Shown here in pieces: positions 1 through 64,000 of a DNA stretch of 64,000 bases. The position numbers and the translations under genes are program-made. Location of the stretch: positions 62,001 to 126,000 of the forward strand of contig NZ_CP108550.1 in assembly GCF_036010325.1 (NCBI RefSeq). Reading direction: 5' to 3'. This DNA is from Streptomyces sp. NBC_01210 (GTDB lineage Bacteria > Actinomycetota > Actinomycetes > Streptomycetales > Streptomycetaceae). A model generated the notes under the pieces. That model was not told where the DNA came from and ran no database searches. It worked only from the letters and a program-made list of their open reading frames with translations. The stretch's first letter is position 1. Each line of letters begins with the position of its first letter.

Positions 1-1303
1 GGCCGACCTCCCGGGCGATCTTCCGCTCCACGAACGGGTTGCCCACCCGTGCCATCAGCCAGCGCACCGGCTCCAGCACAGCATGGATCTGAGCGTCGAA
101 GGTCAGCTGCGGTCCGGTGTACGACGACCGCGCCGACCCCCCGCCGCTGCGGCGCTTTTCGTCGTTCGGCTTCGAGGGGGAGGGATGGGTCTTCTCATCC
201 GCGCGCAGCGCGAGACCACCCGGCGCATTTGGACGCGCCTTCGCGTCAGCCGGATGTTCCACAGCCTCTACCACCAGTACCTCGCCTACGGCGGATGAGA
301 AAAGCGCGCGCTCGTCATCAGGTGAGTCAGTCCTAGGTGATTCCCTATTCGCGAGGGATCCCTCACCAACTTGGGAACCCGATCCCTCATCAACTTGGGA
401 ACTACCCGAGCCGTCCGCAGCGTCGTCGACGGGATCCTGCGGGCACTCCTGGGCCGTCTCCGGTGCCGCGTCCGCGACCGGTTCGCAGACCGCCCCGGCG
501 GCCGTCGGGGCGATGTCGTGGGCGATAAACCGGTGCCGCCCCTGCCTGCCCGCCCGCCGCTGCACCGTCACCCAGAAAGCGGCCTCCAGCTCATCCACGA
601 CCTTCCCGGCCGCCGTCACCGTGATGGGCCGCCCGGCCTTCTTGCCCGAGTAGTGCAGCAAGTAGCCGGCCAACTCGCTCTCGGTCAGCGCGATGCCCAT
701 CTGCTCCGCGTACGCCATGACCGCGTACGCGCGCAGTTGCCGGGGCGTGAGGTCCTCCGCGGCCGCCACCGGCAGCCACACGAACGCCTCCGCACGCTTC
801 ACCGGCCGCGTCCGGCGCACCGCCGACGTGCCACGGCCGCCCCGCAACGTCCGGCGCACCGACGCCAGCTCGATCACGCCGTCCGGCGCCGGGCGCGACA
901 GCAGGGTGAGGCCGCGCTCCACCGAAGACGTCGACAGCCCCAGGTACGAGGCGATCGTCGACGCCTTCGCCTGGCATCCTTCCGGCCGCGCCCCGAGCGC
1001 CTTCACCTTCACATACACGCTCAGCGCGACATCGGCGTAGGCCGCCGACGACACCAGCCGCATCGGCACCTTCACCCGCTGCCGGCGAACCGGCGCATCA
1101 GAAGCCGGCAGAGCATCGTCCGAATGGCGGCGTGGCCGTGGCAGGTGGCCCTGGGAGCTACCAGGATCGTGCATATAGGGCGAAGGGTGAGTATGGGGCG
1201 GTGCATGATCAGGAAATGCCTCACTTGCTGGCCGCAGAGTCGGCAGATTCTGCGCCATTCGGGCATCGGGGAGCTGGAAAATGGCAGCGCGATGCTGCAC
1301 CAT
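1..1303 (-). CDS. Winged-helix, replication-initiator-like protein (C-terminus beyond window)
   Basis: An open frame of 434 codons enters from the left edge and has no stop inside the window. ATG at 1303 is preceded by GAAGGAG ten bases upstream; internal starts at 1258, 1174 and 1075 have no comparable site. From residue 77 the protein reads VKVPMRLVSSAAYADV, followed by a helix-turn-helix stretch (STIASYLGLSTSSVERGL) and a second helical region (AYAEQMGIALTESELAGYLL). It then becomes a polar, Ser/Gly/Glu-rich tail from about residue 260. Two DNA-binding-like modules plus iteron-like repeats in the tail suggest a plasmid replication initiator or copy-control protein; a plain transcription factor is possible. 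The C-terminal end is not visible. Confidence 0.72.
   Translation of the reverse strand, partial: MVQHRAAIFQLPDARMAQNLPTLRPASEAFPDHAPPHTHPSPYMHDPGSSQGHLPRPRRHSDDALPASDAPVRRQRVKVPMRLVSSAAYADVALSVYVKVKALGARPEGCQAKASTIASYLGLSTSSVERGLTLLSRPAPDGVIELASVRRTLRGGRGTSAVRRTRPVKRAEAFVWLPVAAAEDLTPRQLRAYAVMAYAEQMGIALTESELAGYLLHYSGKKAGRPITVTAAGKVVDELEAAFWVTVQRRAGRQGRHRFIAHDIAPTAAGAVCEPVADAAPETAQECPQDPVDDAADGSGSSQVDEGSGSQVGEGSLANRESPRTDSPDDERALFSSAVGEVLVVEAVEHPADAKARPNAPGGLALRADEKTHPSPSKPNDEKRRSGGGSARSSYTGPQLTFDAQIHAVLEPVRWLMARVGNPFVERKIAREVG
357..402. repeat. Two 22-bp direct repeats with 24-bp period, inside the winged-helix gene
   Basis: GATCCCTCAYCAACTTGGGA occurs at 357-376 and 381-400, each followed by AC, with a single C/T difference. 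It encodes the repeated peptide SQV(D/G)EGS. The core CAACTTGGGAA resembles half of the TTCCCAAGTTTGGGAA palindrome at 22686-22701. A replication protein gene carrying direct repeats of its own binding site would fit, but the coding repeat alone could explain it. Confidence 0.5.
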
Positions 1304-1334
1304 GACTCTCGTGCTCCTTCATCTGGAGGAGGAC

Positions 1335-1481
1335 ATGAAAAAGGCACCTTTGGCGCCACTGCTGGGGAGCAGTAATCGACCTGTTCGAAGCCGGACGGCA
1401 ATCCGGGTCGAACAACTCCTCCGGGAGGCCTCACAAGCCTCACGGAGAGCACATCGGGCGCTGGGCCTTGGTGACGGCTAA
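1335..1481 (+). CDS. Small basic hypothetical protein (48 aa)
   Basis: ATG at 1335 follows GGAGGAGG (1326-1333) and the frame ends TAA at 1481. The product starts MKKAPLAPLLGSSNRPVRSR and is Arg-rich with one predicted helix (RVEQLLREASQASRRAHRAL). It is divergent from the winged-helix gene, with only 31 bases between the two starts, so the two RBS regions and any promoters overlap. Family not recognised. The strong RBS is the main support. Confidence 0.45.
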   Translation: MKKAPLAPLLGSSNRPVRSRTAIRVEQLLREASQASRRAHRALGLGDG

Positions 1482-1594
1482 TCACCAGGGGCCGACTGGC
1501 CCGGGCGGCGCGGACCGCGCCGCCTCACAGGACTACGTCAAACCAACCTCCTGAGCCTCGACAGAGTTGCGTCCCGATACGGGGACAGAACGAG

Positions 1595-1774
1595 AGCACC
1601 CCACCGGAGCGACGCATACGCATCGCTTCCACGGTGGGGTGCTGTGTGTCCGCAAGCAGGAACGGGTACCCTGCATCTTGCGTCCGCCTTTCTTTGCCAA
1701 AGGTGGTTCGCCGGACCGGGGGACTCCCCCGGTCGAGAGCCCCGGGACTTGCCTAAGGTCCGCGGGGCTTTTTT
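1595..1774 (+). terminator. Three consecutive hairpins ending in a T-run; terminator or small structured RNA
   Basis: Stem 1: AGCACCCCACCG (1595-1606) with CGGTGGGGTGCT (1632-1643), plus an inner AGCGA/TCGCT pairing. Stem 2: GACCGGGGG (1714-1722) with CCCCCGGTC (1726-1734). Stem 3: AGCCCCG (1738-1744) with CGGGGCT (1763-1769), followed by six Ts. The last is a textbook intrinsic terminator for plus-strand transcription. Three stems in 180 bases with no convincing gene between 1482 and 2067 leaves room for a small RNA. No other gene is seen in 1482-2067. Confidence 0.55.
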
Positions 1775-2067
1775 CTATGAAGAAATAGATCAAGTCCGAC
1801 GACACCCTACTCCCCCGAACAGTCACGTGTGTACGGCTGATGACAACGTGTCGGACCCATGATTGATAGCGCCTCACCATCGCGATCGACTCCATTTCGG
1901 GGGCGCGAGGCCTCACTTCCGCTCACCCGATCACACGCAGACCATCCAGCGAAGGCGCTGCCGCAGAAACGACGCTCGTGTCCCGGGAGGCGGGAGACAA
2001 TCTTCTTCTGTGTCCCACCACGCGGTGGGCCCCCTACCGGAACCCCTAGCTCGTTAGGGTCATTGGC

Positions 2068-2222
2068 ATGGCCCGCCTCGCACTCTTCGACCTGGACAGC
2101 ACCCTGGCGGCTACCACCAACGCCATACCGACGTCTGCCACGCCCACGGCGTCGGACCCGAGATCGGGCAGTGGATGCTCACCAAGTTCGCCGACCGCGC
2201 CAACGCCGCCGACTTCGGCTAG
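2068..2222 (+). pseudogene. Remnant of a HAD-type hydrolase N-terminus fused to another fragment
   Basis: ATG at 2068 opens with MARLALFDLDSTLA, the beta-strand plus DxD motif that starts HAD phosphatases, where the first Asp is the nucleophile. After about 16 residues the HAD similarity stops. A shifted frame then reads VCHAHGVGPEIGQWMLTKFA to a TAG at 2222. It looks like two gene ends joined by deletion, and there is no room for a functional HAD fold. Confidence 0.4.
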
Positions 2223-2249
2223 TTGGCCAGCCCCGTCCGGCCGTCCCAA

Positions 2250-2792
2250 TCAGGGCTGCCATTCATGTGCAAGAACGGAGTACAGGACGCTGTCTCTCCA
2301 GGCCCCGTTGGTGAAGACGTGGTCGCGAAGGACGCCTTCTCGAGTGAAGCCGAGCTTCTCCACCATGGTGATGGAGGCCGCGTTCTCAGGACCGATCGCC
2401 GCGCTGATTCGGTGCAGGCCGAGCTCGGCGAAGGCATATGTGGTGAGGGTGCGTGCCGCGTCCGTGGCGTAGCCGCGGCCCCACTCCTCTGCCGCGACTG
2501 CGTACCCCAGCTTGCCGGCCTGCACGCCGCCGAATCCGATTCGGGCGAAGCCAATGACCCTGTCGTTATCGCGCTTCGTCACCGCCAGGTAGTACTCGGT
2601 CCGCGGCTCGTGCTGAGCGCGCTCGACCGCGCCTTCAATCATGTCGATGGCCTGGTCACGGCTGCGGCTGTCGAAGGACAGCCAGGCGGTGACCTTGTTG
2701 TCACCGATGATGCCCAAGACGTCATCCACGTCGCCCGGAGTGAACTCGCGCAGTACGACCTTGTCGCCGACGATTCGGATCGGATACGTCAA
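2250..2792 (-). CDS. GNAT-family N-acetyltransferase
   Basis: 180 aa from a TTG at 2792 with AGGAG seven bases upstream; the upstream extension to 2891 overlaps the preceding gene and lacks an RBS. Starts LTYPIRIVGDKVVLREFTPGD, the usual opening of RimJ/RimL-type GNATs. The acetyl-CoA loop region reads WGRGYATDAARTLTTYAF and the C-terminal motif ENAASITMVEKLGFTREGVL is typical. Such enzymes acetylate amino groups of proteins, peptides or drugs; the substrate cannot be told. It lies ten bases after the TPR regulator gene, so the two are probably co-transcribed. Confidence 0.88.
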   Translation of the reverse strand: MTYPIRIVGDKVVLREFTPGDVDDVLGIIGDNKVTAWLSFDSRSRDQAIDMIEGAVERAQHEPRTEYYLAVTKRDNDRVIGFARIGFGGVQAGKLGYAVAAEEWGRGYATDAARTLTTYAFAELGLHRISAAIGPENAASITMVEKLGFTREGVLRDHVFTNGAWRDSVLYSVLAHEWQP

Positions 2793-2802
2793 CGGAGAGC
2801 TC

Positions 2803-4125
2803 CTAGCGGGGCAGGGACTTGAGTGGTGTGCGGGTGAAGAGCTCGATCTGCTCCTGCAGATCGACGCCAGCCTCAGCGAGGGGCGAGTCACGCAGCGCGC
2901 GGTGCACGCGTTCCGCGCAGTGGACGATGCCGTTAATGCGCTGTTCGGGTGCGAGTTCGAGCACGGGCGCGACGGCTTCGGTGGCTCCCTCTAGCTCGCC
3001 TGCCTGGATGCGCGCGATGGCCAAGGCACTGCGAGAACCTGCTTGGTCACCGAACGCCCACTCCGGGGAGGAACTGTCCTCATAGGCGTCGACTGCACGT
3101 GCCGCGTAGTCGCTCGTGATGGTGGTCTGCGACGGAAGCCACGAGAGCGCTTCGGCTGCGTAGTAGATCTGGCGTGTCCGGCCGAAACTGCAGAGCCCGC
3201 CCAGCTCGTCGACCTCGTCCTCCTGGAGGCTGTCCCATGCGTGCTCGGCACGGTCAATGGCGGCTCGCGCCGCGTTTGCGTTGCCGAGGGCTGCCCACGC
3301 CCGGGCCTCGTTCATCGGCAACCACACGCTCGAGGTGTTGGTGTTAGCGAACTCCGCGCCCGACTGGGCGTAACGGACAGACTCCCGGGTCCGGCCCGCC
3401 CAGTACGAGACGAGGGACTGAATGCCTCGGATCCAGGCCCGTAGACCGTCGTGATCCGCGTTGTCTGCGCAGACGAACGCGGTCCGAGCCTGGGTGAGTG
3501 CCGCATGCGGGTCGGCGAGGTCGTGCGACGCCTTCGCGAGCAGGCCCCCGGTCGCTCCGGCCAGGAAGTAGAGCTGCCTTGCTTGCGCCGGGCGACGCTG
3601 CTGTTCGAGCAGCGCGAATACGGTGTCCTGAGTGGTAATCAGGTCAGGCAGCAGCTCTGACAGCGGCCGCTGCGGATAGTCCGTCGCCAGGCGCTGGACA
3701 TCCGCGTGTACCTGCTCCATCACGTCAGACGTAAGGTCGGTCTGGCCTGCCGCGAGGGCAAAGCTCTTGGCCCGCCGTGCTGCCATCTCGATCAGCTCCT
3801 TGTCCGCAGTGGGCTTGCCCGTGGTCAGGACTAGCCCGGTGGATTCGTCCACCGCCGACAGGACTCCGCCGTCCCAAGGGGCGAGGAGCTCGTTCAGCGG
3901 CTTGCCGAACAGCGCTTGCAGGACACGGCGCATAACCGGGGTGGTGCTGGTTCGCTCTCCGCTGGCCAGCCGACGCAGATGCCGAGTGCTCAAGGTGACA
4001 TCCTCACCCAGCTGCTCAGCAAGCCGCCCAAAGTCTCGGACGATCTCGTCGTACGTACGTGGCTGCTGGCGTAACAGGAACTCCAGAACGGTGCGTGGAT
4101 CTCCCTGGTTCGCGTTGCCGGCCAC
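2803..4125 (-). CDS. Helix-turn-helix/TPR-type transcriptional regulator
   Basis: 440 aa from GTG at 4125, which has GGGGAGG five bases upstream; a GTG at 4143 is possible but lacks an RBS. The N-terminal ~90 residues form an XRE-like DNA-binding domain (TLSTRHLRRLASGERTSTTP, then FGKPLNELLAPW). The remaining ~330 residues are helical repeats of TPR type (for example ARAWAALGNANAARAAIDRA). This is the architecture of large Streptomyces pleiotropic regulators that respond to peptides or small ligands. It is followed by the GNAT gene. Targets are unknown. Confidence 0.82.
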   Translation of the reverse strand: MAGNANQGDPRTVLEFLLRQQPRTYDEIVRDFGRLAEQLGEDVTLSTRHLRRLASGERTSTTPVMRRVLQALFGKPLNELLAPWDGGVLSAVDESTGLVLTTGKPTADKELIEMAARRAKSFALAAGQTDLTSDVMEQVHADVQRLATDYPQRPLSELLPDLITTQDTVFALLEQQRRPAQARQLYFLAGATGGLLAKASHDLADPHAALTQARTAFVCADNADHDGLRAWIRGIQSLVSYWAGRTRESVRYAQSGAEFANTNTSSVWLPMNEARAWAALGNANAARAAIDRAEHAWDSLQEDEVDELGGLCSFGRTRQIYYAAEALSWLPSQTTITSDYAARAVDAYEDSSSPEWAFGDQAGSRSALAIARIQAGELEGATEAVAPVLELAPEQRINGIVHCAERVHRALRDSPLAEAGVDLQEQIELFTRTPLKSLPR

Positions 4126-4353
4126 CGGTCCTCCCCGAGTCACGAAATCGTGCTCTGCGCTGTCAGTGTCCTTCCGGGACGACGCGAAATCAGCAGAGCA
4201 AGGGCCCTGGTCCGGCAGCGGTCCGCTTCATGTCCTGGACTGGTCCGGGACCGGGCCGCCGTGGGACCTCGTTTGGTCATGCTCCCTCATCACACGGTTG
4301 TGATCAGCAAATTCCGCCGATCCGATGCCGAGCTGATGAGGGGGCTGGCCGCC

Positions 4354-4635
4354 ATGACCGACAAGCGCCACCTGGTGACCGACGCGCACGGCCGATCTCT
4401 CGACCTCACCAACAGCCAAGCACCCGCCGTCCCGTGGGCCACGCATCACCAGACACGGACACGGAGGCGCCGCACCGGCGTTGCCGTCAGCATCGCCGCG
4501 GTGCTGGCCGGAGGACTGGTCTTATCGGTGCTGCTGATAGTGATTCGGGACATCGCCACGACGGTGGCAAGCACCAGCGTCACCGGCCTGCTCCTGCGAG
4601 CCCTTCTGACTTCGTCCGGCAAGCGAGAGCGGTGA
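4354..4635 (+). CDS. Small single-pass membrane protein
   Basis: 93 aa from ATG 4354 (MTDKRHLVTDAHGRSLDLTN), preceded by GAGGGGG about ten bases upstream; longer starts at 4336 or 4150 exist. A basic stretch (TRTRRRRTG) precedes one hydrophobic segment (VAVSIAAVLAGGLVLSVLLI), then a short C-terminal tail. It lies between the TPR regulator and, convergently, the GntR repressor. Family not recognised; size and context recall small plasmid spread proteins. Confidence 0.5.
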   Translation: MTDKRHLVTDAHGRSLDLTNSQAPAVPWATHHQTRTRRRRTGVAVSIAAVLAGGLVLSVLLIVIRDIATTVASTSVTGLLLRALLTSSGKRER

Positions 4636-4666
4636 GAGCGGTGGCTTTTGTGCGGAGCTGGCGGAA

Positions 4667-4718
4667 CAGCCCGGTGTGCGGCACGAGCGGTTCTGCCCTG
4701 CCGCCGCACACCGGGCTG
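4667..4718. terminator. Bidirectional hairpin terminator
   Basis: CAGCCCGGTGTGCGGC at 4667-4682 pairs with GCCGCCGCACACCGGGCTG ending at 4718, a 16-bp stem between convergent genes (membrane protein plus strand, GntR minus strand). It can serve both. Confidence 0.75.
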
Positions 4719-4730
4719 TGGGATGGGGCA

Positions 4731-5489
4731 TCAGGCATCGAATTCGTAGTCGAGGACGTACGCGGCCGAGTCCATGGTCATCTCGTTGACCTCCACAGCC
4801 CGTCCGCCGGCGTCGAACGCCGTACGAGCCACCTTGATGATCGACCGGTCGGCTGGGATGGACAATCGCGATGCTTCCTCACCGGAGGGCATACGCACGC
4901 GGATTTCCTCACGGAACCGAGCGGGGGCATGCCCAAGGTCGGCAAGGCGGGCGTAGATACCACCGGGGCCCGGATTTGCTTCGGTGATTGCGGAGCCGGT
5001 GACCAGCGTCTGGGGGAGGTAGGACGCCGACAGCATGACCGGCCGACCTTCCACGGAGTACCGACGATTTCGTACGCAGACGGTCCCGTCCTGGGCGAGA
5101 TCGAGCACGTCAGCGATGTGCTCAGGCGGGGTCACTTCTTCGGCGACGGTGACCTGGTCCACGTCTGGTGCGCGATTGTCATCAGCGGACCAGATCGTCT
5201 TGCTGCTTCCCCACTGCTCACGGGCCAGCCGGGGGATGCCCCGCCGCCGGATGGGACGGAACGACTCCACGAACCAGCCCGAACCCTTCCGGGAACCGAC
5301 CAAGCCCTCGCCCCGGAGCAGCCCCAAGGCCTGCCGCATGGTCAGGGACGCAACCCCGAAGTCAGCGGCGAGGGTGTTCTCCCCCGGGAGCCGGTCGCCA
5401 GCCACGTACTCACCACGCTCAAGAGCAGCCCTCAGCTCTGCGGCGATGCGCAGGTACTTGGGCTGGTCGGCACTCGAGTCGCGGCTCAT
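4731..5489 (-). CDS. GntR-family repressor with UTRA domain (KorSA-like)
   Basis: 252 aa. The N-terminal winged helix (KYLRIAAELRAALERGEYVAG, then LPGENTLAADFGVASLTMRQAL) is followed by a UTRA ligand/oligomerisation domain from about residue 95 (RRYSVEGRPVMLSASYLP; the C-terminus AVEVNEMTMDSAAYVLDYEF is typical of the fold). In pSAM2 and related elements, proteins of this size and architecture (KorSA) repress transfer and excision genes. Here it sits at the head of the transfer block, with palindromes at 5511-5520 and 5600-5611 in its upstream region. Regulation of tra functions is inferred from family and position. Confidence 0.85.
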   Translation of the reverse strand: MSRDSSADQPKYLRIAAELRAALERGEYVAGDRLPGENTLAADFGVASLTMRQALGLLRGEGLVGSRKGSGWFVESFRPIRRRGIPRLAREQWGSSKTIWSADDNRAPDVDQVTVAEEVTPPEHIADVLDLAQDGTVCVRNRRYSVEGRPVMLSASYLPQTLVTGSAITEANPGPGGIYARLADLGHAPARFREEIRVRMPSGEEASRLSIPADRSIIKVARTAFDAGGRAVEVNEMTMDSAAYVLDYEFDA

Positions 5490-5510
5490 ACATCTCCCTG
5501 TTGGCGGTCT

Positions 5511-5520
5511 CTCTATAGAG
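5511..5520. promoter_or_regulatory. Palindrome CTCTATAGAG, likely GntR autoregulatory operator
   Basis: A perfect 10-bp palindrome 22 bases upstream of the repressor start. GntR regulators bind short AT-centred palindromes next to their own gene. Binding is inferred. Confidence 0.55.
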
Positions 5521-5594
5521 CTGATCGTACGGGGGGCGCCACGCGCAAAGCCATGCTCCGCAAGCCACGCCCGTTGAATCTCAGTGATGAACTA

Positions 5595-5611
5595 TTGACC
5601 TCTTTAAAGAG
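5595..5611 (+). promoter_or_regulatory. TTGACC promoter element overlapping palindrome CTCTTTAAAGAG
   Basis: TTGACC (5595-5600) overlaps a perfect 12-bp palindrome (5600-5611) that shares CTCT...AGAG with the site at 5511. The window 5490-6043 holds no convincing gene, so this looks like the repressed promoter of the transfer block. A -10 is not clear (TTCACT 17 bases on is the best candidate). Confidence 0.5.
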
Positions 5612-6043
5612 CTTTGCTTCACTGGGTCAGGCGAAACAGGTCACGCAAGACGGCCTTCTGATCACCCACTGCCTCACTTGGCTCAACCAGCAGGCCGCCG
5701 TCCTCAAGACCGCCCCTTAGGACTTATTGCTGCACTGCGATCCACGGCCGGGTCTTCACGGACCCGGCTCCCCCACCCGGAACCGCCTCACTGGCGGCGC
5801 CGGATGAGGGAGCCGGAACCTCGGTGCCCTACCAGCACCACGCAGGAAGTCGTCCGCCCTCACGGGTGGCCGGGGTTTCAGAGAGCTCCATCAAACTCCC
5901 CCGGGCCTGACAGCACGACGACTGTGTGCACGTCGCAGCGCTGTGCGCTGTCTGTCCTGCGGGACGCCCGGCTTGCCGAGCGGCCTGGAGGGCGGAGAGA
6001 GCATCGCGACGCGCCCCAGCCACTCCGTTCACGAGGAGTTCAG

Positions 6044-6652
6044 ATGCCCGCTTCGACCATTGAGCGCACCGCCCGCCCCCGTAGGAGCCGGACCCGCTCA
6101 CGAAACATCAACGGCCGCCCGGCGCTCGTCATCTCCACCCTCAAGCCCAACCAGTACGACCTGCGCCCTGCCTGCGCGTCGCTGATCTGCCCCGACTGCA
6201 AGACATGGGTACCGATCACCGGCATCCAGGCCAAGAAGCACAAGCTGGTCCCGCACGACACCGGCCGTGCGGGGAAGGACCCGGCCGTCCGCTGCCAGGG
6301 CAGCAACCGCCTGGTCACCGTCGACGTCGCGTTCGAGAAGTGGCAGGAGCGCCTGGAGGACGGCAACGCGGAGACCGCCAGCCGCCGCCCGACCAACGTC
6401 CTGCGCAAGCCGAAGGTCGCGCCCGCCCCCGCCGTCAGCCAGATCGCCGCGCAGAAGCAGACGGCGACGGCGGAGGATGAGCCGGGCGACGGTCGGCCCC
6501 TGTGGCTGCTGCGCGAGATGAAGTGGGCGTCGACCGAGCGGGCGGTCCGCGACGCCGACACCCGGCGCGCGCAGCTGCCCGCCGGTGAAGCCCCGCTGGA
6601 CGGCCCCACGGTTCCGCTCACCACGCTTCACCCCGAGCGTCCGACGCGTTGA
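6044..6652 (+). CDS. Conserved hypothetical protein with CPDC motif
   Basis: 202 aa from ATG 6044 with GAGGAG just upstream (6033-6038); the longer frame back to 5678 is unlikely. A basic N-terminus (RPRRSRTRSRNINGRP) leads to RPACASLICPDCKTWVPITG, which may be a zinc or metal-binding knuckle, and later HDTGRAGKDPAVRCQGSNRLV. The C-terminal half is Ala/Glu-rich and probably extended. First gene of the transfer block. Family name unknown to me; the layout is common on Streptomyces plasmids. Confidence 0.72.
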   Translation: MPASTIERTARPRRSRTRSRNINGRPALVISTLKPNQYDLRPACASLICPDCKTWVPITGIQAKKHKLVPHDTGRAGKDPAVRCQGSNRLVTVDVAFEKWQERLEDGNAETASRRPTNVLRKPKVAPAPAVSQIAAQKQTATAEDEPGDGRPLWLLREMKWASTERAVRDADTRRAQLPAGEAPLDGPTVPLTTLHPERPTR

Positions 6653-6670
6653 GCCGCCCCGCACGAACGA

Positions 6671-6717
6671 CCACGGCCCCGGCCGCCCCGAACACAGCGG
6701 GGCGGCCGGGGCCGTGG
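6671..6717 (+). terminator. Strong 19-bp hairpin
   Basis: A perfect 19-base stem: CCACGGCCCCGGCCGCCCC at 6671-6689 pairs with 6699-6717 around a 9-base loop, just after the 6044-6652 gene. Confidence 0.75.
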
Positions 6718-6742
6718 CTGCTCGTACGGCAGTCAGAACGAC

Positions 6743-6778
6743 GACAGCCCCAGGGATTAGGGCCCCGGGGCTGTCTTT
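6743..6778 (+). terminator. Second hairpin (GACAGCCCC stem) in the leader of the next gene
   Basis: GACAGCCCC (6743-6751) pairs with GGGGCTGTC (6767-6775) followed by TTT. A near-copy stands at 7760-7790 before the WhiB gene. Both lie a short distance upstream of an RBS, so they may act as attenuators as well as terminators. Confidence 0.55.
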
Positions 6779-6809
6779 CGCAGGTCACCTACTTGAAGGG
6801 ACGACCCAC

Positions 6810-7163
6810 ATGCGGAGCATGACATGCACCCTGGCCCCGCCCGCACCCCGGGCCGGGCTCATCGACGACATGGAGCGCGACGACAACGCCCGCGGCCCCG
6901 AGCGGGACGAGACCGACGCGCTGCACCAGCTCGTGCGTCACCTCGTCGCCGACGGCAACCACCGCGCGCAGGCCGCCGGGCAGCAGGCCCGCCGCACGCT
7001 CGCGGAGATGACCCCCGAGTACACCCGGTCCCCGCTGCTGGTCCTGCACCGGCCGCGCATGACCGACGCCTGCGAGATCTGCGGCGTCTGGTCGTGCAGG
7101 GGCAACTGCTGGTCTGCCGCTCCGGCTCCGGCCGGCGCGGCCACGAAGGCGGTGGTCCGGTGA
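6810..7163 (+). CDS. Small hypothetical protein with C-terminal cysteine cluster
   Basis: 117 aa from ATG 6810 behind GAAGGGA. Helical, acidic N-terminal half (IDDMERDDNARGPERDETDA), then HRPRMTDACEICGVWSCRGNCW, a four-Cys cluster that could bind metal. Its TGA overlaps the GTG of the next gene. Unrecognised family. Confidence 0.65.
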   Translation: MRSMTCTLAPPAPRAGLIDDMERDDNARGPERDETDALHQLVRHLVADGNHRAQAAGQQARRTLAEMTPEYTRSPLLVLHRPRMTDACEICGVWSCRGNCWSAAPAPAGAATKAVVR

Positions 7164-7273
7164 GTTCCTGTGGACACCCGCCCCGGTTAGTCGTGGTCAA
7201 TCAGATCGGCGCGGACGGCAAGCCGTACCAGAGCGTCAGGCACGAGCCGTGCCAGTGCGGCGGCAAGCAGTAG
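7160..7273 (+). CDS. 37-aa hypothetical protein
   Basis: GTG at 7160 overlaps the previous stop (GTGA), the usual sign of translational coupling. The product MSSCGHPPRLVVVNQIGADG...CQCGGKQ has a Cys-His start and a CQC end. It uses a TTA leucine codon (RLVVV), so translation may depend on bldA tRNA. Too short to assign. Confidence 0.5.
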   Translation: MSSCGHPPRLVVVNQIGADGKPYQSVRHEPCQCGGKQ

Positions 7274-7483
7274 ATGCAGATGCAGTCGCCGATAGGCCTG
7301 GCCCGGGCCGCGCAGCACCGAGCGGCCCGGGCCATCACCCAATGCGGCCTGGCCCACCCCCTCACCCGCGTCCTGCTCGCGGCCGCCGCTCTCGCGGCCG
7401 TCGCGGCGTGGGAAGCCGGCCACCGCGTCACCGACACCCACCCGTCCCTCCATGACACCGAACGGACAACGCCTCGTGCCTGA
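7274..7483 (+). CDS. Small membrane protein
   Basis: 69 aa beginning directly after the previous stop at 7273. One hydrophobic segment (LTRVLLAAAALAAVAAW) in the middle, short polar ends. Part of the same tightly packed run; overlaps the next gene by 32 bases. Function unknown. Confidence 0.5.
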   Translation: MQMQSPIGLARAAQHRAARAITQCGLAHPLTRVLLAAAALAAVAAWEAGHRVTDTHPSLHDTERTTPRA

Positions 7484-7655
7484 CGACCTGTTTATCCGTT
7501 ACATGAAGGCTTTTCAGGACTCCACCGAGCACTTGGGCGGCTGCACGGCCTGCGAGGACGGTCAGGAGTGTGTGGCCGGAGCGCCGATTCACGAGCGCTT
7601 CGCCCGCCTCCAGGACGCCTACCAGGCCCGCCAGTCGCAACAGCAGCGCCGCTGA
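7452..7655 (+). CDS. 67-aa hypothetical protein with CTACEDGQEC motif
   Basis: ATG 7452. Soluble, helical: DDLFIRYMKAFQDSTEHLGG, then CTACEDGQECVAGAPIHERFARLQDAYQARQ. The three cysteines within ten residues may bind a metal. Compact proteins of this sort are frequent beside WhiB genes on Streptomyces plasmids. Confidence 0.6.
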   Translation: MTPNGQRLVPDDLFIRYMKAFQDSTEHLGGCTACEDGQECVAGAPIHERFARLQDAYQARQSQQQRR

Positions 7656-7759
7656 ACCCCCGGCATTGCCCGTCGTCTCCGCGCCCTCTCGGGCGGGGCC
7701 GGCGGAGAGCGTCGGGAGTTCGCCCCCGCTCCGGCCGTCCGGCCGCCGCCAACACGCAA

Positions 7760-7790
7760 ACAGCCCCAGGGATCGCACCCCTGGGGCTGT
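7760..7790 (+). terminator. Hairpin in the whiB leader
   Basis: ACAGCCCCAGGG (7760-7771) pairs with CCCTGGGGCTGT (7779-7790), 31 bases before the WhiB start. Same stem sequence as 6743-6775, so probably a shared regulatory module. Confidence 0.6.
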
Positions 7791-7821
7791 CTCGTACAAC
7801 CGGACCTTTTGGGAGGCCCTC

Positions 7822-8121
7822 ATGCAGCACATCGTACGCAGCACCCACTCCCCCTCCGCGGACCTGCCGGTCAACACCAATTGGCGGGCGCAGTCCGCCT
7901 GCGCGGAGGAGGACCCGGACCTGTTCTTCCCGGTCGGCAACACCGGCCCGGCCCTGCTTCAGGTTGCCGAGGCCAAATCCGTCTGCCGCAGGTGCCCCGT
8001 GATGGACCTCTGCCTCGCGTGGGCCATGGAGCACGGCCAGGACCACGGCGTGTGGGGCGGCACGGACGAGGACGAACGCCGCCGGATGAAGCGCCGCGCC
8101 GCCCGCAGGCGCACCGCCTGA
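7822..8121 (+). CDS. WhiB-family iron-sulfur transcriptional regulator
   Basis: 99 aa from ATG 7822 (RBS GGGAGG). The four cluster cysteines are Cys27, Cys55, Cys58 and Cys64 (CAEEDPDLFFP, then CRRCPVMDLCLAWA), followed by the turn GVWGGTDEDERRR and a basic tail for DNA contact. WhiB proteins hold a [4Fe-4S] cluster and act with the primary sigma factor. A plasmid copy next to transfer genes probably controls them or the host developmental state. Confidence 0.95.
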   Translation: MQHIVRSTHSPSADLPVNTNWRAQSACAEEDPDLFFPVGNTGPALLQVAEAKSVCRRCPVMDLCLAWAMEHGQDHGVWGGTDEDERRRMKRRAARRRTA

Positions 8122-8153
8122 CCCGCTGGACGGGAGTGGCGGGCAACTTCTTT

Positions 8154-8243
8154 CCCGCCCCGCAGCACCATCGCCGACCGGCTGCCCGCACGACGGGTGG
8201 CCGGCCCCTTCGCACGTCTTCGGCCCGGGAAAATCCCGGGATC
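8154..8243. repeat. 51-bp leader repeat, copy 1, plus CCCGGG hairpin
   Basis: The 51 bases at 8154-8204 recur at 8557-8607 with one mismatch. Each copy is followed about 30 bases later by a CCCGGG...CCCGGG hairpin (here 8226-8243) and then by the RBS of a small gene. Looks like a duplicated 5' regulatory module. Confidence 0.7.
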
Positions 8244-8266
8244 GCTTCCTCCCCGCAGGAGAGCCC

Positions 8267-8515
8267 ATGCGTAGCAGCACCCCGCTCGACACCGCGACGG
8301 CCACCGGCACCACCCGACTGCCGGACTCGCTGTGCACGCACACGTCGCGCTGCCCGTCGGCCGACAGCCCGGACCGGGAAGCCGCGCACACCGTGGCCGG
8401 CCACCCGGAGCAGGGCTGGAGCCTGCTGTGCAACGGGGTCCTTCTCTTCGAGGACACCGGCGAACTGCTCCCCGACGGCCAGATCATCGCCCCGCGCCGT
8501 CTCACGGCGGCCTGA
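8267..8515 (+). CDS. DUF5999 family protein
   Basis: 82 aa from ATG 8267 behind GCAGGAGAG. The core CPSADSPDREAAHTVAGHP, then GWSLLCNGVLLFEDTGELLP is the DUF5999 signature found in very many Streptomyces genomes, often next to whiB-like genes. Role unknown. The N-terminal ~25 residues are longer than in most members, where the protein starts just before the Cys-x-His region. Confidence 0.85.
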   Translation: MRSSTPLDTATATGTTRLPDSLCTHTSRCPSADSPDREAAHTVAGHPEQGWSLLCNGVLLFEDTGELLPDGQIIAPRRLTAA

Positions 8516-8556
8516 CACACCACTCCCGTCTGCCGGGAGCGGGACGGAAGTTGTTG

Positions 8557-8647
8557 CCCGCCCCGCAGCACCATCGCCGACCGGCTGCCCGCACGACGGG
8601 CGGCCGGTCTTTCGCACGACCCCGGCCCGGGAACAGCCCGGGCCGGT
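8557..8647. repeat. 51-bp leader repeat, copy 2, plus CCCGGG hairpin
   Basis: Second copy of the module described at 8154. The following hairpin (GGCCCGGGAACAGCCCGGGCC) is stronger than in copy 1 and lies just before the RBS GGAAGGA of the gene at 8671. Confidence 0.7.
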
Positions 8648-8670
8648 GCACTTCAACGGAAGGACACGAC

Positions 8671-9030
8671 GTGGCAACCCAGCCGGGAACGCAGGCCGTT
8701 TCGCAGCAGACCAGCTACAAGAGGGGCGACTTCGTCCTGTACCGCAACGCCGAACTGTTCTGGGCGGGCAAGCCCGGTCACACGTTCGTCTGCCGGGTCG
8801 ACCGGACTTGGGAGAGCGGGGTCTTCGACCTGGTCTGCCTGGACACCGGGCGCGTCGTCTGCGACGCCCACCCGGACTTCATGCGTCTGCTGCCGACGGC
8901 GGACGTGATGCACGACATCGACACCGCGCCGCTGAGCGAGCCGGACTCCGGGGCGATGACCCCGGCCGCCGTCGCCTGGCTGCGCCAGCACCTCGCGCAG
9001 GACAGCAGCACGCTGCCCGCCCCGCGCTGA
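8671..9030 (+). CDS. 119-aa conserved hypothetical protein
   Basis: GTG 8671 with GGAAGGA upstream. Reads as a compact beta-rich domain (KRGDFVLYRNAELFWAGKPG, VFDLVCLDTGRVVCDAHPDF) followed by a helical tail. I do not recognise a named family. It shares its leader module with the DUF5999 gene, suggesting joint control. Confidence 0.65.
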   Translation: MATQPGTQAVSQQTSYKRGDFVLYRNAELFWAGKPGHTFVCRVDRTWESGVFDLVCLDTGRVVCDAHPDFMRLLPTADVMHDIDTAPLSEPDSGAMTPAAVAWLRQHLAQDSSTLPAPR

Positions 9031-9174
9031 CCGCCTGCTCACGCAGACGGCCCTCCGAGTCCCCGGCATTTGAGCTGCCGGGGCCCCGGAGGGCCTGATC
9101 ACGACCCTACCGACCGACGCCGACCCGCGGTGACCTCTTGCACGGAGGCGCCACAACGTAAGAGAGGACACCCC

Positions 9175-11268
9175 GTGGCCCCCAAGACCGCCACCCGCCG
9201 CAGGCGCCAGGCCGCCCCGGCCGCGAAGCCCCGCGCCAACGGGCGCGCCAAGGCTTCGACGCCGCCGGCCTCCATCCCCGCCCAGGCCACCGCCACCGAG
9301 GACACCACGCCGCTGGTGTTCGAGGAGGCCGACCCGGTCCTGGCCGACGCCGCCGACCGCGCAGCCGACCTCCGGGACGTGGCCGTCGACGACGTCGCCC
9401 GCATCCTCGCCGACGGCCAGGAGCGCGCCGCCGAAGTGCTGGACGGCGCGCGCACCGAGGCGACCTCGATCACCGAGGCCGCCACTGCCGAACAGTCCCG
9501 CCTCCTGGCCGCCGCTGCGACGGACGCCGACCGGGTCCGCACCGACGCCGCCACCACGGCGGCCGTTGACGCCGACCAGGTCCGCGCGGATGCCGAAGCG
9601 ACGGCGGAGCAGCTGCTCGCCGACGCGCGCCTCGAGGCCGCCACCGTCACGGCGACGGCGACCGGCGAGGCCGACCAGGTCCTCGCCGCCGCCCGCCGCC
9701 AGGCGGAGGAGATCACCACCACGGCGGCCGCGAAGGGCGATGAGGTCCAGGCGGAGGCCGCGCAGGCTGCCGCGAAGGCCCTCGCCGACGCGGACGCCAA
9801 GCGCGCCGAGCTGCTCGCCCGCGCGGAGCGCACTGCGGCTGAGACCCGCACCCGCGCCACCACGGACGCCGAACAGGTCCTGGAGCGGGCGCGGGTTGAG
9901 GCCGACCGGATGCGTGAGAGCGCGGACGACCAGGCCGTGCAGGTGCGGGCCGGAGCCGAGAAGGTGGCCGCCGGCCTTCGCCAGGACGCCGACCGCGCCC
10001 TGGACGACGCCCGCACTTCCGCTGAGGAGCTGCGGACGGCGGTCGACAAGGACGTCGCCCGGCTCCGCGAGCAGGCCGAGACGGACGCGAAGACGGCCCG
10101 GGAGTCGAGGGAGAAGGCCACGGCCGACCAGGTGGCCGCCACCCAGGCCCGAGCCGAGGGCGAACGGATCCTGGAGGCGGCGACGCAGCGCACCGTGCAG
10201 CGGGCGAGGCGCCGGGAGATCCGGACCGAGTCGCGCGCCGCACGACGCAAGGCACGGCAGGATGCCCGGCCTGTCGGCGGGGTGCCGCCGCTGTCCGGGC
10301 AGGAGCTGGTCGGAGTGGTCGCGATCGTCCTCGCGGCCGCGACCGTCTCCACTCTCGGACTGCTCTCCTCCTACACCGCGCTGGAGACCAAGGCGGCCGC
10401 GTGGGGCTGGGACTGGCCGTGGCTCCTGCCGGTCGGCATCGACGTCGCCATCCCGGCCTTCACCGGCGCCAGCCTGGTCCTGATCCGCATGGGCATGGAG
10501 CTGCGCTGGATCCGCTGGGTGCCGAGGGCGCTGACCGCGGTGACCGTCTACCTGAACTGGAACGCCTCCGACAGCATGTCCGGCCGCCTCGGGCACGCCG
10601 CCCTCACCCTGCTGTGGGTCGTGTTTTCCGAGATCGCCTCCCACGTGTACGCCACGAGGATCGGCGCGGTCACCGGCAAGACGCGGATGGAGACGGTGCG
10701 CCGCAGCCGCTGGATCCTCGCCCCGATCCCCACCGCCCGGCTGCGACGCCGGATGATCCTGTGGGAGATCACCTCCTACGAGGAGGCGCTCACCCGCCTC
10801 CAGGAGCAGACGTACCTGCGAGCGCAGCTCAAGGAAACGTACGGCTGGCTGTGGCGCTGGAAGGCTCCACTGGACCAGCGGATGACGCTCAAGCTCGGCT
10901 CCGCGCCCGCCGCGCTCGCCGACACGCTCACCCCCGAGGACGCTCACACGGTCGAGCGAGCGGAGGAAACCGAGCACGCTCACCCCGACATGAGCGCGCT
11001 CACCTCCGGCGCTCACGAGGGTGAGCGCGCCACGGAGGAGACGGACGCTCAGCGAGCGGAGAGCGCTCGTACGCGCAGCGAGACGGAGGCGCTTACCGAG
11101 CGCCGCCACGCTCGTATCCGTCTGCTCTACACCGAGCTCGGGCGCCGCCCCGAGTGGACGGAGATTCGCGACGCGCTCACCGACGCGGGCCTGTCCGACA
11201 CTCCGGTCTCCCGGCCGACCGCTCAGCGCCTGCGCGCTCAGGTCGAAGAGGCCACCCCGGGCGCGTAG
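9175..11268 (+). CDS. SpdB/DUF2637-type membrane protein with long coiled coil
   Basis: 697 aa from GTG 9175 (RBS AGAGAGGA). Residues ~50-370 are an Ala/Glu/Arg-rich coiled coil of repeated 'ADRVRTDA'-like units. Residues ~380-480 form a membrane domain with several hydrophobic segments (ELVGVVAIVLAAATVSTLGL; WPWLLPVGIDVAIPAFTGAS; LTLLWVVFSEIASHVYATRI) matching DUF2637/SpdB2. The C-terminal ~100 residues end in a wHTH-like region (RPEWTEIRDALTDAGLSDTP). DUF2637 proteins are linked to intramycelial plasmid spread. The huge coiled coil could make a scaffold at hyphal septa (inference). Confidence 0.82.
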   Translation: MAPKTATRRRRQAAPAAKPRANGRAKASTPPASIPAQATATEDTTPLVFEEADPVLADAADRAADLRDVAVDDVARILADGQERAAEVLDGARTEATSITEAATAEQSRLLAAAATDADRVRTDAATTAAVDADQVRADAEATAEQLLADARLEAATVTATATGEADQVLAAARRQAEEITTTAAAKGDEVQAEAAQAAAKALADADAKRAELLARAERTAAETRTRATTDAEQVLERARVEADRMRESADDQAVQVRAGAEKVAAGLRQDADRALDDARTSAEELRTAVDKDVARLREQAETDAKTARESREKATADQVAATQARAEGERILEAATQRTVQRARRREIRTESRAARRKARQDARPVGGVPPLSGQELVGVVAIVLAAATVSTLGLLSSYTALETKAAAWGWDWPWLLPVGIDVAIPAFTGASLVLIRMGMELRWIRWVPRALTAVTVYLNWNASDSMSGRLGHAALTLLWVVFSEIASHVYATRIGAVTGKTRMETVRRSRWILAPIPTARLRRRMILWEITSYEEALTRLQEQTYLRAQLKETYGWLWRWKAPLDQRMTLKLGSAPAALADTLTPEDAHTVERAEETEHAHPDMSALTSGAHEGERATEETDAQRAESARTRSETEALTERRHARIRLLYTELGRRPEWTEIRDALTDAGLSDTPVSRPTAQRLRAQVEEATPGA

Positions 11269-11515
11269 GTGAGCGCCCGGTGAGCGCCGACGCGCTCACT
11301 CCCTGGCAGAACCCCTGCCGCTCATGGTCGCCACCGGCCCGCGCTCGCCCACCGAGCGCGGACCGGTGACGGCCACGGCCGGCAGGCCGCTCGCCCGCGC
11401 CCGCCCCGAGCGGGGCGCGGGCCAGGCACGACCGAGCACCACCCCAGCCCCGCGCAACAGCCTCGGGGACACGGACTCACCCATCCCCCACCCCGAGACC
11501 TGGAGGTCTTCTCGC

Positions 11516-11989
11516 ATGAACAGCAACGACCCGAACCACTCGCCTCTGCGCGACGTCGCGCAGAGCCCGGAGGCAACCGCCCGGTACCTGGCCGACGTTC
11601 AGCGCTTCCTGCTGGACATCGGCAAGAACCTGGAGACCCTCGCGCACGAGACCCGCGTGCACCTGCGCGACACGCACGTGGAGGGCGACCGCTGGTACCA
11701 CGCCAGGCTGCGCGCGATGCCCGTCGAAAAGTCCCTCGGGAACGTGCTCAAGAACCTGAACAACCTGACCGAGGGCCTGGAAAAGAGCGCCTATAAGCGC
11801 CGTGCCCACGACGAGGCCGTTGTGAATACGGCCAAGGACAGGAAGGAAAAGGAGATCGAAAGGAAGCGGAAGAAGAACCCGCCGACGCTCCAGGCCGCAC
11901 CCAACCCGCCGCAGCAGGGTGCGCAGAACCAGAATTCCGGCTATGGTGGTCCCACGTCGATTTACGACCTCGGTCGGGAGTCGGCGTGA
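11516..11989 (+). CDS. Helical hypothetical protein of the transfer block
   Basis: 157 aa from ATG 11516 (GGAGG upstream). Mostly helical N-terminal 110 residues (ATARYLADVQRFLLDIGKNL, EKSLGNVLKNLNNLTEGLEK), then a highly charged linker (DRKEKEIERKRKKNPP) and a Gln/Pro/Asn tail. The stop overlaps the next start. Local GC is slightly lower at its 3' end. No family recognised. Confidence 0.7.
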   Translation: MNSNDPNHSPLRDVAQSPEATARYLADVQRFLLDIGKNLETLAHETRVHLRDTHVEGDRWYHARLRAMPVEKSLGNVLKNLNNLTEGLEKSAYKRRAHDEAVVNTAKDRKEKEIERKRKKNPPTLQAAPNPPQQGAQNQNSGYGGPTSIYDLGRESA

Positions 11990-12294
11990 CGCGCCCCCTC
12001 AGCAGCGTCGAACGCTCGATTCAAGGGCGGAACGGCTGGCTGCAGGACGAAGAGCGCAAGGCGATCGAAAGTCGCGGCGAGAACGGCCGGATGGAATTCT
12101 GGCTCCGCGTTACTCGGTCCGAAATCACCAAGGAAGCCAAAGCCGGTCGCGGCGATGTCATCACCGCATTCACGCTGGTCTGCCGCCTCTTCAAGCTCGT
12201 GCTGGAGAAGCGGCAGGCGGGCGACCCGCGGCTGTTCGACCACCTCATGCAGTACGCGGACACCGTCCTGAAGCAGCACGGCCCGCGTAACTGA
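11986..12294 (+). CDS. 102-aa helical hypothetical protein
   Basis: GTG 11986 overlaps the TGA of the previous gene, so the two are coupled. All-helical and mixed-charge (SSVERSIQGRNGWLQDEERK; DVITAFTLVCRLFKLVLEKR). Likely partner of the preceding protein; function unknown. Confidence 0.65.
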   Translation: MTRPLSSVERSIQGRNGWLQDEERKAIESRGENGRMEFWLRVTRSEITKEAKAGRGDVITAFTLVCRLFKLVLEKRQAGDPRLFDHLMQYADTVLKQHGPRN

Positions 12295-12308
12295 GCGTCA
12301 CCCACGAA

Positions 12309-12333
12309 GGCCCCGCCGGACTCCGGCGGGGCC
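12309..12333 (+). terminator. GC-rich hairpin terminator
   Basis: GGCCCCGCCGGA (12309-12320) pairs with TCCGGCGGGGCC (12322-12333), directly after the 11986-12294 gene. No T-run, as is usual in Streptomyces. Confidence 0.65.
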
Positions 12334-12348
12334 TCGCGCGCGTAAAGC

Positions 12349-12380
12349 GTGCACACGTGCACGTGCACGCGCGTGCACAC
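12349..12380. promoter_or_regulatory. Cluster of four GTGCAC palindromes
   Basis: GTGCAC at 12349, 12357, 12363 and 12373 within 32 bases, between a terminator and the gene starting at 12425. Probably the operator of a dimeric regulator controlling the following transfer genes. The protein that binds it is not known. Confidence 0.5.
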
Positions 12381-12424
12381 GAGACCCCACTGTCTGTCAA
12401 GTCCCCCTGAAGGGAGGTGCACCC

Positions 12425-14593
12425 GTGTCCGACGTGTCCGACGACACCGGCGGCGGCACCCTGGTCCACGGTCCCTGGAGCGGCGATTCCACATACACGC
12501 TGCCGCCGATCCCGGATTTCATCGACACCATTCCGCCGCCGGAAGACATTCCGGAGGCTCCCCCGGAGAGCCCGGAGGAGACGACGATGGAATTGCCGCC
12601 GATTCCGGCTGCTCCGGATCCGTCTACGGCGCTGCGTTCCGAAGGAATTACGGCGCCGGAAACCGGTGAAGATGACGGCGAATACGAGGGAGGCGAATAC
12701 GAGCAGCCTCGTTCTCTCGCCGACCGGCTCGGTGACTGGCTGGAATTCCGGCTGGAAATGGCGCGGGCCAACCATGAAAGCGAAGCGCCTTTCCGTGAGG
12801 CTGAAATAGCGCGGAAGGCTGCGCTGCTGGAGGGTCGCACCGCGCAGGAAGTCGCGATGATGGAGCAGAACGGAAAGCTCCACGCCGCGATGATGAAAGC
12901 GAAAGGCGACAAGGCGGCGGCGCGCGGAAAGGCCGATGCCGACCGCACGAAGTCGTCCTCCTCCGGCCTGGGAGCGGACAAGGGCCGCTCGAAGGCCGGC
13001 GGCGGGGGCGGGTCCTCACGCGGCGGTGGTGGCAGCGGGCCGTCCCGCAACAACTCGAGCCCGGGACCGAACCGGTCCGGCGGCTCGCGCGGCTCCAACT
13101 CCGGCGGCCCCGGCGGCCGTTCCGGCTCCGGATCGTCCGGGGGCAGCGGAGGCGGCAAGGGCGGCACCAAGGGCTCTCAGACGGGCTCTGGAGGCCGTGC
13201 AGCCGGTTCCGGGCGCAGCGGTTCGCCCGGGGGCTCGAAGGGCTCTCAGGCGGGCTCTGGCAGCTCCGGGCGGGGCGGCAACTCGAAGGGTGACGGCGGA
13301 AGTCAGACGTCCGGCGCCCGTGCCGAGCGGGCCCGCGGCCGCCAGGAGCGCGCCGGGGTCCGGCAGGCCGGGCGGCAGGAGCGGCGCAGCGCCGGGCACG
13401 CCGCCGGTGTCGCCGACCGGTCCAAGGACCGCGACCAGGGCCGCGCCCAGCGGCAGCAGGCGTGGGAGGACCGCCGGGCCAAGCGCCAGGAGCGGGACGC
13501 GGCACGGAAGGCGAAGCGGGAAGCCGCGGCGTCGGCCGATGCCGGTCGCACCACGCTGGGCAAGGCCGTCGGCGAGGAAGCCCAGCGCCGCTTCGACAAG
13601 CGCCGTGCCGACGCGAAGGCGGCCGCGGACGCGAAGGACGCCAAGGCGGCCGGCACCGAGAAGGTGAACCTGACCAAGGACAAGGACTCCAAGGCCAAGG
13701 ACGCCAAGGACAAGCACACCGGCGGCAAGGACGGGAAGACCGCCAAGGACGCCCCTGACGGGGCCTCCAGCACCGCGAAGGACAGCACGGCGGGCGACGA
13801 GCCGGGCAAGGACTCCAAGGCCGGTGACGGAGCGTCTGACGGTGCGAAGAAGCGGCGTCGGTTCCGGCGCTGGCGCACCGGCGGCACGGGCCGGGCCGGA
13901 CGGCGCGGACGTACCCGCCGCACCGGCCGGACGGGGCGCGCCGGTCGGCGCGGCCGTCCGGCGGACAGCCCGTTCGGCGCGGAGGACTCCACCCCGACGG
14001 TGGAGTGGCCCGACCGTCCCACCTCCCCGCCGCGCACCGACAGCAAGGGCGAGGACGACATCGTCGACGCGGACATCGTCCCCGACGGAGGCCTGCCGCC
14101 CGAGCCGGAGCGGCACACCGCACGGCCCGGCACCAGCCGACCGACCAGCACGGAAGGGAGCAGCGTGAGCAGCGCGGAGGTCAGCAGGCCGTCCGGGCAG
14201 GGCAACTTGGGCGCCCAGCACCGCACGGACATCACGTTCGACGAGTACCTGATGGAGATGGCGAACATCGCCATCCAGGCCGCCTCCGACCAGGAGCGGG
14301 CCGAAGCCCTCGCGGAGGCCCTCGCCAAGGTCGCCGACGCCCTGCGGGACATGGCCACCGACCTGATCGGCGACCACAACGTCAGCACCGAGGTCACCGA
14401 GCTGATCTCGGACCTGGCCGACTCCGCGGCCCGCATGAAGCAGCAGGCCGAACGGTGCGCGACCGAGTGCGGGCTGGCCCTGGAGGCCGCCAAGCTCGCG
14501 GCCGCGATGGTCGCCCGCGTGTACGGCGAGGACATGGCTGCCAAGGAAGACGCGGGCCTGAAGTACGCGTCGGCCGCCGCCCACCACGACTAA
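12425..14593 (+). CDS. Large low-complexity, highly charged transfer-block protein
   Basis: 722 aa from GTG 12425 (GGGAGG upstream). N-terminal ~170 residues acidic and Pro-rich then helical (LADRLGDWLEFRLEMARA). Residues ~175-300 are Gly/Ser-rich repeats, ~300-500 an Arg/Lys/Ala-rich region, and ~500-520 a dense basic patch (RRTGRTGRAGRRGR). The last ~130 residues fold again as helices (TFDEYLMEMANIAIQAASDQ). Proteins like this precede the translocase in many Streptomyces conjugation clusters. The basic spacer suggests DNA or cell-wall contact, and the C-terminal helices protein-protein binding. No catalytic motif is seen. Confidence 0.75.
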   Translation: MSDVSDDTGGGTLVHGPWSGDSTYTLPPIPDFIDTIPPPEDIPEAPPESPEETTMELPPIPAAPDPSTALRSEGITAPETGEDDGEYEGGEYEQPRSLADRLGDWLEFRLEMARANHESEAPFREAEIARKAALLEGRTAQEVAMMEQNGKLHAAMMKAKGDKAAARGKADADRTKSSSSGLGADKGRSKAGGGGGSSRGGGGSGPSRNNSSPGPNRSGGSRGSNSGGPGGRSGSGSSGGSGGGKGGTKGSQTGSGGRAAGSGRSGSPGGSKGSQAGSGSSGRGGNSKGDGGSQTSGARAERARGRQERAGVRQAGRQERRSAGHAAGVADRSKDRDQGRAQRQQAWEDRRAKRQERDAARKAKREAAASADAGRTTLGKAVGEEAQRRFDKRRADAKAAADAKDAKAAGTEKVNLTKDKDSKAKDAKDKHTGGKDGKTAKDAPDGASSTAKDSTAGDEPGKDSKAGDGASDGAKKRRRFRRWRTGGTGRAGRRGRTRRTGRTGRAGRRGRPADSPFGAEDSTPTVEWPDRPTSPPRTDSKGEDDIVDADIVPDGGLPPEPERHTARPGTSRPTSTEGSSVSSAEVSRPSGQGNLGAQHRTDITFDEYLMEMANIAIQAASDQERAEALAEALAKVADALRDMATDLIGDHNVSTEVTELISDLADSAARMKQQAERCATECGLALEAAKLAAAMVARVYGEDMAAKEDAGLKYASAAAHHD

Positions 14594-14614
14594 GACGAGG
14601 GAGGAAACCCGCTG

Positions 14615-15034
14615 ATGAGCAGCGATCTCGCACCCCGCCCCAGCGGCGCGGTGCCCGCGCCGACCGACGGCGACAACCGCTACAAGGCCGTCCAGGCCAA
14701 GCTCGACACCCTCGGGCGCGCCCTCGACGACGCCGGGCTCGGCCTGGAGGAACTGATGCGCAGCGTCCGCAGGAACGCCAAGCGTGCCGCGGACGCGGCC
14801 CGCGACGTCGACAACGCCGAACTCGAGCCGACGTTCGTGGAGCTGACCAGCAACGTCGGTGTCGCTCTCGGGGGCGCCGCTGTGCAGGTCAAGAAGCTGC
14901 ACGACACCGCGCAGGAGACCGCCGACCTCACCTACGAGACCAAGCGCACCCACTCGAAGCTGTACGGGGCGCTGGACGACATCCGCTCGGGTCGGCGCGA
15001 GAGGACGCCCAAGCCGGGCTTCTTCAACCGCTGA
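14615..15034 (+). CDS. Helical conjugation-associated protein
   Basis: 139 aa from ATG 14615, 21 bases after the previous gene. All-helical, probable coiled coil (YKAVQAKLDTLGRALDDAGL; AAVQVKKLHDTAQETADLTY), basic C-terminus. Placed between the low-complexity protein and the translocase gene, a position occupied in related clusters by small accessory transfer proteins. Confidence 0.68.
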   Translation: MSSDLAPRPSGAVPAPTDGDNRYKAVQAKLDTLGRALDDAGLGLEELMRSVRRNAKRAADAARDVDNAELEPTFVELTSNVGVALGGAAVQVKKLHDTAQETADLTYETKRTHSKLYGALDDIRSGRRERTPKPGFFNR

Positions 15035-15057
15035 CCCCGCTCCCCCACGCACCCCGC

Positions 15058-15094
15058 CACGGGCGGCCCCGCACATCTCGCGGGGCCGCCCGTG
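15058..15094 (+). terminator. 15-bp perfect hairpin before the translocase gene
   Basis: CACGGGCGGCCCCGC (15058-15072) pairs with GCGGGGCCGCCCGTG (15080-15094), 21 bases before the start of the translocase gene. Could attenuate read-through into it. Confidence 0.7.
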
Positions 15095-15115
15095 CCCGTT
15101 CCCGAAGGAGAACCG

Positions 15116-17251
15116 GTGACCACGCCGCGCAGTGTCGCGCTCGAACGCCTCGCCTACACCCTCGCCGCTCCCGTGCTGGCCGTGGCCCCGAACCTCTACC
15201 CCGACAGCCCTGTCAACCAGGTCGTGCAGCTGGCCGGCGCCGCCGGGATCGGCGGCTGGTTCCTCGCCGCCAAGAGCGATGAGCTCGGCGCCGGACGCAA
15301 GATCCTGCGCTGGTCCCCGCTGGTCCTGGCCGCCGCCGTCGACGTCGCCGCCGGGCACACCACCGGCTGGGGCCCGTGGTGGCTGGACGGGCTGCTCGCC
15401 GCCGGATGGGCGGCGGCCGGCTACCTGGTGATGCCGTTCTCCCGGCACACCCGCCGTCGTCACCGTCCCGCCGTAGCGGCCCCGGCCCCGCAGCTGGCTC
15501 CCGCCGAAGCCCTCGAGGAGTCGGTGGCGCGACCGGACGACGGAGCCGACCTGCTCACCCGCGAGGCACGGATGCTGTGGGAAGGCGCCGGGATGCCCGG
15601 CCGCACGCACATCGTCAAGGCCACCCGGCACCCCGGCCAGCGGAACGACATGACGATCCTGCTGCGCGCCTCGGAGACCGGACGGCCGATCACCGGCCTG
15701 TCGGAGGCCGCGGTCGCCGCGCCGTTCGGCGTGCACTCCAGCGACGTCGTCCTGGCGGAGGTCGCCATCCAGCCCGGCCGCCAGGGCGGGCCCGGCTGGA
15801 TGGAGGCCCGCATCACCCCCGACGCCAACCAGCGGCGCCGCACCAAGCCGACCGCGCAGGAGCGCTGGACGGACCGGGTCGGCGGGCCCAAGGGCGGCGC
15901 CCCCGGCTCCGAGCTGGTCCACAAGACCCGCGACGACGAACGCGGGGTGACCTTCTACCGGGCGAAGATGGCCGACTCCACCGACACCCCGCGCATCGAC
16001 CTGGCCAAGGTCTGCCGCGCACTGGGTCTGCCCGAGGACGACTCCTGCGTGTTCGTCCTCATCGACGGCAACGAGTTCCTGATCAGCGCGTTCGACACCC
16101 CGCCGCTGTCCGCGATCTTCCCCGCCACCCGCGAGCTGCTCACCCCGGACGCCAAGGGCATGTACGTGTGCGGGTTCACCATCACCGGCCAGCCGGTGAA
16201 GACGATGGTGTACCAGCACGACAAGAACGCCCCGGCCCACGGCCTCACCCTGGGCGTGTCCCGCTCCGGCAAGACGCAGTATTTCGCGATCAACATGGCC
16301 GCCCAGTCCCTGGACGGCCAGGTGGTGTGGCTGTCCACCGTCCGCAAGGACGAGAAGACGACCACGCTCGGCCGGTACATCGACCGGCAGGGCTCGAACG
16401 CCCTGTGGATGGCCCGCCAGCTGCGCGCGGCGAAGGCGCTGTGCGAGATCAGGGCGGAGATGCCCTGGCCGCACGACGGCCAGCCGCACGACTACAAGCC
16501 GGGCGACCCGCGCTGCCCGTACCGGCAGTTGAACGTGTACGCGGATGAGTTCATGACCGCGGCGCAGGACGGGGACTTCGGCGAGTTCATCCAGAAGGAC
16601 GGCGAGGACCTCACGGTCACCGGGCTGAAGTACGGCATCGGCTTCAACCCGGCGGGACAGAGCCCGTTCGCGCACAACGGCTTCTCCACGGAGATGAAGG
16701 ACAACCTGCGGCAGAACAGCAGGCCGGTCATCTTCAACATGGGTTCGCCCGGCGCCACCCGCAAGGCGGCGGAGGGCACCATGGAGAACGCCTACGACGT
16801 GCCGACCATCCCGGCCCGCTACTCCCGCAGCGAAGGCTCCGCGATCGAGCGGGCCATGCGCGGCGAGGCCGACCCGGAGAACGGCGTCTCCACCGGCGGC
16901 GTCGCGGTCATCGTCCTCGACAACGGCCGCGCCGTGCTCATGCGGTCGCTGTACGCGGACTTCGACACCGACCTCTCCGAGCTGTTCCCCGACGAGGTCA
17001 ACCGGCTCACCGACCACGAGATCAGCGAGCTGGAGAAGCGCGGCCTGTGGTTCGACTGGAACGAGCCCGTGCGGCCCGGCGAGTTCTGGCCCGAGCCCGA
17101 CGAGGACGACGAGGGCGAGGGCCGGTCCCGCCGCCGCGGCGGGGGCGGGGGCGGCGGCGGGCGCGGCTCCAAGAGCGGCGGTCGCCGCTCCGAGCAGGTC
17201 GCCTCTCCCCGCCAGGCGCTGGAGGCCATCAAGAGCCTCACCGACGCCTGA
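15116..17251 (+). CDS. FtsK/SpoIIIE-type conjugative DNA translocase (Tra)
   Basis: 711 aa from GTG 15116 (GAAGGAG, six-base spacing). N-terminal ~115 residues contain two to three hydrophobic segments (LAYTLAAPVLAVAPNL; WSPLVLAAAVDVAAGHTTG; GLLAAGWAAAGYLVM). The motor domain has Walker A GVSRSGKT at about residues 381-388 and Walker B RQLNVYADEF near 472. A Gly/Arg-rich linker is followed by a short C-terminal helix (PRQALEAIKSLTDA). Streptomyces plasmids transfer double-stranded DNA with one such hexameric motor, unlike relaxase/T4SS systems. The C-terminus probably carries the DNA-sequence recognition helix. Confidence 0.9.
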   Translation: MTTPRSVALERLAYTLAAPVLAVAPNLYPDSPVNQVVQLAGAAGIGGWFLAAKSDELGAGRKILRWSPLVLAAAVDVAAGHTTGWGPWWLDGLLAAGWAAAGYLVMPFSRHTRRRHRPAVAAPAPQLAPAEALEESVARPDDGADLLTREARMLWEGAGMPGRTHIVKATRHPGQRNDMTILLRASETGRPITGLSEAAVAAPFGVHSSDVVLAEVAIQPGRQGGPGWMEARITPDANQRRRTKPTAQERWTDRVGGPKGGAPGSELVHKTRDDERGVTFYRAKMADSTDTPRIDLAKVCRALGLPEDDSCVFVLIDGNEFLISAFDTPPLSAIFPATRELLTPDAKGMYVCGFTITGQPVKTMVYQHDKNAPAHGLTLGVSRSGKTQYFAINMAAQSLDGQVVWLSTVRKDEKTTTLGRYIDRQGSNALWMARQLRAAKALCEIRAEMPWPHDGQPHDYKPGDPRCPYRQLNVYADEFMTAAQDGDFGEFIQKDGEDLTVTGLKYGIGFNPAGQSPFAHNGFSTEMKDNLRQNSRPVIFNMGSPGATRKAAEGTMENAYDVPTIPARYSRSEGSAIERAMRGEADPENGVSTGGVAVIVLDNGRAVLMRSLYADFDTDLSELFPDEVNRLTDHEISELEKRGLWFDWNEPVRPGEFWPEPDEDDEGEGRSRRRGGGGGGGGRGSKSGGRRSEQVASPRQALEAIKSLTDA

Positions 17252-17269
17252 TCACACCCACCCATCCCC

Positions 17270-17300
17270 GGGGCCGGCCCGCTCGAGCGCGGCCGGCCCC
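17270..17300 (+). terminator. Hairpin after the translocase gene
   Basis: GGGGCCGGCC (17270-17279) pairs with GGCCGGCCCC (17291-17300). Lies between the translocase stop and the RBS of the next gene. No multi-copy 8-bp clt-type repeats were seen here. Confidence 0.55.
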
Positions 17301-17331
17301 ACCCGACCCCTTGTGAAGGAGCACCACCGCC

Positions 17332-17520
17332 GTGGCCCTCTCCATCTCCGCCGCCGTGCTGCTGGGCATCATCGTCTTCGTCCTGCTCAAGGGCGGATAC
17401 GTCCGCGTCGGCTCCGCGCTGACCTGCACGCTGTTCGGCTTCACCCTCGCCGCGACCGGCCTGGCACCGGCCATCAACAGCGGCCTCGCCTCGCTCGCCG
17501 GACTGATCTCCAGCTTCTGA
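17332..17520 (+). CDS. 62-aa two-segment membrane protein
   Basis: GTG 17332 (GTGAAGGAG upstream). Two hydrophobic segments: ISAAVLLGIIVFVLLKGGY and GSALTCTLFGFTLAATGLAP, then a short amphipathic end. Such ~60-aa proteins follow the translocase gene in many Streptomyces elements and are candidate spread (Spd) proteins. Confidence 0.68.
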   Translation: MALSISAAVLLGIIVFVLLKGGYVRVGSALTCTLFGFTLAATGLAPAINSGLASLAGLISSF

Positions 17521-17682
17521 CTACGCCTCTGTCCAGGGCGGGTCGGGCGTGTAGTTGAGCCCGTCGCAGAAGCGGCAGTCCCACTCCGAGGGCACTTCCC
17601 ACTTGTCGACCCAGAAGCCGACCTGTTTGCCCACGAAGTAGTTGTCCCCATCGCACCACCCGCAGTCGAAGACGAACTCCAC
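17521..17682 (-). CDS. 53-aa zinc-ribbon-like protein on the opposite strand
   Basis: GTG at 17682, with GGGAAGGGG upstream, to a TAG at 17521 that abuts the previous gene's stop. The product MEFVFDCGWCDGDNYFVGKQ...EWDCRFCDGLNY has two CxxC pairs 29 residues apart, the spacing of a small zinc ribbon. It is the only minus-strand gene inside the transfer block. Family not recognised. Confidence 0.6.
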   Translation of the reverse strand: MEFVFDCGWCDGDNYFVGKQVGFWVDKWEVPSEWDCRFCDGLNYTPDPPWTEA

Positions 17683-17779
17683 CCCAGCCCCTTCCCTGCG
17701 CCTGTTGGTCCGAGGATGCCCGGGGCGCGTGTGCGGTGACTACCCACCCGCCAGCCTCAACTCCCCTGCTGCGCAACGC

Positions 17780-17819
17780 CGAAGGGCGCCGCCGGACACG
17801 ACTCCGGCGACGCCCTTCG
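17780..17819 (+). terminator. Imperfect hairpin upstream of the 17903 gene
   Basis: GAAGGGCGCCGCCGGA pairs with TCCGGCGACGCCCTTC with one mismatch. The 220 bases from 17683 to 17902 hold no gene; this stem may end transcription or lie in the leader of the next gene. Confidence 0.45.
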
Positions 17820-17902
17820 CCGTCGCGCGCCCCTCCCCCACGCGCCCTCCCGGCCACCACGGCCAGGAGGGCGCTCCCCTTCCGCGTGATCGGAGAAAGC
17901 CG

Positions 17903-18397
17903 ATGGACCCCCAGCACAACACCCAGTCCGGCATGCCCGAGTCCGAGGCCGCAGCCGAAGCCCGCCGCCTGATCGACGACTGGGCAGCCAAGCCCGTACG
18001 CCACCACCCCACCTCGTTCCGCGACGACACCGAGCCGCCGGCCTTCGGCACCACCCCTCCCGTGAAGCAGGAGGACCACCGGATCGTCCCGGCCTGGGCG
18101 GCCGGGATCGCGGTGGCCTCCATCGGCGTGGGCGCCGGGATCACCGGCATCGGCTGCGGTGCCTGGCTCGTGCTCCAGGGCCTGGCCTCCGTCACGTTGA
18201 ACGGCGTCCTCATGGTCACCCTGCCGTTCGCGGGCCTGGCCATGGCCGCCACCGCCATCGGCGGCGCGATCAGCAAGGCCCGCGCGGCCGTCACCAAGAA
18301 CGTCTTCGAGGGTCCGGTCACCCACCACACCGAGATCCACAACAACAGCACCACGCGCGGGGCGTTCTTCGCCCGCACCCGCAACGAGATCCGCTGA
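17903..18397 (+). CDS. Membrane protein, two hydrophobic segments
   Basis: 164 aa from ATG 17903 (CGGAGAAAG). Polar N-terminus of ~65 residues, then two membrane segments (WAAGIAVASIGVGAGITGIG; LMVTLPFAGLAMAATAIGGA) and a polar tail (THHTEIHNNSTTRGAFFART). Likely part of the spread machinery with the next gene. Confidence 0.7.
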   Translation: MDPQHNTQSGMPESEAAAEARRLIDDWAAKPVRHHPTSFRDDTEPPAFGTTPPVKQEDHRIVPAWAAGIAVASIGVGAGITGIGCGAWLVLQGLASVTLNGVLMVTLPFAGLAMAATAIGGAISKARAAVTKNVFEGPVTHHTEIHNNSTTRGAFFARTRNEIR

Positions 18398-18458
18398 CCG
18401 ACTCCGGCCAGCCCACCCGCCGCTTCCCACCGACCTCCGCCGAAGGAGCAGCTGCACC

Positions 18459-19226
18459 ATGTCCAACAACGACAGGCAGATGAACGGCCAGCCCCGCCCG
18501 AACAGCATCCTCGACCAGCTCGAACTGCCCCCGACCCGCAAGGACAAGCAGCGCCTCGCGAAGCTGCGCGCCGCGTGGAAGGAGTCCTGGGAGGAGGGCG
18601 GCTTCCTCTACCAGCGATGGGAAGAGGTCTTCCAGGCCCGGCACGGCGGCTGGCACGAGGTCGCCACCTGGATCAAGGCGGCCGCACTGTTCGGCGGGCT
18701 CAGCCTCATCGTGATGATGCTGGACGCCGCCGGCGACACCGCCTCCGCCACGCTCAAGGGCCTGTCCGCCGTCCCGGCCTCGAACGGCGGTGACGGCAGC
18801 GGCCTGTGGGGCACGGTCGACCACCCCGTCCGGGTGTTCCTCGCCGGCCAGGCCGCGCACCTGTCCGTCGCCCCGGCCGCCCTGTACGCGTTCTGGCAGC
18901 TGACCGGCCTGCTCGGTCTGGTCGGCGGGTTCTTCGGTATCGCCGGCGCCCGCATCGCCTGGGTGCTGTTCGGCATCGGCAGCCTCGCCATGATCTGGTC
19001 CGCCGCCCCGGCCGGGGGCCGTGCCGCCGCTACCGGGCTCGCCGCCCTCATGTGGGCGCTGGCCAGCATCTTCGCCCTGCGCGGTCTGACCCTGCGGCCC
19101 ATCGTTCACAACCACCCGCCGCAGTACCAGTTCAACCCCGCGCTCCACCTGCACGCCACGATCCCCGCCCCCACCCCGGCGGGCGACGACCTCGGTCGCG
19201 ACAACGTCCACCCGCTCCAGCGCTGA
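18459..19226 (+). CDS. Polytopic membrane protein of the transfer block
   Basis: 255 aa from ATG 18459 (GAAGGAG). N-terminal ~65 residues basic and helical (RKDKQRLAKLRAAWKESWEE). Then about five hydrophobic segments (AAALFGGLSLIVMMLDAAG; FWQLTGLLGLVGGFFGIAGA; RIAWVLFGIGSLAMIW; ATGLAALMWALASIFALRGL) and a His/Pro-rich tail. Looks like a Spd-type membrane protein; partner proteins unknown. Confidence 0.72.
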   Translation: MSNNDRQMNGQPRPNSILDQLELPPTRKDKQRLAKLRAAWKESWEEGGFLYQRWEEVFQARHGGWHEVATWIKAAALFGGLSLIVMMLDAAGDTASATLKGLSAVPASNGGDGSGLWGTVDHPVRVFLAGQAAHLSVAPAALYAFWQLTGLLGLVGGFFGIAGARIAWVLFGIGSLAMIWSAAPAGGRAAATGLAALMWALASIFALRGLTLRPIVHNHPPQYQFNPALHLHATIPAPTPAGDDLGRDNVHPLQR

Positions 19227-19276
19227 CCCCGCATTCGCACTGTCCGGCACCGCCACCGCGCACCGAAGTGAATCCG

Positions 19277-19531
19277 ATGAAGCCGCAGCTGCAGGAGACC
19301 GAGTTCTGGGTCGGCACCTTCCACGGGAGCCACGACGGCCTCCCCGCCAAGGTCACCGCGACCCGCGACGACACCCGTGACGAGCCGTACGTCTGGACGT
19401 GCACGTGCGGCGCGTCCCGCTCCTTCCCCACCGAGCACGACGTGTTCCCCACCGCCTGGCGGCACACCCACCCCACCCGCTTCGACCGGCTGCGGTCGTG
19501 GGCCACCCGCCTCTTCCGCACCGCCCGCTGA
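19277..19531 (+). CDS. 84-aa hypothetical protein
   Basis: ATG 19277; an in-frame GTG at 19268 is an alternative. Beta-rich start (TEFWVGTFHGSHDGLPAKVT) with a CTCGASRSFPTEHDVFPTAW motif containing CxC and His residues, then a basic tail. Unrecognised. Confidence 0.6.
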   Translation: MKPQLQETEFWVGTFHGSHDGLPAKVTATRDDTRDEPYVWTCTCGASRSFPTEHDVFPTAWRHTHPTRFDRLRSWATRLFRTAR

Positions 19532-19642
19532 CCTGACGCTCTGCCTGGCCCTCGCCCGCCCCGCCCCCGGGGCCGACGAGGACCGGACAGGCCGCCCGGC
19601 CGCACGCACCACCCCACCCGCGAGCGAGAAGGAGACCCCGTT

Positions 19643-19882
19643 TTGGCGAAAGCCCCGACCGTCATAGGAGTGCTCACCGAGCCCCCGGCCCCGACCTGGT
19701 GGAAGGTCAACCGCCACAAGGTCTTCGGCATCGGAGGGCTGCTGATCGGCTACCTGATCGGCACCCACCTGCACGGCGCCCCGGCGCAGCAGCCGGAGAC
19801 GCCCCGGCCGGGCCACACCAAGCCCGCGCCAGCGATGCGCGGAGAGCACCCCACGCGCACGGCCCACGGCCTCGCCGCATAA
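19643..19882 (+). CDS. 79-aa single-pass membrane protein
   Basis: TTG 19643 with AGAAGGAG upstream. MAKAPTVIGVLTEPPAPTWW, then one membrane segment (VFGIGGLLIGYLIGTHLHG) and a Pro/His tail. A weak stem-loop follows (CCCCGCCGAC 19904-19913 with 19925-19934). Confidence 0.58.
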   Translation: MAKAPTVIGVLTEPPAPTWWKVNRHKVFGIGGLLIGYLIGTHLHGAPAQQPETPRPGHTKPAPAMRGEHPTRTAHGLAA

Positions 19883-19970
19883 CCCAGCCGCACCACCACT
19901 GCACCCCGCCGACACCAGCACGAAGTCGGCGGGGCGCAGCGCTGTCCACCGACGACTGGAGGAACCGCTC

Positions 19971-20078
19971 GTGCTCATCCCCCGCCCGCGCCGCCGGATC
20001 GGCCGGCCCCGCCCGCAGCGTCCCGGCCCCCGCTACCCGCACCGCCCCGACCGGCTGCCCGGCGCCTGGAGCAGGTGA
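19971..20078 (+). CDS. 35-aa Arg/Pro-rich peptide
   Basis: GTG 19971 sits nine bases after CTGGAGGAAC, one of the stronger RBS in the block. The product MLIPRPRRRIGRPRPQRPGP...GAWSR is very basic. Its TGA shares bases with the ATG of the zinc-protein gene, so a leader-peptide or coupling role is possible. Confidence 0.45.
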   Translation: MLIPRPRRRIGRPRPQRPGPRYPHRPDRLPGAWSR

Positions 20079-20542
20079 TGCCCCGCCCGAGGAAGAAGCG
20101 CCGCCGCCGCGAGGTGACCCGGGCGCCCCGCAGCGACGCAGGACTGCCCGAGTACGACCGCAGCACGGTGCCCGAAGGGCTCGTCACCAGGCGGCAGTTA
20201 CGGGACATGGGCCTGAGCCCCGGCGACAACGAGGGACCGGTCGCGATCCTGCGCTGCAAGCTGTGCGCGACCCGCCCGCAGTGGTCGTGCACTCACCCCA
20301 CCCGCGGCTTCCTGCTCCGCGTCGACCTGGCGAAGCCCAAGAGGACGCCGACGCTCGCTCAGGAGTGGGCCCTCGATCAGGCGATGGCAGCGAGGCAGAC
20401 CTGTGGCGAATGCGGGAGGCGTTTCTACATCTGCCTCTCGAAGAAGCTCGGCTGCTGCCTGGAGTGCTTCGACGGCACGCCCGCGGACCCCAGCAGCCTC
20501 ATGACCCTCCCGGCCCCGGTCACGCACCGGCTGGCCGCGTGA
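20078..20542 (+). CDS. RRQRL-motif-type zinc-binding protein
   Basis: 154 aa from ATG 20078. Basic N-terminus (RPRKKRRRREVTRAPR), then VTRRQLRDMGLSPGDN, the motif region of this Streptomyces plasmid family. A cysteine-rich middle follows (LRCKLCATRPQWSCTH; CGECGRRFYICLSKKLGCC, then LECF). About eight Cys are spaced as paired knuckles. It contains a TTA codon in RRQL, so bldA control is possible. Biochemical role unknown. Confidence 0.72.
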   Translation: MPRPRKKRRRREVTRAPRSDAGLPEYDRSTVPEGLVTRRQLRDMGLSPGDNEGPVAILRCKLCATRPQWSCTHPTRGFLLRVDLAKPKRTPTLAQEWALDQAMAARQTCGECGRRFYICLSKKLGCCLECFDGTPADPSSLMTLPAPVTHRLAA

Positions 20543-20548
20543 GCCGAA

Positions 20549-20579
20549 CCCCGTCCCGGCCGCACAGGCCGGGACGGGG
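20549..20579 (+). terminator. Hairpin terminator
   Basis: CCCCGTCCCGGCC (20549-20561) pairs perfectly with GGCCGGGACGGGG (20567-20579), right after the zinc-protein gene. Confidence 0.72.
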
Positions 20580-20660
20580 CCCGCACAACCCGGGCGGCCG
20601 CAGCACCGGCAAAGGCCGGCCGCCCGCTCCCTCACCCATCGAGATCAGGAGAAACCCAGC

Positions 20661-21170
20661 ATGACGCATCGTCCCGCCGTCTTCGCCGCCCTGCTCGGAC
20701 TGACCCGCGCCGCCAGCGCCATCGGAGATTTTTGGATCCAGGACGATTTCTGCGCCCGCGTGAAGGGCGCCTCCGACGACCACCCGGTCACCTACCAGGA
20801 CCCGGTCACCGAGGAGAAGACCACCCACGGCACGGCCGACGGCCGCAAGGCGTGCCTTCACCACTGCCTGACCTACACGGCCACGCAGGCGATCGTCGCC
20901 AGCGCCGGCGCCCGCGCGCTCGGCATCCGGGTCCACCCGGCCGCCGCCGCGGCCGCGCTCGCCATCTCCTTCGGCACCCACTACGCCGCGGACCGCCGCG
21001 TCCCCGGCAAGGGCCTGCTGGAGAAGATCGCCACCAAGACCGGCAAGGGCGGCTTCTACAAGCTCGCCGACTTCGGCATCAACGGGGCCTTCCACCTGGA
21101 CGGTGCCTGGCACCACGGCTGGGAAACCGTCGCCGCCCTGGTCGCCACCACCAAGGCCACCAGCCGGTGA
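20661..21170 (+). CDS. DUF3307-like helical protein
   Basis: 169 aa from ATG 20661 (ATCAGGAG). The sequence GDFWIQDDFCARVKG, KACLHHCLTYTATQAI and SFGTHYAADRR carries the spaced D/H/D residues of the DUF3307 fold, here in a phage/plasmid-type variant. Two moderately hydrophobic helices follow the central His region. Coupled to the next gene by a GTGA overlap. Assignment is by motif reading only. Confidence 0.55.
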   Translation: MTHRPAVFAALLGLTRAASAIGDFWIQDDFCARVKGASDDHPVTYQDPVTEEKTTHGTADGRKACLHHCLTYTATQAIVASAGARALGIRVHPAAAAAALAISFGTHYAADRRVPGKGLLEKIATKTGKGGFYKLADFGINGAFHLDGAWHHGWETVAALVATTKATSR

Positions 21171-21517
21171 CCGGCCGCACCCGCAGCCGCCTGGACCGGG
21201 TGCGCGCCTCTGCCGGCATCGCCCAGCTCGCCCTCCAGCAGATCGAGGACGACCTGAATGCCGACGACGTCGACGCCTCCGAGCTCGCCGCGATCCTGCG
21301 CGAGCTCCAGGAGGACGTCGACGTCCCCGGCGGCCTCTTCCCCGCCCTCGCGCAGCTGGTCACCGCCGCCGCCCGCCGGGCAGAGCAGATCGAGCCCGAC
21401 CGCGACGGCGACGCCTCCTGCCCCCTGCACGAGGCCGCCGCCCTGATCACCGACAACGCCGGGCAGCGCCTGAACTGGGCTGCCCGCTCCCTCGACCCGC
21501 AAGGAGACGACGCATGA
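21167..21517 (+). CDS. 116-aa helical hypothetical protein
   Basis: GTG 21167 overlaps the previous TGA and its own TGA overlaps the next ATG, giving a three-gene coupled unit. Helical (SRLDRVRASAGIAQLALQQI; VDASELAAILRELQEDVDVP). Unrecognised. Confidence 0.6.
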   Translation: MTGRTRSRLDRVRASAGIAQLALQQIEDDLNADDVDASELAAILRELQEDVDVPGGLFPALAQLVTAAARRAEQIEPDRDGDASCPLHEAAALITDNAGQRLNWAARSLDPQGDDA

Positions 21518-22473
21518 CCTCGGTGCTCTACCCGGACCTGCCCGAGAACGGGCTGATCGTGCTGATCGGCGCCTCCGGCGCGGGCAAGTCCACGCTGGCC
21601 CGCACCTGGCCGGCCTCCCAGATCCTCTCCCTCGACGGCCTGCGCGGCGTCGTCAGTGACGACCCCGGCGACCAGGGCGCGACCGGCGACGCCGCCGACG
21701 TCCTCAAGCTGATCCTGGAGCGCAGGATGGCCCGCAAGCTCAACACGGTCATCGACGCGACCAACGTCGAACAGCCCATCAGGGTGGAGCTGGTGATGGC
21801 AGCCAAGCGGCACGGCATGCCGACCATCGCGGCCGTCGTCGCCACGCCGCTGGACGTGTGCCTGGAGCGGCAGGAGCCGCGGCCGGACAACCGGCGCGTG
21901 CCCGAGGACGTCGTCCGCTCCCAGCACCAGGCCATGGTCCACTCGCACCAGCGGCTCGCGGCCGAAGGCTTCAACACGGTCGTCTTCGCCGACGCCCTGT
22001 ACCGCCTGGAGCCGTTCCTCCAGGAGCTCTCGCAGGACCGGGAGGCAGACCTCGGGCGCGACGGCAGCGACGGCCTGGGCGACCTGTGGCTGGCCCGCCG
22101 CTTCTTCGGCCCGGAGATCCTGCCGCTGTGGCGGTGGCGGCCGGGCTCGGACCTGGTGACCGGCCGGGACCGCGTCGCGGAGATCCGCCTCGGGCAGCAG
22201 TACCTCACCCTGGCACTGCGCGAAGACGTCGACGGCGAGGGCGACTTCGGCTTCGACGTCCTGCTGCCCTGCCCCTTCGACCCGGAGTGCGCCGGGCAGG
22301 CGTGGGCGCCGGGCTACTCGGTCACCGACCTGCACAAGGCGCTGACCGGAGCCATGGACAACGACCCGGACATCATCTGCACCGTCCACGGCGACGGCGT
22401 CGACGACGACCAGGACGACGACCCCGAGGGCCGCACGGACCTGGAAGCGCAGTACGCGGAAGCGGTCGCGTGA
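21514..22473 (+). CDS. AAA/polynucleotide-kinase-like ATP-binding protein
   Basis: 319 aa from ATG 21514 (AAGGAGACGACGC). Begins with a P-loop in LIVLIGASGAGKSTLARTW (Walker A GASGAGKS), then LSLDGLRGVVSDD and TVIDATNVEQPIRVELV, the Asp/Thr/Asn signature of T4-PNK/Zeta-type kinases. The C-terminal ~130 residues (GEILPLWRWRPG-like, acidic end) are a separate module. It could phosphorylate RNA/DNA 5' ends or a small molecule. Plasmid setting and coupling to two small proteins are notable. Confidence 0.75.
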   Translation: MTSVLYPDLPENGLIVLIGASGAGKSTLARTWPASQILSLDGLRGVVSDDPGDQGATGDAADVLKLILERRMARKLNTVIDATNVEQPIRVELVMAAKRHGMPTIAAVVATPLDVCLERQEPRPDNRRVPEDVVRSQHQAMVHSHQRLAAEGFNTVVFADALYRLEPFLQELSQDREADLGRDGSDGLGDLWLARRFFGPEILPLWRWRPGSDLVTGRDRVAEIRLGQQYLTLALREDVDGEGDFGFDVLLPCPFDPECAGQAWAPGYSVTDLHKALTGAMDNDPDIICTVHGDGVDDDQDDDPEGRTDLEAQYAEAVA

Positions 22474-22670
22474 GCCGCACAGCCGACGGCCCGCACCCGC
22501 ACCCGCTCACCCCGGCCGAACTCCCGGCCGGGGATGAGTGGTGGCACGGCTGCCGCGACTGCCACCTGCCGATCCAGGGCGAGGCCGCCGGCCTCGCCAC
22601 GCACCGCCGCACCGTCCACACCCACGCCGGTGACCCCCGGCGGCCCATCACGATCCACCTGGACCTCTGA
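22470..22670 (+). CDS. 66-aa C2H2-like zinc finger protein
   Basis: GTG 22470 overlaps the kinase-like gene's stop. WWHGCRDCHLPIQGEAAGLA then THRRTVHTHAGD has Cys-x2-Cys followed by His-x4-His, a plausible single zinc finger. Ends ITIHLDL. Confidence 0.62.
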   Translation: MSRTADGPHPHPLTPAELPAGDEWWHGCRDCHLPIQGEAAGLATHRRTVHTHAGDPRRPITIHLDL

Positions 22671-22675
22671 CCGGC

Positions 22676-22707
22676 GGGCCCGGTTTCCCAAGTTTGGGAA
22701 ACCGGCC
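22676..22707 (+). terminator. Hairpin with TTCCCAAGTTTGGGAA core
   Basis: GGGCC-C-GGTTTCCCAA pairs with TTGGGAAACCGGCCC around the centre at 22692, after the zinc-finger gene. The core repeats the CAACTTGGGAA half-site found inside the winged-helix gene (357-402), so it may be a protein-binding site as well as a terminator. Confidence 0.6.
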
Positions 22708-22810
22708 CCGGCGTGACGGGCACTCCGTGCCGCCCCGGCCCCGCTTCGACGTGGGGCCGGGGCGGTCGCGGTGGTCCCTCACCACCGAGCAGCGAGAGGA
22801 GCTGGACGTC

Positions 22811-23113
22811 ATGCACCTGCGGATCTACGAGGTCGACGTCCCGATACACGACACCCACCACCCAGACCGGAACGGTGTGCACGTCTTCACCGGCGTCGCC
22901 GACTCCCCCGCCGCGGCCCTGCGCCGCGCGCACGAGGTGTACGACGCCGCGCTCGCCGCGCACACGGCCGGACTTGAGATCCCCGGCAAACAGCCGGACA
23001 GCTGGGGAGCGCGCGGGCTTCGGCCCGGCTGGCAGATGGAGTGGCCCGCCGCGCGGGCCGGCCTCTGGAACAACCCCGTCAGCTGGACCACCCGCAGCGA
23101 CTTCGCGCTGTAG
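22811..23113 (+). CDS. 100-aa hypothetical protein
   Basis: ATG 22811 with GAGAGGAG nine bases upstream (longer starts exist but run through the hairpin). MHLRIYEVDVPIHDTHHPDR, then VFTGVADSPAAALRRAHEVY and a Trp-rich end. Alpha/beta small domain, family unknown. Confidence 0.62.
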   Translation: MHLRIYEVDVPIHDTHHPDRNGVHVFTGVADSPAAALRRAHEVYDAALAAHTAGLEIPGKQPDSWGARGLRPGWQMEWPAARAGLWNNPVSWTTRSDFAL

Positions 23114-23202
23114 CTCCGCCCCGGGACAGCCGCTCTGCTTGGCGGCTTGACGGCTGCCCCGGGCCCATCCATCCCGTACGAGACGAGACGGAGAACCCAA
23201 GT

Positions 23203-23694
23203 ATGTCCTCCCCCCTGCGCGTTCAGGCCCGGATCGGGCAGCGCACCCTCTTACTGACCACCGCCGGACTCGAGGGCGGCGACTGGATCCGCGGCATCAC
23301 CATCCGCCAGCCCTGGGCGACCTGCATCCTCGCCGGGAAGACCCCGGAGAACAGGCCCGCCAACTGGCCCTGGCGCGGCTGGGTCCTCCTCCACGCCGGG
23401 AAGAAGCTGGACCGCCCGGCCCTGCGCGACCCGCTGGTGGCCACCGCGATCCGAGGCCGCGAGCTCCACCATGGCGCGGTCATCGGTATCGCCCGGCTCA
23501 CCGACTGCCACCTGGACCAGGGGCTCGAGCGCTGTACCAGCCCGTGGGCGCAGCGCGACGTTCACCACCTGGTCCTCGCCGACGTCCACGAACTGCCGCT
23601 GCCCGTGCCCGCCACGGGTCGGCTCCCGGCCTGGAAGCCGACGCAGGACCTCGTGGATCAAGTCCTCCAGCAGCTGCCGCACCTGCGGCCGTGA
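23203..23694 (+). CDS. ASCH-domain protein
   Basis: 163 aa from ATG 23203. ITIRQPWATCILAGKTPENR and WPWRGWVLLHAGKKLDRP match the ASCH (PUA-like, RNA-binding or nuclease-like) fold, where a conserved Lys/Arg-Pro-x-E/N segment lies after the first strand. Its Leu17 is a TTA codon. ASCH proteins are implicated in RNA processing or modified-nucleoside metabolism; the specific role here is open. Stop overlaps the next start. Confidence 0.78.
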   Translation: MSSPLRVQARIGQRTLLLTTAGLEGGDWIRGITIRQPWATCILAGKTPENRPANWPWRGWVLLHAGKKLDRPALRDPLVATAIRGRELHHGAVIGIARLTDCHLDQGLERCTSPWAQRDVHHLVLADVHELPLPVPATGRLPAWKPTQDLVDQVLQQLPHLRP

Positions 23695-23969
23695 CCCGCA
23701 GGAACAGCAAGAAGCCGCCGTGGGAGCCGGGCCTGATCCCGGCCCCCGGCGTCCTCCTGGACTGGCGCGACAGCCAGCACTTCGACCGCTGGCAGGACCG
23801 CCCCTGCGCACTGTGCGAGCAGCTCACGCCGATGCGCTCCCACTCCGGGGAGCCCGTTCACAAGGCGTGCGCTGAGGACTGGATCGCCGCGAATCCCACC
23901 GAGGCCAGCTTCGGCCGGTTCGCCTCCGACGTCCAGCCCAAGCGCCGGCGCGACGACAACCACGCCTGA
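23691..23969 (+). CDS. 92-aa hypothetical protein with CALC motif
   Basis: GTG 23691 coupled to the ASCH gene. GVLLDWRDSQHFDRWQDRPC then CALCEQLTPMRSHSGEPVHK and CAEDWI: CxxC plus His-x3-Cys gives a possible zinc site. Basic tail (PKRRRDDNHA). Confidence 0.62.
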   Translation: MTRRNSKKPPWEPGLIPAPGVLLDWRDSQHFDRWQDRPCALCEQLTPMRSHSGEPVHKACAEDWIAANPTEASFGRFASDVQPKRRRDDNHA

Positions 23970-23991
23970 ACCCCTCCACCTGGAGGCCCCC

Positions 23992-24171
23992 ATGAGCAGC
24001 ACCCCACAGCACGACGTGGATCACGCCCTCGCTTACCCCGAGCCGCCCGCCTCCCCGCTCTGGCACCGCCACGGCGCACCGAAGCCCCGGCCGCTCACCC
24101 CCGACCAGCAGCAGCGCAACCGCGAGGTCCTGGCGCTCGCCCAGCGCAAGCCCCGCACCACCGCCGCATAG
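23992..24171 (+). CDS. 59-aa hypothetical protein
   Basis: ATG 23992 behind CTGGAGG; ends TAG 24171 just before the next RBS. Pro/His-rich start (SSTPQHDVDHALAYPEPPAS) and a helical end (TPDQQQRNREVLALAQRKPR). Reads like a small transfer-block accessory protein. Confidence 0.55.
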   Translation: MSSTPQHDVDHALAYPEPPASPLWHRHGAPKPRPLTPDQQQRNREVLALAQRKPRTTAA

Positions 24172-24181
24172 AGGAGCCGCC

Positions 24182-25003
24182 GTGTTCACCGACATGAAAG
24201 AGGCCCTCGAAGCAGAGGCCCTCGAACTCACCCCGATCGGCAGCGGCCAGAGCGCCGCCGCCTCCCTGGTGGTCGCCCACCAGGCCCGCGACAAGGACGA
24301 CCTCTCCGACCTGTTGGGCGCTCTCGGACTGCCCTGCGGCGAGGACGACCTCGTACGCCTGCTCCCCCACATGAACACGTCCGACACCCCGACGACCGGA
24401 GACACGATGCCCGTCAACGCCTTCACCGCCACCGCCACCTCCATGCTGACCAACGGCGACAGCCCCGCCCACGTCCGCGAGACCCTCGGACTGTCGGAGA
24501 GCGAACTGGCCGAAGCCCTCCAGCACACCGACCAGGACGCCCCCACCCCGGACACCGACACCCCGCACACGGCCGGCCCCGCGTCCGATAGTCCGGTGGA
24601 CAGCGACGGGATCGAAGCCCTGCTCTCCTGGGCGAAGGACCACCCGGCCGCCGTCATCCGCAACAAGGCCGCCCGCATCCGCAGCGACCTCTCCGAGCTG
24701 ACCGCACGGCGCGAGACCGACGACGCCCAGCGAGAGGCCGAAGAGCGCGTCGCCAAGCTCAAGGCGGAACTGGAACAGGCACAGGAAACGCTGCGCACGG
24801 TGAAGGCCGGCGGCCGACCCGCGACGCCCGCCGCCGCTTCCGCGCCGACCGGCACCAAGCGCAGCAAGGAGCAGCTGGCCGCGATCCGGACGTGGGCGCG
24901 CGCCAACGGCCACCGGGTCGCCGACACGGGCAACCCGGCGAAGACCGTCCTGGACGCGTACGACGCCGCGCACCGCACCACCGCCCTGGCGGAGGCGAGC
25001 TGA
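24182..25003 (+). CDS. Protein with C-terminal Lsr2-like DNA-binding domain
   Basis: 273 aa from GTG 24182 (GAGGAG upstream). Helical N-terminus, acidic Thr/Pro linker (~110-145), coiled coil (~165-205), and a C-terminal ~35 residues SKEQLAAIRTWARANGHRVA then DTGNPAKTVLDAYDAAH. The last has the WARANGH...(G)xxx...YDAAH pattern of the Lsr2 xenogeneic-silencer DNA-binding domain, which enters AT-rich minor grooves. Lsr2 itself is ~110 aa with a different N-terminus. A plasmid protein of this type could silence or mimic host H-NS-like control. Confidence 0.75.
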   Translation: MFTDMKEALEAEALELTPIGSGQSAAASLVVAHQARDKDDLSDLLGALGLPCGEDDLVRLLPHMNTSDTPTTGDTMPVNAFTATATSMLTNGDSPAHVRETLGLSESELAEALQHTDQDAPTPDTDTPHTAGPASDSPVDSDGIEALLSWAKDHPAAVIRNKAARIRSDLSELTARRETDDAQREAEERVAKLKAELEQAQETLRTVKAGGRPATPAAASAPTGTKRSKEQLAAIRTWARANGHRVADTGNPAKTVLDAYDAAHRTTALAEAS

Positions 25004-25068
25004 TGGACACCAAGCCCCTCACGGTCGACGGCTTCCTCTACGCCGTCCCCACCCCCGGCACCCGGTGA
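25003..25068 (+). pseudogene. 21-codon stub of a truncated gene
   Basis: ATG 25003 overlaps the previous TGA; it codes for MDTKPLTVDGFLYAVPTPGT then R and stop. The start and coupling look genuine but the frame ends at once, next to a terminator hairpin and a transposase remnant. Probably the surviving end of the next transfer-block gene. Confidence 0.4.
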
Positions 25069-25077
25069 GAAACCGAC

Positions 25078-25123
25078 GAAACGGGTTCTCACCAGAGACG
25101 AAAGTCCTGGTGGGGCCCGTTTC
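25078..25123 (+). terminator. Hairpin ending the transfer block
   Basis: GAAACGG...CACCAG (25078-25095) pairs with CTGGTG...CCGTTTC (25107-25123) with a small internal loop. Positioned where the long plus-strand gene run stops. Nothing else is seen between 25124 and 25265. Confidence 0.6.
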
Positions 25124-25265
25124 TCGTTGTTTCGGAGCGCGTGGCTGACCGAGTGCGGAGCGGTTCGGGGCGTTTTTACGTGAGGGGGCCCACACTGTGG
25201 CATTCGTCACGATGCGGGCCTTGATCTTTTGTTGATCTTCAGGCTGGTGTGTCTCGCGCTGATCG

Positions 25266-25675
25266 CTAGGCGGTCGGTGCGAGGTAGCCGGTGGGGGTCC
25301 AACTGCCCAGCGGCTTGGTTCTGCGCCGGTGATGGGTGCGCCTGCGTGGGCGCTGCCCGTTGAGGGCGAGAGTCTCCACCCATTCCTTGATCTTCCGGCG
25401 GTTGGCGTGGGCCAGCTGGAAGACCAGAAGGATCGTCTGGGCGGCGATGCCGCGGATACGCCGGGAGCCGGCCGCCTCGATGCCCTCGCCGAGGGGTTCT
25501 TCGCGTAGCCGTTGAAGCCCTCGACGCTGTTGCGGAGGCGGAAGTAGACCTTCTGCCATTCCTGGTCGCCGTGCTCGAGGGCCTGCCAGTGCTTGGCGCC
25601 GACGTCAGGGGCGACGGCGATGCTGCGCTGCTTGCAGACCCTGAGTGGTCCGGTGGGGCTCGGCTCCGGGTCCAC
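25266..25675 (-). pseudogene. Frameshifted, 5'-truncated transposase-like gene
   Basis: One frame reads LVDPEPSPTGPLRVCKQRSI... and FRLRNSVEGFNGYAKNP up to about 25500. A shifted frame continues LGEGIEAAGSRRIRGIAAQT ... NRRKIKEWVETLALNGQ and an RRRRT-K tail to the stop at 25266. The joined protein resembles the C-terminal half of a transposase-like family common on Streptomyces plasmids. The N-terminal catalytic half is missing. Confidence 0.55.
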
Positions 25676-25696
25676 CAGCGGCAGGTGGATCCCGCG

Positions 25697-25730
25697 GAGC
25701 CCCCGAAGGCCGCGAGGCCTTCGGGGGCTC
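25697..25730. terminator. Perfect 15-bp hairpin with GCGA loop
   Basis: GAGCCCCCGAAGGCC (25697-25711) and GGCCTTCGGGGGCTC (25716-25730). A strong stem at the junction between the transposase remnant and the ALF operon. Probably terminates the minus-strand operon at 25841-30219. Confidence 0.7.
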
Positions 25731-25840
25731 CTGCGTTCCCACCCACGCGAATCATGGTGACGGTGACGAAGCCGCCAATTCAGTACACCAACAGCAGTTC
25801 GATGCTCGACTGCCTCGCCAAGGGAACCAACTGCGCCCGG

Positions 25841-26350
25841 TCAGGGGTGGACGACCGTCAGGCCGACCGCATCCGCGGCCCAGCCCGCCGCCACCGCGCA
25901 GAGCACCGGAAGCACCAGCAAGGCCACACCCATCGCCGACGGAAACCTCCCTCGCTCGCGCACCACTTCACGCGGCGCGAACGCCTTGCCCGTCGCGGCC
26001 TTCGTGTGCGTCGTCGACACCGGAGTGGCGACGGTCAGAGCCACCAAGGCCACCTCACGCCAGCGCAGCCGTTCGTCCCCGTGCACCGGGAGGGTCCACG
26101 ACGACACCCAGCCCCGGAACGGCAGCAGCGCCAGGGCGAGACCGCACAGGAAGCCGGCACACGCTGCGAGCGTGCCGGGCCAGGGCTCTTGCGCCACGTA
26201 CCGAATGAGAAGCGCCACCACGACGATCGCCGGAACCGGGATCAGCAGCGGTATCGGCCACTCACGTCGGTCCGGGAGCCAGCGCAACAGCAGGCAGGAG
26301 AGCACGATCTCGGGGATCAGGACAGCAACGACCCACAAAGTAAGGGGCAT
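25841..26350 (-). CDS. Polytopic membrane protein (third gene of ALF operon)
   Basis: 169 aa from ATG 26350. Four to five hydrophobic stretches (LWVVAVLIPEIVLSCLLLRW; PLLIPVPAIVVVALLIRYVA; LAACAGFLCGLALALLPF; VALLVLPVLCAVAAGWAADA). Starts 11 bases after the preceding gene. As the membrane partner of a secreted giant it may be a secretion accessory or an immunity protein (inference from order only). Confidence 0.65.
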   Translation of the reverse strand: MPLTLWVVAVLIPEIVLSCLLLRWLPDRREWPIPLLIPVPAIVVVALLIRYVAQEPWPGTLAACAGFLCGLALALLPFRGWVSSWTLPVHGDERLRWREVALVALTVATPVSTTHTKAATGKAFAPREVVRERGRFPSAMGVALLVLPVLCAVAAGWAADAVGLTVVHP

Positions 26351-26361
26351 GGGACGCTCCG

Positions 26362-26760
26362 TCAGATGTCGAGGAGGGTGCCGAGCGCGGCGGCCGTCAA
26401 GAGGGTGACGGCGAAGCAGGTGCCCAGGAAGACCATGACGTGCTTGGGCGTCGCGCGCTCCATCGTTCCGCCGGCGCGGACCAGGGCCACCTGGCGTCGG
26501 ATGTACTTGGTGAAGACGGCCATGGCCATCAGCAGGCCCAGCATCCCGACGGTGTAGAGCTGCAGCGCCGTCTGCACACCCTCGCCCCGCATCGCGGTGT
26601 CCCCGACCGTCGAAAGGCCGCCGGCCAAGCCGGGGGCTGTCGCGAGGAACACCTTCCACTTCCTCGTCGTCGCCCAGGACTGCATGACCGCGCCGAACAC
26701 GATGGCCACCGCGGCAGCCGCGATCCACCAACCAGTGGTGGAGGACCAGAAACTGAACAC
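26362..26760 (-). CDS. Membrane protein (second gene of ALF operon)
   Basis: 132 aa from GTG 26760, which has AGGGGG six bases upstream. Hydrophobic segments GWWIAAAAVAIVFGAVMQSW, LQLYTVGMLGLLMAMAVF and HVMVFLGTCFAVTLLTAAAL separated by basic loops (TRKWKV; KYIRRQ). 81 bases after the ALF gene. No family recognised. Confidence 0.65.
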   Translation of the reverse strand: MFSFWSSTTGWWIAAAAVAIVFGAVMQSWATTRKWKVFLATAPGLAGGLSTVGDTAMRGEGVQTALQLYTVGMLGLLMAMAVFTKYIRRQVALVRAGGTMERATPKHVMVFLGTCFAVTLLTAAALGTLLDI

Positions 26761-26841
26761 GGAAGACCCCCTAGGTGCTGCGGAACCGCGTGGATGGGGC
26801 AAGCTTGCGACTCGCCCCGTCCACGCGTCTGTGCGGGCTGC

Positions 26842-29800
26842 TTACCAGGTGAAGATGCCGACCACGGTAGTCGTGACGTCGTAGCCGATGTCCACGATCT
26901 TCTCACCGATGACCCTCTCGTCGATGCCTGCTCTACGGAGCATGCTCCTCGTCAGCTTCGACTTGCCGATGAAGCTTCCGCCGAGCACGAAGAGGCCGAG
27001 AGCGGAATGGAATTCCTTGCTGTCCCAGCCGTATCCCCAGCACGCCAGGCCGGCACTCACTCCTTGCAGACCCCAGGAGGTGAGTCCCGCCCCCACAGCG
27101 ATCGGACCCGCGACCGGCGCGGCCGGCGGGAACAGCGCCACGAGGCCGGCGACCGACGCGACAACGCCGGCACCGGTGCTCCAGTGGCCGACCGCCGACG
27201 ACCAGTCCTTGGGGTCCGTGATGTCCTCAGGCCAGAGGCCGAACCACTTGGTGTCACCGGTCTTGTCGTCGTTCTCCGCGTTGTCGGCGGGGTTCGTCCC
27301 CGCCTGCGCCTGCTGCGCGGCCAGCTCGGCCGCCTTGCGTGCCGCCTCCCTGGCTTCCTCCACACGCTTCCTGACAGCGATCGCGCGCGCCTCGCTGGCC
27401 GCGACCGCCGCCGCCTTGGCGTCCTTGCCCGCCTGGATGGCGGAGGCCCGCGCCGCGGATGCCGAGGACTGCGCATTCACCGCGGACGCCACCGCCTGGG
27501 TGGCCGACGCCGACGCCTGGCGCATCGAGTAGTTGGCGCTCCGGGCCGCACCGCGCGCGGTAGCCGCCGCCGCCTTGGCGGCATTGGCCGACACCTGGGC
27601 GGCCGCGGCCGACCTGTCGGCGTCTTCGGCGTTGGTCTTGGCCTCGGCGGCCGAGTCGAGGGCGTCCTTGGCGTAACCGTCCGCCTTCGCCTTCCACTCG
27701 AGCGCCTCGTTGGCCGCGTTGCGGGCCTCCGCAGCAGCCTGGGAGGCACGCGCCGCGTCCTCCCGCGCCTTGGCGGCGACCTTCGCGGCGTGCGCGATGG
27801 CGGCACGCATGGCCGCCACGTGCGTGAGGTGGTCGTGGTCGAGCTGGGCGACGTAGTGCTTGTCCTGGATCACGAAGGCGCGCCGCATGCGCGACGAGCC
27901 CTCGAGGAGGATCTGCGCGGCCGACTTCATGTACGGGCCGCCGGTCTGCTGGAGACTGAGGATCTCGACCCGGTCGTCCTCCTTCGTCGCCTCGGCCCAT
28001 TCGACGGCGAGGAAGCGGTGCAGGGCCTTGGCGCTGCCGTCGTTGAGGGCGGCCTGGGCCTTGGCCTGGACCGCTCTGCCCGGTGCGCCGTTCAGTACCT
28101 TCAGCACGGAGATCCGGTAGTGCTCGAGCCCCGCTGCGATGGCGCCGGTGTCGAGGAACCGGGCTGCGGCGCCCGGAGTTTCGTCGACGAGCGTCCGGTG
28201 GGCGGCCTCCGCGATGTCGACCACGGACGCCGTCGCGAGGGATAGCACGTTCTCGCGGTCGTCCTGATCCAGGGCCAGGGTGCGGTCGGTGCTGATCCAG
28301 TTGACCACGTCCTCGTCCGTGCCGGCGAGCGCGTACTCGGCCGCCTCACGGGTCCAAGTGCCGCTCGAGACCAGCAGCTTGACGGCGGCCTGGCGGCCCG
28401 AGTCGACGGCCTTGACCGTGTCCCCGCCCAGCAGCGCCGACTCTGCAGCCGCGACCAGGTCCTTGGTCTCCTGGCTGAGCTTCTCCGCCTGAGCGCGCTG
28501 CGTCTCCATGAGGAGCGTGTCGTCGGCCTCGGCCTGCGTCTTGAAGCGGGCCAGCGCGATGCCTATTTCCTCGTCCTCGGCGATCCGGGTGGTCTCCGAG
28601 TCCCGGGCCGCCTTCTCCACTGCGATCGCTTCGTTGACCGCTTTAGTGGCCGTGTCGGCCGCTTTCACTGCGGCGGCGGCGTACTCGGTGGAGCGCTTGG
28701 CGTACTCGACCGCCTCACCCGCGTGGGCCGCCGCCTCCTCGGCAGCGACCGCGGCCTTGTCGGCGTGCTCCGCGGCGCTGTTGGCCGCGTCGCGTGCCAC
28801 GGCAGCCGCGGACGCGGCACGGTTCGCCAAGGTCTGTGCGGTGCCGGCCGCGCGGGTGGCCCGCGCGGCGGCGGCGTTGGCCTCGGCGGCGGCGGCCCGC
28901 GCCTTGGCGGCCTGGGACTTGGCTGCGCCCGCCGCGTTGGCGGCGTCAGCCGCGGCGTTGGCGGCCGCGGCCGCGTTCTGGGCTGCGCCCGCAGCCGCCG
29001 AGCCGGCGGACGCCGCCTGCTGGGAGGCGATCGAAGCCTGGTGAGCGGCTCCGGCCGCGGTGCGCGCACGGGCCGCGGCGTTGCGGGCGCCCTGGGCCGC
29101 CGAGCGGGCGGCGGCCGCCTTGGACGCGTCCTTGGACGCGGCGATCGCAGCCCGGTAGGCGCGGGAGGCGGCACCGCCTGCGCTGGCCGCGGCTGCAGCC
29201 GCGGCCTGCGCCGCCTGCGCCGCGCGCCGCGAGGCGGACTGGGCGGTGCGCGAGGCGACGATGGCCGTGGACGCGGCGGCGGCGGCACCGTTCGCGGCGT
29301 TCGCGGCGTTGTTGGCCGCCTTCGCCGACTTCTTCACGTCCTGCTCGGCTGCCAGCGCCTCCGCCTTCGCCTCGAGGGCAGCCTCCTTGGCCTTCGCGGC
29401 GGCCTCCTTGGCCTCCTCGGAAGCGGCGACGGCCTTCTCCGTCGTCAGCTTCGCCCGCTTGCCCTCGCGCTCCACGATCTCGACCAGCTGCTCGATCGTC
29501 GCGGCCTCGTCGTCGCGGGCACGGGCGATGAACTGGCCGGACATCAAGAACCGGTCGATCGCATCGCGCGATCCGTCGTCCAGGGCGCGTTGCGCGTACT
29601 TCTTCACCTCCGGGGAGGCCGTGTTGAGGATGGTGGTGACCTTCACCCGGCTGTCCTCGTCCCGGGCGGTGTACTGGGTGTCCACCAGGAAGGACGTCAA
29701 CGCGGCGCGGGTGTTCGTGTTCAGCGCCTTGCCGGCCTCCCGCTTCACTGCGGATCCGCTGTTGCTGCTGACCGAAGTCACCGCCACCCGGAGGTCCTCC

Positions 29801-30219
29801 ATGACGGCGTTGGTGAATCCGTCGGCCATGTAGGCGGCGATCGCGCTGTCCCCTCCGGACAGGGCCGCGCCGGCCGAAGTCTGAACTCCCCTGCCCGACT
29901 TGGCGAGTCCGGCGAAGAGGGCCAGGCGGTTGTCCTGCGCCTTGGCCGCCGCCAGCTCCTGGCCGAGGAACGTGGAGACGGCTGCCGAACCACCCACGAG
30001 AGCGGCGGCGGCTGACTCGCGGACCGTCTGGCCGCCGAGCTTGTACTCCCACACGGCCTTGCCGCGGTCGGTATCGGGCAGGCCGGTGTCCACAGCGGTG
30101 GCCCCGGCAGCATGAGCGGGGCCGGCGGCCAGAGTGATGATCGACGGCAGGGCCGGGGCCGCGGCAGCCCCAGCCAGCGCGGTAAGAATCCGGCGCCTAC
30201 TCCACAACGTTGACGACAA
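26842..30219 (-). CDS. Large exported ALF-repeat protein with Ala-rich coiled coils
   Basis: 1,125 aa from TTG 30219 (GGGGAG upstream). The signal region is twin-arginine-like (SRRRILTALAGAAAAPALPS, cleavage near AGPAHAA). About four ALF-type repeats follow (for example LNTNTRAALTSFLVDTQYTA; LDDGSRDAIDRFLMSGQFIA), then a ~290-residue Ala/Lys/Glu coiled coil. A second ALF block (LNDGSAKALHRFLAVEWAEA), another Ala-rich helix and a C-terminal ~150-residue hydrophobic/globular module (FGLWPEDITDPKDWSSAVGH; ALFPPAAPVAGPIAVGAGLT) complete it. ALF proteins are exported and Streptomyces-specific with no known activity. The domain order resembles polymorphic secreted proteins with a C-terminal effector. 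Confidence 0.82.
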   Translation of the reverse strand: MSSTLWSRRRILTALAGAAAAPALPSIITLAAGPAHAAGATAVDTGLPDTDRGKAVWEYKLGGQTVRESAAAALVGGSAAVSTFLGQELAAAKAQDNRLALFAGLAKSGRGVQTSAGAALSGGDSAIAAYMADGFTNAVMEDLRVAVTSVSSNSGSAVKREAGKALNTNTRAALTSFLVDTQYTARDEDSRVKVTTILNTASPEVKKYAQRALDDGSRDAIDRFLMSGQFIARARDDEAATIEQLVEIVEREGKRAKLTTEKAVAASEEAKEAAAKAKEAALEAKAEALAAEQDVKKSAKAANNAANAANGAAAAASTAIVASRTAQSASRRAAQAAQAAAAAAASAGGAASRAYRAAIAASKDASKAAAARSAAQGARNAAARARTAAGAAHQASIASQQAASAGSAAAGAAQNAAAAANAAADAANAAGAAKSQAAKARAAAAEANAAAARATRAAGTAQTLANRAASAAAVARDAANSAAEHADKAAVAAEEAAAHAGEAVEYAKRSTEYAAAAVKAADTATKAVNEAIAVEKAARDSETTRIAEDEEIGIALARFKTQAEADDTLLMETQRAQAEKLSQETKDLVAAAESALLGGDTVKAVDSGRQAAVKLLVSSGTWTREAAEYALAGTDEDVVNWISTDRTLALDQDDRENVLSLATASVVDIAEAAHRTLVDETPGAAARFLDTGAIAAGLEHYRISVLKVLNGAPGRAVQAKAQAALNDGSAKALHRFLAVEWAEATKEDDRVEILSLQQTGGPYMKSAAQILLEGSSRMRRAFVIQDKHYVAQLDHDHLTHVAAMRAAIAHAAKVAAKAREDAARASQAAAEARNAANEALEWKAKADGYAKDALDSAAEAKTNAEDADRSAAAAQVSANAAKAAAATARGAARSANYSMRQASASATQAVASAVNAQSSASAARASAIQAGKDAKAAAVAASEARAIAVRKRVEEAREAARKAAELAAQQAQAGTNPADNAENDDKTGDTKWFGLWPEDITDPKDWSSAVGHWSTGAGVVASVAGLVALFPPAAPVAGPIAVGAGLTSWGLQGVSAGLACWGYGWDSKEFHSALGLFVLGGSFIGKSKLTRSMLRRAGIDERVIGEKIVDIGYDVTTTVVGIFTW

Positions 30220-30891
30220 AACAACTCCCCCTGTGTGAATTACGGCGGTGCACGCGCAAACGGATACTGCGCCCAAATTCATAGCGCCTGCGCACCAGCC
30301 AAGGCCGTGATGATTACACATCAATTTCTGCGGCACATAGGGCGGCGGTTGCAAAATCGCTTTTTGCCCAGGTTGGGACGTGATGTCGCTTCTCAGTACG
30401 TACGCACAATAAATTGCATCGAAAACCAGCCATCCATCGCACGGAATCCACCAATCCAGCATTTACCAAACCGTTATACGGTCGCATGCAACCAATTGAC
30501 GCTCGCAGTCCTCTGGTTTCAATTCTTGATCATTTCGTTACCCACTCCGGTGCAGTCCGCCCGAACTGTCGAAACCTGACCGAGGGTCATTTCAGGAAAC
30601 CGATGCGATTGCCCCGGTTTATCCAGTGGACATCGCCAAGGGCAGGTGAGTTCAATGGAAATAACGCCACGGCTTGAATGGGGGCAGAGCGCTCGACTCT
30701 TGCCTCTTCCTGTCGAGCCATCCAGGCGGCTGGCGCGTTGGCTTGAAACCGTCCAGTTACTCAACCAAACATTCCGGCAAGCGTTTTCCCTTACGGTCGT
30801 GAGCGGCGCGCTTCTTCATACGGAGTACGGGGCGGTGATGGGCATGGAAAAAACAGGGAAAGGAGCCGTGATCTAAGTGAGGGAACTTCGC
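30220..30891. other. Lower-GC intergenic region between divergent exported-protein genes
   Basis: About 670 bases of lower GC than the surroundings, separating the ALF operon from the plus-strand gene at 30892. A 77-codon frame at 30646-30876 exists but has a poor RBS and no recognisable content. This region must hold both promoters; I could not fix a -10/-35 with confidence. Confidence 0.5.
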
Positions 30892-31389
30892 ATGAAACTC
30901 GTCACTCGTGTCCTTGCGACGGCGTGTGCAGCTGCTGTCGGAGCCGTCCTGTGGTCGACTTCCGCCTCCCGTGGGGGCGGCGACGACGTGGCGCCGGTTG
31001 CCGAGGGTGCGCCGGGCTACGCGGTGGAGGACTTCAGCTACCCGAACGCCGACAAGATCCTGGCGGAGCAGAACATCGTGCTGAAGCGCGGTGACGGCCG
31101 CATCGTGCTGGCCGACTGCGCGAGCGAGGCCGGGCTACTCGAGGTGTGGGCCCGTGAGAAGGACAAGATCTGCTTCAAGGTCACCGGCAGCTCCGGGTTC
31201 CTGACGATGGAGATCCCGGCCGTGTACGGCGTGAAGGGGAGCGCCGAGCAGACCGCCGAGGTCGACATGACCGTCGGAACGGAAGAGAAGTCCTTCGACG
31301 TCGCCAAGGGGACCTGGACCGCGGTCGGCGAGAGCGCCGACCCCGAGGGGCGCGACCACATGCTCGTGGAGATCCGCACCTCCAAGTAG
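30892..31389 (+). CDS. Secreted hypothetical protein
   Basis: 165 aa from ATG 30892; an upstream GTG (30877) is possible. Signal peptide MKLVTRVLATACAAAVGAVL, then a beta-rich mature domain (APGYAVEDFSYPNADKILAE; NIVLKRGDGRIVLADCASEA; ICFKVTGSSGFLTMEIPAVY). Two Cys (DCAS and KICFK) could form a disulfide. Resembles small extracellular Streptomyces proteins of unknown role; precedes the FG-GAP gene by 134 bases. Confidence 0.7.
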   Translation: MKLVTRVLATACAAAVGAVLWSTSASRGGGDDVAPVAEGAPGYAVEDFSYPNADKILAEQNIVLKRGDGRIVLADCASEAGLLEVWAREKDKICFKVTGSSGFLTMEIPAVYGVKGSAEQTAEVDMTVGTEEKSFDVAKGTWTAVGESADPEGRDHMLVEIRTSK

Positions 31390-31523
31390 CGCCCCGGAAC
31401 GGGTTGACGCCGCACCCGGCCGGCCTGCGTACCGGCCGACTTGTCTCCTTCCGAACCTGCCATCACAAGGAACCCACTGAAGCTGGTCGAACGCGATCAG
31501 CGCTCTACCTTCAGGGACACTTC

Positions 31524-32993
31524 ATGACCGCGAAACGTTCACGCTTGATGTGGGCGACCGGCGCCGCCATCGCCCTCGCCACCGTGGCGACCGCCGCCCC
31601 CTCCTCTGCGCTCACCGGAGCTGACGCCCCGGCACAGCTGAATTACGTCGCGAAGATCAACGTCGGTGAGCAGACGGCCTGTACGGGGACGCTCGTCGAC
31701 CCGCAGTGGGTCCTGTCCGCGGCCACCTGCTTCGCCGCGGACGGCAAACCCCCCGCAGGCAAACCCGCCATCACCACCACCGTCACCATCGGCCGCACTG
31801 ACCTGACCCAGACCAACGGCACCGTCCAGCAGGCCATCGAGCTCGTCCCGCACGCCGACCGCGACCTGGTCCTCGTCAGGCTCGCCACCCGGATCACGGA
31901 CCCGGCCATCAAACCCGTGCCGTTGGCGACCACGCCCGCCGCCGACAACGAGCAGCTCACTGTTGCCGGATTCGGACGCACCAAGACCGAATGGGTGCCC
32001 AGCAAGCTCCACACCGGCACGTTCACCGTCGCCTCCACCACGAACACGACAGTGGACCTCAACGGCTCCGACACCGCGACCGTCTGCAAGGGCGACGCCG
32101 GAGGCCCAGCCCTGCGCACGGCTAACGGCACGCCGGAACTCGTCGCCATCAACTCCCGCTCCTGGCAGGGCGGCTGCCTGGGAATGGACGCTGCAGAGAC
32201 TCGTACTGGAGCCATCAGCTCTCGTGTCGACGACGTCGGCGCCTGGATCAAGGTTGTCACCTCTCTGTCTCAGCAGGACCTGATGGCTGGTGACTACAAC
32301 GGGGATGGGATCACGGACCTGTTCTCCACGGACGCACGCGGCCAGCTGTCGGTGTGGACGGGCAACAAAGGCGGGTCGTTCAATTCACCCAGGATGCTGA
32401 CCGATGGTTGGGACTTCACACAAACCGTCGCTGCCAGCTTCACCGCACACAGCACGGCAGACCTGATCGCACGCAACACCAGGGGCGAACTGCTGCTCTG
32501 GACGGGAAGCACGACAGGCACGTTCAGCGCTCCCAAGAAGATCACCGGTGGCTGGGACTTCACCCAGACCGTCGCCGGTGACTTTACTGGCGACGGAAAG
32601 GCCGACCTGATCGCCAAGGACTCTTCCGGCAACCTCTACCTGTGGCCTGGCAATGGCAACGGCACGTTCAGCGCTCCCAAGAAGATCACCGGTGGCTGGG
32701 ACTTCACCCAGACCGTCGCCGGTGACTTTACTGGCGACGGAAAGGCCGACCTGATCGCCAAGGACTCTTCCGGCAACCTCTACCTGTGGCCTGGCAATGG
32801 CAACGGCACGTTCAGCACCCGCAAGAAACTCACTGGCGGCTGGGACTTCACCCAGACCGTCGCCGGTGACTTTACTGGCGGCGGAAAGGCCGACCTGATC
32901 GCTCGCAACGACGCTACCGGCACGTTGTACCGGTGGTTGGGCCACGGTGACGGCACCTTCGCCGCGCCTGTCCGGCTCACCGACAGCTGGTAG
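31524..32993 (+). CDS. Secreted trypsin-fold pseudoenzyme with FG-GAP/VCBS repeats
   Basis: 489 aa from ATG 31524 (AGGGAC). Signal peptide (LMWATGAAIALATVATAAPS), then a trypsin-like domain to ~residue 250. The catalytic His motif reads VLSAATC, with Thr68 where His belongs. The Ser motif reads CKGDAGGP, with Ala192 for Ser. The Asp region (DRDLVLVRLA) is kept. From ~250 on there are five ~48-residue FG-GAP/VCBS units (AGDFTGDGKADLIAKDSSGN) that form a calcium-binding beta-propeller. Loss of both His and Ser means it cannot be an ordinary protease; binding or inhibitor-like function is likelier. Confidence 0.85.
   Translation: MTAKRSRLMWATGAAIALATVATAAPSSALTGADAPAQLNYVAKINVGEQTACTGTLVDPQWVLSAATCFAADGKPPAGKPAITTTVTIGRTDLTQTNGTVQQAIELVPHADRDLVLVRLATRITDPAIKPVPLATTPAADNEQLTVAGFGRTKTEWVPSKLHTGTFTVASTTNTTVDLNGSDTATVCKGDAGGPALRTANGTPELVAINSRSWQGGCLGMDAAETRTGAISSRVDDVGAWIKVVTSLSQQDLMAGDYNGDGITDLFSTDARGQLSVWTGNKGGSFNSPRMLTDGWDFTQTVAASFTAHSTADLIARNTRGELLLWTGSTTGTFSAPKKITGGWDFTQTVAGDFTGDGKADLIAKDSSGNLYLWPGNGNGTFSAPKKITGGWDFTQTVAGDFTGDGKADLIAKDSSGNLYLWPGNGNGTFSTRKKLTGGWDFTQTVAGDFTGGGKADLIARNDATGTLYRWLGHGDGTFAAPVRLTDSW
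32523..32810 (+). repeat. Two identical 144-bp tandem units in the FG-GAP domain
   Basis: 32523-32666 and 32667-32810 are identical over all 144 bases (48 codons), while neighbouring repeat units differ. This marks a very recent duplication, or gene conversion, of one propeller blade. Confidence 0.9.
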
Positions 32994-33291
32994 CCAGGAA
33001 ATCAATCGTCGGCCCACCCGAACTCGGCTGGGCCGACTTCCAGTCCGCTCCGAACGCACCATCCACCGCCACCAGATCCTGGTCAACTGCGCCTTTGCCA
33101 CTGCGCGAAAGCTCACCACGGGCTGGCAGCAGACCATGGCTGGCCGCTGTGGTCTACCTGGCCCGGCCAAGCAGACCCGTCGTTCATCCCAGAGACACCA
33201 CTCGGGGGAACTCTCCACGGTTGCGGTTAAGGCTCGGCGCGAGTAATGTGCCTAGGCTGCCGATTAAGTTTCGCCGGGACGGATATACCTC

Positions 33292-33702
33292 ATGGGTGCT
33301 ATCGATTATCTCCACAACAGAATTGCTGTAAGGCGGTTGGCAAATGCCATGGCTCGGCATCACGTTGCCCACTGCGACGGAACATGTGGGAACGGGAAGG
33401 TTTTCGATAACCATCACGCGGCTTTTTGGATACCGTTAGTAGATAATCTCGACCGCTATGGGGTATCTCTCAAGCAGGCAGGCCAGGGCGAAGATTGGCT
33501 TGGTAGAGGGAACGACCTGTCTCCACCTGGCGTGCCATGTGAGCCGCTTGAAATACCCGTACGGCGAAGGGGGGCGCGTATCCGTGCGGCACGTAAACTG
33601 CGCAACATGCACTTGGATATCTGCCCGGATTCGAATTGCCACGTCTTCTGCGATGAAAGCACGACCATCTATTGGTACAGGCGGCTCACGCCGCCGCAAT
33701 GA
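33292..33702 (+). CDS. Possible orphan gene, Cys/His-rich (136 aa)
   Basis: ATG 33292 opens MGAIDYLHNRIAVRRLANAM and continues with HHVAHCDGTCGNGKVFDNHH and CPDSNCHVFC. GC is lower than in neighbours and no RBS is obvious. Paired Cys/His could form a metal site. No family known; may be non-coding. 32994-33291 holds nothing else recognisable. Confidence 0.35.
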   Translation: MGAIDYLHNRIAVRRLANAMARHHVAHCDGTCGNGKVFDNHHAAFWIPLVDNLDRYGVSLKQAGQGEDWLGRGNDLSPPGVPCEPLEIPVRRRGARIRAARKLRNMHLDICPDSNCHVFCDESTTIYWYRRLTPPQ

Positions 33703-33831
33703 CGACGCGGCCCCTGGCAGTCAAGACCGGCGAGCACCCCAGGGCTTCGGCGTAGTCAGCCGTCGTCCGGTTCGTGACGGTTCGTTGGGTATGGTGGGCT
33801 GGAAGCAGAACAGGCAGGGGGTTCCAAGATC

Positions 33832-34030
33832 ATGGAGTTCTCTACGCCCCGTGACCTGCCTGGAAGACCGTGCCCGCCGACGGATCACCCCCGATCCCGC
33901 CCGCCCTTGACCAGCTCCGCGAGCAGCTCCGAAGTCGGCCCGGGCCTGCTGGAGCGGCTGGCCCAGGTCCCCGACCCGCGCGATCCGCGCGGAGTGCGGC
34001 ACGCGCTGGCCGTCGTCCTCGCCCTTCGCT
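33832..34030 (+). pseudogene. ISAs1-family transposase N-terminal remnant
   Basis: ATG 33832. The stretch LLERLAQVPDPRDPRGVRHA then LAVVLAL is the start signature of ISAs1 (H-repeat) transposases. Homology stops near 34030 and the rest of the frame is unrelated. The catalytic DDE part is gone. Confidence 0.6.
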
Positions 34031-34249
34031 GGCAGCCCTTCCGGCTCGGGGCAGTGGCGCGAACGCTGCCGTTCTCTCCCTATGGCTCCGCGCGAGGGCG
34101 GCGGCTTCACGCAGACCACTACCGGTCCCGGCGCGGCCATGCGCCAGCAGGTGACAAGTCAGTAACGCTTGCTGAGACACCTTGGTTCGGGGCGGCGTAC
34201 TCACCAGGGGATGCGCGTACATACCACAGGTGAGACACCCAACAGGCTG

Positions 34250-34606
34250 AGACAGTCAAACTGTTCCTAACGCGGGGCTTCAAGTCCCCGTGGAGGTGGA
34301 CTGTGGCTACGTCGTTCAGTGGGGCGAGCGCGGTTCGTAAGTCGCTCCACCAGGGCAGGCCGCGGCAGCGGCGCGGGAGCTGGGCCAGGAAGAAGTCTCG
34401 ATGGGACGGGACGGTGGTATTCGCATTGAGCTCCCACCCATGGCCCGGGGTGAGTCCGCCACGACGCTGTGGATGGTCGCGGTGACCTCGAGGGCTCGCT
34501 GGATGTAGTCCCGCACGCCCAACGCGGTGGCAATGAAGCACGGTTCGCCTGGGACGGTACTCAGTACGGACCAGGCGTGGCCAGCCCATTCGCCCATGGC
34601 CAGCAC
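34250..34606 (-). pseudogene. Frameshifted remnant of an unrecognised gene
   Basis: Two adjacent minus-strand frames read protein-like: MGEWAGHAWSVLSTVPGEPC / FIATALGVRDYIQRALEVTA (to ~34441), then NTTVPSHRDFFLAQLPRRC / GLPWWSDLRTALAPLNDVAT. A single frameshift near 34440 would join them. Not a family I can name. Confidence 0.38.
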
Positions 34607-34859
34607 GGCTGCGCCCCGTGCGCGAGCGCTACGGCCTCTTCGACACCTGAGACCAGCCGGCTTGCCGTCCTCGACGGACAGGTCGAGGTCCTGCTCGCCG
34701 TAGAGCCGGCGACAGCTCGCTCAGCACATCGCGCGCTCAGTGTCCCGAAGCGCGCTCCTCAAACGTTCGACGGGTGCTCGGGACGTGGCCAGAGCCCGGT
34801 TGACCGTCTGCTGTGTTGGGGATAGCTGCCCGCCGGGCGGCCGTCTGCGCCCGGTGGTG

Positions 34860-35125
34860 AACCAGGGGCCGGCGCCCGGTCAGGTCGTGGCACCGGCCTG
34901 GCAAGGCCAGCGAGATCCACAGCACCTGCCCGGCCGGGTCGGTCACGACCTGCACGTTCACGCCGTGGCGACTGTGCTTGTGCGAGTAGTCGGCCCGGCC
35001 GTCGCCCACACGGTCGCATTCGGCGAGCGTCCCGTCGAGCAGTACGTACTCCGGCTCGTGCTCGCGCAGGGCACGATGCAGCCCGAATCGAATGTCGTCA
35101 ATCTCCGCCGCCGTCCTCACCCTGG
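34860..35125 (-). pseudogene. IS5-family transposase internal fragment
   Basis: EYVLLDGTLAECDRVGDGRA followed by DYSHKHSRHGVNVQVVTDPA and LPGRCHDLTGRRP is the central DDE region of IS5-type transposases. Both ends are missing and the frame breaks after RRP. No complete terminal repeats were found around it. Confidence 0.65.
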
Positions 35126-35388
35126 AGCGGCAGCGTTGAAAAGGCTCACTGAGTGCCGGCGTAACGTCGCCAGTGAGAGTAGCGTCGTCCGTCGTCGAGC
35201 TAGAGGAGCGGAAGCTCCGGTCAGCCCCGCGGGCAGGGCCGTGGGAAATGATCTTCGAGATCGCGGGAAACGACCTGTGAGTGCTGGCGCAAGGTGCCTG
35301 ATCAGCGCATTTCGTCGGTTCCCCCCGGTCGGGAACAGCCCAGTTCGAGCTGATCTCCTCACCCACCAACGACCCCGCGGACGACAGG

Positions 35389-35736
35389 GTGTTCTCCTGC
35401 ACGACCGAAGAGTCCCGCATCGCGTACGCGCTGCTCACCGAGATACAGCCCGGCGACCTGCTGCACGTCTCCGGAACCCTGGTCCAGCCCGGCGCTACCG
35501 GCGAGGCCGCGCAGCTCACCGTCGACGCCCTGGACGTCTTGGCCGCCGCACCGGCGCGAGCGCTGCGGGAGATGGTCCTCGACCGGTACGGCGACTACGT
35601 CGTGGTGTTCGACGCCGACACCGACGCCGTGCCCGTCTTCACCGCGCAAGGGCAGTGGGTCGGCCTGGCGGACAACCCCGACACCATCACCACCCTGATC
35701 GACATCCACGAGCGCGTGAACGGCGGTGACGCCTGA
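35389..35736 (+). CDS. OB-fold-like hypothetical protein, probably 5'-truncated
   Basis: GTG 35389 is the first start codon, but similarity seems to begin earlier (open from 35302: FELISSPTNDPADDRVFSCT). Core: LTEIQPGDLLHVSGTLVQPG, then LTVDALDVLAAAPA, which resembles a single-strand-binding or OB domain. The C-terminus reads VVFDADTDAVPVFTAQGQWV. A related broken copy lies at 45646-45958. IS debris directly upstream probably removed its beginning. Confidence 0.5.
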   Translation: MFSCTTEESRIAYALLTEIQPGDLLHVSGTLVQPGATGEAAQLTVDALDVLAAAPARALREMVLDRYGDYVVVFDADTDAVPVFTAQGQWVGLADNPDTITTLIDIHERVNGGDA

Positions 35737-35921
35737 TGGCTATGACCACCCCGCAGGCCCGAGCCGTCCTGGAGTGGTTCCCCGCCGGCCACCCCCGCGG
35801 CTCCTGGCCCGCCGACGAATACGCCGCCACTCAGCGTGCCCAAGGCAAGACGGACGCCCGGGTCGTGATGGACCTGGCGAGCGACCAGTTCCTCGTAGTC
35901 GCCGACACCACTCCCCAGTAG
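35736..35921 (+). CDS. 61-aa hypothetical protein
   Basis: ATG 35736 overlaps the previous TGA. TTPQARAVLEWFPAGHPRGS, then DARVVMDLASDQFLVVAD. Short alpha/beta protein at the head of the 36-40 kb cassette. A hairpin (CCGTGCCCGC at 35941-35950 with 35958-35967) follows it. Confidence 0.55.
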   Translation: MAMTTPQARAVLEWFPAGHPRGSWPADEYAATQRAQGKTDARVVMDLASDQFLVVADTTPQ

Positions 35922-35940
35922 CACCCGCGTACATACAGCG

Positions 35941-35967
35941 CCGTGCCCGCCTCCCGTGCGGGCACGG
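35941..35967 (+). terminator. Hairpin between the 61-aa gene and the phosphatase gene
   Basis: CCGTGCCCGC (35941-35950) pairs with GCGGGCACGG (35958-35967), 37 bases before the phosphatase start. Terminator or attenuator of the cassette. Confidence 0.55.
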
Positions 35968-36004
35968 CGCTGTCTGGCACGACACCTTCACAGAGAGGAT
36001 GAAG

Positions 36005-36664
36005 ATGCTCTTCCTCGTTCGCCACGCCGAATCCATCGAGAACGCCACCAAATACACCGGCTTCTACAAGAACCCCCGTCCGTGGACCGGGCCGGCCGCG
36101 CATGCCCTGTCCCGGGATGTTGTTGGCCTGACGCCCCGTGGCTTCCTCCAGTGCCTGTGGCTGCGGCAGACGCTGCGGGACCTGACCGGGCCCGACCCGG
36201 CGATCCGGACCTCGCAGTACCGTCGCGCCCTGGACACCGCCGCGCTTGCTCTGCCCGGCCTGCCCTGCGAGGTGACTGCGCTCCTCAACGAGCAGCACTA
36301 CGGCGCGGCCACCTACATGACCAAACGAGAGCTGTACGCCACCTACCCCGAGGGGACGCAGGACCGGCAGACCCGCAAGCACCTGTGGACGCCCCCCGGC
36401 GTCGGCGGAGAGTCCCTCGCCTGCGGCGTCCTGCGGCGGGCCACGGCGTTCGTTGACGGCCTGCACACCGCGTCCGGAGCGGATGTCGTGGCGTTCACGC
36501 ACCACACCGCGATCCTCGCGCTGCGCGCGGTCCTGGAGCGCCGGCCGGTGACGGAACTGGTCGACGAGGCCCGTGTGCGCAAGACACCCAACGCCGCGGT
36601 CCTGGTCTACGAACAGGCCGGCGGCCTGTTCCACGCCCGCGGCACCGTACAGCCGGACTGCTGA
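36005..36664 (+). CDS. Histidine phosphatase (phosphoglycerate-mutase-like)
   Basis: 219 aa from ATG 36005 (GAGAGG five to nine bases upstream; ATG 35999 is possible). The RHG catalytic start appears as MLFLVRHAESIEN, with Arg7-His8. The second catalytic His is in VVAFTHHTAILALRAVLE. An Arg pocket (TSQYRRALDTAALAL) matches the family. These enzymes remove phosphate from sugars, nucleotides or cofactors through phosphohistidine. It heads a cassette with a tRNA-synthetase-like protein, a kinase and a nucleotidyltransferase. Confidence 0.85.
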   Translation: MLFLVRHAESIENATKYTGFYKNPRPWTGPAAHALSRDVVGLTPRGFLQCLWLRQTLRDLTGPDPAIRTSQYRRALDTAALALPGLPCEVTALLNEQHYGAATYMTKRELYATYPEGTQDRQTRKHLWTPPGVGGESLACGVLRRATAFVDGLHTASGADVVAFTHHTAILALRAVLERRPVTELVDEARVRKTPNAAVLVYEQAGGLFHARGTVQPDC

Positions 36665-36677
36665 GGAGGCCGCGGCC

Positions 36678-37829
36678 ATGAACGTCGTGTACATCAACGG
36701 GCCCGTGCAGAACGGCCCCTTCACCATCGCCGGACGGCCGGGCAAGGCGGCCGGCATCCGCGCGGCCGAAGCACTCAACACGCTCCTTGGCGCCGGGCCG
36801 GTCCCGCATCTGTGGAACACCGTCACTCTGGCCGGAGACCTGCGCCACCGTGACGCCCCCGACCGGGACACCGTCGGCCGGCAGGAGCGGGAGGAACGCG
36901 CGATCGCCGCCAAGTACGCGCCGGGCCCGGCCCCGGCCGGTGGCGTTCTCACCGACACCACGCCCGCCGTGGCCGCCCTCGCGCTGGAGATGACCGAACG
37001 CCTCCTGCGGGAAGGCGCCCTGGCGGTTACTCCCACCGCAGTGCATCTCTGCAGCCGCTGCGGCCACATGACCGGCGCCGTCGCCCACGCCTGCCGGGCG
37101 TGCGGGCACCAGGGCTCCCGGCCGCACACCCGGCGGCTGCTGGTCTGGGACCGGCCCCCGGACGCACCAGTGCTCGCACGTGATGACTTCCACGCCTACC
37201 GGGCCCGGCCACCGGGACATCTGCTGACCATCGCCCAGAACGTCCCGGAGCGGCTGGTCCTGTCCCGCACCCGTGACCACGGCATCAGCCTCGCGCCGCT
37301 CGGGCTGACCGGCCTGGTCCTGGACCCGCGGGCCGGCGTGCACATCGCCGTGCTGGCTGCTGCTGCCCGGCACGGCGCCGGGCAGCCGGTGATGACGGTC
37401 ACCGAGAACGCCGCGGCGAACGTCGCTGCCTACGGGGCCCTGTTCTGGCGGCACAACGGAACGCGGCTGCGGTACGCACTGCACGGGCGCATCCCGTACG
37501 ACGACACCGCGGCGCTGCAGCGGCTCTGCGAGGTGCACCGCGTCAGCCCGGAGCTACGAGAGCTGTTCCTCGCCTGGTTCCTGCCCCTGTGCTCACTGCA
37601 CATCCGGGCAGGCATCACTCCGGCACAGCTCCCGGCCCTGCTGAAATTCTGGCGCCGCGCCCACCTGGCCCGGCCGGACACACCCGGGAGTGACGTCCTC
37701 GCCGAACTGCGGCGCAGCGTCGCGGCGGGTGATATGCGCTGGGTCATGGACGTGCGGACCCTGTCCCGGGCCATCCCCGAGTTGCCTGTCACCCACGGTT
37801 CCGCGGAGGAGCCGGGAGGAGCGAGTTGA
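36678..37829 (+). CDS. Class I aminoacyl-tRNA-synthetase-like protein with Cys4 zinc motif
   Basis: 383 aa from ATG 36678 (GAGGAGG). Rossmann-like start (VVYINGPVQNGPFTIAGRPG), a Cys4 knuckle (CSRCGHMTGAVAHACRACG, ~residues 120-138) of the kind found in MetRS-type enzymes, and a second half with a G-L-(x)-L-DPR segment (LTGLVLDPRAGVHIAVLAAA). I see no clear HIGH or KMSKS signature, so it is a divergent or non-canonical member, if one at all. Such orphan synthetase-like proteins can aminoacylate small molecules instead of tRNA. Coupled to the next gene. Confidence 0.45.
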   Translation: MNVVYINGPVQNGPFTIAGRPGKAAGIRAAEALNTLLGAGPVPHLWNTVTLAGDLRHRDAPDRDTVGRQEREERAIAAKYAPGPAPAGGVLTDTTPAVAALALEMTERLLREGALAVTPTAVHLCSRCGHMTGAVAHACRACGHQGSRPHTRRLLVWDRPPDAPVLARDDFHAYRARPPGHLLTIAQNVPERLVLSRTRDHGISLAPLGLTGLVLDPRAGVHIAVLAAAARHGAGQPVMTVTENAAANVAAYGALFWRHNGTRLRYALHGRIPYDDTAALQRLCEVHRVSPELRELFLAWFLPLCSLHIRAGITPAQLPALLKFWRRAHLARPDTPGSDVLAELRRSVAAGDMRWVMDVRTLSRAIPELPVTHGSAEEPGGAS

Positions 37830-38778
37830 TGAGCGAGAACGAGAACGGCTGGCGTTCGTCAAGAAGCGGACCGCCGCAGACGACGGCGCGGTGTACGTCT
37901 CCGCCGACAGAACGCGCTACCGGCGCACCGGTGGGGCCGAGCTCCAGTCGAAGGCAGAATTCCAGCGCCGGATCGCAAACCTCAACTACCCGGTCCCGCA
38001 CGTCCTGGAGGAGGGCGTCACCGACGACGGCCACTACTACGTCGTGGAGGAGTCGCTGGGCGACGAGACCCTGCACGACCGGGCGGTGGCGTCACTGGAC
38101 GGCGGCCGCGACCTGGCCGACGACGTCGCCGACACCGCCGCGCAGGTCGCGGCCCGGCTGCTGCGCGCCCAGGCCGCCCACCTTGTCCAGCCCACGGCCA
38201 GCGCGCTGCGGCAGTGGCTGGACAGCGCCGGGTTCACCCAGAACGTCTTCCAGGAGAACCCCGATCTGGACAACACCCGGACACACGTTGTGCTCGATCA
38301 CGCGCTGGACCGCCTGGGCACGGTTCCGCTGGTGTGGGGCCACCTCGACTACGGCCTGCCCAACGTCCTGTCGGCCGGGGTCATCGACTGGCAGCACCAC
38401 GGCCTGGTGCCCCTCGGATACGACGTCCTCCCGGCCCTGGAAATCATCGCCTTCAAGGGCGGCAACAAGGGCTACACCGCCGGCCCCGGCCAGCGGCGCC
38501 GCTACCTCGCCGCGCTGGACGACGCGAGCCTGAACGCAACCGGACAGTCGGCCAGCCAGAACCTTGGCGCCTACCTGCTCGTCAAGGCCCTGTTCTTCCT
38601 CGCCCTGATGCGGCCCACCGACCCCTCCCGTACGGACAAGCACCTGAAGTGGCAGTACCGCCGTCACCTCTTCACGAAGGGACTTGAGCAGTATGAGCGC
38701 ACCGGGACGGTCGATACCGCCCTCTTCCCCGGCCTCGAAGACTTCGCCGCTGGGCACAGCGCTGGCGACCATCCGTGA
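37829..38778 (+). CDS. Aminoglycoside-phosphotransferase-like kinase (start requires a -1 shift)
   Basis: The body (RTRYRRTGGAELQSKAEFQR; PHVLEEGVTDDGHYYVVEES; VWGHLDYGLPNVLSAGVIDW) has the APH/choline-kinase fold: catalytic loop GHLDYGLPNV and metal motif VIDWQHHG. GGGAGGAGCGAG points to ATG 37829, which also overlaps the previous stop, but that ATG is one frame off the body. Either a base is missing or extra near 37840-37860, or a -1 slip occurs in GAGAACGAGAACGG. The only in-frame starts are GTG 37690 (inside the previous gene) and GTG 37892 (no RBS). The enzyme probably phosphorylates a small hydroxyl or amino compound. Confidence 0.68.
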
Positions 38779-39790
38779 CCGCGACTACCTCCTGGACCGC
38801 GCCGGGGTGATCTTCAAAGTCATCGGCGATGTCCATCCCGGCACGCACTTCCTGGGGTACGTCAAGTACTACCCGGACGCCCGCGGTGACCGGGTGCTGT
38901 TCGGCCGGACGTACCGGCAGAACAGCGTCGTGTCCAAAGCGTTCGGGATCCTCGCCGACCGGCCCGAGTGCTACATCTACTCCCCCGCCGTGGGGTGCGT
39001 CATCACCGGCGTGCCCCGCGAGGACATCGTCACCCACTACTCCTGTCGCCAGACCCTCGCCGCACTGCACCAGGCCCCCGGCCTCCTGGGCCAAACGGCG
39101 GTCAGCGAGGACCTGCTCGCCATCATCAACTGGATCGTCGCGGCCGGCGCTGCGGACGTCGTCGGCGTGACCGGGTCCTTCCTGGTCGGCGCCTGCAACG
39201 CCCGCTCCGACATCGATCTGGTCTGCTACGGGCCGCGCGGCTACGAGGCGGCACAGGCCCTGTTCGCCGAACGCGCCCTCATCTGCCCGTACGAGGGCGA
39301 GACCCTGACCCGGCTGTACGTGCGGCGCGCCAAGTACATGGTGGGGGGAAGCTTCGACGCGCTCATGCGCCAGGAGGTGCGCAAACTGCAGGGCCTGACA
39401 GCCGGTGCGGGGGCGCACATCAACTGTGAGCCGCTGAGGGCCGACGGCGACAAGACGTTCGCCGGGGTGGTTGCCAAAGAGGTAGGGGCGATCTCCGTCT
39501 TTGCCCGGATCACGGATCACTCCGAGGGCCTGGTCACGCCGGCGTTCTACGGGATCGAGGTGGACACGGTCACGGAGTCCACGGTCGACGAGCCGTCCGT
39601 GTTCGCCCGCCGGATCACCCACCTTCGCAGCTACCTCGGTACGTACACGGGGGCGTTCCGCACCGGCGACGTCGTCTACCTGTCCGGCCGGTTGGTCCAC
39701 ATCCAAGGCCCCGATACACACAGCGGCTTCGGCATCGAGCTGACCCCGTGGTCGGCAGCCGAGTCCTTCCTCGCCAACCTGACCCGCTGA
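38693..39790 (+). CDS. Nucleotidyltransferase-domain protein
   Basis: 365 aa from ATG 38693, overlapping the kinase gene by 86 bases. The NTase core is at ~residues 160-180: VGVTGSFLVGACNARSDIDL, with GS followed by the metal-binding DxD of polymerase-beta-type enzymes. The N-terminal 130 residues (PGTHFLGYVKYYPDARGDRV) and a C-terminal OB-like part (LGTYTGAFRTGDVVYLSGRL) flank it. It would transfer NMP to RNA, protein or a small molecule; with the kinase and phosphatase a phosphorylated or nucleotidylated product is likely (inference). Confidence 0.75.
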   Translation: MSAPGRSIPPSSPASKTSPLGTALATIRDRDYLLDRAGVIFKVIGDVHPGTHFLGYVKYYPDARGDRVLFGRTYRQNSVVSKAFGILADRPECYIYSPAVGCVITGVPREDIVTHYSCRQTLAALHQAPGLLGQTAVSEDLLAIINWIVAAGAADVVGVTGSFLVGACNARSDIDLVCYGPRGYEAAQALFAERALICPYEGETLTRLYVRRAKYMVGGSFDALMRQEVRKLQGLTAGAGAHINCEPLRADGDKTFAGVVAKEVGAISVFARITDHSEGLVTPAFYGIEVDTVTESTVDEPSVFARRITHLRSYLGTYTGAFRTGDVVYLSGRLVHIQGPDTHSGFGIELTPWSAAESFLANLTR

Positions 39791-40124
39791 GCCGTGCGCA
39801 CGGCGTCCACGGCCCGCGTTCACGGCTGGCGGAACCTCCACCTGCACCCCGGCGACGATCCTTCCTGCGGCATCCGTATCCGGACCACCCCTGCGGCTGT
39901 GAGTGGGAAGACACCTGGCGCACCGCGCTCCACAAGGCGATGGCCGCGAGGTGGACATCCCCGCTCTGGCGCCCCTCGCCCTGGGTTCCCCCCGACGCAC
40001 GGAGGGCGCGGCGTGACCACTGCCCTCAACGAGGAGGCCGACGACGGCATCACTCGCGAGTGGCATGCAGTTCAGCGAGGAATTGGAGGTGCGTGCAGTC
40101 TTCCGGCGGTGTCAGGCTGCGCCG
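39791..40124 (+). other. Gene fragment, no intact gene
   Basis: GTG 39794 reads MRTASTARVHGWRNLHLHPG-DDPSCGIRI, and a neighbouring frame reads HPYPDHPCGCEWEDTWRTAL-HKAMAA. Both look protein-like but no single frame joins them, so a short gene broken by a frameshift is likely. No function can be assigned. Confidence 0.35.
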
Positions 40125-40862
40125 ATGAACCGTGAACAGATGTCCAGGATCGCTCATGCCAATCATCCGATCAAAGCTCCCCTCGACGACGATTCGGTGT
40201 GCGAACTGCTCGAGCGCGGGTTCTCCCAACCTGACGCGCGTGTGCTCGATCTCGGCTGCGGAGGAGGAGAGTGGCTCCTTCGGGCCCTGGCCACCAGCCC
40301 TCGATTGCGTGCCGAGGGCGTCGATATCTCTGAAGACGCGCTGGCACAAGCCCGTGAGGCCGCGAGCAGCCTCGGTGTCCAAGAACGCCTGGTCCTCCAC
40401 CACCAGGCAGCCGCCGACTTCGCCTCCTCGCACCCGTTCGACTTGGTGCTCAGCGTCGGGGCCGCCCACGCCTTCGGCGGCCTGCTCCCCACTCTCGCGG
40501 CGGCACGCAAGCATCTGGCGCCGGGCGGGCGCGTCCTGGTCGGTGACGGATTCTGGGAGAAGGAGCCGTCCCCGGAAGCCGTTGAGATGCTCGGCGACTT
40601 CACCGACCTGGCGACCACGTTGGATCGCGTGACCGCCGAGGGGTGGACTCCCGTCCACGGTCACGTCAGCACCCGCCGGGAGCTGGACGATTATGAGTGG
40701 GCATGCTGGGGGGCGATGGCTGCTTGGGCCCTGGACCATCCTGATGATCCAGACAGTTCCGACGTTCTCTCGACAGCCACCACCCGCCGATCCGAATGGC
40801 TGCGTTCCTTCCGGGACAGCTTTGGCTTCGTCTGCCTCGTCTTGCGCCAGACTTCCAGCTGA
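40125..40862 (+). CDS. SAM-dependent class I methyltransferase
   Basis: 245 aa from ATG 40125; an upstream ATG (40065) is possible. Motif I is ARVLDLGCGGGEWLLRAL (~residues 37-54), then VDISEDALAQAREAA (acidic loop), FDLVLSVGAAHAFGG and APGGRVLVGDGFWEKEPSPE. Substrate unknown. It ends the 35.7-40.9 kb cassette but may be independent, as 330 bases separate it from the nucleotidyltransferase. Confidence 0.85.
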   Translation: MNREQMSRIAHANHPIKAPLDDDSVCELLERGFSQPDARVLDLGCGGGEWLLRALATSPRLRAEGVDISEDALAQAREAASSLGVQERLVLHHQAAADFASSHPFDLVLSVGAAHAFGGLLPTLAAARKHLAPGGRVLVGDGFWEKEPSPEAVEMLGDFTDLATTLDRVTAEGWTPVHGHVSTRRELDDYEWACWGAMAAWALDHPDDPDSSDVLSTATTRRSEWLRSFRDSFGFVCLVLRQTSS

Positions 40863-41153
40863 CCCGGACCAGCTCCTGCTACGGCCACGTCAGCACCCGC
40901 CAAACTAGGCCAGTGATGTCCAGGCGGGCAGCCCCGGCATCGGACTCACCGCCGCGGCCGTCGAGTGACATCAAGACTCTTCGACATTGATCTTGGCTCA
41001 TGTCCTCAAGTAGCTCGCGAAGTCGTCGCGAAACGACATCCGCAGAACGTGACGCAGCCACTGCGCCAGAACGCTGACAGCTGCTTCCGTCGTCCGGGGT
41101 TTTAACGTTTGGCGGTGCCGTTCGACTCCTTCGACGTGAAGGGACAACAGTTA

Positions 41154-41408
41154 GTGCCCATCCTCGGCTTGGCACCTCTGGCATCGGTTGTCGCCATGGG
41201 GGGTCTGCCGTGGTTTGTGCTTCCGGTATCGGGCGTCTTGACCTTGACTGGTGTGGCGGTGAGTGAATGGCAGCGCCGTCGCACGTTGTTGGCGGTACTG
41301 AGGCACGCGCCGCGGGGCACCATTGTTGAGCAGGAGCCGGGTATCGGAGGGCCAGGTGTGCGTATTCGGGTCGGGGGTCCCGATTCACGGGCCCGCCGAA
41401 GGCGGTGA
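41154..41408 (+). CDS. Small membrane protein upstream of the sigma gene
   Basis: 84 aa from GTG 41154, with AAGGGA nine bases upstream; starts at 41109 are possible. Two hydrophobic segments (ILGLAPLASVVAMGGLPWFV; LPVSGVLTLTGVAVSE), then a basic cytoplasmic tail. Ends three bases before the sigma factor gene; could be a membrane-bound anti-sigma or sensor (inference from position). 40863-41153 contains no gene that I can support. Confidence 0.5.
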   Translation: MPILGLAPLASVVAMGGLPWFVLPVSGVLTLTGVAVSEWQRRRTLLAVLRHAPRGTIVEQEPGIGGPGVRIRVGGPDSRARRRR

Positions 41409-41411
41409 GCG

Positions 41412-42041
41412 ATGGCGGCAATGCGGCTCAGGCCGGAAGACCAGGATCGTGTGACGGCTCTGTTTGACGAGTTGTACGAGCCGATGCGCCGTCTTCTCTC
41501 CCGCCTCCGTGAGGGATCGGGATCAGATCCTTCGTCCGACCGTGACATCGTGATGGGTGCCTTTGAGGCAGCGATTGAGAACTGGGACGAGTTCAGCACA
41601 TGGGACGAACGGCACCAGAGGGCCTGGCTGTTCACCGTCTGCCGTAACCATCGGATCGATGAACTCCGACGCCGACGCCGCCTCCGTGAGCTTCTGGCAC
41701 AGGTGTGGGTGCTGGATCAGACTCTGGAGGAGAACCCAGAGCAGGTTGCTCTGGACCGCCTCGCGCTGGCCAAGTGCGCGGCTGTTCTGCGCAGCATGCC
41801 CCGCGCGCGGCGTGAGGTAGCGACAATGGAGTGGTTGTTACAGATGCCCAGGGATGAGATCGCCAAGGTGCTTGGCATGCGCCCGGGAACCATACGGGTA
41901 CACCTATCTCACGCACGCAAAACTCTGAGGGAAGAGGTAGGCCCCTACCTGTCGTTCCCGGTCAGCGCAGGCAACGACGATGGACCGAAGAGGAGGGAGC
42001 ATGAGCGGAAAGCGGCGGAACCCGTACGGGTTGACCGATGA
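41412..42041 (+). CDS. ECF-type RNA polymerase sigma factor
   Basis: 209 aa from ATG 41412. Region 2 (LFDELYEPMRRLLSRLREG; DIVMGAFEAAIENWDEFSTW; AWLFTVCRNHRIDELRRRRR) and region 4 (LRSMPRARREVATMEWLLQM; PRDEIAKVLGMRPGTIRVHL then SHARKTLREEV) are both clear. It overlaps the HspR-like gene at 42001, so the two are translated together. It probably directs a small stress regulon that includes its own operon. Confidence 0.85.
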   Translation: MAAMRLRPEDQDRVTALFDELYEPMRRLLSRLREGSGSDPSSDRDIVMGAFEAAIENWDEFSTWDERHQRAWLFTVCRNHRIDELRRRRRLRELLAQVWVLDQTLEENPEQVALDRLALAKCAAVLRSMPRARREVATMEWLLQMPRDEIAKVLGMRPGTIRVHLSHARKTLREEVGPYLSFPVSAGNDDGPKRREHERKAAEPVRVDR

Positions 42042-43143
42042 GGCCCCGGTCTACGTCATCTCGGTGGCGGCTCAGCTCTCCGGCCTGCACCCGCAGACGT
42101 TGCGCCAGTACGACCGCCTGGGCCTGGTCTCCCCGGACCGCACCGCCGGCCGGGGCCGGCGCTACTCGGCCCGCGACATCGAGCTGCTCCGGCAGGTGCA
42201 GCAGCTTTCGCAGGACGAGGACATCAACCTCGCCGGGATCAAGCGCATCATCGAACTGGAGAACCAGGTGGCCGTGCTGCAGTCCCGCGTCGCGGAACTG
42301 GCATCGGCCCTGGACGGAGCTGCCGCGGCCATGCGGCAGCGCGAGGCAACCGTCCACGCTTCCTACCGACGCGACCTGGTCCCCTACCAGGAGGCCCAAA
42401 AGACCAGCCCGCTGGTGGTATGGCGGCCAAAGCGGCAGGACCAGGGCGGGAGTGATGACGACAGCAGCACTGACGATCGACAGGACACACTGGAGGACCC
42501 GCACCTGTCTCAGGACGATGCAGGGGCCGACTCTGACGACGACCTTGCCACCTTGCTGCGCGAGACAGCACAGGAGCTCGGATCGCCCCCGCCACGTGAG
42601 GAGTTTGACGAGGACAGGCGCGAATTGCTGTCCTGGATGCAGGGCGGGGAAGCTGACACACCCGCCAGTAACCCATCCGGAAACCGTAGTTCGGGGGCTG
42701 CTGATCCACGAAGGAACAGACCGTACGGGTTGACCGATGAGGCCCCGGTCTACGTCATCTCGGTGGCGGCTCAGCTCTCCGGCCTGCACCCGCAGACGTT
42801 GCGCCAGTACGACCGCCTGGGCCTGGTCTCCCCGGACCGCACCGCCGGCCGGGGCCGGCGCTACTCGGCCCGCGACATCGAGCTGCTCCGGCAGGTGCAG
42901 CAGCTTTCGCAGGACGAGGACATCAACCTCGCCGGGATCAAGCGCATCATCGAACTGGAGAACCAGGTGGCCGTGCTGCAGTCCCGCGTCGCGGAACTGG
43001 CATCGGCCCTGGACGGAGCTGCCGCGGCCATGCGGCAGCGCGAGGCAACCGTCCACGCTTCCTACCGACGCGACCTGGTCCCCTACCAGGAGACTCAACA
43101 GACCAGCCCCGCTGGTGGTATGGCGGCGAAGCCACCGGAGTGA
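42001..43143 (+). CDS. Tandem HspR-like MerR-family regulator (two identical modules)
   Basis: 380 aa from ATG 42001 (GAGGAGGGAGC). Each half begins PYGLTDEAPVYVISVAAQLS / GLHPQTLRQYDRLGLVSPDR, the winged-helix start of HspR, and continues with QVQQLSQDEDINLAGIKRII and a leucine-zipper-like helix. HspR represses dnaK-type heat-shock genes at HAIR sites and normally has ~150 aa. Here two copies are joined by an acidic ~100-residue linker (SDDDSSTDDRQDTLEDPH). Since MerR proteins act as dimers, this may be a covalent dimer. Confidence 0.85.
   Translation: MSGKRRNPYGLTDEAPVYVISVAAQLSGLHPQTLRQYDRLGLVSPDRTAGRGRRYSARDIELLRQVQQLSQDEDINLAGIKRIIELENQVAVLQSRVAELASALDGAAAAMRQREATVHASYRRDLVPYQEAQKTSPLVVWRPKRQDQGGSDDDSSTDDRQDTLEDPHLSQDDAGADSDDDLATLLRETAQELGSPPPREEFDEDRRELLSWMQGGEADTPASNPSGNRSSGAADPRRNRPYGLTDEAPVYVISVAAQLSGLHPQTLRQYDRLGLVSPDRTAGRGRRYSARDIELLRQVQQLSQDEDINLAGIKRIIELENQVAVLQSRVAELASALDGAAAAMRQREATVHASYRRDLVPYQETQQTSPAGGMAAKPPE
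42022..42393 (+). repeat. 372-bp repeat, copy 1 (HspR module)
   Basis: Identical at every base to 42721-43092 (offset 699), including silent positions. Homology extends ~40 bases further with scattered differences and one extra C in copy 2. Confidence 0.95.
42721..43092 (+). repeat. 372-bp repeat, copy 2 (HspR module)
   Basis: Second copy of 42022-42393. Both stay in frame within one gene. A recent duplication or ongoing gene conversion; an assembly artefact should be excluded. Confidence 0.95.
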
Positions 43144-43367
43144 CCCCCCAGCAACGCCTAACTAAAGAACCGCGGCCACGGCCCCCGGCGAGCCGCCCCC
43201 AAAGACCGAGTCGTGGTCAACGCCTTTCCGGATACTGCTCGCCGCCAGCAAAGAGGATGTAGCGCGGACCGCGCACAGATGGAGCCGGGCTGCAGCTCTG
43301 ATGACGAGCCGTACGGCACCGACGACAAGCCGCTCTTGGGGCGGCGTCAACTGCAAGCGGCCACGAC

Positions 43368-43408
43368 GAAGCCCCGCACTCCCGGATCTCCCGGGAGTGC
43401 GGGGCTTC
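43368..43408. terminator. Perfect 18-bp hairpin terminator
   Basis: GAAGCCCCGCACTCCCGG (43368-43385) pairs with CCGGGAGTGCGGGGCTTC (43391-43408), loop ATCTC. 225 bases after the HspR-like gene; the rest of 43144-43615 holds no recognisable gene. Confidence 0.75.
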
Positions 43409-43615
43409 GTTGCGTTCCGGGGCCGCCGCAGCGTCAACTCCTCATCGACGTATACCGCGCGACGCGATCGGGTGTTGGCGAGGACATCGGACAGGAGGGC
43501 TCCAGTTTCCGCCACATCCCAAAAATCGTTCGTGCGTTCCTATTTGGGATGTGAGGCTTCTCTGGAACCGGCCTTGATCAGCCTGACCCGCTGATAGATG
43601 GGGGGCCACACAAAC

Positions 43616-45043
43616 ATGGGGGGCACATTGAGTATGAGTATGCGGCGGCTGCGTGACGGAGCGTTGGCCGCGACAGCAGTCCTGATGGCCGCGATGACAC
43701 CAGCGGCGTCAGCCGACGAACCCGGTGACCTTGAGCGCGTGTCCTATGCCCTGCCCCTCGGCATCGCCGCACCGGACGGGCCGGTCACGGCTGACGCCAT
43801 AAGAACACTCGGCGAGAAGGCCGACCTGGCGGGCAGCGGGATGACGGCGCTGGAAACGGTCGGCCCCGTCGCCAGCTACGCACCGCGCGCCGCAGCAGCC
43901 TCGGCCACTGCGACTCCGGCTGTTCCTCGCATGCAGGCCGCAGCGCCCGCCGCGGTTTCATATCCCGCTCCGGCCCGGTCGATCTCGCTCGCCGAGTGCC
44001 AGGCGCAGATCGACCGACCCGGCGGCGGGAAGTTCTACGTGAAATCACGCTTCGCCGTATGCACCGGCATCCGCATGACCTCCACCTGGAGCAGGAACGG
44101 CGCGCCGGTGGGAATCAGCGAGACGAAGGTGTTCATCCGGGGCACCGTGCCCAAGGAAGCCGACCGGACGATGAAGTTCGACTACGACGTGGTCGGATTC
44201 AAGAAAGTGGGCGAGATTCCCACAAACCGGGAGATATACAAGATCGAAGGAACCATCCCGAAGACATGGCCGGCCTCCGCACGGAAAACGCAGGGCGGCA
44301 ACCTGCCCGTCACGAAGAGCTTTGACGCGCTTCGGGCCATGCCTTCGGCCCACTTCACCCACACCGTGCGCTACGCGCCGGGACAGGGCACAGGTGCCGG
44401 AGCCGCCGATGCCGTCTTCGCCGTCTACCAGCCAGTGATCACCGCATCGGCGGTGCCCGGCTGGATCGGCACCCCCAACATCGGCAAGCCGTTCCTGCTG
44501 GCGCCGCGTTGGGACGCGGCGAAGTACCTCAACAACCCGACGGGCGGCAGCACCCCGGCGAACAAGGGCAGCGCATCCTTCAGCTACCTCGCGACGCTGA
44601 ACTACAGCACGAAGGCAACCGCACCCGAGCGCGGAGCAGCCGCCCACATCAAGAAGGCGTTGACCACCCCGAAAGCGACGAAGCCGCCGAACGGCGACAA
44701 GAGGATCCCCGGGCAGAGCGTCGACGCACCCCTGCACCGCCTCTACCTCGATGCGCAGCGCCGCAAGGACAACCGGGCCAAGGCGGTCAGCAACTGCCGC
44801 AGGTACTTCGGCCCCAACTACACCCAGGGCGGTAAGGACTGCGACGAGTACCCGTTCGCAACGACCTACGAGGGAGCCGCGCAGGCGGACTACGACCCGC
44901 ACGCGGAGAAGCTGAACTTCTCGGTACTCCCGGTCGACTCCACGCAGAACCAGGACGCGGGCCGGCTGCTGGGCCAGTTCCTGACAAAGAACAGAATCAT
45001 CGACGGCCCGGAGGACGGCTTCATCGTCAAGATCAGCTCGTAG
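43616..45043 (+). CDS. Secreted protein with NucA/NucB-type deoxyribonuclease domain
   Basis: 475 aa from ATG 43616 (GGGGGG upstream; other starts 43634 or 43598). Signal peptide (RLRDGALAATAVLMAAMTPA, cleavage near ASA). Mature N-terminal ~300 residues are beta-rich and unassigned. The C-terminus RYFGPNYTQGGKDCDEYPFA then TTYEGAAQADYDP carries the DEYPFA...EG signature of NucA/NucB nucleases (as in Bacillus competence DNase). It likely degrades extracellular DNA; a toxin role toward neighbours is possible. Confidence 0.75.
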   Translation: MGGTLSMSMRRLRDGALAATAVLMAAMTPAASADEPGDLERVSYALPLGIAAPDGPVTADAIRTLGEKADLAGSGMTALETVGPVASYAPRAAAASATATPAVPRMQAAAPAAVSYPAPARSISLAECQAQIDRPGGGKFYVKSRFAVCTGIRMTSTWSRNGAPVGISETKVFIRGTVPKEADRTMKFDYDVVGFKKVGEIPTNREIYKIEGTIPKTWPASARKTQGGNLPVTKSFDALRAMPSAHFTHTVRYAPGQGTGAGAADAVFAVYQPVITASAVPGWIGTPNIGKPFLLAPRWDAAKYLNNPTGGSTPANKGSASFSYLATLNYSTKATAPERGAAAHIKKALTTPKATKPPNGDKRIPGQSVDAPLHRLYLDAQRRKDNRAKAVSNCRRYFGPNYTQGGKDCDEYPFATTYEGAAQADYDPHAEKLNFSVLPVDSTQNQDAGRLLGQFLTKNRIIDGPEDGFIVKISS

Positions 45044-45097
45044 CCGACTGAAACAAAGAGGGGGAGGAGTCGTCCGGCTTCTCCCCCTCTTTCGTTC

Positions 45098-45565
45098 TCA
45101 CACATCGTCGGGCCAGAACTGGACCAGGTAGCGCTCCACACCTTCAGGGACGCCCTCGTGGGCGAGCTGGCGAACAGCCTCGCGGCCCCGGCAGTGAGCC
45201 CGTACCCGCCATCCGGCGCTGTGGTCGGACAGCTGCACATACACCGGCATCGGGCCGCCGGCGACCGCCCACACGGCCAACTCCCCCGAGGAGCACGAGA
45301 TCCGGCTCTCGGCCACCTCGTCCCATCCCTCCCCGCGCCCGGCTGCTGCGGGCGCGCCGTCCCATACCTCTGCTGCCAGCGCCGCGGTGTGGGTGTGGCC
45401 GGCACTGGCGAAGTCGAGCCGGCCTTCATGCGCGGTCAGGAACGCTCCCGGCTCGAAGTCCTCAGGGAAAGATACGGGCACCATCGAGTCGTCCACGTCC
45501 TGCAGGCACCAGCCGTAGAAGTCCACCTCTACGTCGAGGTCCTGCCTGCTGACCAACCGGGCCAT
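45098..45565 (-). CDS. Hypothetical protein, SMI1/immunity-like candidate
   Basis: 155 aa from ATG 45565 (GGGGAG upstream). VSRQDLDVEVDFYGWCLQDV, then SFPEDFEPGAFLTAHEGRLD and MPVYVQLSDHSAGWRVRAHC. Acidic and compact, converging on the nuclease gene with 54 bases between stops. It could be an immunity partner, but opposite orientation argues against classical co-transcription. Confidence 0.6.
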   Translation of the reverse strand: MARLVSRQDLDVEVDFYGWCLQDVDDSMVPVSFPEDFEPGAFLTAHEGRLDFASAGHTHTAALAAEVWDGAPAAAGRGEGWDEVAESRISCSSGELAVWAVAGGPMPVYVQLSDHSAGWRVRAHCRGREAVRQLAHEGVPEGVERYLVQFWPDDV

Positions 45566-45645
45566 CACCACTCCCCTTCACCCCAGGCATGCGCGCACCC
45601 AGCCATGATGAACCGTGCCCACCTCGGAACGGCACCACCCCCTGG

Positions 45646-45958
45646 ATGAGGAACGCCTTACTGCGCGTCTCAGGAATCCTGACCCTCCCGGACAGCGCCG
45701 TCGGCGCTGTTCAATTGCAAGTCGAGACGCTCGAAGTCCTGGCGACCGTGCCCCTCGCACTGAGCGGGACCGCGGACGAGGCCGAAGCTGCCGGTGAGTT
45801 CACCGTCGACCAGTACGGCGCCTACCTCGCCATCAGCAGCAGCGACACCCCACCGTGCATCTGTGGACCGAAGCCGGGACCTGGGTCGGCAGAGCCTTCG
45901 ACCCCGCCTCCATCGGCGACACCATCACCGCGTATGAGAAGGCCACCCGCCAACCCTG
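45646..45958 (+). pseudogene. Frameshifted OB-fold-like gene, paralogue of 35389-35736
   Basis: ATG 45646 reads MRNALLRVSGILTLPDSAVG and LQVETLEVLATVPLALSGTA up to ~45850. A shifted frame continues VHLWTEAGTWVGRAFDPASI and ends TGA at 45958. It matches the 35 kb gene in layout (VSGTL..., LDVLA..., QGQWVG...). It is N-truncated and frameshifted, thus inactive. Confidence 0.5.
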
Positions 45959-46071
45959 AGGCCGAGAGCGACGAGAACGTCCAGTCCCTGCGAGCACGCT
46001 CCAGGGGCCGGACCTTCTTTGCTTTCCGGGGGAACGGCGTCAGCTGCGCATCTGGCTCATCCCTGCCGAGT

Positions 46072-46084
46072 ATTACGTCGTAAT
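46072..46084. repeat. parS-like site 1 (ATTACGTCGTAAT)
   Basis: 13-bp near-palindrome present five times around parAB: 46072, 46714, 46774, 48978 and 49401. This copy shares 24 bases with the inverse of the 46774 copy. Confidence 0.8.
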
Positions 46085-46171
46085 GAAGACGCCTACCGCA
46101 GACGCCCAACTGCATGCGGCCGTTCGCCACGGGTTCGTTCGCACTGGACTTGGGCGAAGTTGCCCACAAGG

Positions 46172-46513
46172 TCACTCGGAGGCATCCCGCTCACCGGCGT
46201 CATCCGCGGGGCGAAGGCGACGACGCGCCGTCTCCAGACGCTCGGAATAGTCCGCTGCGAAGATTCCGGGGACGGCCTTGTCCAACGTTCCTGCGAGCCT
46301 GTGGATTGGAGCCCACACAGCTTCATCGTCCACGAGACGGCTGAGGTCCGTCATCTGCACCCGCTCCAGCCAGTCCGACAGGACCAGGGCCTCATCTGGG
46401 GTGAGCTTGATAGTGGCTCGTTGTCCACAGCCAGGACATAGTCCTGGCCATACACGCGGCGGCGTGGCCAACCTCCCAGAAGGCCCTGCCGCAGTCGCCG
46501 AGTTCGATGTCAT
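46172..46513 (-). CDS. 113-aa hypothetical protein next to parA
   Basis: ATG 46513 on the minus strand; RBS weak. RVWPGLCPGCGQRATIKLTP then DEALVLSDWLERVQMTDLSR has one CxxC and a helical remainder. It lies between centromere-like sites. Overlapping plus-strand frames are not convincing. Could be a small par-locus accessory. Confidence 0.45.
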   Translation of the reverse strand: MTSNSATAAGPSGRLATPPRVWPGLCPGCGQRATIKLTPDEALVLSDWLERVQMTDLSRLVDDEAVWAPIHRLAGTLDKAVPGIFAADYSERLETARRRLRPADDAGERDASE

Positions 46514-46713
46514 GCCAACGTTGTGCGCCAGACGTCGGAACGGGCTCCTGCGTCTGCGTCTGCGTGGAGAGGGCAGGCCGGGCAGACCCACGTCCCTCGC
46601 AGCGCGTGGCCCGTGGCGGCTTCGTGATCGAGCCGGTTCCCTTGCCTGGCGGTAGCGCTGCCCTCGCCCAACTTGCCCGCGTAGTGCCCGGGGACCTGCC
46701 CAGAGAGCGTCTC

Positions 46714-46726
46714 ATTACGACGTAAT
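46714..46726. repeat. parS-like site 2 (ATTACGACGTAAT)
   Basis: Reverse complement of site 1, 161 bases before the parA start; with site 3 it forms a closely spaced pair (60 bases apart). Confidence 0.8.
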
Positions 46727-46773
46727 AGCCGCCGCCGACACGTGCGGGTCGCGGGGGCGCGTGAGGCGTCTTC

Positions 46774-46786
46774 ATTACGACGTAAT
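46774..46786. repeat. parS-like site 3 (ATTACGACGTAAT)
   Basis: 101 bases before the parA start; same orientation as site 2. Confidence 0.8.
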
Positions 46787-46832
46787 ACCGGTCGCCCGCT
46801 TCCGTCTCGGGGTCGAGTGTGAAGAGTTGTGA

Positions 46833-46877
46833 CTTACTAACGTGTCGATGCATCAATCGATCTTGAATGTTAGTAAG
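46833..46877. promoter_or_regulatory. Inverted-repeat operator before parA
   Basis: CTTACTAAC (46833-46841) and GTTAGTAAG (46869-46877) are perfect inverted 9-mers 27 bases apart, ending nine bases before the parA ATG. Placement suggests autoregulation of parAB by ParA (its N-terminal domain) or ParB. Confidence 0.6.
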
Positions 46878-46886
46878 GTGTCCGTC

Positions 46887-48125
46887 ATGACATCGCCCTC
46901 CCCAGGCGACCGGGAAAAGGTCGTCTCCAAGCTCCCAGCCGGGCTGCAGCAGGACTTGAAGATCCGTACAGCGCAGCACGGAATCGACATCCAGCACGCG
47001 GTCGAAGCGGGCATCACGGCCTGGCGCGGGCTGGGCGCGAACCTCTCCCCCATCGACACCGCGGGCGCCAAGTCCTTCTCGACCTGGCTTCCACCCGGCC
47101 ATTGGGACAACTTCCGCAAGGACTGCACTGCGCGAGGCGTATCGATAGTCCAAGGCCTCTCCCAGTCCGTTCAGGTGTGGCTGGACAAAAACCCGGCTCC
47201 TCACGTGCAACGGCCCGTCGTCGTCAAGCGCCGCATCGTCTGCAACCAGAAGGGCGGAGTCGGCAAGACCGCCGTCACCGCTGGCATCGGCGAAGCGCTC
47301 GCCGAGGACTCCGACAGCCTCCACCCCGTTCGGATCTCCAAGCACTTCGCTGCCCTCCTGAGTGAGGACGAGGAAGACTCACCTCTCGACTACGAAGACC
47401 TGCCCGGCCTCGGACAGCGAGTCCTGCTCGTCGACTTCGACCCGCAGTGCCACCTGACCAAGCAACTCGGGCACGAGCCTCTCCCCCTCGAGGGCGACAG
47501 CCTCACCAAGCACATGGCCGGTGAGGGCAAGGGTGAACTGCGTGACCTTATCGTCGAGGTCGCCGAGGAACGCTTCGGAGACCGGCTGCACCTGCTTCCT
47601 GCATGCACCGATGCGTTCCTCCTCGATGTCAAGCTGTCCGGCGTGCGCGCCCGGGAAGCTGCTCTCGAGCGGGCCCTCGCTCCGCTCGAGGACAACTACG
47701 ACGCCATCCTGGTGGACTGCCCCCCCAGCCTCGGGCTGAGCATGGACGCAGCCGCCTACTACGGCCGCAGACGCCCCGGCGAGGAGCCCGGCAACTCCGG
47801 CGTACTGGTCGTCGTCCAGGCCGAAGACAGCTCCGCCGACGCATACGGACTCCTTACCTCTCAAATCGAGGACCTGCGCAGCGACATGGGCCTCGAACTC
47901 GAGTACCTCGGCATCGTGGTGAACCACTACGACGCCCGCCGCGGCTACATCGCCACGTCCTCCCTCGAGAACTGGATGGGAATAAAGGATCCGCGTGTCC
48001 TCGGCGTCATCGGAGACCTGAAGGAGCAGAAGGAAGCTGTGCGGGTGAAGCGGCCACTGCTCGCCTACTCCCCCAGGTGCGATCAGTCAGTGGCCATGCG
48101 CGCACTGGCCCGGGAGATCTCATGA
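46887..48125 (+). CDS. parA: ParA-family partition ATPase with N-terminal DNA-binding-like extension
   Basis: 412 aa from ATG 46887 (AAGGTG upstream; a start at 46842 is possible). Deviant Walker A KGGVGKT at residues 122-128, LLVDFDPQCHLTKQLGHEPL (Walker A'-type aspartate) and AILVDCPPSLGLSMDAA (Walker B). The ~110-residue N-terminus holds two similar helices-plus-strand segments (KLPAGLQQDLKIRTAQHGID; LPPGHWDNFRKDCTARGVSI) that look like ribbon-helix-helix units. It would segregate the plasmid by ATP-driven movement on the nucleoid and probably represses its own promoter. Confidence 0.92.
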   Translation: MTSPSPGDREKVVSKLPAGLQQDLKIRTAQHGIDIQHAVEAGITAWRGLGANLSPIDTAGAKSFSTWLPPGHWDNFRKDCTARGVSIVQGLSQSVQVWLDKNPAPHVQRPVVVKRRIVCNQKGGVGKTAVTAGIGEALAEDSDSLHPVRISKHFAALLSEDEEDSPLDYEDLPGLGQRVLLVDFDPQCHLTKQLGHEPLPLEGDSLTKHMAGEGKGELRDLIVEVAEERFGDRLHLLPACTDAFLLDVKLSGVRAREAALERALAPLEDNYDAILVDCPPSLGLSMDAAAYYGRRRPGEEPGNSGVLVVVQAEDSSADAYGLLTSQIEDLRSDMGLELEYLGIVVNHYDARRGYIATSSLENWMGIKDPRVLGVIGDLKEQKEAVRVKRPLLAYSPRCDQSVAMRALAREIS

Positions 48126-49279
48126 GCAGCAAAGCATCCGCACTCGGCACCGGCAGCTCGTTCCAGCAGGCCCAGTCCATCAGTCCCCGGCGGGCAGCCA
48201 TCAACGCTGCCACCAAGGCCCCGACTGACGGCGCGCCACCGCCGGTTGAACTCCCCGTCTCCTTGATCAGCTTGAATCCCGTCAACCCCAGGTCGAAGCT
48301 GGGTGACTTGACCGATCTGGCGGGCAGCCTGCGCGACCACGGGCAGAAGACGGCCATCAGCATCATGTCCCGCTTCTCCTACCTCGAGGCCAACCCCGAC
48401 CGCGAGGGAGAACTGGAGGAGGGAACCAAGTACGTCGTCATCGACGGCAACTCCCGCCTCGCCGCGGCCCGCGAAGGCGGTCTCACCAAGATCAAGGTGA
48501 TGCTGGACGAGGACCTCGGCAGCAACCCCGACGAGATCCTGGAGTCAGCACTCGTCGCGAACATCCACCGCCAGGACCTGGACCACCTGGACGAGGCCAG
48601 GGCCCTCGAGCAGCTGCTCGGCGTGCACGGCACGCAGGAAGCCCTGGCCGCCCGCCTCCACCGGTCCCAAGGCTGGGTCTCACAGCGGATCGCCCTGCTC
48701 GGCCTCACCCCGGAGCTGCAGCAGAAGCTCGAGACGGGGGAGGAGCCTGCAGATCTGCTCCGGCTGGTCGGGCGCAAAAAGCCGGAAGAGCAGGAGCACC
48801 ACCTGCAGCAGCTGAAGGACAAACGGGCCAAGGAGAAGGCCGACAAGCAGGACAGAGTGAAGCAGCAGCGGCGCAGCTCTACCGAGGGGGAGCGGACCGC
48901 AGGGCTGAAGTCAGCCCCCCCGTCACAAGCCGGCACGGCGGATCCCGCTGACAGGACGGCAGAGACTGATGACGATTATTACGACGTAATGAACCCGGCC
49001 GTCGACGCGTCCGACTCGCAGGGGCAACCGACGGCGGCTGTTCCCGATCCTCGTGCAGAGCCCGCGAGCAAGCCGCCTCAGATCAAGATGCCATGGGCAG
49101 ACGGTGCGGCCAGCATGGACATCATCTTCTCGAAGGTGCTCGCGCCCGAACGGCGCAGGATGATCGGACGCTACCTGGAACTGCTCGGAGGCCCCGAGGC
49201 GTTCGTGGCCGACTTGGCAGCCGCCAGCAGCCCCGAGTACCGCCAGCAGGTCGCCGAACTTCTCTTGAAGGACCTGTAG
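48122..49279 (+). CDS. parB: ParB-family centromere-binding protein
   Basis: 385 aa from ATG 48122, overlapping the parA stop (ATGA). N-terminal ParB/Spo0J nuclease-like domain (LPVSLISLNPVNPRSKLGDL; TKYVVIDGNSRLAAAREGGL; ESALVANIHRQDLDHLDEAR) and HTH (LAARLHRSQGWVSQRIALLG). These are followed by a charged linker and a C-terminal dimerisation helix (KVLAPERRRMIGRYLELLGG). One parS-like copy lies within its own coding sequence (48978). Confidence 0.92.
   Translation: MSSKASALGTGSSFQQAQSISPRRAAINAATKAPTDGAPPPVELPVSLISLNPVNPRSKLGDLTDLAGSLRDHGQKTAISIMSRFSYLEANPDREGELEEGTKYVVIDGNSRLAAAREGGLTKIKVMLDEDLGSNPDEILESALVANIHRQDLDHLDEARALEQLLGVHGTQEALAARLHRSQGWVSQRIALLGLTPELQQKLETGEEPADLLRLVGRKKPEEQEHHLQQLKDKRAKEKADKQDRVKQQRRSSTEGERTAGLKSAPPSQAGTADPADRTAETDDDYYDVMNPAVDASDSQGQPTAAVPDPRAEPASKPPQIKMPWADGAASMDIIFSKVLAPERRRMIGRYLELLGGPEAFVADLAAASSPEYRQQVAELLLKDL
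48978..48990. repeat. parS-like site 4 (inside parB)
   Basis: ATTACGACGTAAT encodes part of DYYDVMN in ParB. Centromere copies inside parB coding sequence are unusual and may help spreading or autoregulation. Confidence 0.8.
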
Positions 49280-49296
49280 CGCCAGACCACCCGGGC

Positions 49297-49328
49297 CCCG
49301 CTCTCCCACTCGCCGGTGGGGGAGCGGG
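49297..49328 (+). terminator. Hairpin after parB
   Basis: CCCGCTCTCCCACT...GGTGGGGGAGCGGG forms a 13-14-bp stem with one G-U pair, 18 bases beyond the parB stop. Confidence 0.7.
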
Positions 49329-49400
49329 CCGCGTTCGTTACCGAACGGGCGCCATAGTGAAGAGGCCAGCTCCGTAGTGATTGCATCCGGGGCCCGGGAT

Positions 49401-49413
49401 ATTACGTCGTAAT
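49401..49413. repeat. parS-like site 5 (downstream of parB)
   Basis: ATTACGTCGTAAT, 122 bases after the parB stop. Confidence 0.8.
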
Positions 49414-49586
49414 AGGCGCGCCACCTCCTGACGCGCTACCCCGACCGGTGACGCAGAGCACCAGCTGAGCGTCCAGGCGGAGCAGTGACACTGGGCTGCC
49501 CGGCCGTTTCACCTGGAGCAGCCCCGCTGCATCGCGGAGTAGGTTGCGGACAAGGGGGCGTGTGATAGAGGCACCTGACCGCATCC

Positions 49587-49762
49587 GGTGCGCGGCGCAT
49601 CAGGTGCGGTGCGCGGTGGGGGTGGTGCGCATCGTGGTGCGCACGCTGCGGCGCATCGTCTGACCGTGGTGCGCATCGGACGGGCACCACGGTCGGGATG
49701 CGCACGGCTCTAAACGACGGTGAGGCGCACCAGATGCGCACCGGGCGTGGGGTGCGCATCGA
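49587..49762. repeat. TGCGCA-rich repeat tract, possible origin or binding array
   Basis: About ten copies of GGTGCGC or TGCGCA-type elements in 176 bases; GGTGCGCATCG recurs at 49624, 49669 and 49751. The stretch lies just beyond parB. Part of it overlaps a coding remnant (49710-49787), whose His/Ala codons contribute some copies. 49414-50087 holds no intact gene. Confidence 0.5.
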
Positions 49763-49787
49763 GGGCCTGGCCCAAGGCGACGGCCAT
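49710..49787 (-). pseudogene. C-terminal remnant of a paralogue of the 58019-58495 gene
   Basis: Minus-strand reading MAVALGQALDAHPTPGAHLV then RLTVV and stop matches AVALGQAMEAHPAPAGAHPV then RITSV at the end of the 58 kb gene. The rest of the gene is absent. Shows duplication and loss of that family on this replicon. Confidence 0.7.
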
Positions 49788-50087
49788 CAACACCTTCGAA
49801 CTCAGCTTCTGGTGCGCCGGATGCGGGGAAAGCTCGCACGTCCGGTTCTGAGGGGGCCGGGCCACGGCAACGTGATCCGGCTACCCGACCTCATCAGACG
49901 CTCTGTTCACCCATTTGAGCCATTCAACGCTCGTTCCCGGGCGGCGAAAGCGGCTGTGCGGCGCTCTGACGGCCCGCCAGCGGCTCCGGAATCGCGCCAT
50001 ACCGGCCACTTCGAGATCGGCGATCTGCGGGCCCATTCTGCGAGTCGCATTTCAGGCGATCTGCGCAAGATTTCCGAATCGGCGGTT

Positions 50088-50113
50088 ACTGTCCTGTCTC
50101 ACTGAACCTTGAG
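50088..50113. repeat. 26-bp inverted repeat, left copy
   Basis: Starts ACTGTCCTGTCTCACTGAAC and is matched perfectly in inverse at 52291-52316. The two enclose the IS110 element and a passenger gene. Looks like the ends of a 2.2-kb mobile unit. Confidence 0.85.
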
Positions 50114-50141
50114 TGATCTCACCGATTCCTAATGCCGTTTG

Positions 50142-51332
50142 TCAAGCCGCGAGGGCCGTCGGCGGCGTGAGCTCGTAACACCGTCCGTCCCGCAGGAGGG
50201 CCCAGAGAACGTTGACGCGGCGCCGTGCGAGAGCGAGGACGGCCTGGGTATGGCGCTTGCCCTCGGCTCGTTTGCGGTCGTAGAACCGGCGGGACTCCTC
50301 GCACCTTCGGATGCTGAACAAGGCGGAGGTGTAGAAGACGCGTTGGAGCCTACGGTTATATCTCTGGGGGCGCCGCAGGTTGCCGCTGATCTTCCCGGAG
50401 TCCCGGGGTGCCGGGGCGACACCGCCGAAGCCGGCGAGCCGGTCGGGAGTGCCGAAGACGCTCATGTCGCCGCCGGTAGCGGCCAGGAACTCGGCGCCAA
50501 GGATGACGCCCAGGCCCGGCATGCTGGTGATCACTTCGAAGTCGTGGTGCTCGCGAAACCGGGCCTCGATGAGCTTGTCGATCTCGGCGACCTGCTGGTT
50601 GAGACCCATCACCTCCGCCGCCAGCGTGTGCACCATCCGGGCGGTCAGCCTCTCGCCCGGCAGGCTGGTGTGCTGCCGCTCGGCGGCCTCGAAGGCTGTC
50701 TCGGCCAGTTGGTCGGCGCGGTGGGCCTTGCGGTTGCGCAGCCAGGTTTCCAGCCTCTTGCGGCCGATCCGGCGGAGGGCAGCCGGCGTTTGGTAGCCGG
50801 TCAGCAAGATGAGCGGGCCGGTGTTGGTGAGGTCGAGCGCGCGCTCCAGGCCAGGGAAGATGCCGGTGAGTTGGGCGCGGAGCCGGTTGACTGTGCGGGT
50901 GCGGTCGGCGACCAAGTCCCTGCGCCGTCCGGTGAGGATCTTCAGATCGGTGACGGTCTCGTCGCCAGCCCGTAAGGGGTGCAGGTCGCGGCGGATACGG
51001 GCCTGGTCGGCGATGACGGCGGCGTCCTTGGCATCGGTCTTGCCTTCGCCGCGGTAGCCCTCGGACGCGCGGTGGATGGCCCGGCCGGAGAGGTAGAGCA
51101 CCGGTTGGTCGTGGTTGAGGAGGATCGCGATGGCGAGGGCGGCTCCGCCGTCGGCCAGGTCGATGCCCCAGGTCACCTCGTCGCCCAGGGCCAGGACGTC
51201 GGCGAGGAGTGCGAGCAGTTCGGGTTCGTCGTTGGCGACGCGTCGGGACAGCAGCCGACGGCCGCTCTCGTCGATCGCGACGCAGTGGTGGTGACTCTTG
51301 TCTGCGTCGATGCCGGCCCAGATCGCGGCCAT
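50142..51332 (-). CDS. IS110-family transposase (DEDD/serine recombinase)
   Basis: 396 aa from ATG 51332 (GGAGG upstream). N-terminal RuvC-like DEDD domain: WAGIDADKSHHHCVAID, ... GEGKTDAKDAAVIADQARIR. C-terminal transposase_20 part: TSMPGLGVILGAEFLAATGG and FGGVAPAPRDSGKISGNLR, with the conserved Ser. Both domains and the full length (~400) are present, so it is probably active. In this family target choice is directed by a bridge RNA from the element's non-coding end. Confidence 0.93.
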   Translation of the reverse strand: MAAIWAGIDADKSHHHCVAIDESGRRLLSRRVANDEPELLALLADVLALGDEVTWGIDLADGGAALAIAILLNHDQPVLYLSGRAIHRASEGYRGEGKTDAKDAAVIADQARIRRDLHPLRAGDETVTDLKILTGRRRDLVADRTRTVNRLRAQLTGIFPGLERALDLTNTGPLILLTGYQTPAALRRIGRKRLETWLRNRKAHRADQLAETAFEAAERQHTSLPGERLTARMVHTLAAEVMGLNQQVAEIDKLIEARFREHHDFEVITSMPGLGVILGAEFLAATGGDMSVFGTPDRLAGFGGVAPAPRDSGKISGNLRRPQRYNRRLQRVFYTSALFSIRRCEESRRFYDRKRAEGKRHTQAVLALARRRVNVLWALLRDGRCYELTPPTALAA

Positions 51333-51421
51333 GGTGCCTCCGTGCGGTGCGGTGTGCTGATGCCTCCGACGGACGACCTCGCTGTCGATTCCCTACAGAG
51401 CGATCATTCGCAATTCCTAAT
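51333..51421 (-). ncRNA. Candidate bridge-RNA region of the IS110 element
   Basis: The ~89 bases between the transposase start and the ATTCCTAAT boundary are where IS110 elements encode their guide (bridge) RNA. It is shorter than the ~180 bases known for IS621; folding was not computed. Named from established IS110 biology, not from a visible structure. Confidence 0.4.
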
Positions 51422-51621
51422 TGGCAGCCGAGTCGTCGTGGGGCGTCGGGCGGCCAATCAGTGGAAGCCACAAGCGGCAGAAGTTTGAAAGCCACACCCG
51501 ACACCCCTGGGTGGGCCAACCATACGAAGGGCTCGCCCGGTCCCGGAGAAGAACGTAGGGAAGTTTGACCACGATGCGTGACTGGCCGTCACCGCATGGG
51601 ACGTTACGGCATGATCCCCTT

Positions 51622-52257
51622 ATGGACCCCGCCGTCATAGCCGCGCTCGTCGCCACTCCGACCGCCGCTCTTGCTGCTGTGACCGCTTACACCGCAGGAC
51701 GAGCCCAAGGACGCGCAACAGTGGACGCCGTGCGGCGCCAGCATCAGCGCGAGGCGTACGCCGCTCTGAACATCGCTGCACGCCGCTACTGGAGAGACAC
51801 GGCGCAGCGCGCCACGAAGCCGCGGGTTCACCGCGACTTGCACCTTGCCGGCGAAAACCTTCCAAACCTCGCCGAAGTGCATGAGGCCGTGGTCATGGTG
51901 GCCCTTGAGGGGCCTGATCACTTGGGCACTCTTGCAGAGTGTGTTGGGATGAGCGCGGAGGCTCTTGCGACGATGCTGCGAGTCGATGCGGATGGCTTCG
52001 CCAACTCCTCTGACGACATGGTCATGGAGCGGGAACGCGGCGGCCACTTCTTCATGCCCGTCCAGATAGAAGGCGGCGAGCAGGTAGAGGTGAAGATCGA
52101 CCCTGCCAGCGCCCACGAGGATCTACGCCAGGCAACGGAGGACTTCGGTCGAGCCGCGCGTAGGCACCTGAACGAGGGCACGAGCGCCGCCCAGGATGCC
52201 CGGCTCCTCAAGGAAGCTCAGCAAAAGGTCCCGGCCATGATCGGGCCGCTCTTCTAA
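51622..52257 (+). CDS. Membrane-anchored hypothetical protein in the inverted-repeat unit
   Basis: 211 aa from ATG 51622; the frame opens earlier at 51565. One N-terminal segment (VIAALVATPTAALAAVTAYT), then a helical region (RRQHQREAYAALNIAARRYW) and an alpha-helical C-terminal half. This kind of protein is scattered on Streptomyces chromosomes and elements without known function. Here it is the only cargo besides IS110 between the 26-bp repeats. Confidence 0.65.
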   Translation: MDPAVIAALVATPTAALAAVTAYTAGRAQGRATVDAVRRQHQREAYAALNIAARRYWRDTAQRATKPRVHRDLHLAGENLPNLAEVHEAVVMVALEGPDHLGTLAECVGMSAEALATMLRVDADGFANSSDDMVMERERGGHFFMPVQIEGGEQVEVKIDPASAHEDLRQATEDFGRAARRHLNEGTSAAQDARLLKEAQQKVPAMIGPLF

Positions 52258-52290
52258 CCTTCCCTCGACCAGTCAAACTCGATGAGACTA

Positions 52291-52316
52291 CTCAAGGTTC
52301 AGTGAGACAGGACAGT
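52291..52316. repeat. 26-bp inverted repeat, right copy
   Basis: Perfect inverse of 50088-50113, 34 bases after the passenger gene. Target-site duplication outside the repeats is not evident. Confidence 0.85.
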
Positions 52317-52407
52317 TACACGAGTGGGAGCTGACCGCGGTGATCGAGCTCTGAGGCGTCGGCGGGGGAGTGGGGTGGAGGTGGGCAGCAGCCCCCACCC
52401 CAGGACC

Positions 52408-52635
52408 TCAGCGGCGGACGATGTTGACGGTCACGGTCGCAGCGGCTCCGCCAACGGCCACCGCGGCGCCAAAGGCGGCGACGGCTTGGATCGGCTCCGT
52501 GTTGCCCGTCGCGATCAAGGCCAGGATTGCGGAGGCTGTCAGCAGCACCACGAGTGCCGGCACCCATTGGGCCGCCCGCAGGAGCCGATGTGATGGCCGG
52601 GCGCAGGTGGGCAGTTGGAGAGGCTCATCGGGCAT
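52408..52635 (-). CDS. 75-aa two-segment membrane protein
   Basis: ATG 52635 (GGGAG five bases upstream). Basic start, then two hydrophobic segments (WVPALVVLLTASAILALIAT; AVAAFGAAVAVGGAAATVTV). Same strand as the sigma-factor operon downstream of it (52680-53974) with 44 bases between; probably its third gene. Confidence 0.58.
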   Translation of the reverse strand: MPDEPLQLPTCARPSHRLLRAAQWVPALVVLLTASAILALIATGNTEPIQAVAAFGAAVAVGGAAATVTVNIVRR

Positions 52636-52679
52636 GGGAACTCCCGACACCATCCTGGGCAATTCCCGCCTGGTCTCAC

Positions 52680-53390
52680 TCATTGGTGGCATAGCTCGTC
52701 CCGCTCGCTCTGTGACAGGTCGCCGAGGTATCCGGACGGGATGAGCAGGTGCTCAGCGCCGGCCGGTCCGGTGACCTCCTGCAGGTGCTCGTCGACTTCG
52801 GCGCGCAGGGTGGGTTCTGTGGTGCCGATGCGCGCGGGGGAGGTGTCCCAGTCCTCGTCGCACAGGAATCCGCTGCCGTCGAGGGAGCGGTAGCAGAACA
52901 CGGCTTCGACCGGCTCGTCGCGCAGCAGGCCCTCGAGGAAGAGGGCGTAGGCGGCCGTGGAGTCGCCGACACCGGCGGCGTAGCGCCACCAGAACCGGGC
53001 ACCAGTGTGATCGGCGTGTTCGCCCAGGAACAGCAGGCAGCCGAAGGCGCGGGCACCGACCTGGTCGGTGGGGCGGGTGGCATCGGCGAATTCGATAAGC
53101 CGATCGCCGATCCCCGGCGCTCTGATCACCGCGCGGCACAGATCCTTGAGGTCGCGCTCGAGGCGCTCCTTGATGGCTACGGCTGCGTCGCTGACGTGGA
53201 GAAGGAGCAACTCGGCCAGCTCCGGGGAGGTGGGCACCAGCCAGCCCTCCTGACGCAGTTGTGCGGCCTGCGCACGACGCGCGGCGACTTGGTCGATACG
53301 CTCGTGCAGCCGGCGGTTGTCCTCGGCGCGCTGGTCGCGGGTGTAGGCGGGGGTGCGGGCCTGTGCCCCGCGCAAGATGTCCTCGATCAT
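52680..53390 (-). CDS. Helical hypothetical protein coupled to a sigma factor
   Basis: 236 aa from ATG 53390, overlapping the sigma stop (ATGA). MIEDILRGAQARTPAYTRDQ, a coiled coil to ~70, then an all-helical body (HADHTGARFWWRYAAGVGDS; TAAYALFLEGLLRDEPVEAV) reminiscent of Sel1/TPR-like repeats. Possible anti-sigma or effector of the adjacent sigma factor (inference). Confidence 0.68.
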   Translation of the reverse strand: MIEDILRGAQARTPAYTRDQRAEDNRRLHERIDQVAARRAQAAQLRQEGWLVPTSPELAELLLLHVSDAAVAIKERLERDLKDLCRAVIRAPGIGDRLIEFADATRPTDQVGARAFGCLLFLGEHADHTGARFWWRYAAGVGDSTAAYALFLEGLLRDEPVEAVFCYRSLDGSGFLCDEDWDTSPARIGTTEPTLRAEVDEHLQEVTGPAGAEHLLIPSGYLGDLSQSERDELCHQ

Positions 53391-53974
53391 CCGTGGTGGC
53401 CTTTCTCGTGGGCGGCGGGCGGGGGACCAGACTCGGCGAGATCGATAGCCAGCTGGTTCATCGCCACGGCCAGGTGCGAGCGCACCGTGGAGCGTGACAG
53501 TCCGATCAGGGAGGCGACCTCCTTGACGGGCACGCCGAGCAGGTAGTGGAGCGTCACGCATGTGCGCTGTCGGTCGGGAAGCTTGTCCACGGCCTCGTTG
53601 ACCTGCATACGCAGGGACACCCGGTCGATCTCCTCGTCCGGTATGCCCGTCACGGGGTGCGTGGAGGGCTCGAACATCACTCCGGTCGGCGTGGACGGGC
53701 GGCGGTCCCGCTTGCGCAGCGTGTCGACGACACCGTCATGGAGGATCTTCCAGCCGTACGCGGCGGTGTTCTCGCTCGCCAGCGCCTCGTCCCAGCGCAA
53801 GTAGAGCTTGAAGAAAGCCTCGTTGACGACCTCGCGGGCATCGTCGAGCGAGCCCAGTTTGAACGTCGCGTATGCGACGTAGTCGTCCCGCTTGTCCAGG
53901 ACGAATGAGTCGTACACCACCGGGTGGTGCTCCTCAAGGCAGGCCGTGCCCAGCACGGCGCGGCGGTCGGTCAC
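53387..53974 (-). CDS. ECF-like RNA polymerase sigma factor
   Basis: 195 aa from GTG 53974 (GGGGAAGG upstream; 54082 is an alternative). Region 2: VYDSFVLDKRDDYVAYATFK, AREVVNEAFFKLYLRWDEAL. Region 4: DKLPDRQRTCVTLHYLLGVP then VKEVASLIGLSRSTVRSHLA. Smaller and more divergent than the 41 kb sigma factor. Head of a three-gene minus-strand operon; its promoter must lie in 53975-54530, which holds no gene. Confidence 0.8.
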   Translation of the reverse strand: MTDRRAVLGTACLEEHHPVVYDSFVLDKRDDYVAYATFKLGSLDDAREVVNEAFFKLYLRWDEALASENTAAYGWKILHDGVVDTLRKRDRRPSTPTGVMFEPSTHPVTGIPDEEIDRVSLRMQVNEAVDKLPDRQRTCVTLHYLLGVPVKEVASLIGLSRSTVRSHLAVAMNQLAIDLAESGPPPAAHEKGHHG

Positions 53975-54530
53975 TTCCTTCCCCGCGGGGAGCCGCCTGC
54001 TGGGGCTTGAGGGTGGCCTGGTGTTGCTGGCAGGCGGCTTGGTTCCCCACGAACGCCTTTTGCCGACGGTGTGCCGTCGCACATGCTCGGTCCCTTCGCG
54101 ATGTTCGTCCGGCCTCCCCCGCGGGCCGGGAGAGCGTCGGTGGCGGCTCTCATCCGTAATGCCGTCACAGCGGCGCGAAACGTCCAGCCGTTCACGAAAA
54201 ATTTTGACGGAACGTCACGGCAAGATCGCAATCCGTGGTTACCGTCCGGTAGTTGAGTGCTGCGGCAGAGTTTGCGTCTGCGTGGTTGATCACGAAGGGA
54301 AAGCAACTTCTGGAGGCTGCGGCGGGGCCCGGCGCGTTCCGCAGTGGACTCGTCCTCCACCTCAGAAGTTCGGCTGCTATCACTTGCGGCTGGTGACACG
54401 TTCGTTGACGTCACCCGCTATTGGCTGGACCTTCTCGGTGCGGGGTAAACCGTGTCCTTGGCCATATGGCTTTGAGGGTGCGTCCGATGAGCTTGCGTCG
54501 AACATACGTACGCTCAAGGAGGATTCGAAG

Positions 54531-54833
54531 TTGAGACGCATACGCACGCTGTCGGCCCTGCGGCACGTGGCCGCAGGCGCCGTCCTCGCTCTGCTCGCGG
54601 GAGTGGGAACGGCGTCAGCCGCCGACTTCACGCCGAGTCCCACCCCTTCCGCTGCTCCGGCGTCGCGTCCAGCAGCCGGTCCGGAGGACGCGTCAGCCGC
54701 CGGATCGCGCCCCGCATCGGGCAAAACCCCTTCGGCCGGACCGCAGTTCAAGAAGATCGGCAGCACCTGGCGCGTCATCGCACCCGAGACCGTGTTACGT
54801 AACACGGTCACCGACGCAGACGGTTCTCGTCTT
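54531..54833 (+). pseudogene. Truncated secreted protein gene
   Basis: TTG 54531 (AAGGAGG upstream). Signal peptide (LRHVAAGAVLALLAGVGTAS), Pro/Ala-rich linker, then FKKIGSTWRVIAPETVLRNT and VTDADG. These are the opening of large secreted Streptomyces proteins that usually continue for hundreds of residues. It is cut off at the IS30 remnant and no continuation is found. Confidence 0.6.
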
Positions 54834-55206
54834 TGGGACGCTGCCTGCGCAGCAGGGCCTGATTGTGAGCCCACCAAGGCTGGTAGCGGCCGTCGGATTT
54901 GCTGCCTCGTTTGATCTCCCGATAGACGGTCTGAAAGCTCTTGCCGATCGAGGCGGCGATCTCTTTGACGGACTGCTTGGCCTGTAGGCCGTCGGCGATC
55001 CGGTCGTCCTGGGTGAGGAAGCGCGGTGAGATAGGGCCGGGGTCGGGAACGATCATGCTTCCAGCATCGATGAACCACAGCGAGCCGCAGCTGGTCGAGA
55101 CCCCGACCACGCGAGCCGCGGCAGCACCCTTGTATCCCTCGCGCAGCAGCTCGAAGTACCGCTTCTTCACCGTGGTCGACATCTTGTTGGGGGCGTACTT
55201 CGGCAT
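54834..55206 (-). pseudogene. IS30-family transposase, 3'-truncated
   Basis: ATG 55206 (AAGGAGAG). MPKYAPNKMSTTVKKRYFEL, then LREGYKGAAAARVVGVSTSC and SVKEIAASIGKSFQTVYREI, the N-terminal HTH domains of IS30 transposases. Ends after ~125 codons; the DDE domain is missing. Confidence 0.8.
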
Positions 55207-55249
55207 CCGAACGCTCTCCTTCTGAGGCGTTCGCAACCATCAATAGAAC

Positions 55250-55801
55250 TCAAGCCGGATCGAGGGGACGGTTCTGCCATTCGGCCATGGCATCGAGGAC
55301 CTTGTCGGTGATGGTCGAGATCGTCTGGCGGGAGACGTCGGTGCCATAGACCTCGGCCAGGTGGGCCTGGACTTCACGCGTCGTCAGGCCCTTCGCGGCC
55401 AGTGAGATGACCATCTCGTCGACGCCGGTCAGACGCCGCTGCCTCTTCTTCACGATCTTCGGCTCGAACGACCCGTCCCGGTCACGGGGCACGGCAATCT
55501 CGACGGGTCCGACCTCGGTCAGCACCGTTTTGGAGCGGGTTCCGTTGCGGGAGTTGCCGCCGTTCCTGCCCGCCTGATCGCGCCGGTCATAGCCGAGGTG
55601 ATCGGTGACCTCGCCTTCCAGGGCCGACTCCAGGAGTCGTTTCGTCAGCTGCTGCAGCAGGCCTCCCTCGCCGGTCAGCTGCAGCCCTTCGGCCTGAGCG
55701 CGGCTCACCAACTCCTCGATCGGCTGGTCATCCACCGCTTTCGCCGACTGCGGGACAGCCGCCCCTGAACTCTCATTCTCAGGCGTGTTGTTACTGGGCA
55801 T
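55250..55801 (-). pseudogene. IS256/mutator-family transposase, 3'-truncated
   Basis: ATG 55801 (GGAGG eight bases upstream). 183 aa of ~420: LTKRLLESALEGEVTDHLGY, NSRNGTRSKTVLTEVGPVEI, VISLAAKGLTTREVQAHLAE then VYGTDVSRQTISTITDKVLD, and it stops at WQNRPLDPA, just where the catalytic core begins. Interrupted by the IS30 piece, so the two are nested. Confidence 0.85.
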
Positions 55802-56009
55802 CAGTGCATCCTCCATGATCAGGAGTTACACCGTTCTTCTTACAGTCCCGGGCGCGGATGACACTCCTGTCACAGCTGGTCAACGCGGTGATGCGGCGGC
55901 TACTTCATTGCAGTGAACGCCTGGGGGATCGCGGTTGGCGTCATCGTGCCAGTAGCAGATTCTCCGATGACGGGGCGCGTCCAGCGCCCAGACGGAAGGA
56001 CTCGGGAAC

Positions 56010-56501
56010 ATGATGCGCACCGCACTTGGCACGCTCGCCGCAGTCGCAGCCCTCGGCATCGGCCTGGCCACCCCAGCTGTCGCGGCCCCGGTGCCGGTGA
56101 CGGCGCTGAACTGTGATGGCGACACCTACAAGTGCACAGCCAACCTGAAGTTCGGTGACGACAGGTGGAAGGCCGACTGGAGCGTCAATGTTTTCCATCC
56201 GGCTGCCAGGGCAGCGGAGCGCGTGGTCGCGGCTCCGGTCCCGGCGACGGGGCTGACCTGTGACGGAGACACCGGTACATGTCAGGCCAACCTCGCATTC
56301 GGTGACGGTAAGTGGAAGGCCCGCTGGAGCGCCAGGGTCTTCCACTCGGCTGCCGGGGCCGGGGAGCGCGCGGTCGCGGCTCCGGTCCCGGTGACTGCTA
56401 TGGCCTGCGACGGAGACACCTACAAGTGCACCGCGAACCTGAAGTTCGGTGACGGCCAGTGGAAGGCGGACTGGGCCGCCACCATCTTCCACCAGGCGTG
56501 A
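56010..56501 (+). CDS. Secreted three-repeat protein with paired cysteines
   Basis: 163 aa from ATG 56010 (GGAAGGA). Signal peptide (LGTLAAVAALGIGLATPAVA). Mature part is three ~45-residue repeats, each of the form AAPVPVTALNCDGDTYKCTA then NLKFGDDRWKADWSVNVFH. Every repeat keeps Cys-x5-Cys and the KFGD-W-KA-W signature. The likely fold is a small beta-sandwich with one disulfide per repeat. No relation recognised; a surface or extracellular binding role is a guess. 55802-56009 contains no other gene. Confidence 0.72.
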   Translation: MMRTALGTLAAVAALGIGLATPAVAAPVPVTALNCDGDTYKCTANLKFGDDRWKADWSVNVFHPAARAAERVVAAPVPATGLTCDGDTGTCQANLAFGDGKWKARWSARVFHSAAGAGERAVAAPVPVTAMACDGDTYKCTANLKFGDGQWKADWAATIFHQA

Positions 56502-56762
56502 GGCTGGCCCTTCTGCCACCCTGGCCGGACTTGCTCGGCCTGACCTGACATGAGCGGGTGGGAGCCGGTATCCGGCGCCCGCCCGCTCTTCAGGTCCGGC
56601 CCCGGCCTCACAACCGCCAGGGTGTCCGGCTGTACAGGCCTTGTCGAAGCCAAAGGCCGTCCGGGGAGCGAAGTCGAAGACACAGCCACGCGCCCGCGGG
56701 GTCCCGCGGCTTGAAGCCAGCGACTTGGCGGGCGGCTTCGACGTCCCCGGCCTGCACGGCCC

Positions 56763-56822
56763 GACCCCGCCCGCGCCACCCGCCTCCTGCTCGTCCTGAC
56801 GAACCTCGAAGTCAACCGCTGA
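56763..56822 (+). pseudogene. IS5-type transposase C-terminal tail, copy 1
   Basis: DPARATRLLLVLTNLEVNR then TGA is the conserved end of IS5-type transposases. Only 19 codons survive here. 56502-56762 and 56823-57124 hold nothing else convincing. Confidence 0.6.
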
Positions 56823-57124
56823 CGGATGATCTACGCCGCAGGCCCTACACCCTCCAGATCCCAGAGACAGCCGTCTGCGGCAGCCCGGTCGCTGCAACGT
56901 CGAACAGTTCGCGCCGCGTTCTTCGGCGCCTTCTCAGGGCCTGCCGATGCTGCTCAACGTGTCCCGGCAGGTCAAGAACCACACACAGCACGACGCGTCC
57001 CCGTTGAACCGCAGCAACTCATGCCGCATACACCGACTCTGGCCGGATGTGCCTCTGGTTCATGCGGGGTGGAGACGGGAGCATCCACGGTGTTGCCCGA
57101 ACGTCCACGAGACAGGAGTGACCC

Positions 57125-57673
57125 ATGTTTGCTCGTACGTCACGTATCGCTATAGCAGCAGCATCCACCATCCTTGCCCTGGGTACGGCCGCCGCCACCG
57201 CGAACGCCGCGCCCGCGCCGAGGAACTGCGTGGTCAACCTCGATTCAGGCAGCAAGCAGTGCTATGGCACGTTCCGGGAGGCCGTCGCCGTCTCCACCCA
57301 TGGACGGATCGCCGACGCGCCGCTGTCGGCGAAGCACATCAACCAGAAGCTGGCCGACCGTCTCAGGGTCTCCTCAGGCACTACGGGGGCGCAGGCCGTG
57401 CAGCTCGGCGTCGTCTACACGGACTCGAACTACGGTGGTTCCGCCATGATCGTAACCGCCGACAGCGGATGTCAGAGTGGCAACGGCCGGGACTTCCAGT
57501 ACAACCTGGACGGCAGCTGGAACAACTCCGTCAGCTCGCTGACCACTCTGTCCTGCTGGCTGGAGTTATGGGACGCCCCTAACACCTCCGGTGTCCACCA
57601 GGAGTACCAGCAGTCGACCTCGTACGTCGGGGACGCGATGAACGACCGGGCGAGTTCGATCGCCCTGCTGTAG
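57125..57673 (+). CDS. Secreted beta/gamma-crystallin-like protein
   Basis: 182 aa from ATG 57125 (ACAGGAG). Signal peptide (IAIAAASTILALGTAAATAN). CVVNLDSGSKQCYGTFREAV begins the mature domain. VQLGVVYTDSNYGGSAMIVT and NLDGSWNNSVSSLTTLSCWL resemble the repeat that ends Streptomyces crystallin-like/peptidase-inhibitor proteins. Flanked on both sides by IS5-transposase tails, suggesting acquisition with an IS. Activity unproven. Confidence 0.62.
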   Translation: MFARTSRIAIAAASTILALGTAAATANAAPAPRNCVVNLDSGSKQCYGTFREAVAVSTHGRIADAPLSAKHINQKLADRLRVSSGTTGAQAVQLGVVYTDSNYGGSAMIVTADSGCQSGNGRDFQYNLDGSWNNSVSSLTTLSCWLELWDAPNTSGVHQEYQQSTSYVGDAMNDRASSIALL

Positions 57674-57682
57674 GACACTCGG

Positions 57683-57735
57683 CACGCAGCGGCGCCCCGC
57701 CTCCGGTGTTCGCGGAGGCGGGGCGCCGCTGCGTG
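57683..57735 (+). terminator. 23-bp perfect hairpin terminator
   Basis: 57683-57705 (CACGCAGCGGCGCCCCGCCT...) pairs with 57713-57735 around loop GTGTTCG, ten bases after the previous gene. Confidence 0.85.
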
Positions 57736-57773
57736 CATGCCGACTACCGCTAACTGAGTTCTCGCCGTCAGAC

Positions 57774-57905
57774 GGGCACCGGCCGAGCACGTCTTCGCCC
57801 AACTCAAGAACTGGCGGACCCTCAGCGAATTCCGCACCGACCCCGCCCGCGCCCCCAGCTCCTGCGTGCCCTGCTCGTCTTGACGAACCTCGAAGTCAAC
57901 CGCTG
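57774..57905 (+). pseudogene. IS5-type transposase C-terminal tail, copy 2
   Basis: RAPAEHVFAQLKNWRTLSEF and RTDPARAP, then after a frameshift LLRALLVLTNLEVNR and TGA. The same ending as at 56763, in the same orientation, so the crystallin-like gene lies between two copies. Confidence 0.75.
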
Positions 57906-58018
57906 ACGAACGATCTACTCCGCAGACTGCCGCCCACGACCAGCGTGAGTATCCCGAGAGCCGGTCACACCAGCCCTTTGACCTAAGTTGGCGGAGGCTC
58001 ACTGGCATCGACGGTGCA

Positions 58019-58495
58019 CTACACGGATGTGATGCGCACCGGGTGCGCACCGGCCGGTGCGGGGTGCGCCTCCATCGCCTGACCCAAGGCAACGGCGTTC
58101 AGCTGGTGCAGGATGTCGACGACGTCCTCGTGGTTCTCGGTGAGGATCTGTGTGGTGAAGCGGATGACCGCGAGGGCGATGTCCGCGGCCGCGTCGGCGC
58201 CGGCCTGCTCGTGCCAGGACCGCAGGGTGCCCAGGAAGCAGATTCCCAGCTCGAACAGTGCGAACGAGTCGTCGCACGGCGCCTCTTCCTGGTTCCGGTC
58301 AGGCAGGCTGGTGACCGGGATGACGAGGCGCTCCGCGACCTCCAGGAGCAGCTCGGGCATCCGCGGCTCGGTGGCGGTGAACTCGGCGGCGGCTTCGGTG
58401 TCGCCAGCTTCCACCGCCCGGAGGTAGTTGAAGGCGCTCATCACCGCGTCCGGGGTCATCGGGGAGAGCGGCGAAGCGATGGCGGTTTCGGGCAT
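58019..58495 (-). CDS. 158-aa helical hypothetical protein
   Basis: ATG 58495 (GAGGAG five bases upstream). Helical throughout (DAVMSAFNYLRAVEAGDTEA; PELLLEVAERLVIPVTSLPD; AADIALAVIRFTTQILTENH). A paralogous C-terminus survives at 49710-49787. Divergent from the HEPN-like gene, with 261 bases between starts. Confidence 0.65.
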   Translation of the reverse strand: MPETAIASPLSPMTPDAVMSAFNYLRAVEAGDTEAAAEFTATEPRMPELLLEVAERLVIPVTSLPDRNQEEAPCDDSFALFELGICFLGTLRSWHEQAGADAAADIALAVIRFTTQILTENHEDVVDILHQLNAVALGQAMEAHPAPAGAHPVRITSV

Positions 58496-58756
58496 GACGG
58501 CTCCTCACGTACAGGCCGCCTCGCTGATCGCGGCGACCTCACAAGCGATGCTCAGGGCGCGGGCCTGTGGACAGAGGCCCGCGCACCGACGGTGAACAGT
58601 CGCCCCGGCGCCGCGCCGCGTTGTCCCTTGACCGGGTTCGCTACGTGCGGCATACCGTCCATTCCGGTGGGGGAGAAATCTCCGTCCCGGCACGCTGCCG
58701 CGAAGGCCGGGGAAAAGCCGCTGCCACCCAGGGAACGCAGCTGCGAGACTGCGGAG

Positions 58757-59227
58757 ATGACCACGCAGCGGCTGCCGTTCCCGGTCCCGGACGAACGCGC
58801 CCACCTCTTCGTCGACAGCTACGGCGACATGCACGACCTCGTTGAGGACCTGGTCGTGCCCACCGGCGTACCCGAGGCCGCGGCGACGGTCCTGCGCACG
58901 GCCCGCGAACTGCTGCGCCAGTCGTACTACTGCTACGAGTTCTCCACCGTGGCGGTCATGCACTCCCTGATCGCGGTGGAGATCGTGCTGCGTGACCGTA
59001 TCCCGGGCGCGGGCAAGAAGCCGCTGCAGAAGCTCATCGAGCAGGGTGCCGACGTGGGGATCCTGACGGCCCGGCAGGCGGAGTACCTCGACTACGGCCG
59101 CCAGATCCGCAACGGGATGGCGCACGGCAAGACCACGCACGCGGTGATGCCGCCGGCCATGGCGGTCCCGATGGTGCGCACGTCGTTCACCATCGTCACC
59201 GAGCTGTCCGCCCTGGCGCCTGGCTGA
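58757..59227 (+). CDS. HEPN-motif protein (DUF4145-like)
   Basis: 156 aa from ATG 58757 (GGAG directly upstream, weak). All-helical: VLRTARELLRQSYYCYEFST, VAVMHSLIAVEIVLRDRIPG, KLIEQGADVGILTARQAEYL. The end DYGRQIRNGMAHGKT contains RNGMAH, the Rx4H motif of HEPN ribonucleases. HEPN proteins act in toxin-antitoxin, abortive infection and RNA decay, but many are inactive scaffolds. The divergent 58 kb gene is a candidate partner. Confidence 0.65.
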   Translation: MTTQRLPFPVPDERAHLFVDSYGDMHDLVEDLVVPTGVPEAAATVLRTARELLRQSYYCYEFSTVAVMHSLIAVEIVLRDRIPGAGKKPLQKLIEQGADVGILTARQAEYLDYGRQIRNGMAHGKTTHAVMPPAMAVPMVRTSFTIVTELSALAPG

Positions 59228-59233
59228 TGACGA

Positions 59234-59272
59234 CAACTCACCAGCGATACGCCGCGGTTTGCTGGTGAGTTG
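59234..59272 (+). terminator. 12-bp perfect hairpin
   Basis: CAACTCACCAGC (59234-59245) and GCTGGTGAGTTG (59261-59272), just after the HEPN-like gene. Confidence 0.75.
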
Positions 59273-59301
59273 GGCAAGCATGCCTTGCCCGTACGTTCTG
59301 C

Positions 59302-59344
59302 CCTACAGCCCGGCCTACAGTCCTCCCTACACTCTGACCTACAG
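59302..59344. repeat. Four CCTACAG iterons with exact 12-bp spacing
   Basis: CCTACAG at 59302, 59314 and 59338 and CCTACAC at 59326 lie exactly 12 bases apart, about one helical turn. 205 bases before the replication-relaxation gene. This is the layout of a Rep-binding iteron array or cooperative operator. No gene is seen in 59228-59548. Confidence 0.7.
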
Positions 59345-59548
59345 TGATCACCTGTGGGTCCGGGTGCGTTCATGCAGGCCGGGGCCGGTTTGGGCAGCTG
59401 ATGGGCGGTTCGACACCCCTTACTTCCATGCTCTTTGGGAGTGAGGGGTGGGTGTTCGTTCGGGGTCCGGCGGCGGGGCCGGTGCCCGCCCCCGGCAGGC
59501 CGTGGTGCTGCTGCGGGCCGAGGGCGGCGGGAAGGTCGGAGGGGGTTG

Positions 59549-60910
59549 ATGGGTGTGGCGGGGCAGTGGCCGTACAGGTCGACGGGCAGGGCGCGGGCGC
59601 TGGTGCTGCTCGCGCTCGGGGTGGTGAAGGTCGCGACGGTGGAGCAGTTGCGGCAGCTGGTGCTGCCGGGCACGGCGGATCTACAGACGGTGCGGAACGC
59701 GTGCAAGGACCTGCGGCACGCCGGGCTGGTGGAGTCGGTCGGCAAGACGTCCCGGATGGGTGGGGGCGGGCGGCCGGTGGCGCTGCAGCTGTGGAACCTC
59801 ACCACCGCCGGCCTCGCCGCGGCCGCCAGTGAACTGGGCCGCCCGGTGAAGGAGATGGGCGGCACGGCGCGGGAGGCTGCGAAGGCCGGCGCCGCGCACG
59901 CGCTCGCCGTGACGGACACGATCGACGCCATCCGGCAGTCACCGCCTCTGGCGACCAAGCCGGTCGCCCGCCGCACCACCGTTCCGGCCCAGGGGCGGGA
60001 GCTCCCGGCCCGTCCGGCGGGGCTGGGGCACTTGCGGGGGTGGGAGACCGAGGTCGCGCTCCCCGTTACCGGCACGTTCGCTGCGCCGAGCAAGGGCAGT
60101 CTGCGGGCAGATGGGGTGCTGACCGCGCCCGAGGACGGGGTGCCGGTGTTGTTCGTGGAGGTCGACAACCACACCGAACCGGCCGCTGTCGTCGCCCGCA
60201 AGATCGAGCGCTACCAGAAGTTCTTCCAGCGTCAGGTGAAAGACCACCGGGGCCGTGACGTGGCGATGTGGTCGACGCTGTGGGAGGACTCGGGCCGCGG
60301 CGGCTTTCCGCCCGTGGCCTTGGTGTTCGCCAAGGACGTCGGCCCGGAGGCGCGATTGAACCGCATTAAGGCGATCCGCGATGCGTCCAGGCCGTGCTGG
60401 ACGGGCCGGTGGGAGAGCGACCATGGCTGGCACGTCGCCCCAGAGGGGGAGGAGCGCGACGGCTGGTGGAACTTCGGCGGCACCGTCCCGGTCATCGCCA
60501 CCCATCTCGGCCAGCTGAAAGCCAAGGGCCCCCACGGTCCGATCTGGTGGCGCTTCGGGCGCTCCGAATGGCAGACCCTCACCGACGCCCTCACCAACAC
60601 CAGCACCCGCGAGGACTACCTCGCCCGCGGCGAACAGCGCCGCCAGGAGCGCGAAGCCGCCCGCGTCCTCAAGGATCAGGCGGTCCGGGACGAGTTGGAG
60701 CGCTGGCAGGAGTCGTGGGAGTGCCCGTCCTGCGGTACGGACGTCACCCTGGACACGGTGAGCGACGGCTACCAGCCGGCGGAAGGCGGGCGGTGCCCGA
60801 CGTGTGAGCGAGTCCACCGCGAACTCCAGGCGGAACGAGCAGCAGCGGAAGATGCTGCCCGCAGCAACGGGATCCTCGCCCGTCTGCGCGCTCGCACCGA
60901 AGGCCAATAG
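59549..60910 (+). CDS. Replication-relaxation family protein
   Basis: 453 aa from ATG 59549 (GGAGGGGG, six bases). N-terminal wHTH (VATVEQLRQLVLPGTADLQT then VRNACKDLRHAGLVESVGKT). A middle domain of alpha/beta type follows (LRADGVLTAPEDGVPVLFVE; VDNHTEPAAVVARKIERYQK) with the E-x-D...E/K layout of a nuclease-like fold. A C-terminal Cys4 motif (CPSCGTDVTLDTVSDGYQPA, CPTCER) completes it. The family is linked to plasmid replication initiation in actinobacteria. The iterons upstream and 12-bp repeats downstream support an origin region. Confidence 0.8.
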   Translation: MGVAGQWPYRSTGRARALVLLALGVVKVATVEQLRQLVLPGTADLQTVRNACKDLRHAGLVESVGKTSRMGGGGRPVALQLWNLTTAGLAAAASELGRPVKEMGGTAREAAKAGAAHALAVTDTIDAIRQSPPLATKPVARRTTVPAQGRELPARPAGLGHLRGWETEVALPVTGTFAAPSKGSLRADGVLTAPEDGVPVLFVEVDNHTEPAAVVARKIERYQKFFQRQVKDHRGRDVAMWSTLWEDSGRGGFPPVALVFAKDVGPEARLNRIKAIRDASRPCWTGRWESDHGWHVAPEGEERDGWWNFGGTVPVIATHLGQLKAKGPHGPIWWRFGRSEWQTLTDALTNTSTREDYLARGEQRRQEREAARVLKDQAVRDELERWQESWECPSCGTDVTLDTVSDGYQPAEGGRCPTCERVHRELQAERAAAEDAARSNGILARLRARTEGQ

Positions 60911-60972
60911 GCCCCGTCGGCGGGCCTGCCCGGACAGCAGAGTGCAGCAGGGGCCAGTGGAGAGTCGGCAGG

Positions 60973-61040
60973 TCGCGTCTCTGGTCGCGTCTCTGGTCGC
61001 GCTTCTGGTCGCGCTTCTGGTCTCGTCTCTGGTCGCGTCG
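60973..61040. repeat. 12-bp tandem repeat (GTCGCGTCTCTG), 5.7 copies
   Basis: Units start at 60973, 60985, 60997, 61009, 61021 and 61033 (partial): GTCGCGTCTCTG twice, GTCGCGCTTCTG twice, GTCTCGTCTCTG, then GTCGCGTC. Variation is limited to three positions. Lies 62 bases after the replication-relaxation gene. Candidate replication or partition array. The rest of 60911-61189 holds no gene. Confidence 0.85.
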
Positions 61041-61189
61041 GCCGGTTCGGCTGTCGTTGCTGGAGAGGGGCTCTGACCTGGAGGACAAGGCTCTGTCCGC
61101 GCGTAGCGCGGCCGCCGACTAATCCCCTACAGCGCCCCTCCCAGCTGGCGGCGGTGGCGCGACGGGGTTCGGACGCCGGCATCCGTGCG

Positions 61190-61456
61190 CTACGTCGCCT
61201 GGGTGCCGGAGCGTCGGATGTCCGCATACACGCGGGCCTTCACCCCCGGCTGCCCGGGTGCCCGACGCGGGGTGCCGACGCCGGAGGTGGCCCACCACTT
61301 CTCCAGCTCGCTCATCACGGCGAGCGCGGTCTCCTCATCCTGGGCGGTGATGTCGATGACCACCAGGCCCGGCTCGGAGACATGCTGTTCGTCGATACGG
61401 TCCATGACCCGCATGACGCGGCCGGTACCAGGACGGTTCGGCTCGGGCGCATGCAT
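61190..61456 (-). CDS. DUF6207 family protein
   Basis: 88 aa from ATG 61456 (GGGAG upstream; 61414 also possible). IDEQHVSEPGLVVIDITAQD, then EETALAVMSELEKWWATSGV and APGQPGVKARVYADIRRSG is the DUF6207 pattern, a small actinobacterial protein family of unknown role that often appears on plasmids. Confidence 0.8.
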   Translation of the reverse strand: MHAPEPNRPGTGRVMRVMDRIDEQHVSEPGLVVIDITAQDEETALAVMSELEKWWATSGVGTPRRAPGQPGVKARVYADIRRSGTQAT

Positions 61457-61563
61457 CACTCTCCCGAAGGACCACTCCCGCGCATTCGCTTCTTCTCGGC
61501 CGACGTCACAGATGCGCGTGCCTCGACATGACACAGAAATCGAACAAGCGCTCTAATGTGGGG

Positions 61564-61806
61564 ATGGATGCCTCCGCCTTCCCCCACAACCTTGTCCAGG
61601 CCCAGCGCGACTTCGGCGCCACCTACGAAGCGCTCGCCGCTCCCGGGCGGCACGGCAACACCGAGCTGCGCCGCCGCCTGCTCCGCCTGTCCGTCCGCAT
61701 CCTGTGGCACCCCTTCTGGACCGCCCACCCGTCTGGGGCGCCGGCGGCCCGAATCGAGCTACGCCGCCAGGCCCGCGCCGATCAGTCGGAGGCGAGGGCG
61801 GCATGA
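61564..61806 (+). CDS. 80-aa helical hypothetical protein
   Basis: ATG 61564. MDASAFPHNLVQAQRDFGAT, then YEALAAPGRHGNTELRRRLL and a basic tail. ATGA overlap with the next gene. Small plasmid protein of unknown function. Confidence 0.6.
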   Translation: MDASAFPHNLVQAQRDFGATYEALAAPGRHGNTELRRRLLRLSVRILWHPFWTAHPSGAPAARIELRRQARADQSEARAA

Positions 61807-62021
61807 AGGGCGACGCTCCGAGCGAACGCCAGGTCCAGATCCTGCGCGCGCTGCGCACGTGGATTGCAGACCACGGGGAGGGACCCACCATCCGGCAGAT
61901 CGGCGAGCTGGTCGGCCTCTCCAGCACCGGCTCGGTCGCCTACCAGCTTGGCCGCCTGGAGGACCAGGGCCTGATCAGCCGAAGCGGCCGACGCTGGCGC
62001 TCGGTCCGCCTCAGCAGCTGA
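61803..62021 (+). CDS. Stand-alone LexA-type winged-helix protein
   Basis: 72 aa from ATG 61803. SERQVQILRALRTWIADHGE, GPTIRQIGELVGLSSTGSVA, YQLGRLEDQGLISRSGRRWR is the LexA DNA-binding domain without the protease part. It probably binds palindromes; a GGTCAC-rich tract starts six bases after the stop. Confidence 0.8.
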   Translation: MKGDAPSERQVQILRALRTWIADHGEGPTIRQIGELVGLSSTGSVAYQLGRLEDQGLISRSGRRWRSVRLSS

Positions 62022-62026
62022 CCGCA

Positions 62027-62155
62027 GGTGACCGATCAATCCGGGGGAGTTGCATGGGTCGGTCACGTCGCTGACGTGCGGTTTGGCCGATGGGTGCGAC
62101 CGGATCGGTCACACGGCCGGTCACCGGTCACGGCCGCGACCTGTGACCGGTCACG
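62027..62155. repeat. GGTCAC/GTGACC-rich tract
   Basis: Seven GGTCAC or GTGACC elements in 129 bases, two as complete GTGACCGGTCAC-like palindromes (62145-62156 region). Placed right after the LexA-type gene, so it is a candidate target. Followed at 62161 by GGGCAAGC twice and its inverse GCTTGCCC (62206). The remainder to 62668 has no gene. Confidence 0.6.
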
Positions 62156-62668
62156 CGTGCCGGGCAAGCCCAAGGGGACCCTGGGCAAGCTCACCATGCG
62201 TCAGGCTTGCCCAGCCCGGAGGCCGCGGCCAGGGCGAGACGTTAGCGACGATGGTGTTGGCCGTCCTCGATCTGCGCGTTGGAACGGTTTCGCCGAGGGA
62301 CCGCTCGCCGACGCGGCACTGCGCCCGCTTCATGCAGCGCCAGCCGCACGCCGATCAGGTCAGCAGCCTTGCGGAGTAGATCCGCTGAGGGGCGCGCATC
62401 GACTGCGGCCGACCGGCTCGCCTGCGCCTGACCCTCGCTGCCCTGTTTCCACGGGGGTGAGGGCCCCTGGCCGGGCGTGGCAGGGGCCCTCTGAGCGCTT
62501 CCGTGGGGGACGGATCATGCACGCGTCGCCCGGACAACGACACCGGCCTGGGCCGGGACACGGTGGTTCAGCCGGAAGGCCCGGCCCGAAGGCGTTGCCG
62601 GGGCATGGCCTGTGGCGGGATCCTGGAAAGGGACGCCAAGGCGTCCTAACCGATCGGGAGGCGCTGTC

Positions 62669-63568
62669 ATGCCGAACCGGCGGCCCCGTGGATATCAGCC
62701 GCAGTGGAAGCCCCGCGCCCGTACGTGCGAGCTGCTGACGGCCGTGGACCGGGTCCTTGCGCGGTACGCGGCTCAGCTGCCGCTCACGATCCGGCAGGTC
62801 TGGTACTCGCTGATCTCCGACGGCGTGCTGGTCAAGGAAGAACGCACCTACAAACAGACGGTGGAACTCCTTGGGATGGCCCGCCGCTCAGGCCGCATCC
62901 CGTGGGAGGCGTTGCGCGACGACACCGAGATCCGCGCCGAACCCGTCGCCTACGAGGGGCCGGAAGACTTCCGGGCCGGGCTGCGCCAGGCGGCGCTGGA
63001 CTATCGACTGGACCGGCAGGCCGGCCAACCGGTGCGGCTTGAGATCGTCTGCGAGACAGCCGGGATGGTTCCACAGCTGGTCGTCGTCGCCGACCCGTAC
63101 GGCGTGCCGGTGTATTCGGGCAGCGGATTCAATGGGCTGCCGGCGAAACGGGGAGCAGCGCTGCGTGCGGCTGCTGACGGACACCGTGCGGTGAGGGTTT
63201 TCGTGGTCTCCGACTGGGACCAGAGCGGGGTCCATCTGTTCTCCGCGCTGGCCGAGGATGTCACCGCGTTCGCTGCCGTGGACGCTCCGGGAACGGAGGT
63301 CGTCTTCGAGCGCCTGGCGGTGACCGAGCAGCAGATCGCCGACTACGGGCTGCCCACCGCGCCGCCGAAGGTCAGTGATCACCGTTCCTTCAGCGGCACC
63401 TCCACCACCCAGGCCGAGGCCCTGCCGCCCGACGTCCTCGCCGCCGTGCTCAAAGCCGCGATCACCTCCCACCGGGACGTGCGCGTCCTGGCGGCACTCC
63501 TTCAGCGTGAGGAAGACGAACGCCGCCGTCTCCTTCAGAGCCTCGGATACGACCCTGACGTCGACTGA
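62669..63568 (+). CDS. TOPRIM protein, topoisomerase VI subunit A-like
   Basis: 299 aa from ATG 62669 (CGGGAGG nine bases upstream). The N-terminal wHTH-like domain LPLTIRQVWYSLISDGVLVK, then LLGMARRSGRIPWEALRDDT matches the CAP-like domain of Spo11/Topo VI A proteins of plasmid type, though no obvious catalytic Tyr position is certain (YSL/YKQ are candidates). TOPRIM: LEIVCETAG (Glu125/Glu129) and VVSDWDQSG (Asp182, Asp184). It could nick or relax DNA at replication or transfer. Unusual on plasmids. Confidence 0.7.
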   Translation: MPNRRPRGYQPQWKPRARTCELLTAVDRVLARYAAQLPLTIRQVWYSLISDGVLVKEERTYKQTVELLGMARRSGRIPWEALRDDTEIRAEPVAYEGPEDFRAGLRQAALDYRLDRQAGQPVRLEIVCETAGMVPQLVVVADPYGVPVYSGSGFNGLPAKRGAALRAAADGHRAVRVFVVSDWDQSGVHLFSALAEDVTAFAAVDAPGTEVVFERLAVTEQQIADYGLPTAPPKVSDHRSFSGTSTTQAEALPPDVLAAVLKAAITSHRDVRVLAALLQREEDERRRLLQSLGYDPDVD

Positions 63569-63697
63569 ACCGGTGCTCCGGCGTCGCCGGCCCTGTGTCG
63601 CTCGTCCGGGCCGGGTGTCTGCGAACGTTCCCGCCCGCCTGGTGGGCCTTGATGTACTGGACTGTCGGAGCAGGGCGCGAAGCAGGGGAGCGGGACG

Positions 63698-64000
63698 TTG
63701 GCCGGGTACAGCAGGGGTCACACCGGGCGGGTGAAGGACTTCAAGGACTTCGAGTGGGTGGTGTGGCGCCTCGAGGTCCAGGACCCATCGCAGCTCGCGG
63801 GCGAGGATCCGGACCTGGACGAGCGCACCCAGGAGACGATGACGGAGCTCGCTGCCTCGCTGGGCTGCGTGTACGAGCACTGCGTCGACTACGACTCCTA
63901 CGACGACGAAACGCCGTACTACGCCTGGTGGGTCCGCCTGCCCGCCGCCGAGCACGCCCGACTCGACAAGGACGGCCTCCCGCAGGCTCTCGGCCCGCTG
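63698..64000 (+). CDS. Hypothetical protein, partial at right edge
   Basis: TTG 63698 has AGGGGAG seven bases upstream (GTG 63731 is an alternative). Open to the end of the window, 101 codons. VKDFKDFEWVVWRLEVQDPS, then an acidic helix (DLDERTQETMTELAASLGCV) and DYDSYDDETPYYAWWVRLPA. Small acidic domain; possible RNase-inhibitor-like (RraB/DUF) resemblance but not secure. Confidence 0.65.
   Translation, partial: MAGYSRGHTGRVKDFKDFEWVVWRLEVQDPSQLAGEDPDLDERTQETMTELAASLGCVYEHCVDYDSYDDETPYYAWWVRLPAAEHARLDKDGLPQALGPL

Follow-up and report, generated by a model that had tools for sequence, protein, structure and literature searches.

A recurrent actinobacterial gene cassette encoding a predicted MetRS-fold protein without ATP motifs, an APH-type kinase and a predicted Pol-beta-type nucleotidyltransferase

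PyrN, which together with Spb40 and Tri28 represents the hydrazine synthetase family, is described as containing a MetRS-like domain and as needing ATP, with K458A alone being inactive. SbzA, involved in SB-203208 biosynthesis, is described as keeping an HYGH motif, an AMSKA motif and the full IleRS architecture (PMC12945691), while cyclodipeptide synthases are described as possessing a class I aaRS-like fold in which aminoacyl-tRNA replaces ATP and amino acid (PMC7566563). Here, a set of four genes is reported, encoding a histidine phosphatase (HP), a predicted MetRS-fold protein (SYN), an APH-type kinase (KIN) and a nucleotidyltransferase (NT), which is located on plasmids and chromosomes of actinobacteria belonging to at least nine genera. 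No description of this gene set was found in the open-licence PMC literature searched; nor was a characterised pathway with such a gene order, in agreement with the original prediction.

Gene content of the cassette in the analysed window

The window, i.e. the whole stretch of 64,000 nucleotides that was analysed, corresponds to positions 62001-126000 of the smaller contig (131,861 bases) of a two-contig, 9.2-Mb genome. This replicon is very likely a Streptomyces plasmid, as ParA/ParB genes are present 3' of the cassette and the closest relatives of the window are linear Streptomyces plasmids. Elsewhere in the window, a MerR-like regulator ORF of 387 aa with two almost identical halves (41980-43143; tandem duplication), a 1206-aa alanine-rich protein with seven ALF repeats (Pfam PF03752; 26842-30462, minus strand) and a protein with a C-terminal NucA/NucB-type DNase domain (43598-45043) were observed.

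Table 1. Cassette genes and adjacent elements, with positions in the window
Feature	Coordinates	Strand	Basis or remark
115-aa ORF, upstream, associated, not core	35389..35736	+	Neighbour clustering, family c7
61-aa ORF, upstream, associated, not core	35736..35921	+	Sequence; ATG at 35736
Strong GC hairpin between small ORFs and HP	35936..35972	+	Fold of the stretch 5' of HP
HP: histidine phosphatase, branch 1, 221 aa	35999..36664	+	Pfam His_Phos_1; ATG at 35999 or 36005
SYN: predicted MetRS-fold protein, 383 aa, Cys4 zinc-knuckle-like motif	36678..37829	+	No HIGH, no KMSKS
KIN: APH-type small-molecule kinase	37829..38778	+	Pfam APH; body frame 37825-38778
NT: Pol-beta-type nucleotidyltransferase, 344-aa model	38693..39790	+	Predicted C-terminal OB fold
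Class I SAM methyltransferase, neighbour, not in unit	40065..40862	+	Pfam

ORF and Pfam analysis upheld the original prediction of five enzyme-type genes in line, all on the plus strand. The expected His phosphatase was likewise recovered, with His_Phos_1 (PF00300) scoring 77.8 bits against a cut-off of 21.7 (E 1.2e-21) and a motif of the RHxxS type; this motif (RHAES) is present in 37 of the 41 HP proteins of distinct loci, several of those lacking it being partial or extended frames. Position 35736, previously taken as the start of the cassette, is the ATG of a separate small ORF rather than that of the phosphatase. Genes similar in size to this 61-aa ORF are annotated at 8062-8244 of L002 and 8063-8245 of L003, and the family of the 115-aa ORF, which consists of small proteins without a Pfam match, occurs upstream of the cassette in eight loci of the Streptomyces clade. 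The hairpin recurs, identical or closely similar, 5' of HP in close relatives (e.g. L002, L003, L010 and L014) and is absent upstream of HP in L008, L013 and L005; it is a possible attenuator or processing site. No RNA element was matched in an Rfam search of positions 34000-43000, and a scan for sigma-70-type promoters, a search that is uninformative on Streptomyces promoters, returned none (0.3 expected by chance).

SYN, separated from HP by 13 nt, reached the cut-off of no Pfam family. The earlier suggestion of a Cys4 class I synthetase-like protein was sustained by structure prediction, which yielded a class I synthetase with a MetRS fold rather than an unrelated fold. The CxxC...CxxC motif at residues 125-142 corresponds to the MetRS-type cysteine knuckle in the insertion, and its four residues (C125, C128, C139 and C142) are conserved in 55 of 55 SYN proteins. 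At the place of the HIGH motif, QNG or HNG was observed (alignment A3), and residues 10-22 of the model, where HIGH would be expected, have a pLDDT under 50. HxGH was encountered in one of 54 SYN proteins (L039), where it reads HHGH and stands at another place in the chain, and KMSK, MSKS and KxSK[ST] in none of the 54, whereas the Streptomyces MetRS proteins used for comparison do carry KMSKS. Activation of a substrate by SYN in the usual sense, as originally proposed, is consequently unsupported, because both class I ATP motifs are missing. Profile comparison with Streptomyces MetRS, drawn only from 15 genomes close to that of the window, fell short of significance (E 0.14, probability 0.4%), and among solved structures no sequence match under E 0.05 was obtained. 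Since the profile comparison was not significant, the putative kinship of SYN with MetRS rests on the predicted model.

KIN was assigned through the APH family (PF01636; 33.5 bits against a cut-off of 23.2), and the HxDxxxxN catalytic loop is present in 44 of the 48 KIN proteins of distinct loci; no solved structure was matched by sequence under E 0.1. As the first kinase profile contained antisense ORFs (L006, L022, L024 and L025), KIN marks on the opposite strand were discounted and a KIN gene was accepted only next to NT and in the same orientation. Of the touching or overlapping starts originally noted, that at 38693 was retained, as the NT ATG is located inside the 3' end of KIN (86 nt common to both), but that at 37829 was not: the ATG overlaps the SYN stop and is out of frame with the kinase body in the window. 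The kinase-body frame opens at GTG 37690, inside SYN, with a further in-frame GTG at 37891. Among 23 other loci with the same gene order, the junction ATG opens the kinase frame in 20, the exceptions being L003 and L084, with a transposase gene in between, and L004, which is out of frame like the window. The KIN gene of the window may start elsewhere, be decaying or contain a sequence error, and, given this out-of-frame junction start, the window copy of the cassette may be partly inactive.

NT contains a GS...SDxD motif within a predicted Pol-beta nucleotidyltransferase fold. In the 344-aa model, the Pol-beta region spans approximately residues 114-261 and the predicted OB tail residues 243-344. 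NTP_transf_2 (PF01909) scored 17.5 bits, below its cut-off of 21; a Foldseek search returned nothing at E ≤ 0.001, and sequence comparison with solved structures nothing under E 0.2.

The methyltransferase, regarded as a fifth member in the original prediction and matching several methyltransferase Pfam families above cut-off, was placed outside the unit. It lies 274 nt from NT; of 46 plasmid records resembling the window, 13 of the 15 listed match neither NT nor SYN; and its similarity to methyltransferases located after NT elsewhere is marginal at best (blastp E 0.003). Another methyltransferase family follows NT in nine loci, and methylation may for this reason be an optional extra of the cassette.

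Distribution, gene orders and regulatory context

Searches of plasmid records by tblastn identified SYN in 21 and NT in 23 records, all from Streptomyces, while an NT scan of 84,980 species genomes yielded 36 loci from Streptomyces, Streptacidiphilus, Kitasatospora, Kribbella, Actinomadura, Sphaerimonospora, Nocardiopsis, Thermobifida and Actinorugispora. Together with eight plasmid loci, 12 further genome stretches and the window, 57 NT loci (52 distinct NT proteins) were classified. The synteny check confirmed that the genes recur together elsewhere, in five arrangements: HP-SYN-KIN-NT (24 loci), KIN-NT-HP-SYN (18), SYN-HP pointing away from KIN-NT (4), SYN-KIN-NT (4) and KIN-NT-SYN (3, including L076). 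The other loci comprise NT-SYN at a contig edge (L044), KIN-NT (L023) and NT alone (L007 and L045). KIN and NT are always neighbours where both are intact. HP was found in 46 of the 57 loci and, being absent from some lineages, is probably accessory. Broken members were also observed, namely a transposase gene inside L003 and L084, a split SYN in L017 and L026, partial HP in L015 and L019, and a split kinase frame in L004.

As these loci were mostly gathered through NT, its presence in them is by construction; searches for pairing at the genome level are free of this bias. Among 199 Streptomyces genomes, NT was detected in seven (one a fragment) and SYN in six, the same six (E ≤ 1e-20). Similarly, SYN and NT were found together in 11 of 61 genomes of genus g252, and a twelfth genome had SYN only; one of the 12 SYN is a fragment. 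Across the phylum (396 genomes), SYN was confined to the window's own genome, with NT again in that genome and, as a distant match, in G240; 13 of 150 genomes from the family contained SYN. Over 47 loci, protein distances show a correlation of 0.96 between NT and SYN, and over 38 loci one of 0.82 between NT and HP (0/2000 permutations each), after exclusion of five duplicates (L018, L082, L085, L086 and L087), the split-SYN loci L017 and L026 and any SYN of ≤300 aa. The dN/dS ratios of HP, SYN and NT, computed without KIN against seven relatives, were 0.15-0.62. Co-occurrence, gene order and matching divergence thus demonstrate that the gene set is more than chance: the cassette is inherited as a unit and has been reshuffled into five gene orders, behind different regulators. 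A phage origin was rejected, as NT is unmatched across 50,697 phage records and HP alone had a PHROGs match, to a family of unknown function.

Clustering of neighbouring genes, with duplicates included in the counts and only cluster representatives annotated, revealed GntR/UTRA regulators in 11 loci, Nudix proteins in 11, ParB in 11, ParA in 10, an XRE-type regulator (c4) in 10 with an accompanying flavoprotein in seven, DUF5753-type regulators in seven with DUF397 in six, and DUF5919 plus HD in seven. The regulators behind which the cassette is located are therefore of at least four kinds. In g252, 43 of 51 genomes contain relatives of the DUF5919 regulator. Of nine DUF5919 places without an adjoining cassette (L088-L096), three have synthetase paralogues nearby: SerRS in L089, L092 and L094, ArgRS in L089 and GluRS in L094 (Pfam was run on the L089 SerRS, the L089 ArgRS and the L094 GluRS). 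Radical SAM, carbamoyltransferase and kinase genes occur at some of these places, where the DUF5919/Nudix/HD module looks like part of an undescribed type of small-molecule operon. The three places may derive from one common ancestor or be chance neighbours. A regulator module common to the cassette and other synthetase-paralogue operons provides a handle for genome mining.

Possible function and alternative explanations

The favoured reading, to which we assign a probability of roughly 0.42, is that of a mobile cassette for the synthesis or tailoring of a small molecule that contains an amino acid. The original idea that a substrate is phosphorylated and nucleotidylated is plausible from the families of KIN and NT: KIN would phosphorylate the small molecule and NT would add a nucleotide to it, perhaps in that sequence, as the two genes are neighbours wherever both are intact. 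The role of SYN would probably be the transfer of an aminoacyl group, not adenylate formation. HP may remove a phosphate late or recycle a by-product, a role that would explain its absence from some lineages. We infer the small-molecule substrate as well as the order of the steps and each of the reactions. Speaking against this reading, biosynthetic genes in the flanks lack conservation, so that three to four enzymes would have to suffice for the product.

The main rival, which we regard as somewhat unlikely, is an RNA-directed system in which tRNA is the substrate of SYN and NT, for instance in the repair or modification of damaged or foreign tRNA, while KIN and HP add and remove RNA phosphates; the predicted OB tail of NT and the SYN fold could equally suit an RNA substrate. 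Drug-modifying self-protection, with KIN and NT inactivating a toxic small molecule and SYN acting as a decoy or mimicking the target of an inhibitor directed at MetRS, would fit the classical antibiotic-modifying character of APH and ANT-like enzymes and the presence of the cassette on plasmids. It is nevertheless improbable, as resistance does not need four coinherited proteins, a decoy without any ATP motif would hardly bind an adenylate mimic, and no producer genes are conserved near the cassette.

A role in defence or plasmid maintenance (addiction or anti-phage) could be suspected of a mobile, multi-gene set that includes a nucleotidyltransferase and adjoins ParA/ParB in 10-11 loci, and appears more improbable still: none of HP, SYN, KIN and NT has a defence match in PADLOC 2.0.0 (2023 library) at E ≤ 1, NT is unmatched in the phage records, the Kitasatospora, Kribbella and Nocardiopsis loci lack ParAB, and the genes look metabolic, with no toxin-like partner. 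That the genes are merely chance neighbours carried on related plasmids is scarcely credible; many Streptomyces matches are indeed plasmids of related backbone with ParAB, yet the same members occur in five orders and at least nine genera, also on chromosomes, and their exact genome-level pairing already contradicts it. The portable small-molecule cassette hence remains the preferred reading. A bolder and rather doubtful version of it envisages a novel enzyme class derived from class I synthetases, in which a MetRS that gave up ATP chemistry joins a dedicated kinase and a Pol-beta nucleotidyltransferase with an OB tail to produce an aminoacylated nucleotide, whether a new signal, cofactor or antibiotic, traded by actinobacteria between plasmids and chromosomes under interchangeable regulators. 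If the preferred reading is correct, a MetRS-derived family without ATP motifs would join the short list of translation enzymes recruited for metabolites, along with an OB-tailed nucleotidyltransferase family, and three to four genes would form a compact target, with heterologous expression as a route to the product.

Relation to described systems

Compared with ANT(2'')-Ia and APH enzymes, NT carries an additional N-terminal domain as well as a predicted OB tail, scores below the Pfam cut-off and is coinherited with SYN. Distant NT relatives of the same architecture by sequence (E 2.7e-20) are present in a different actinobacterial order (L049 and L098-L100), where a 4-HFC-P synthase and an amino-acid-kinase gene adjoin and no SYN was seen; these relatives are possible nucleotidyltransferases of methanofuran-type cofactor synthesis.

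SYN resembles MetRS in its predicted fold and in the cysteine knuckle in the insertion, but is shorter than MetG (383 versus about 550 aa) and lacks HIGH and KMSKS; the genome of the window (G000) has its own MetG copies, with two matches over the family cut-off. In contrast to PyrN-type hydrazine synthetases, SYN lacks the KMSKS-type lysine (KMSK/MSKS in 0/54), and neither a cupin nor a lysine N-hydroxylase, the PyrN partners, was recognised among the annotated representatives of cassette neighbour clusters. Cyclodipeptide synthases have the class I aaRS-like fold in common with SYN; they are related to TyrRS/TrpRS rather than MetRS and are not known to need partners such as HP, KIN or NT. 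The IleRS-like aminoacyl transferase SbzA is, like SYN, an aaRS-derived protein outside translation in Streptomyces, although it differs in having HYGH, AMSKA and the complete IleRS architecture. By analogy, SYN may work in the manner of SbzA, by aminoacyl transfer from aminoacyl-tRNA, or of cyclodipeptide synthases, rather than as a charging enzyme.
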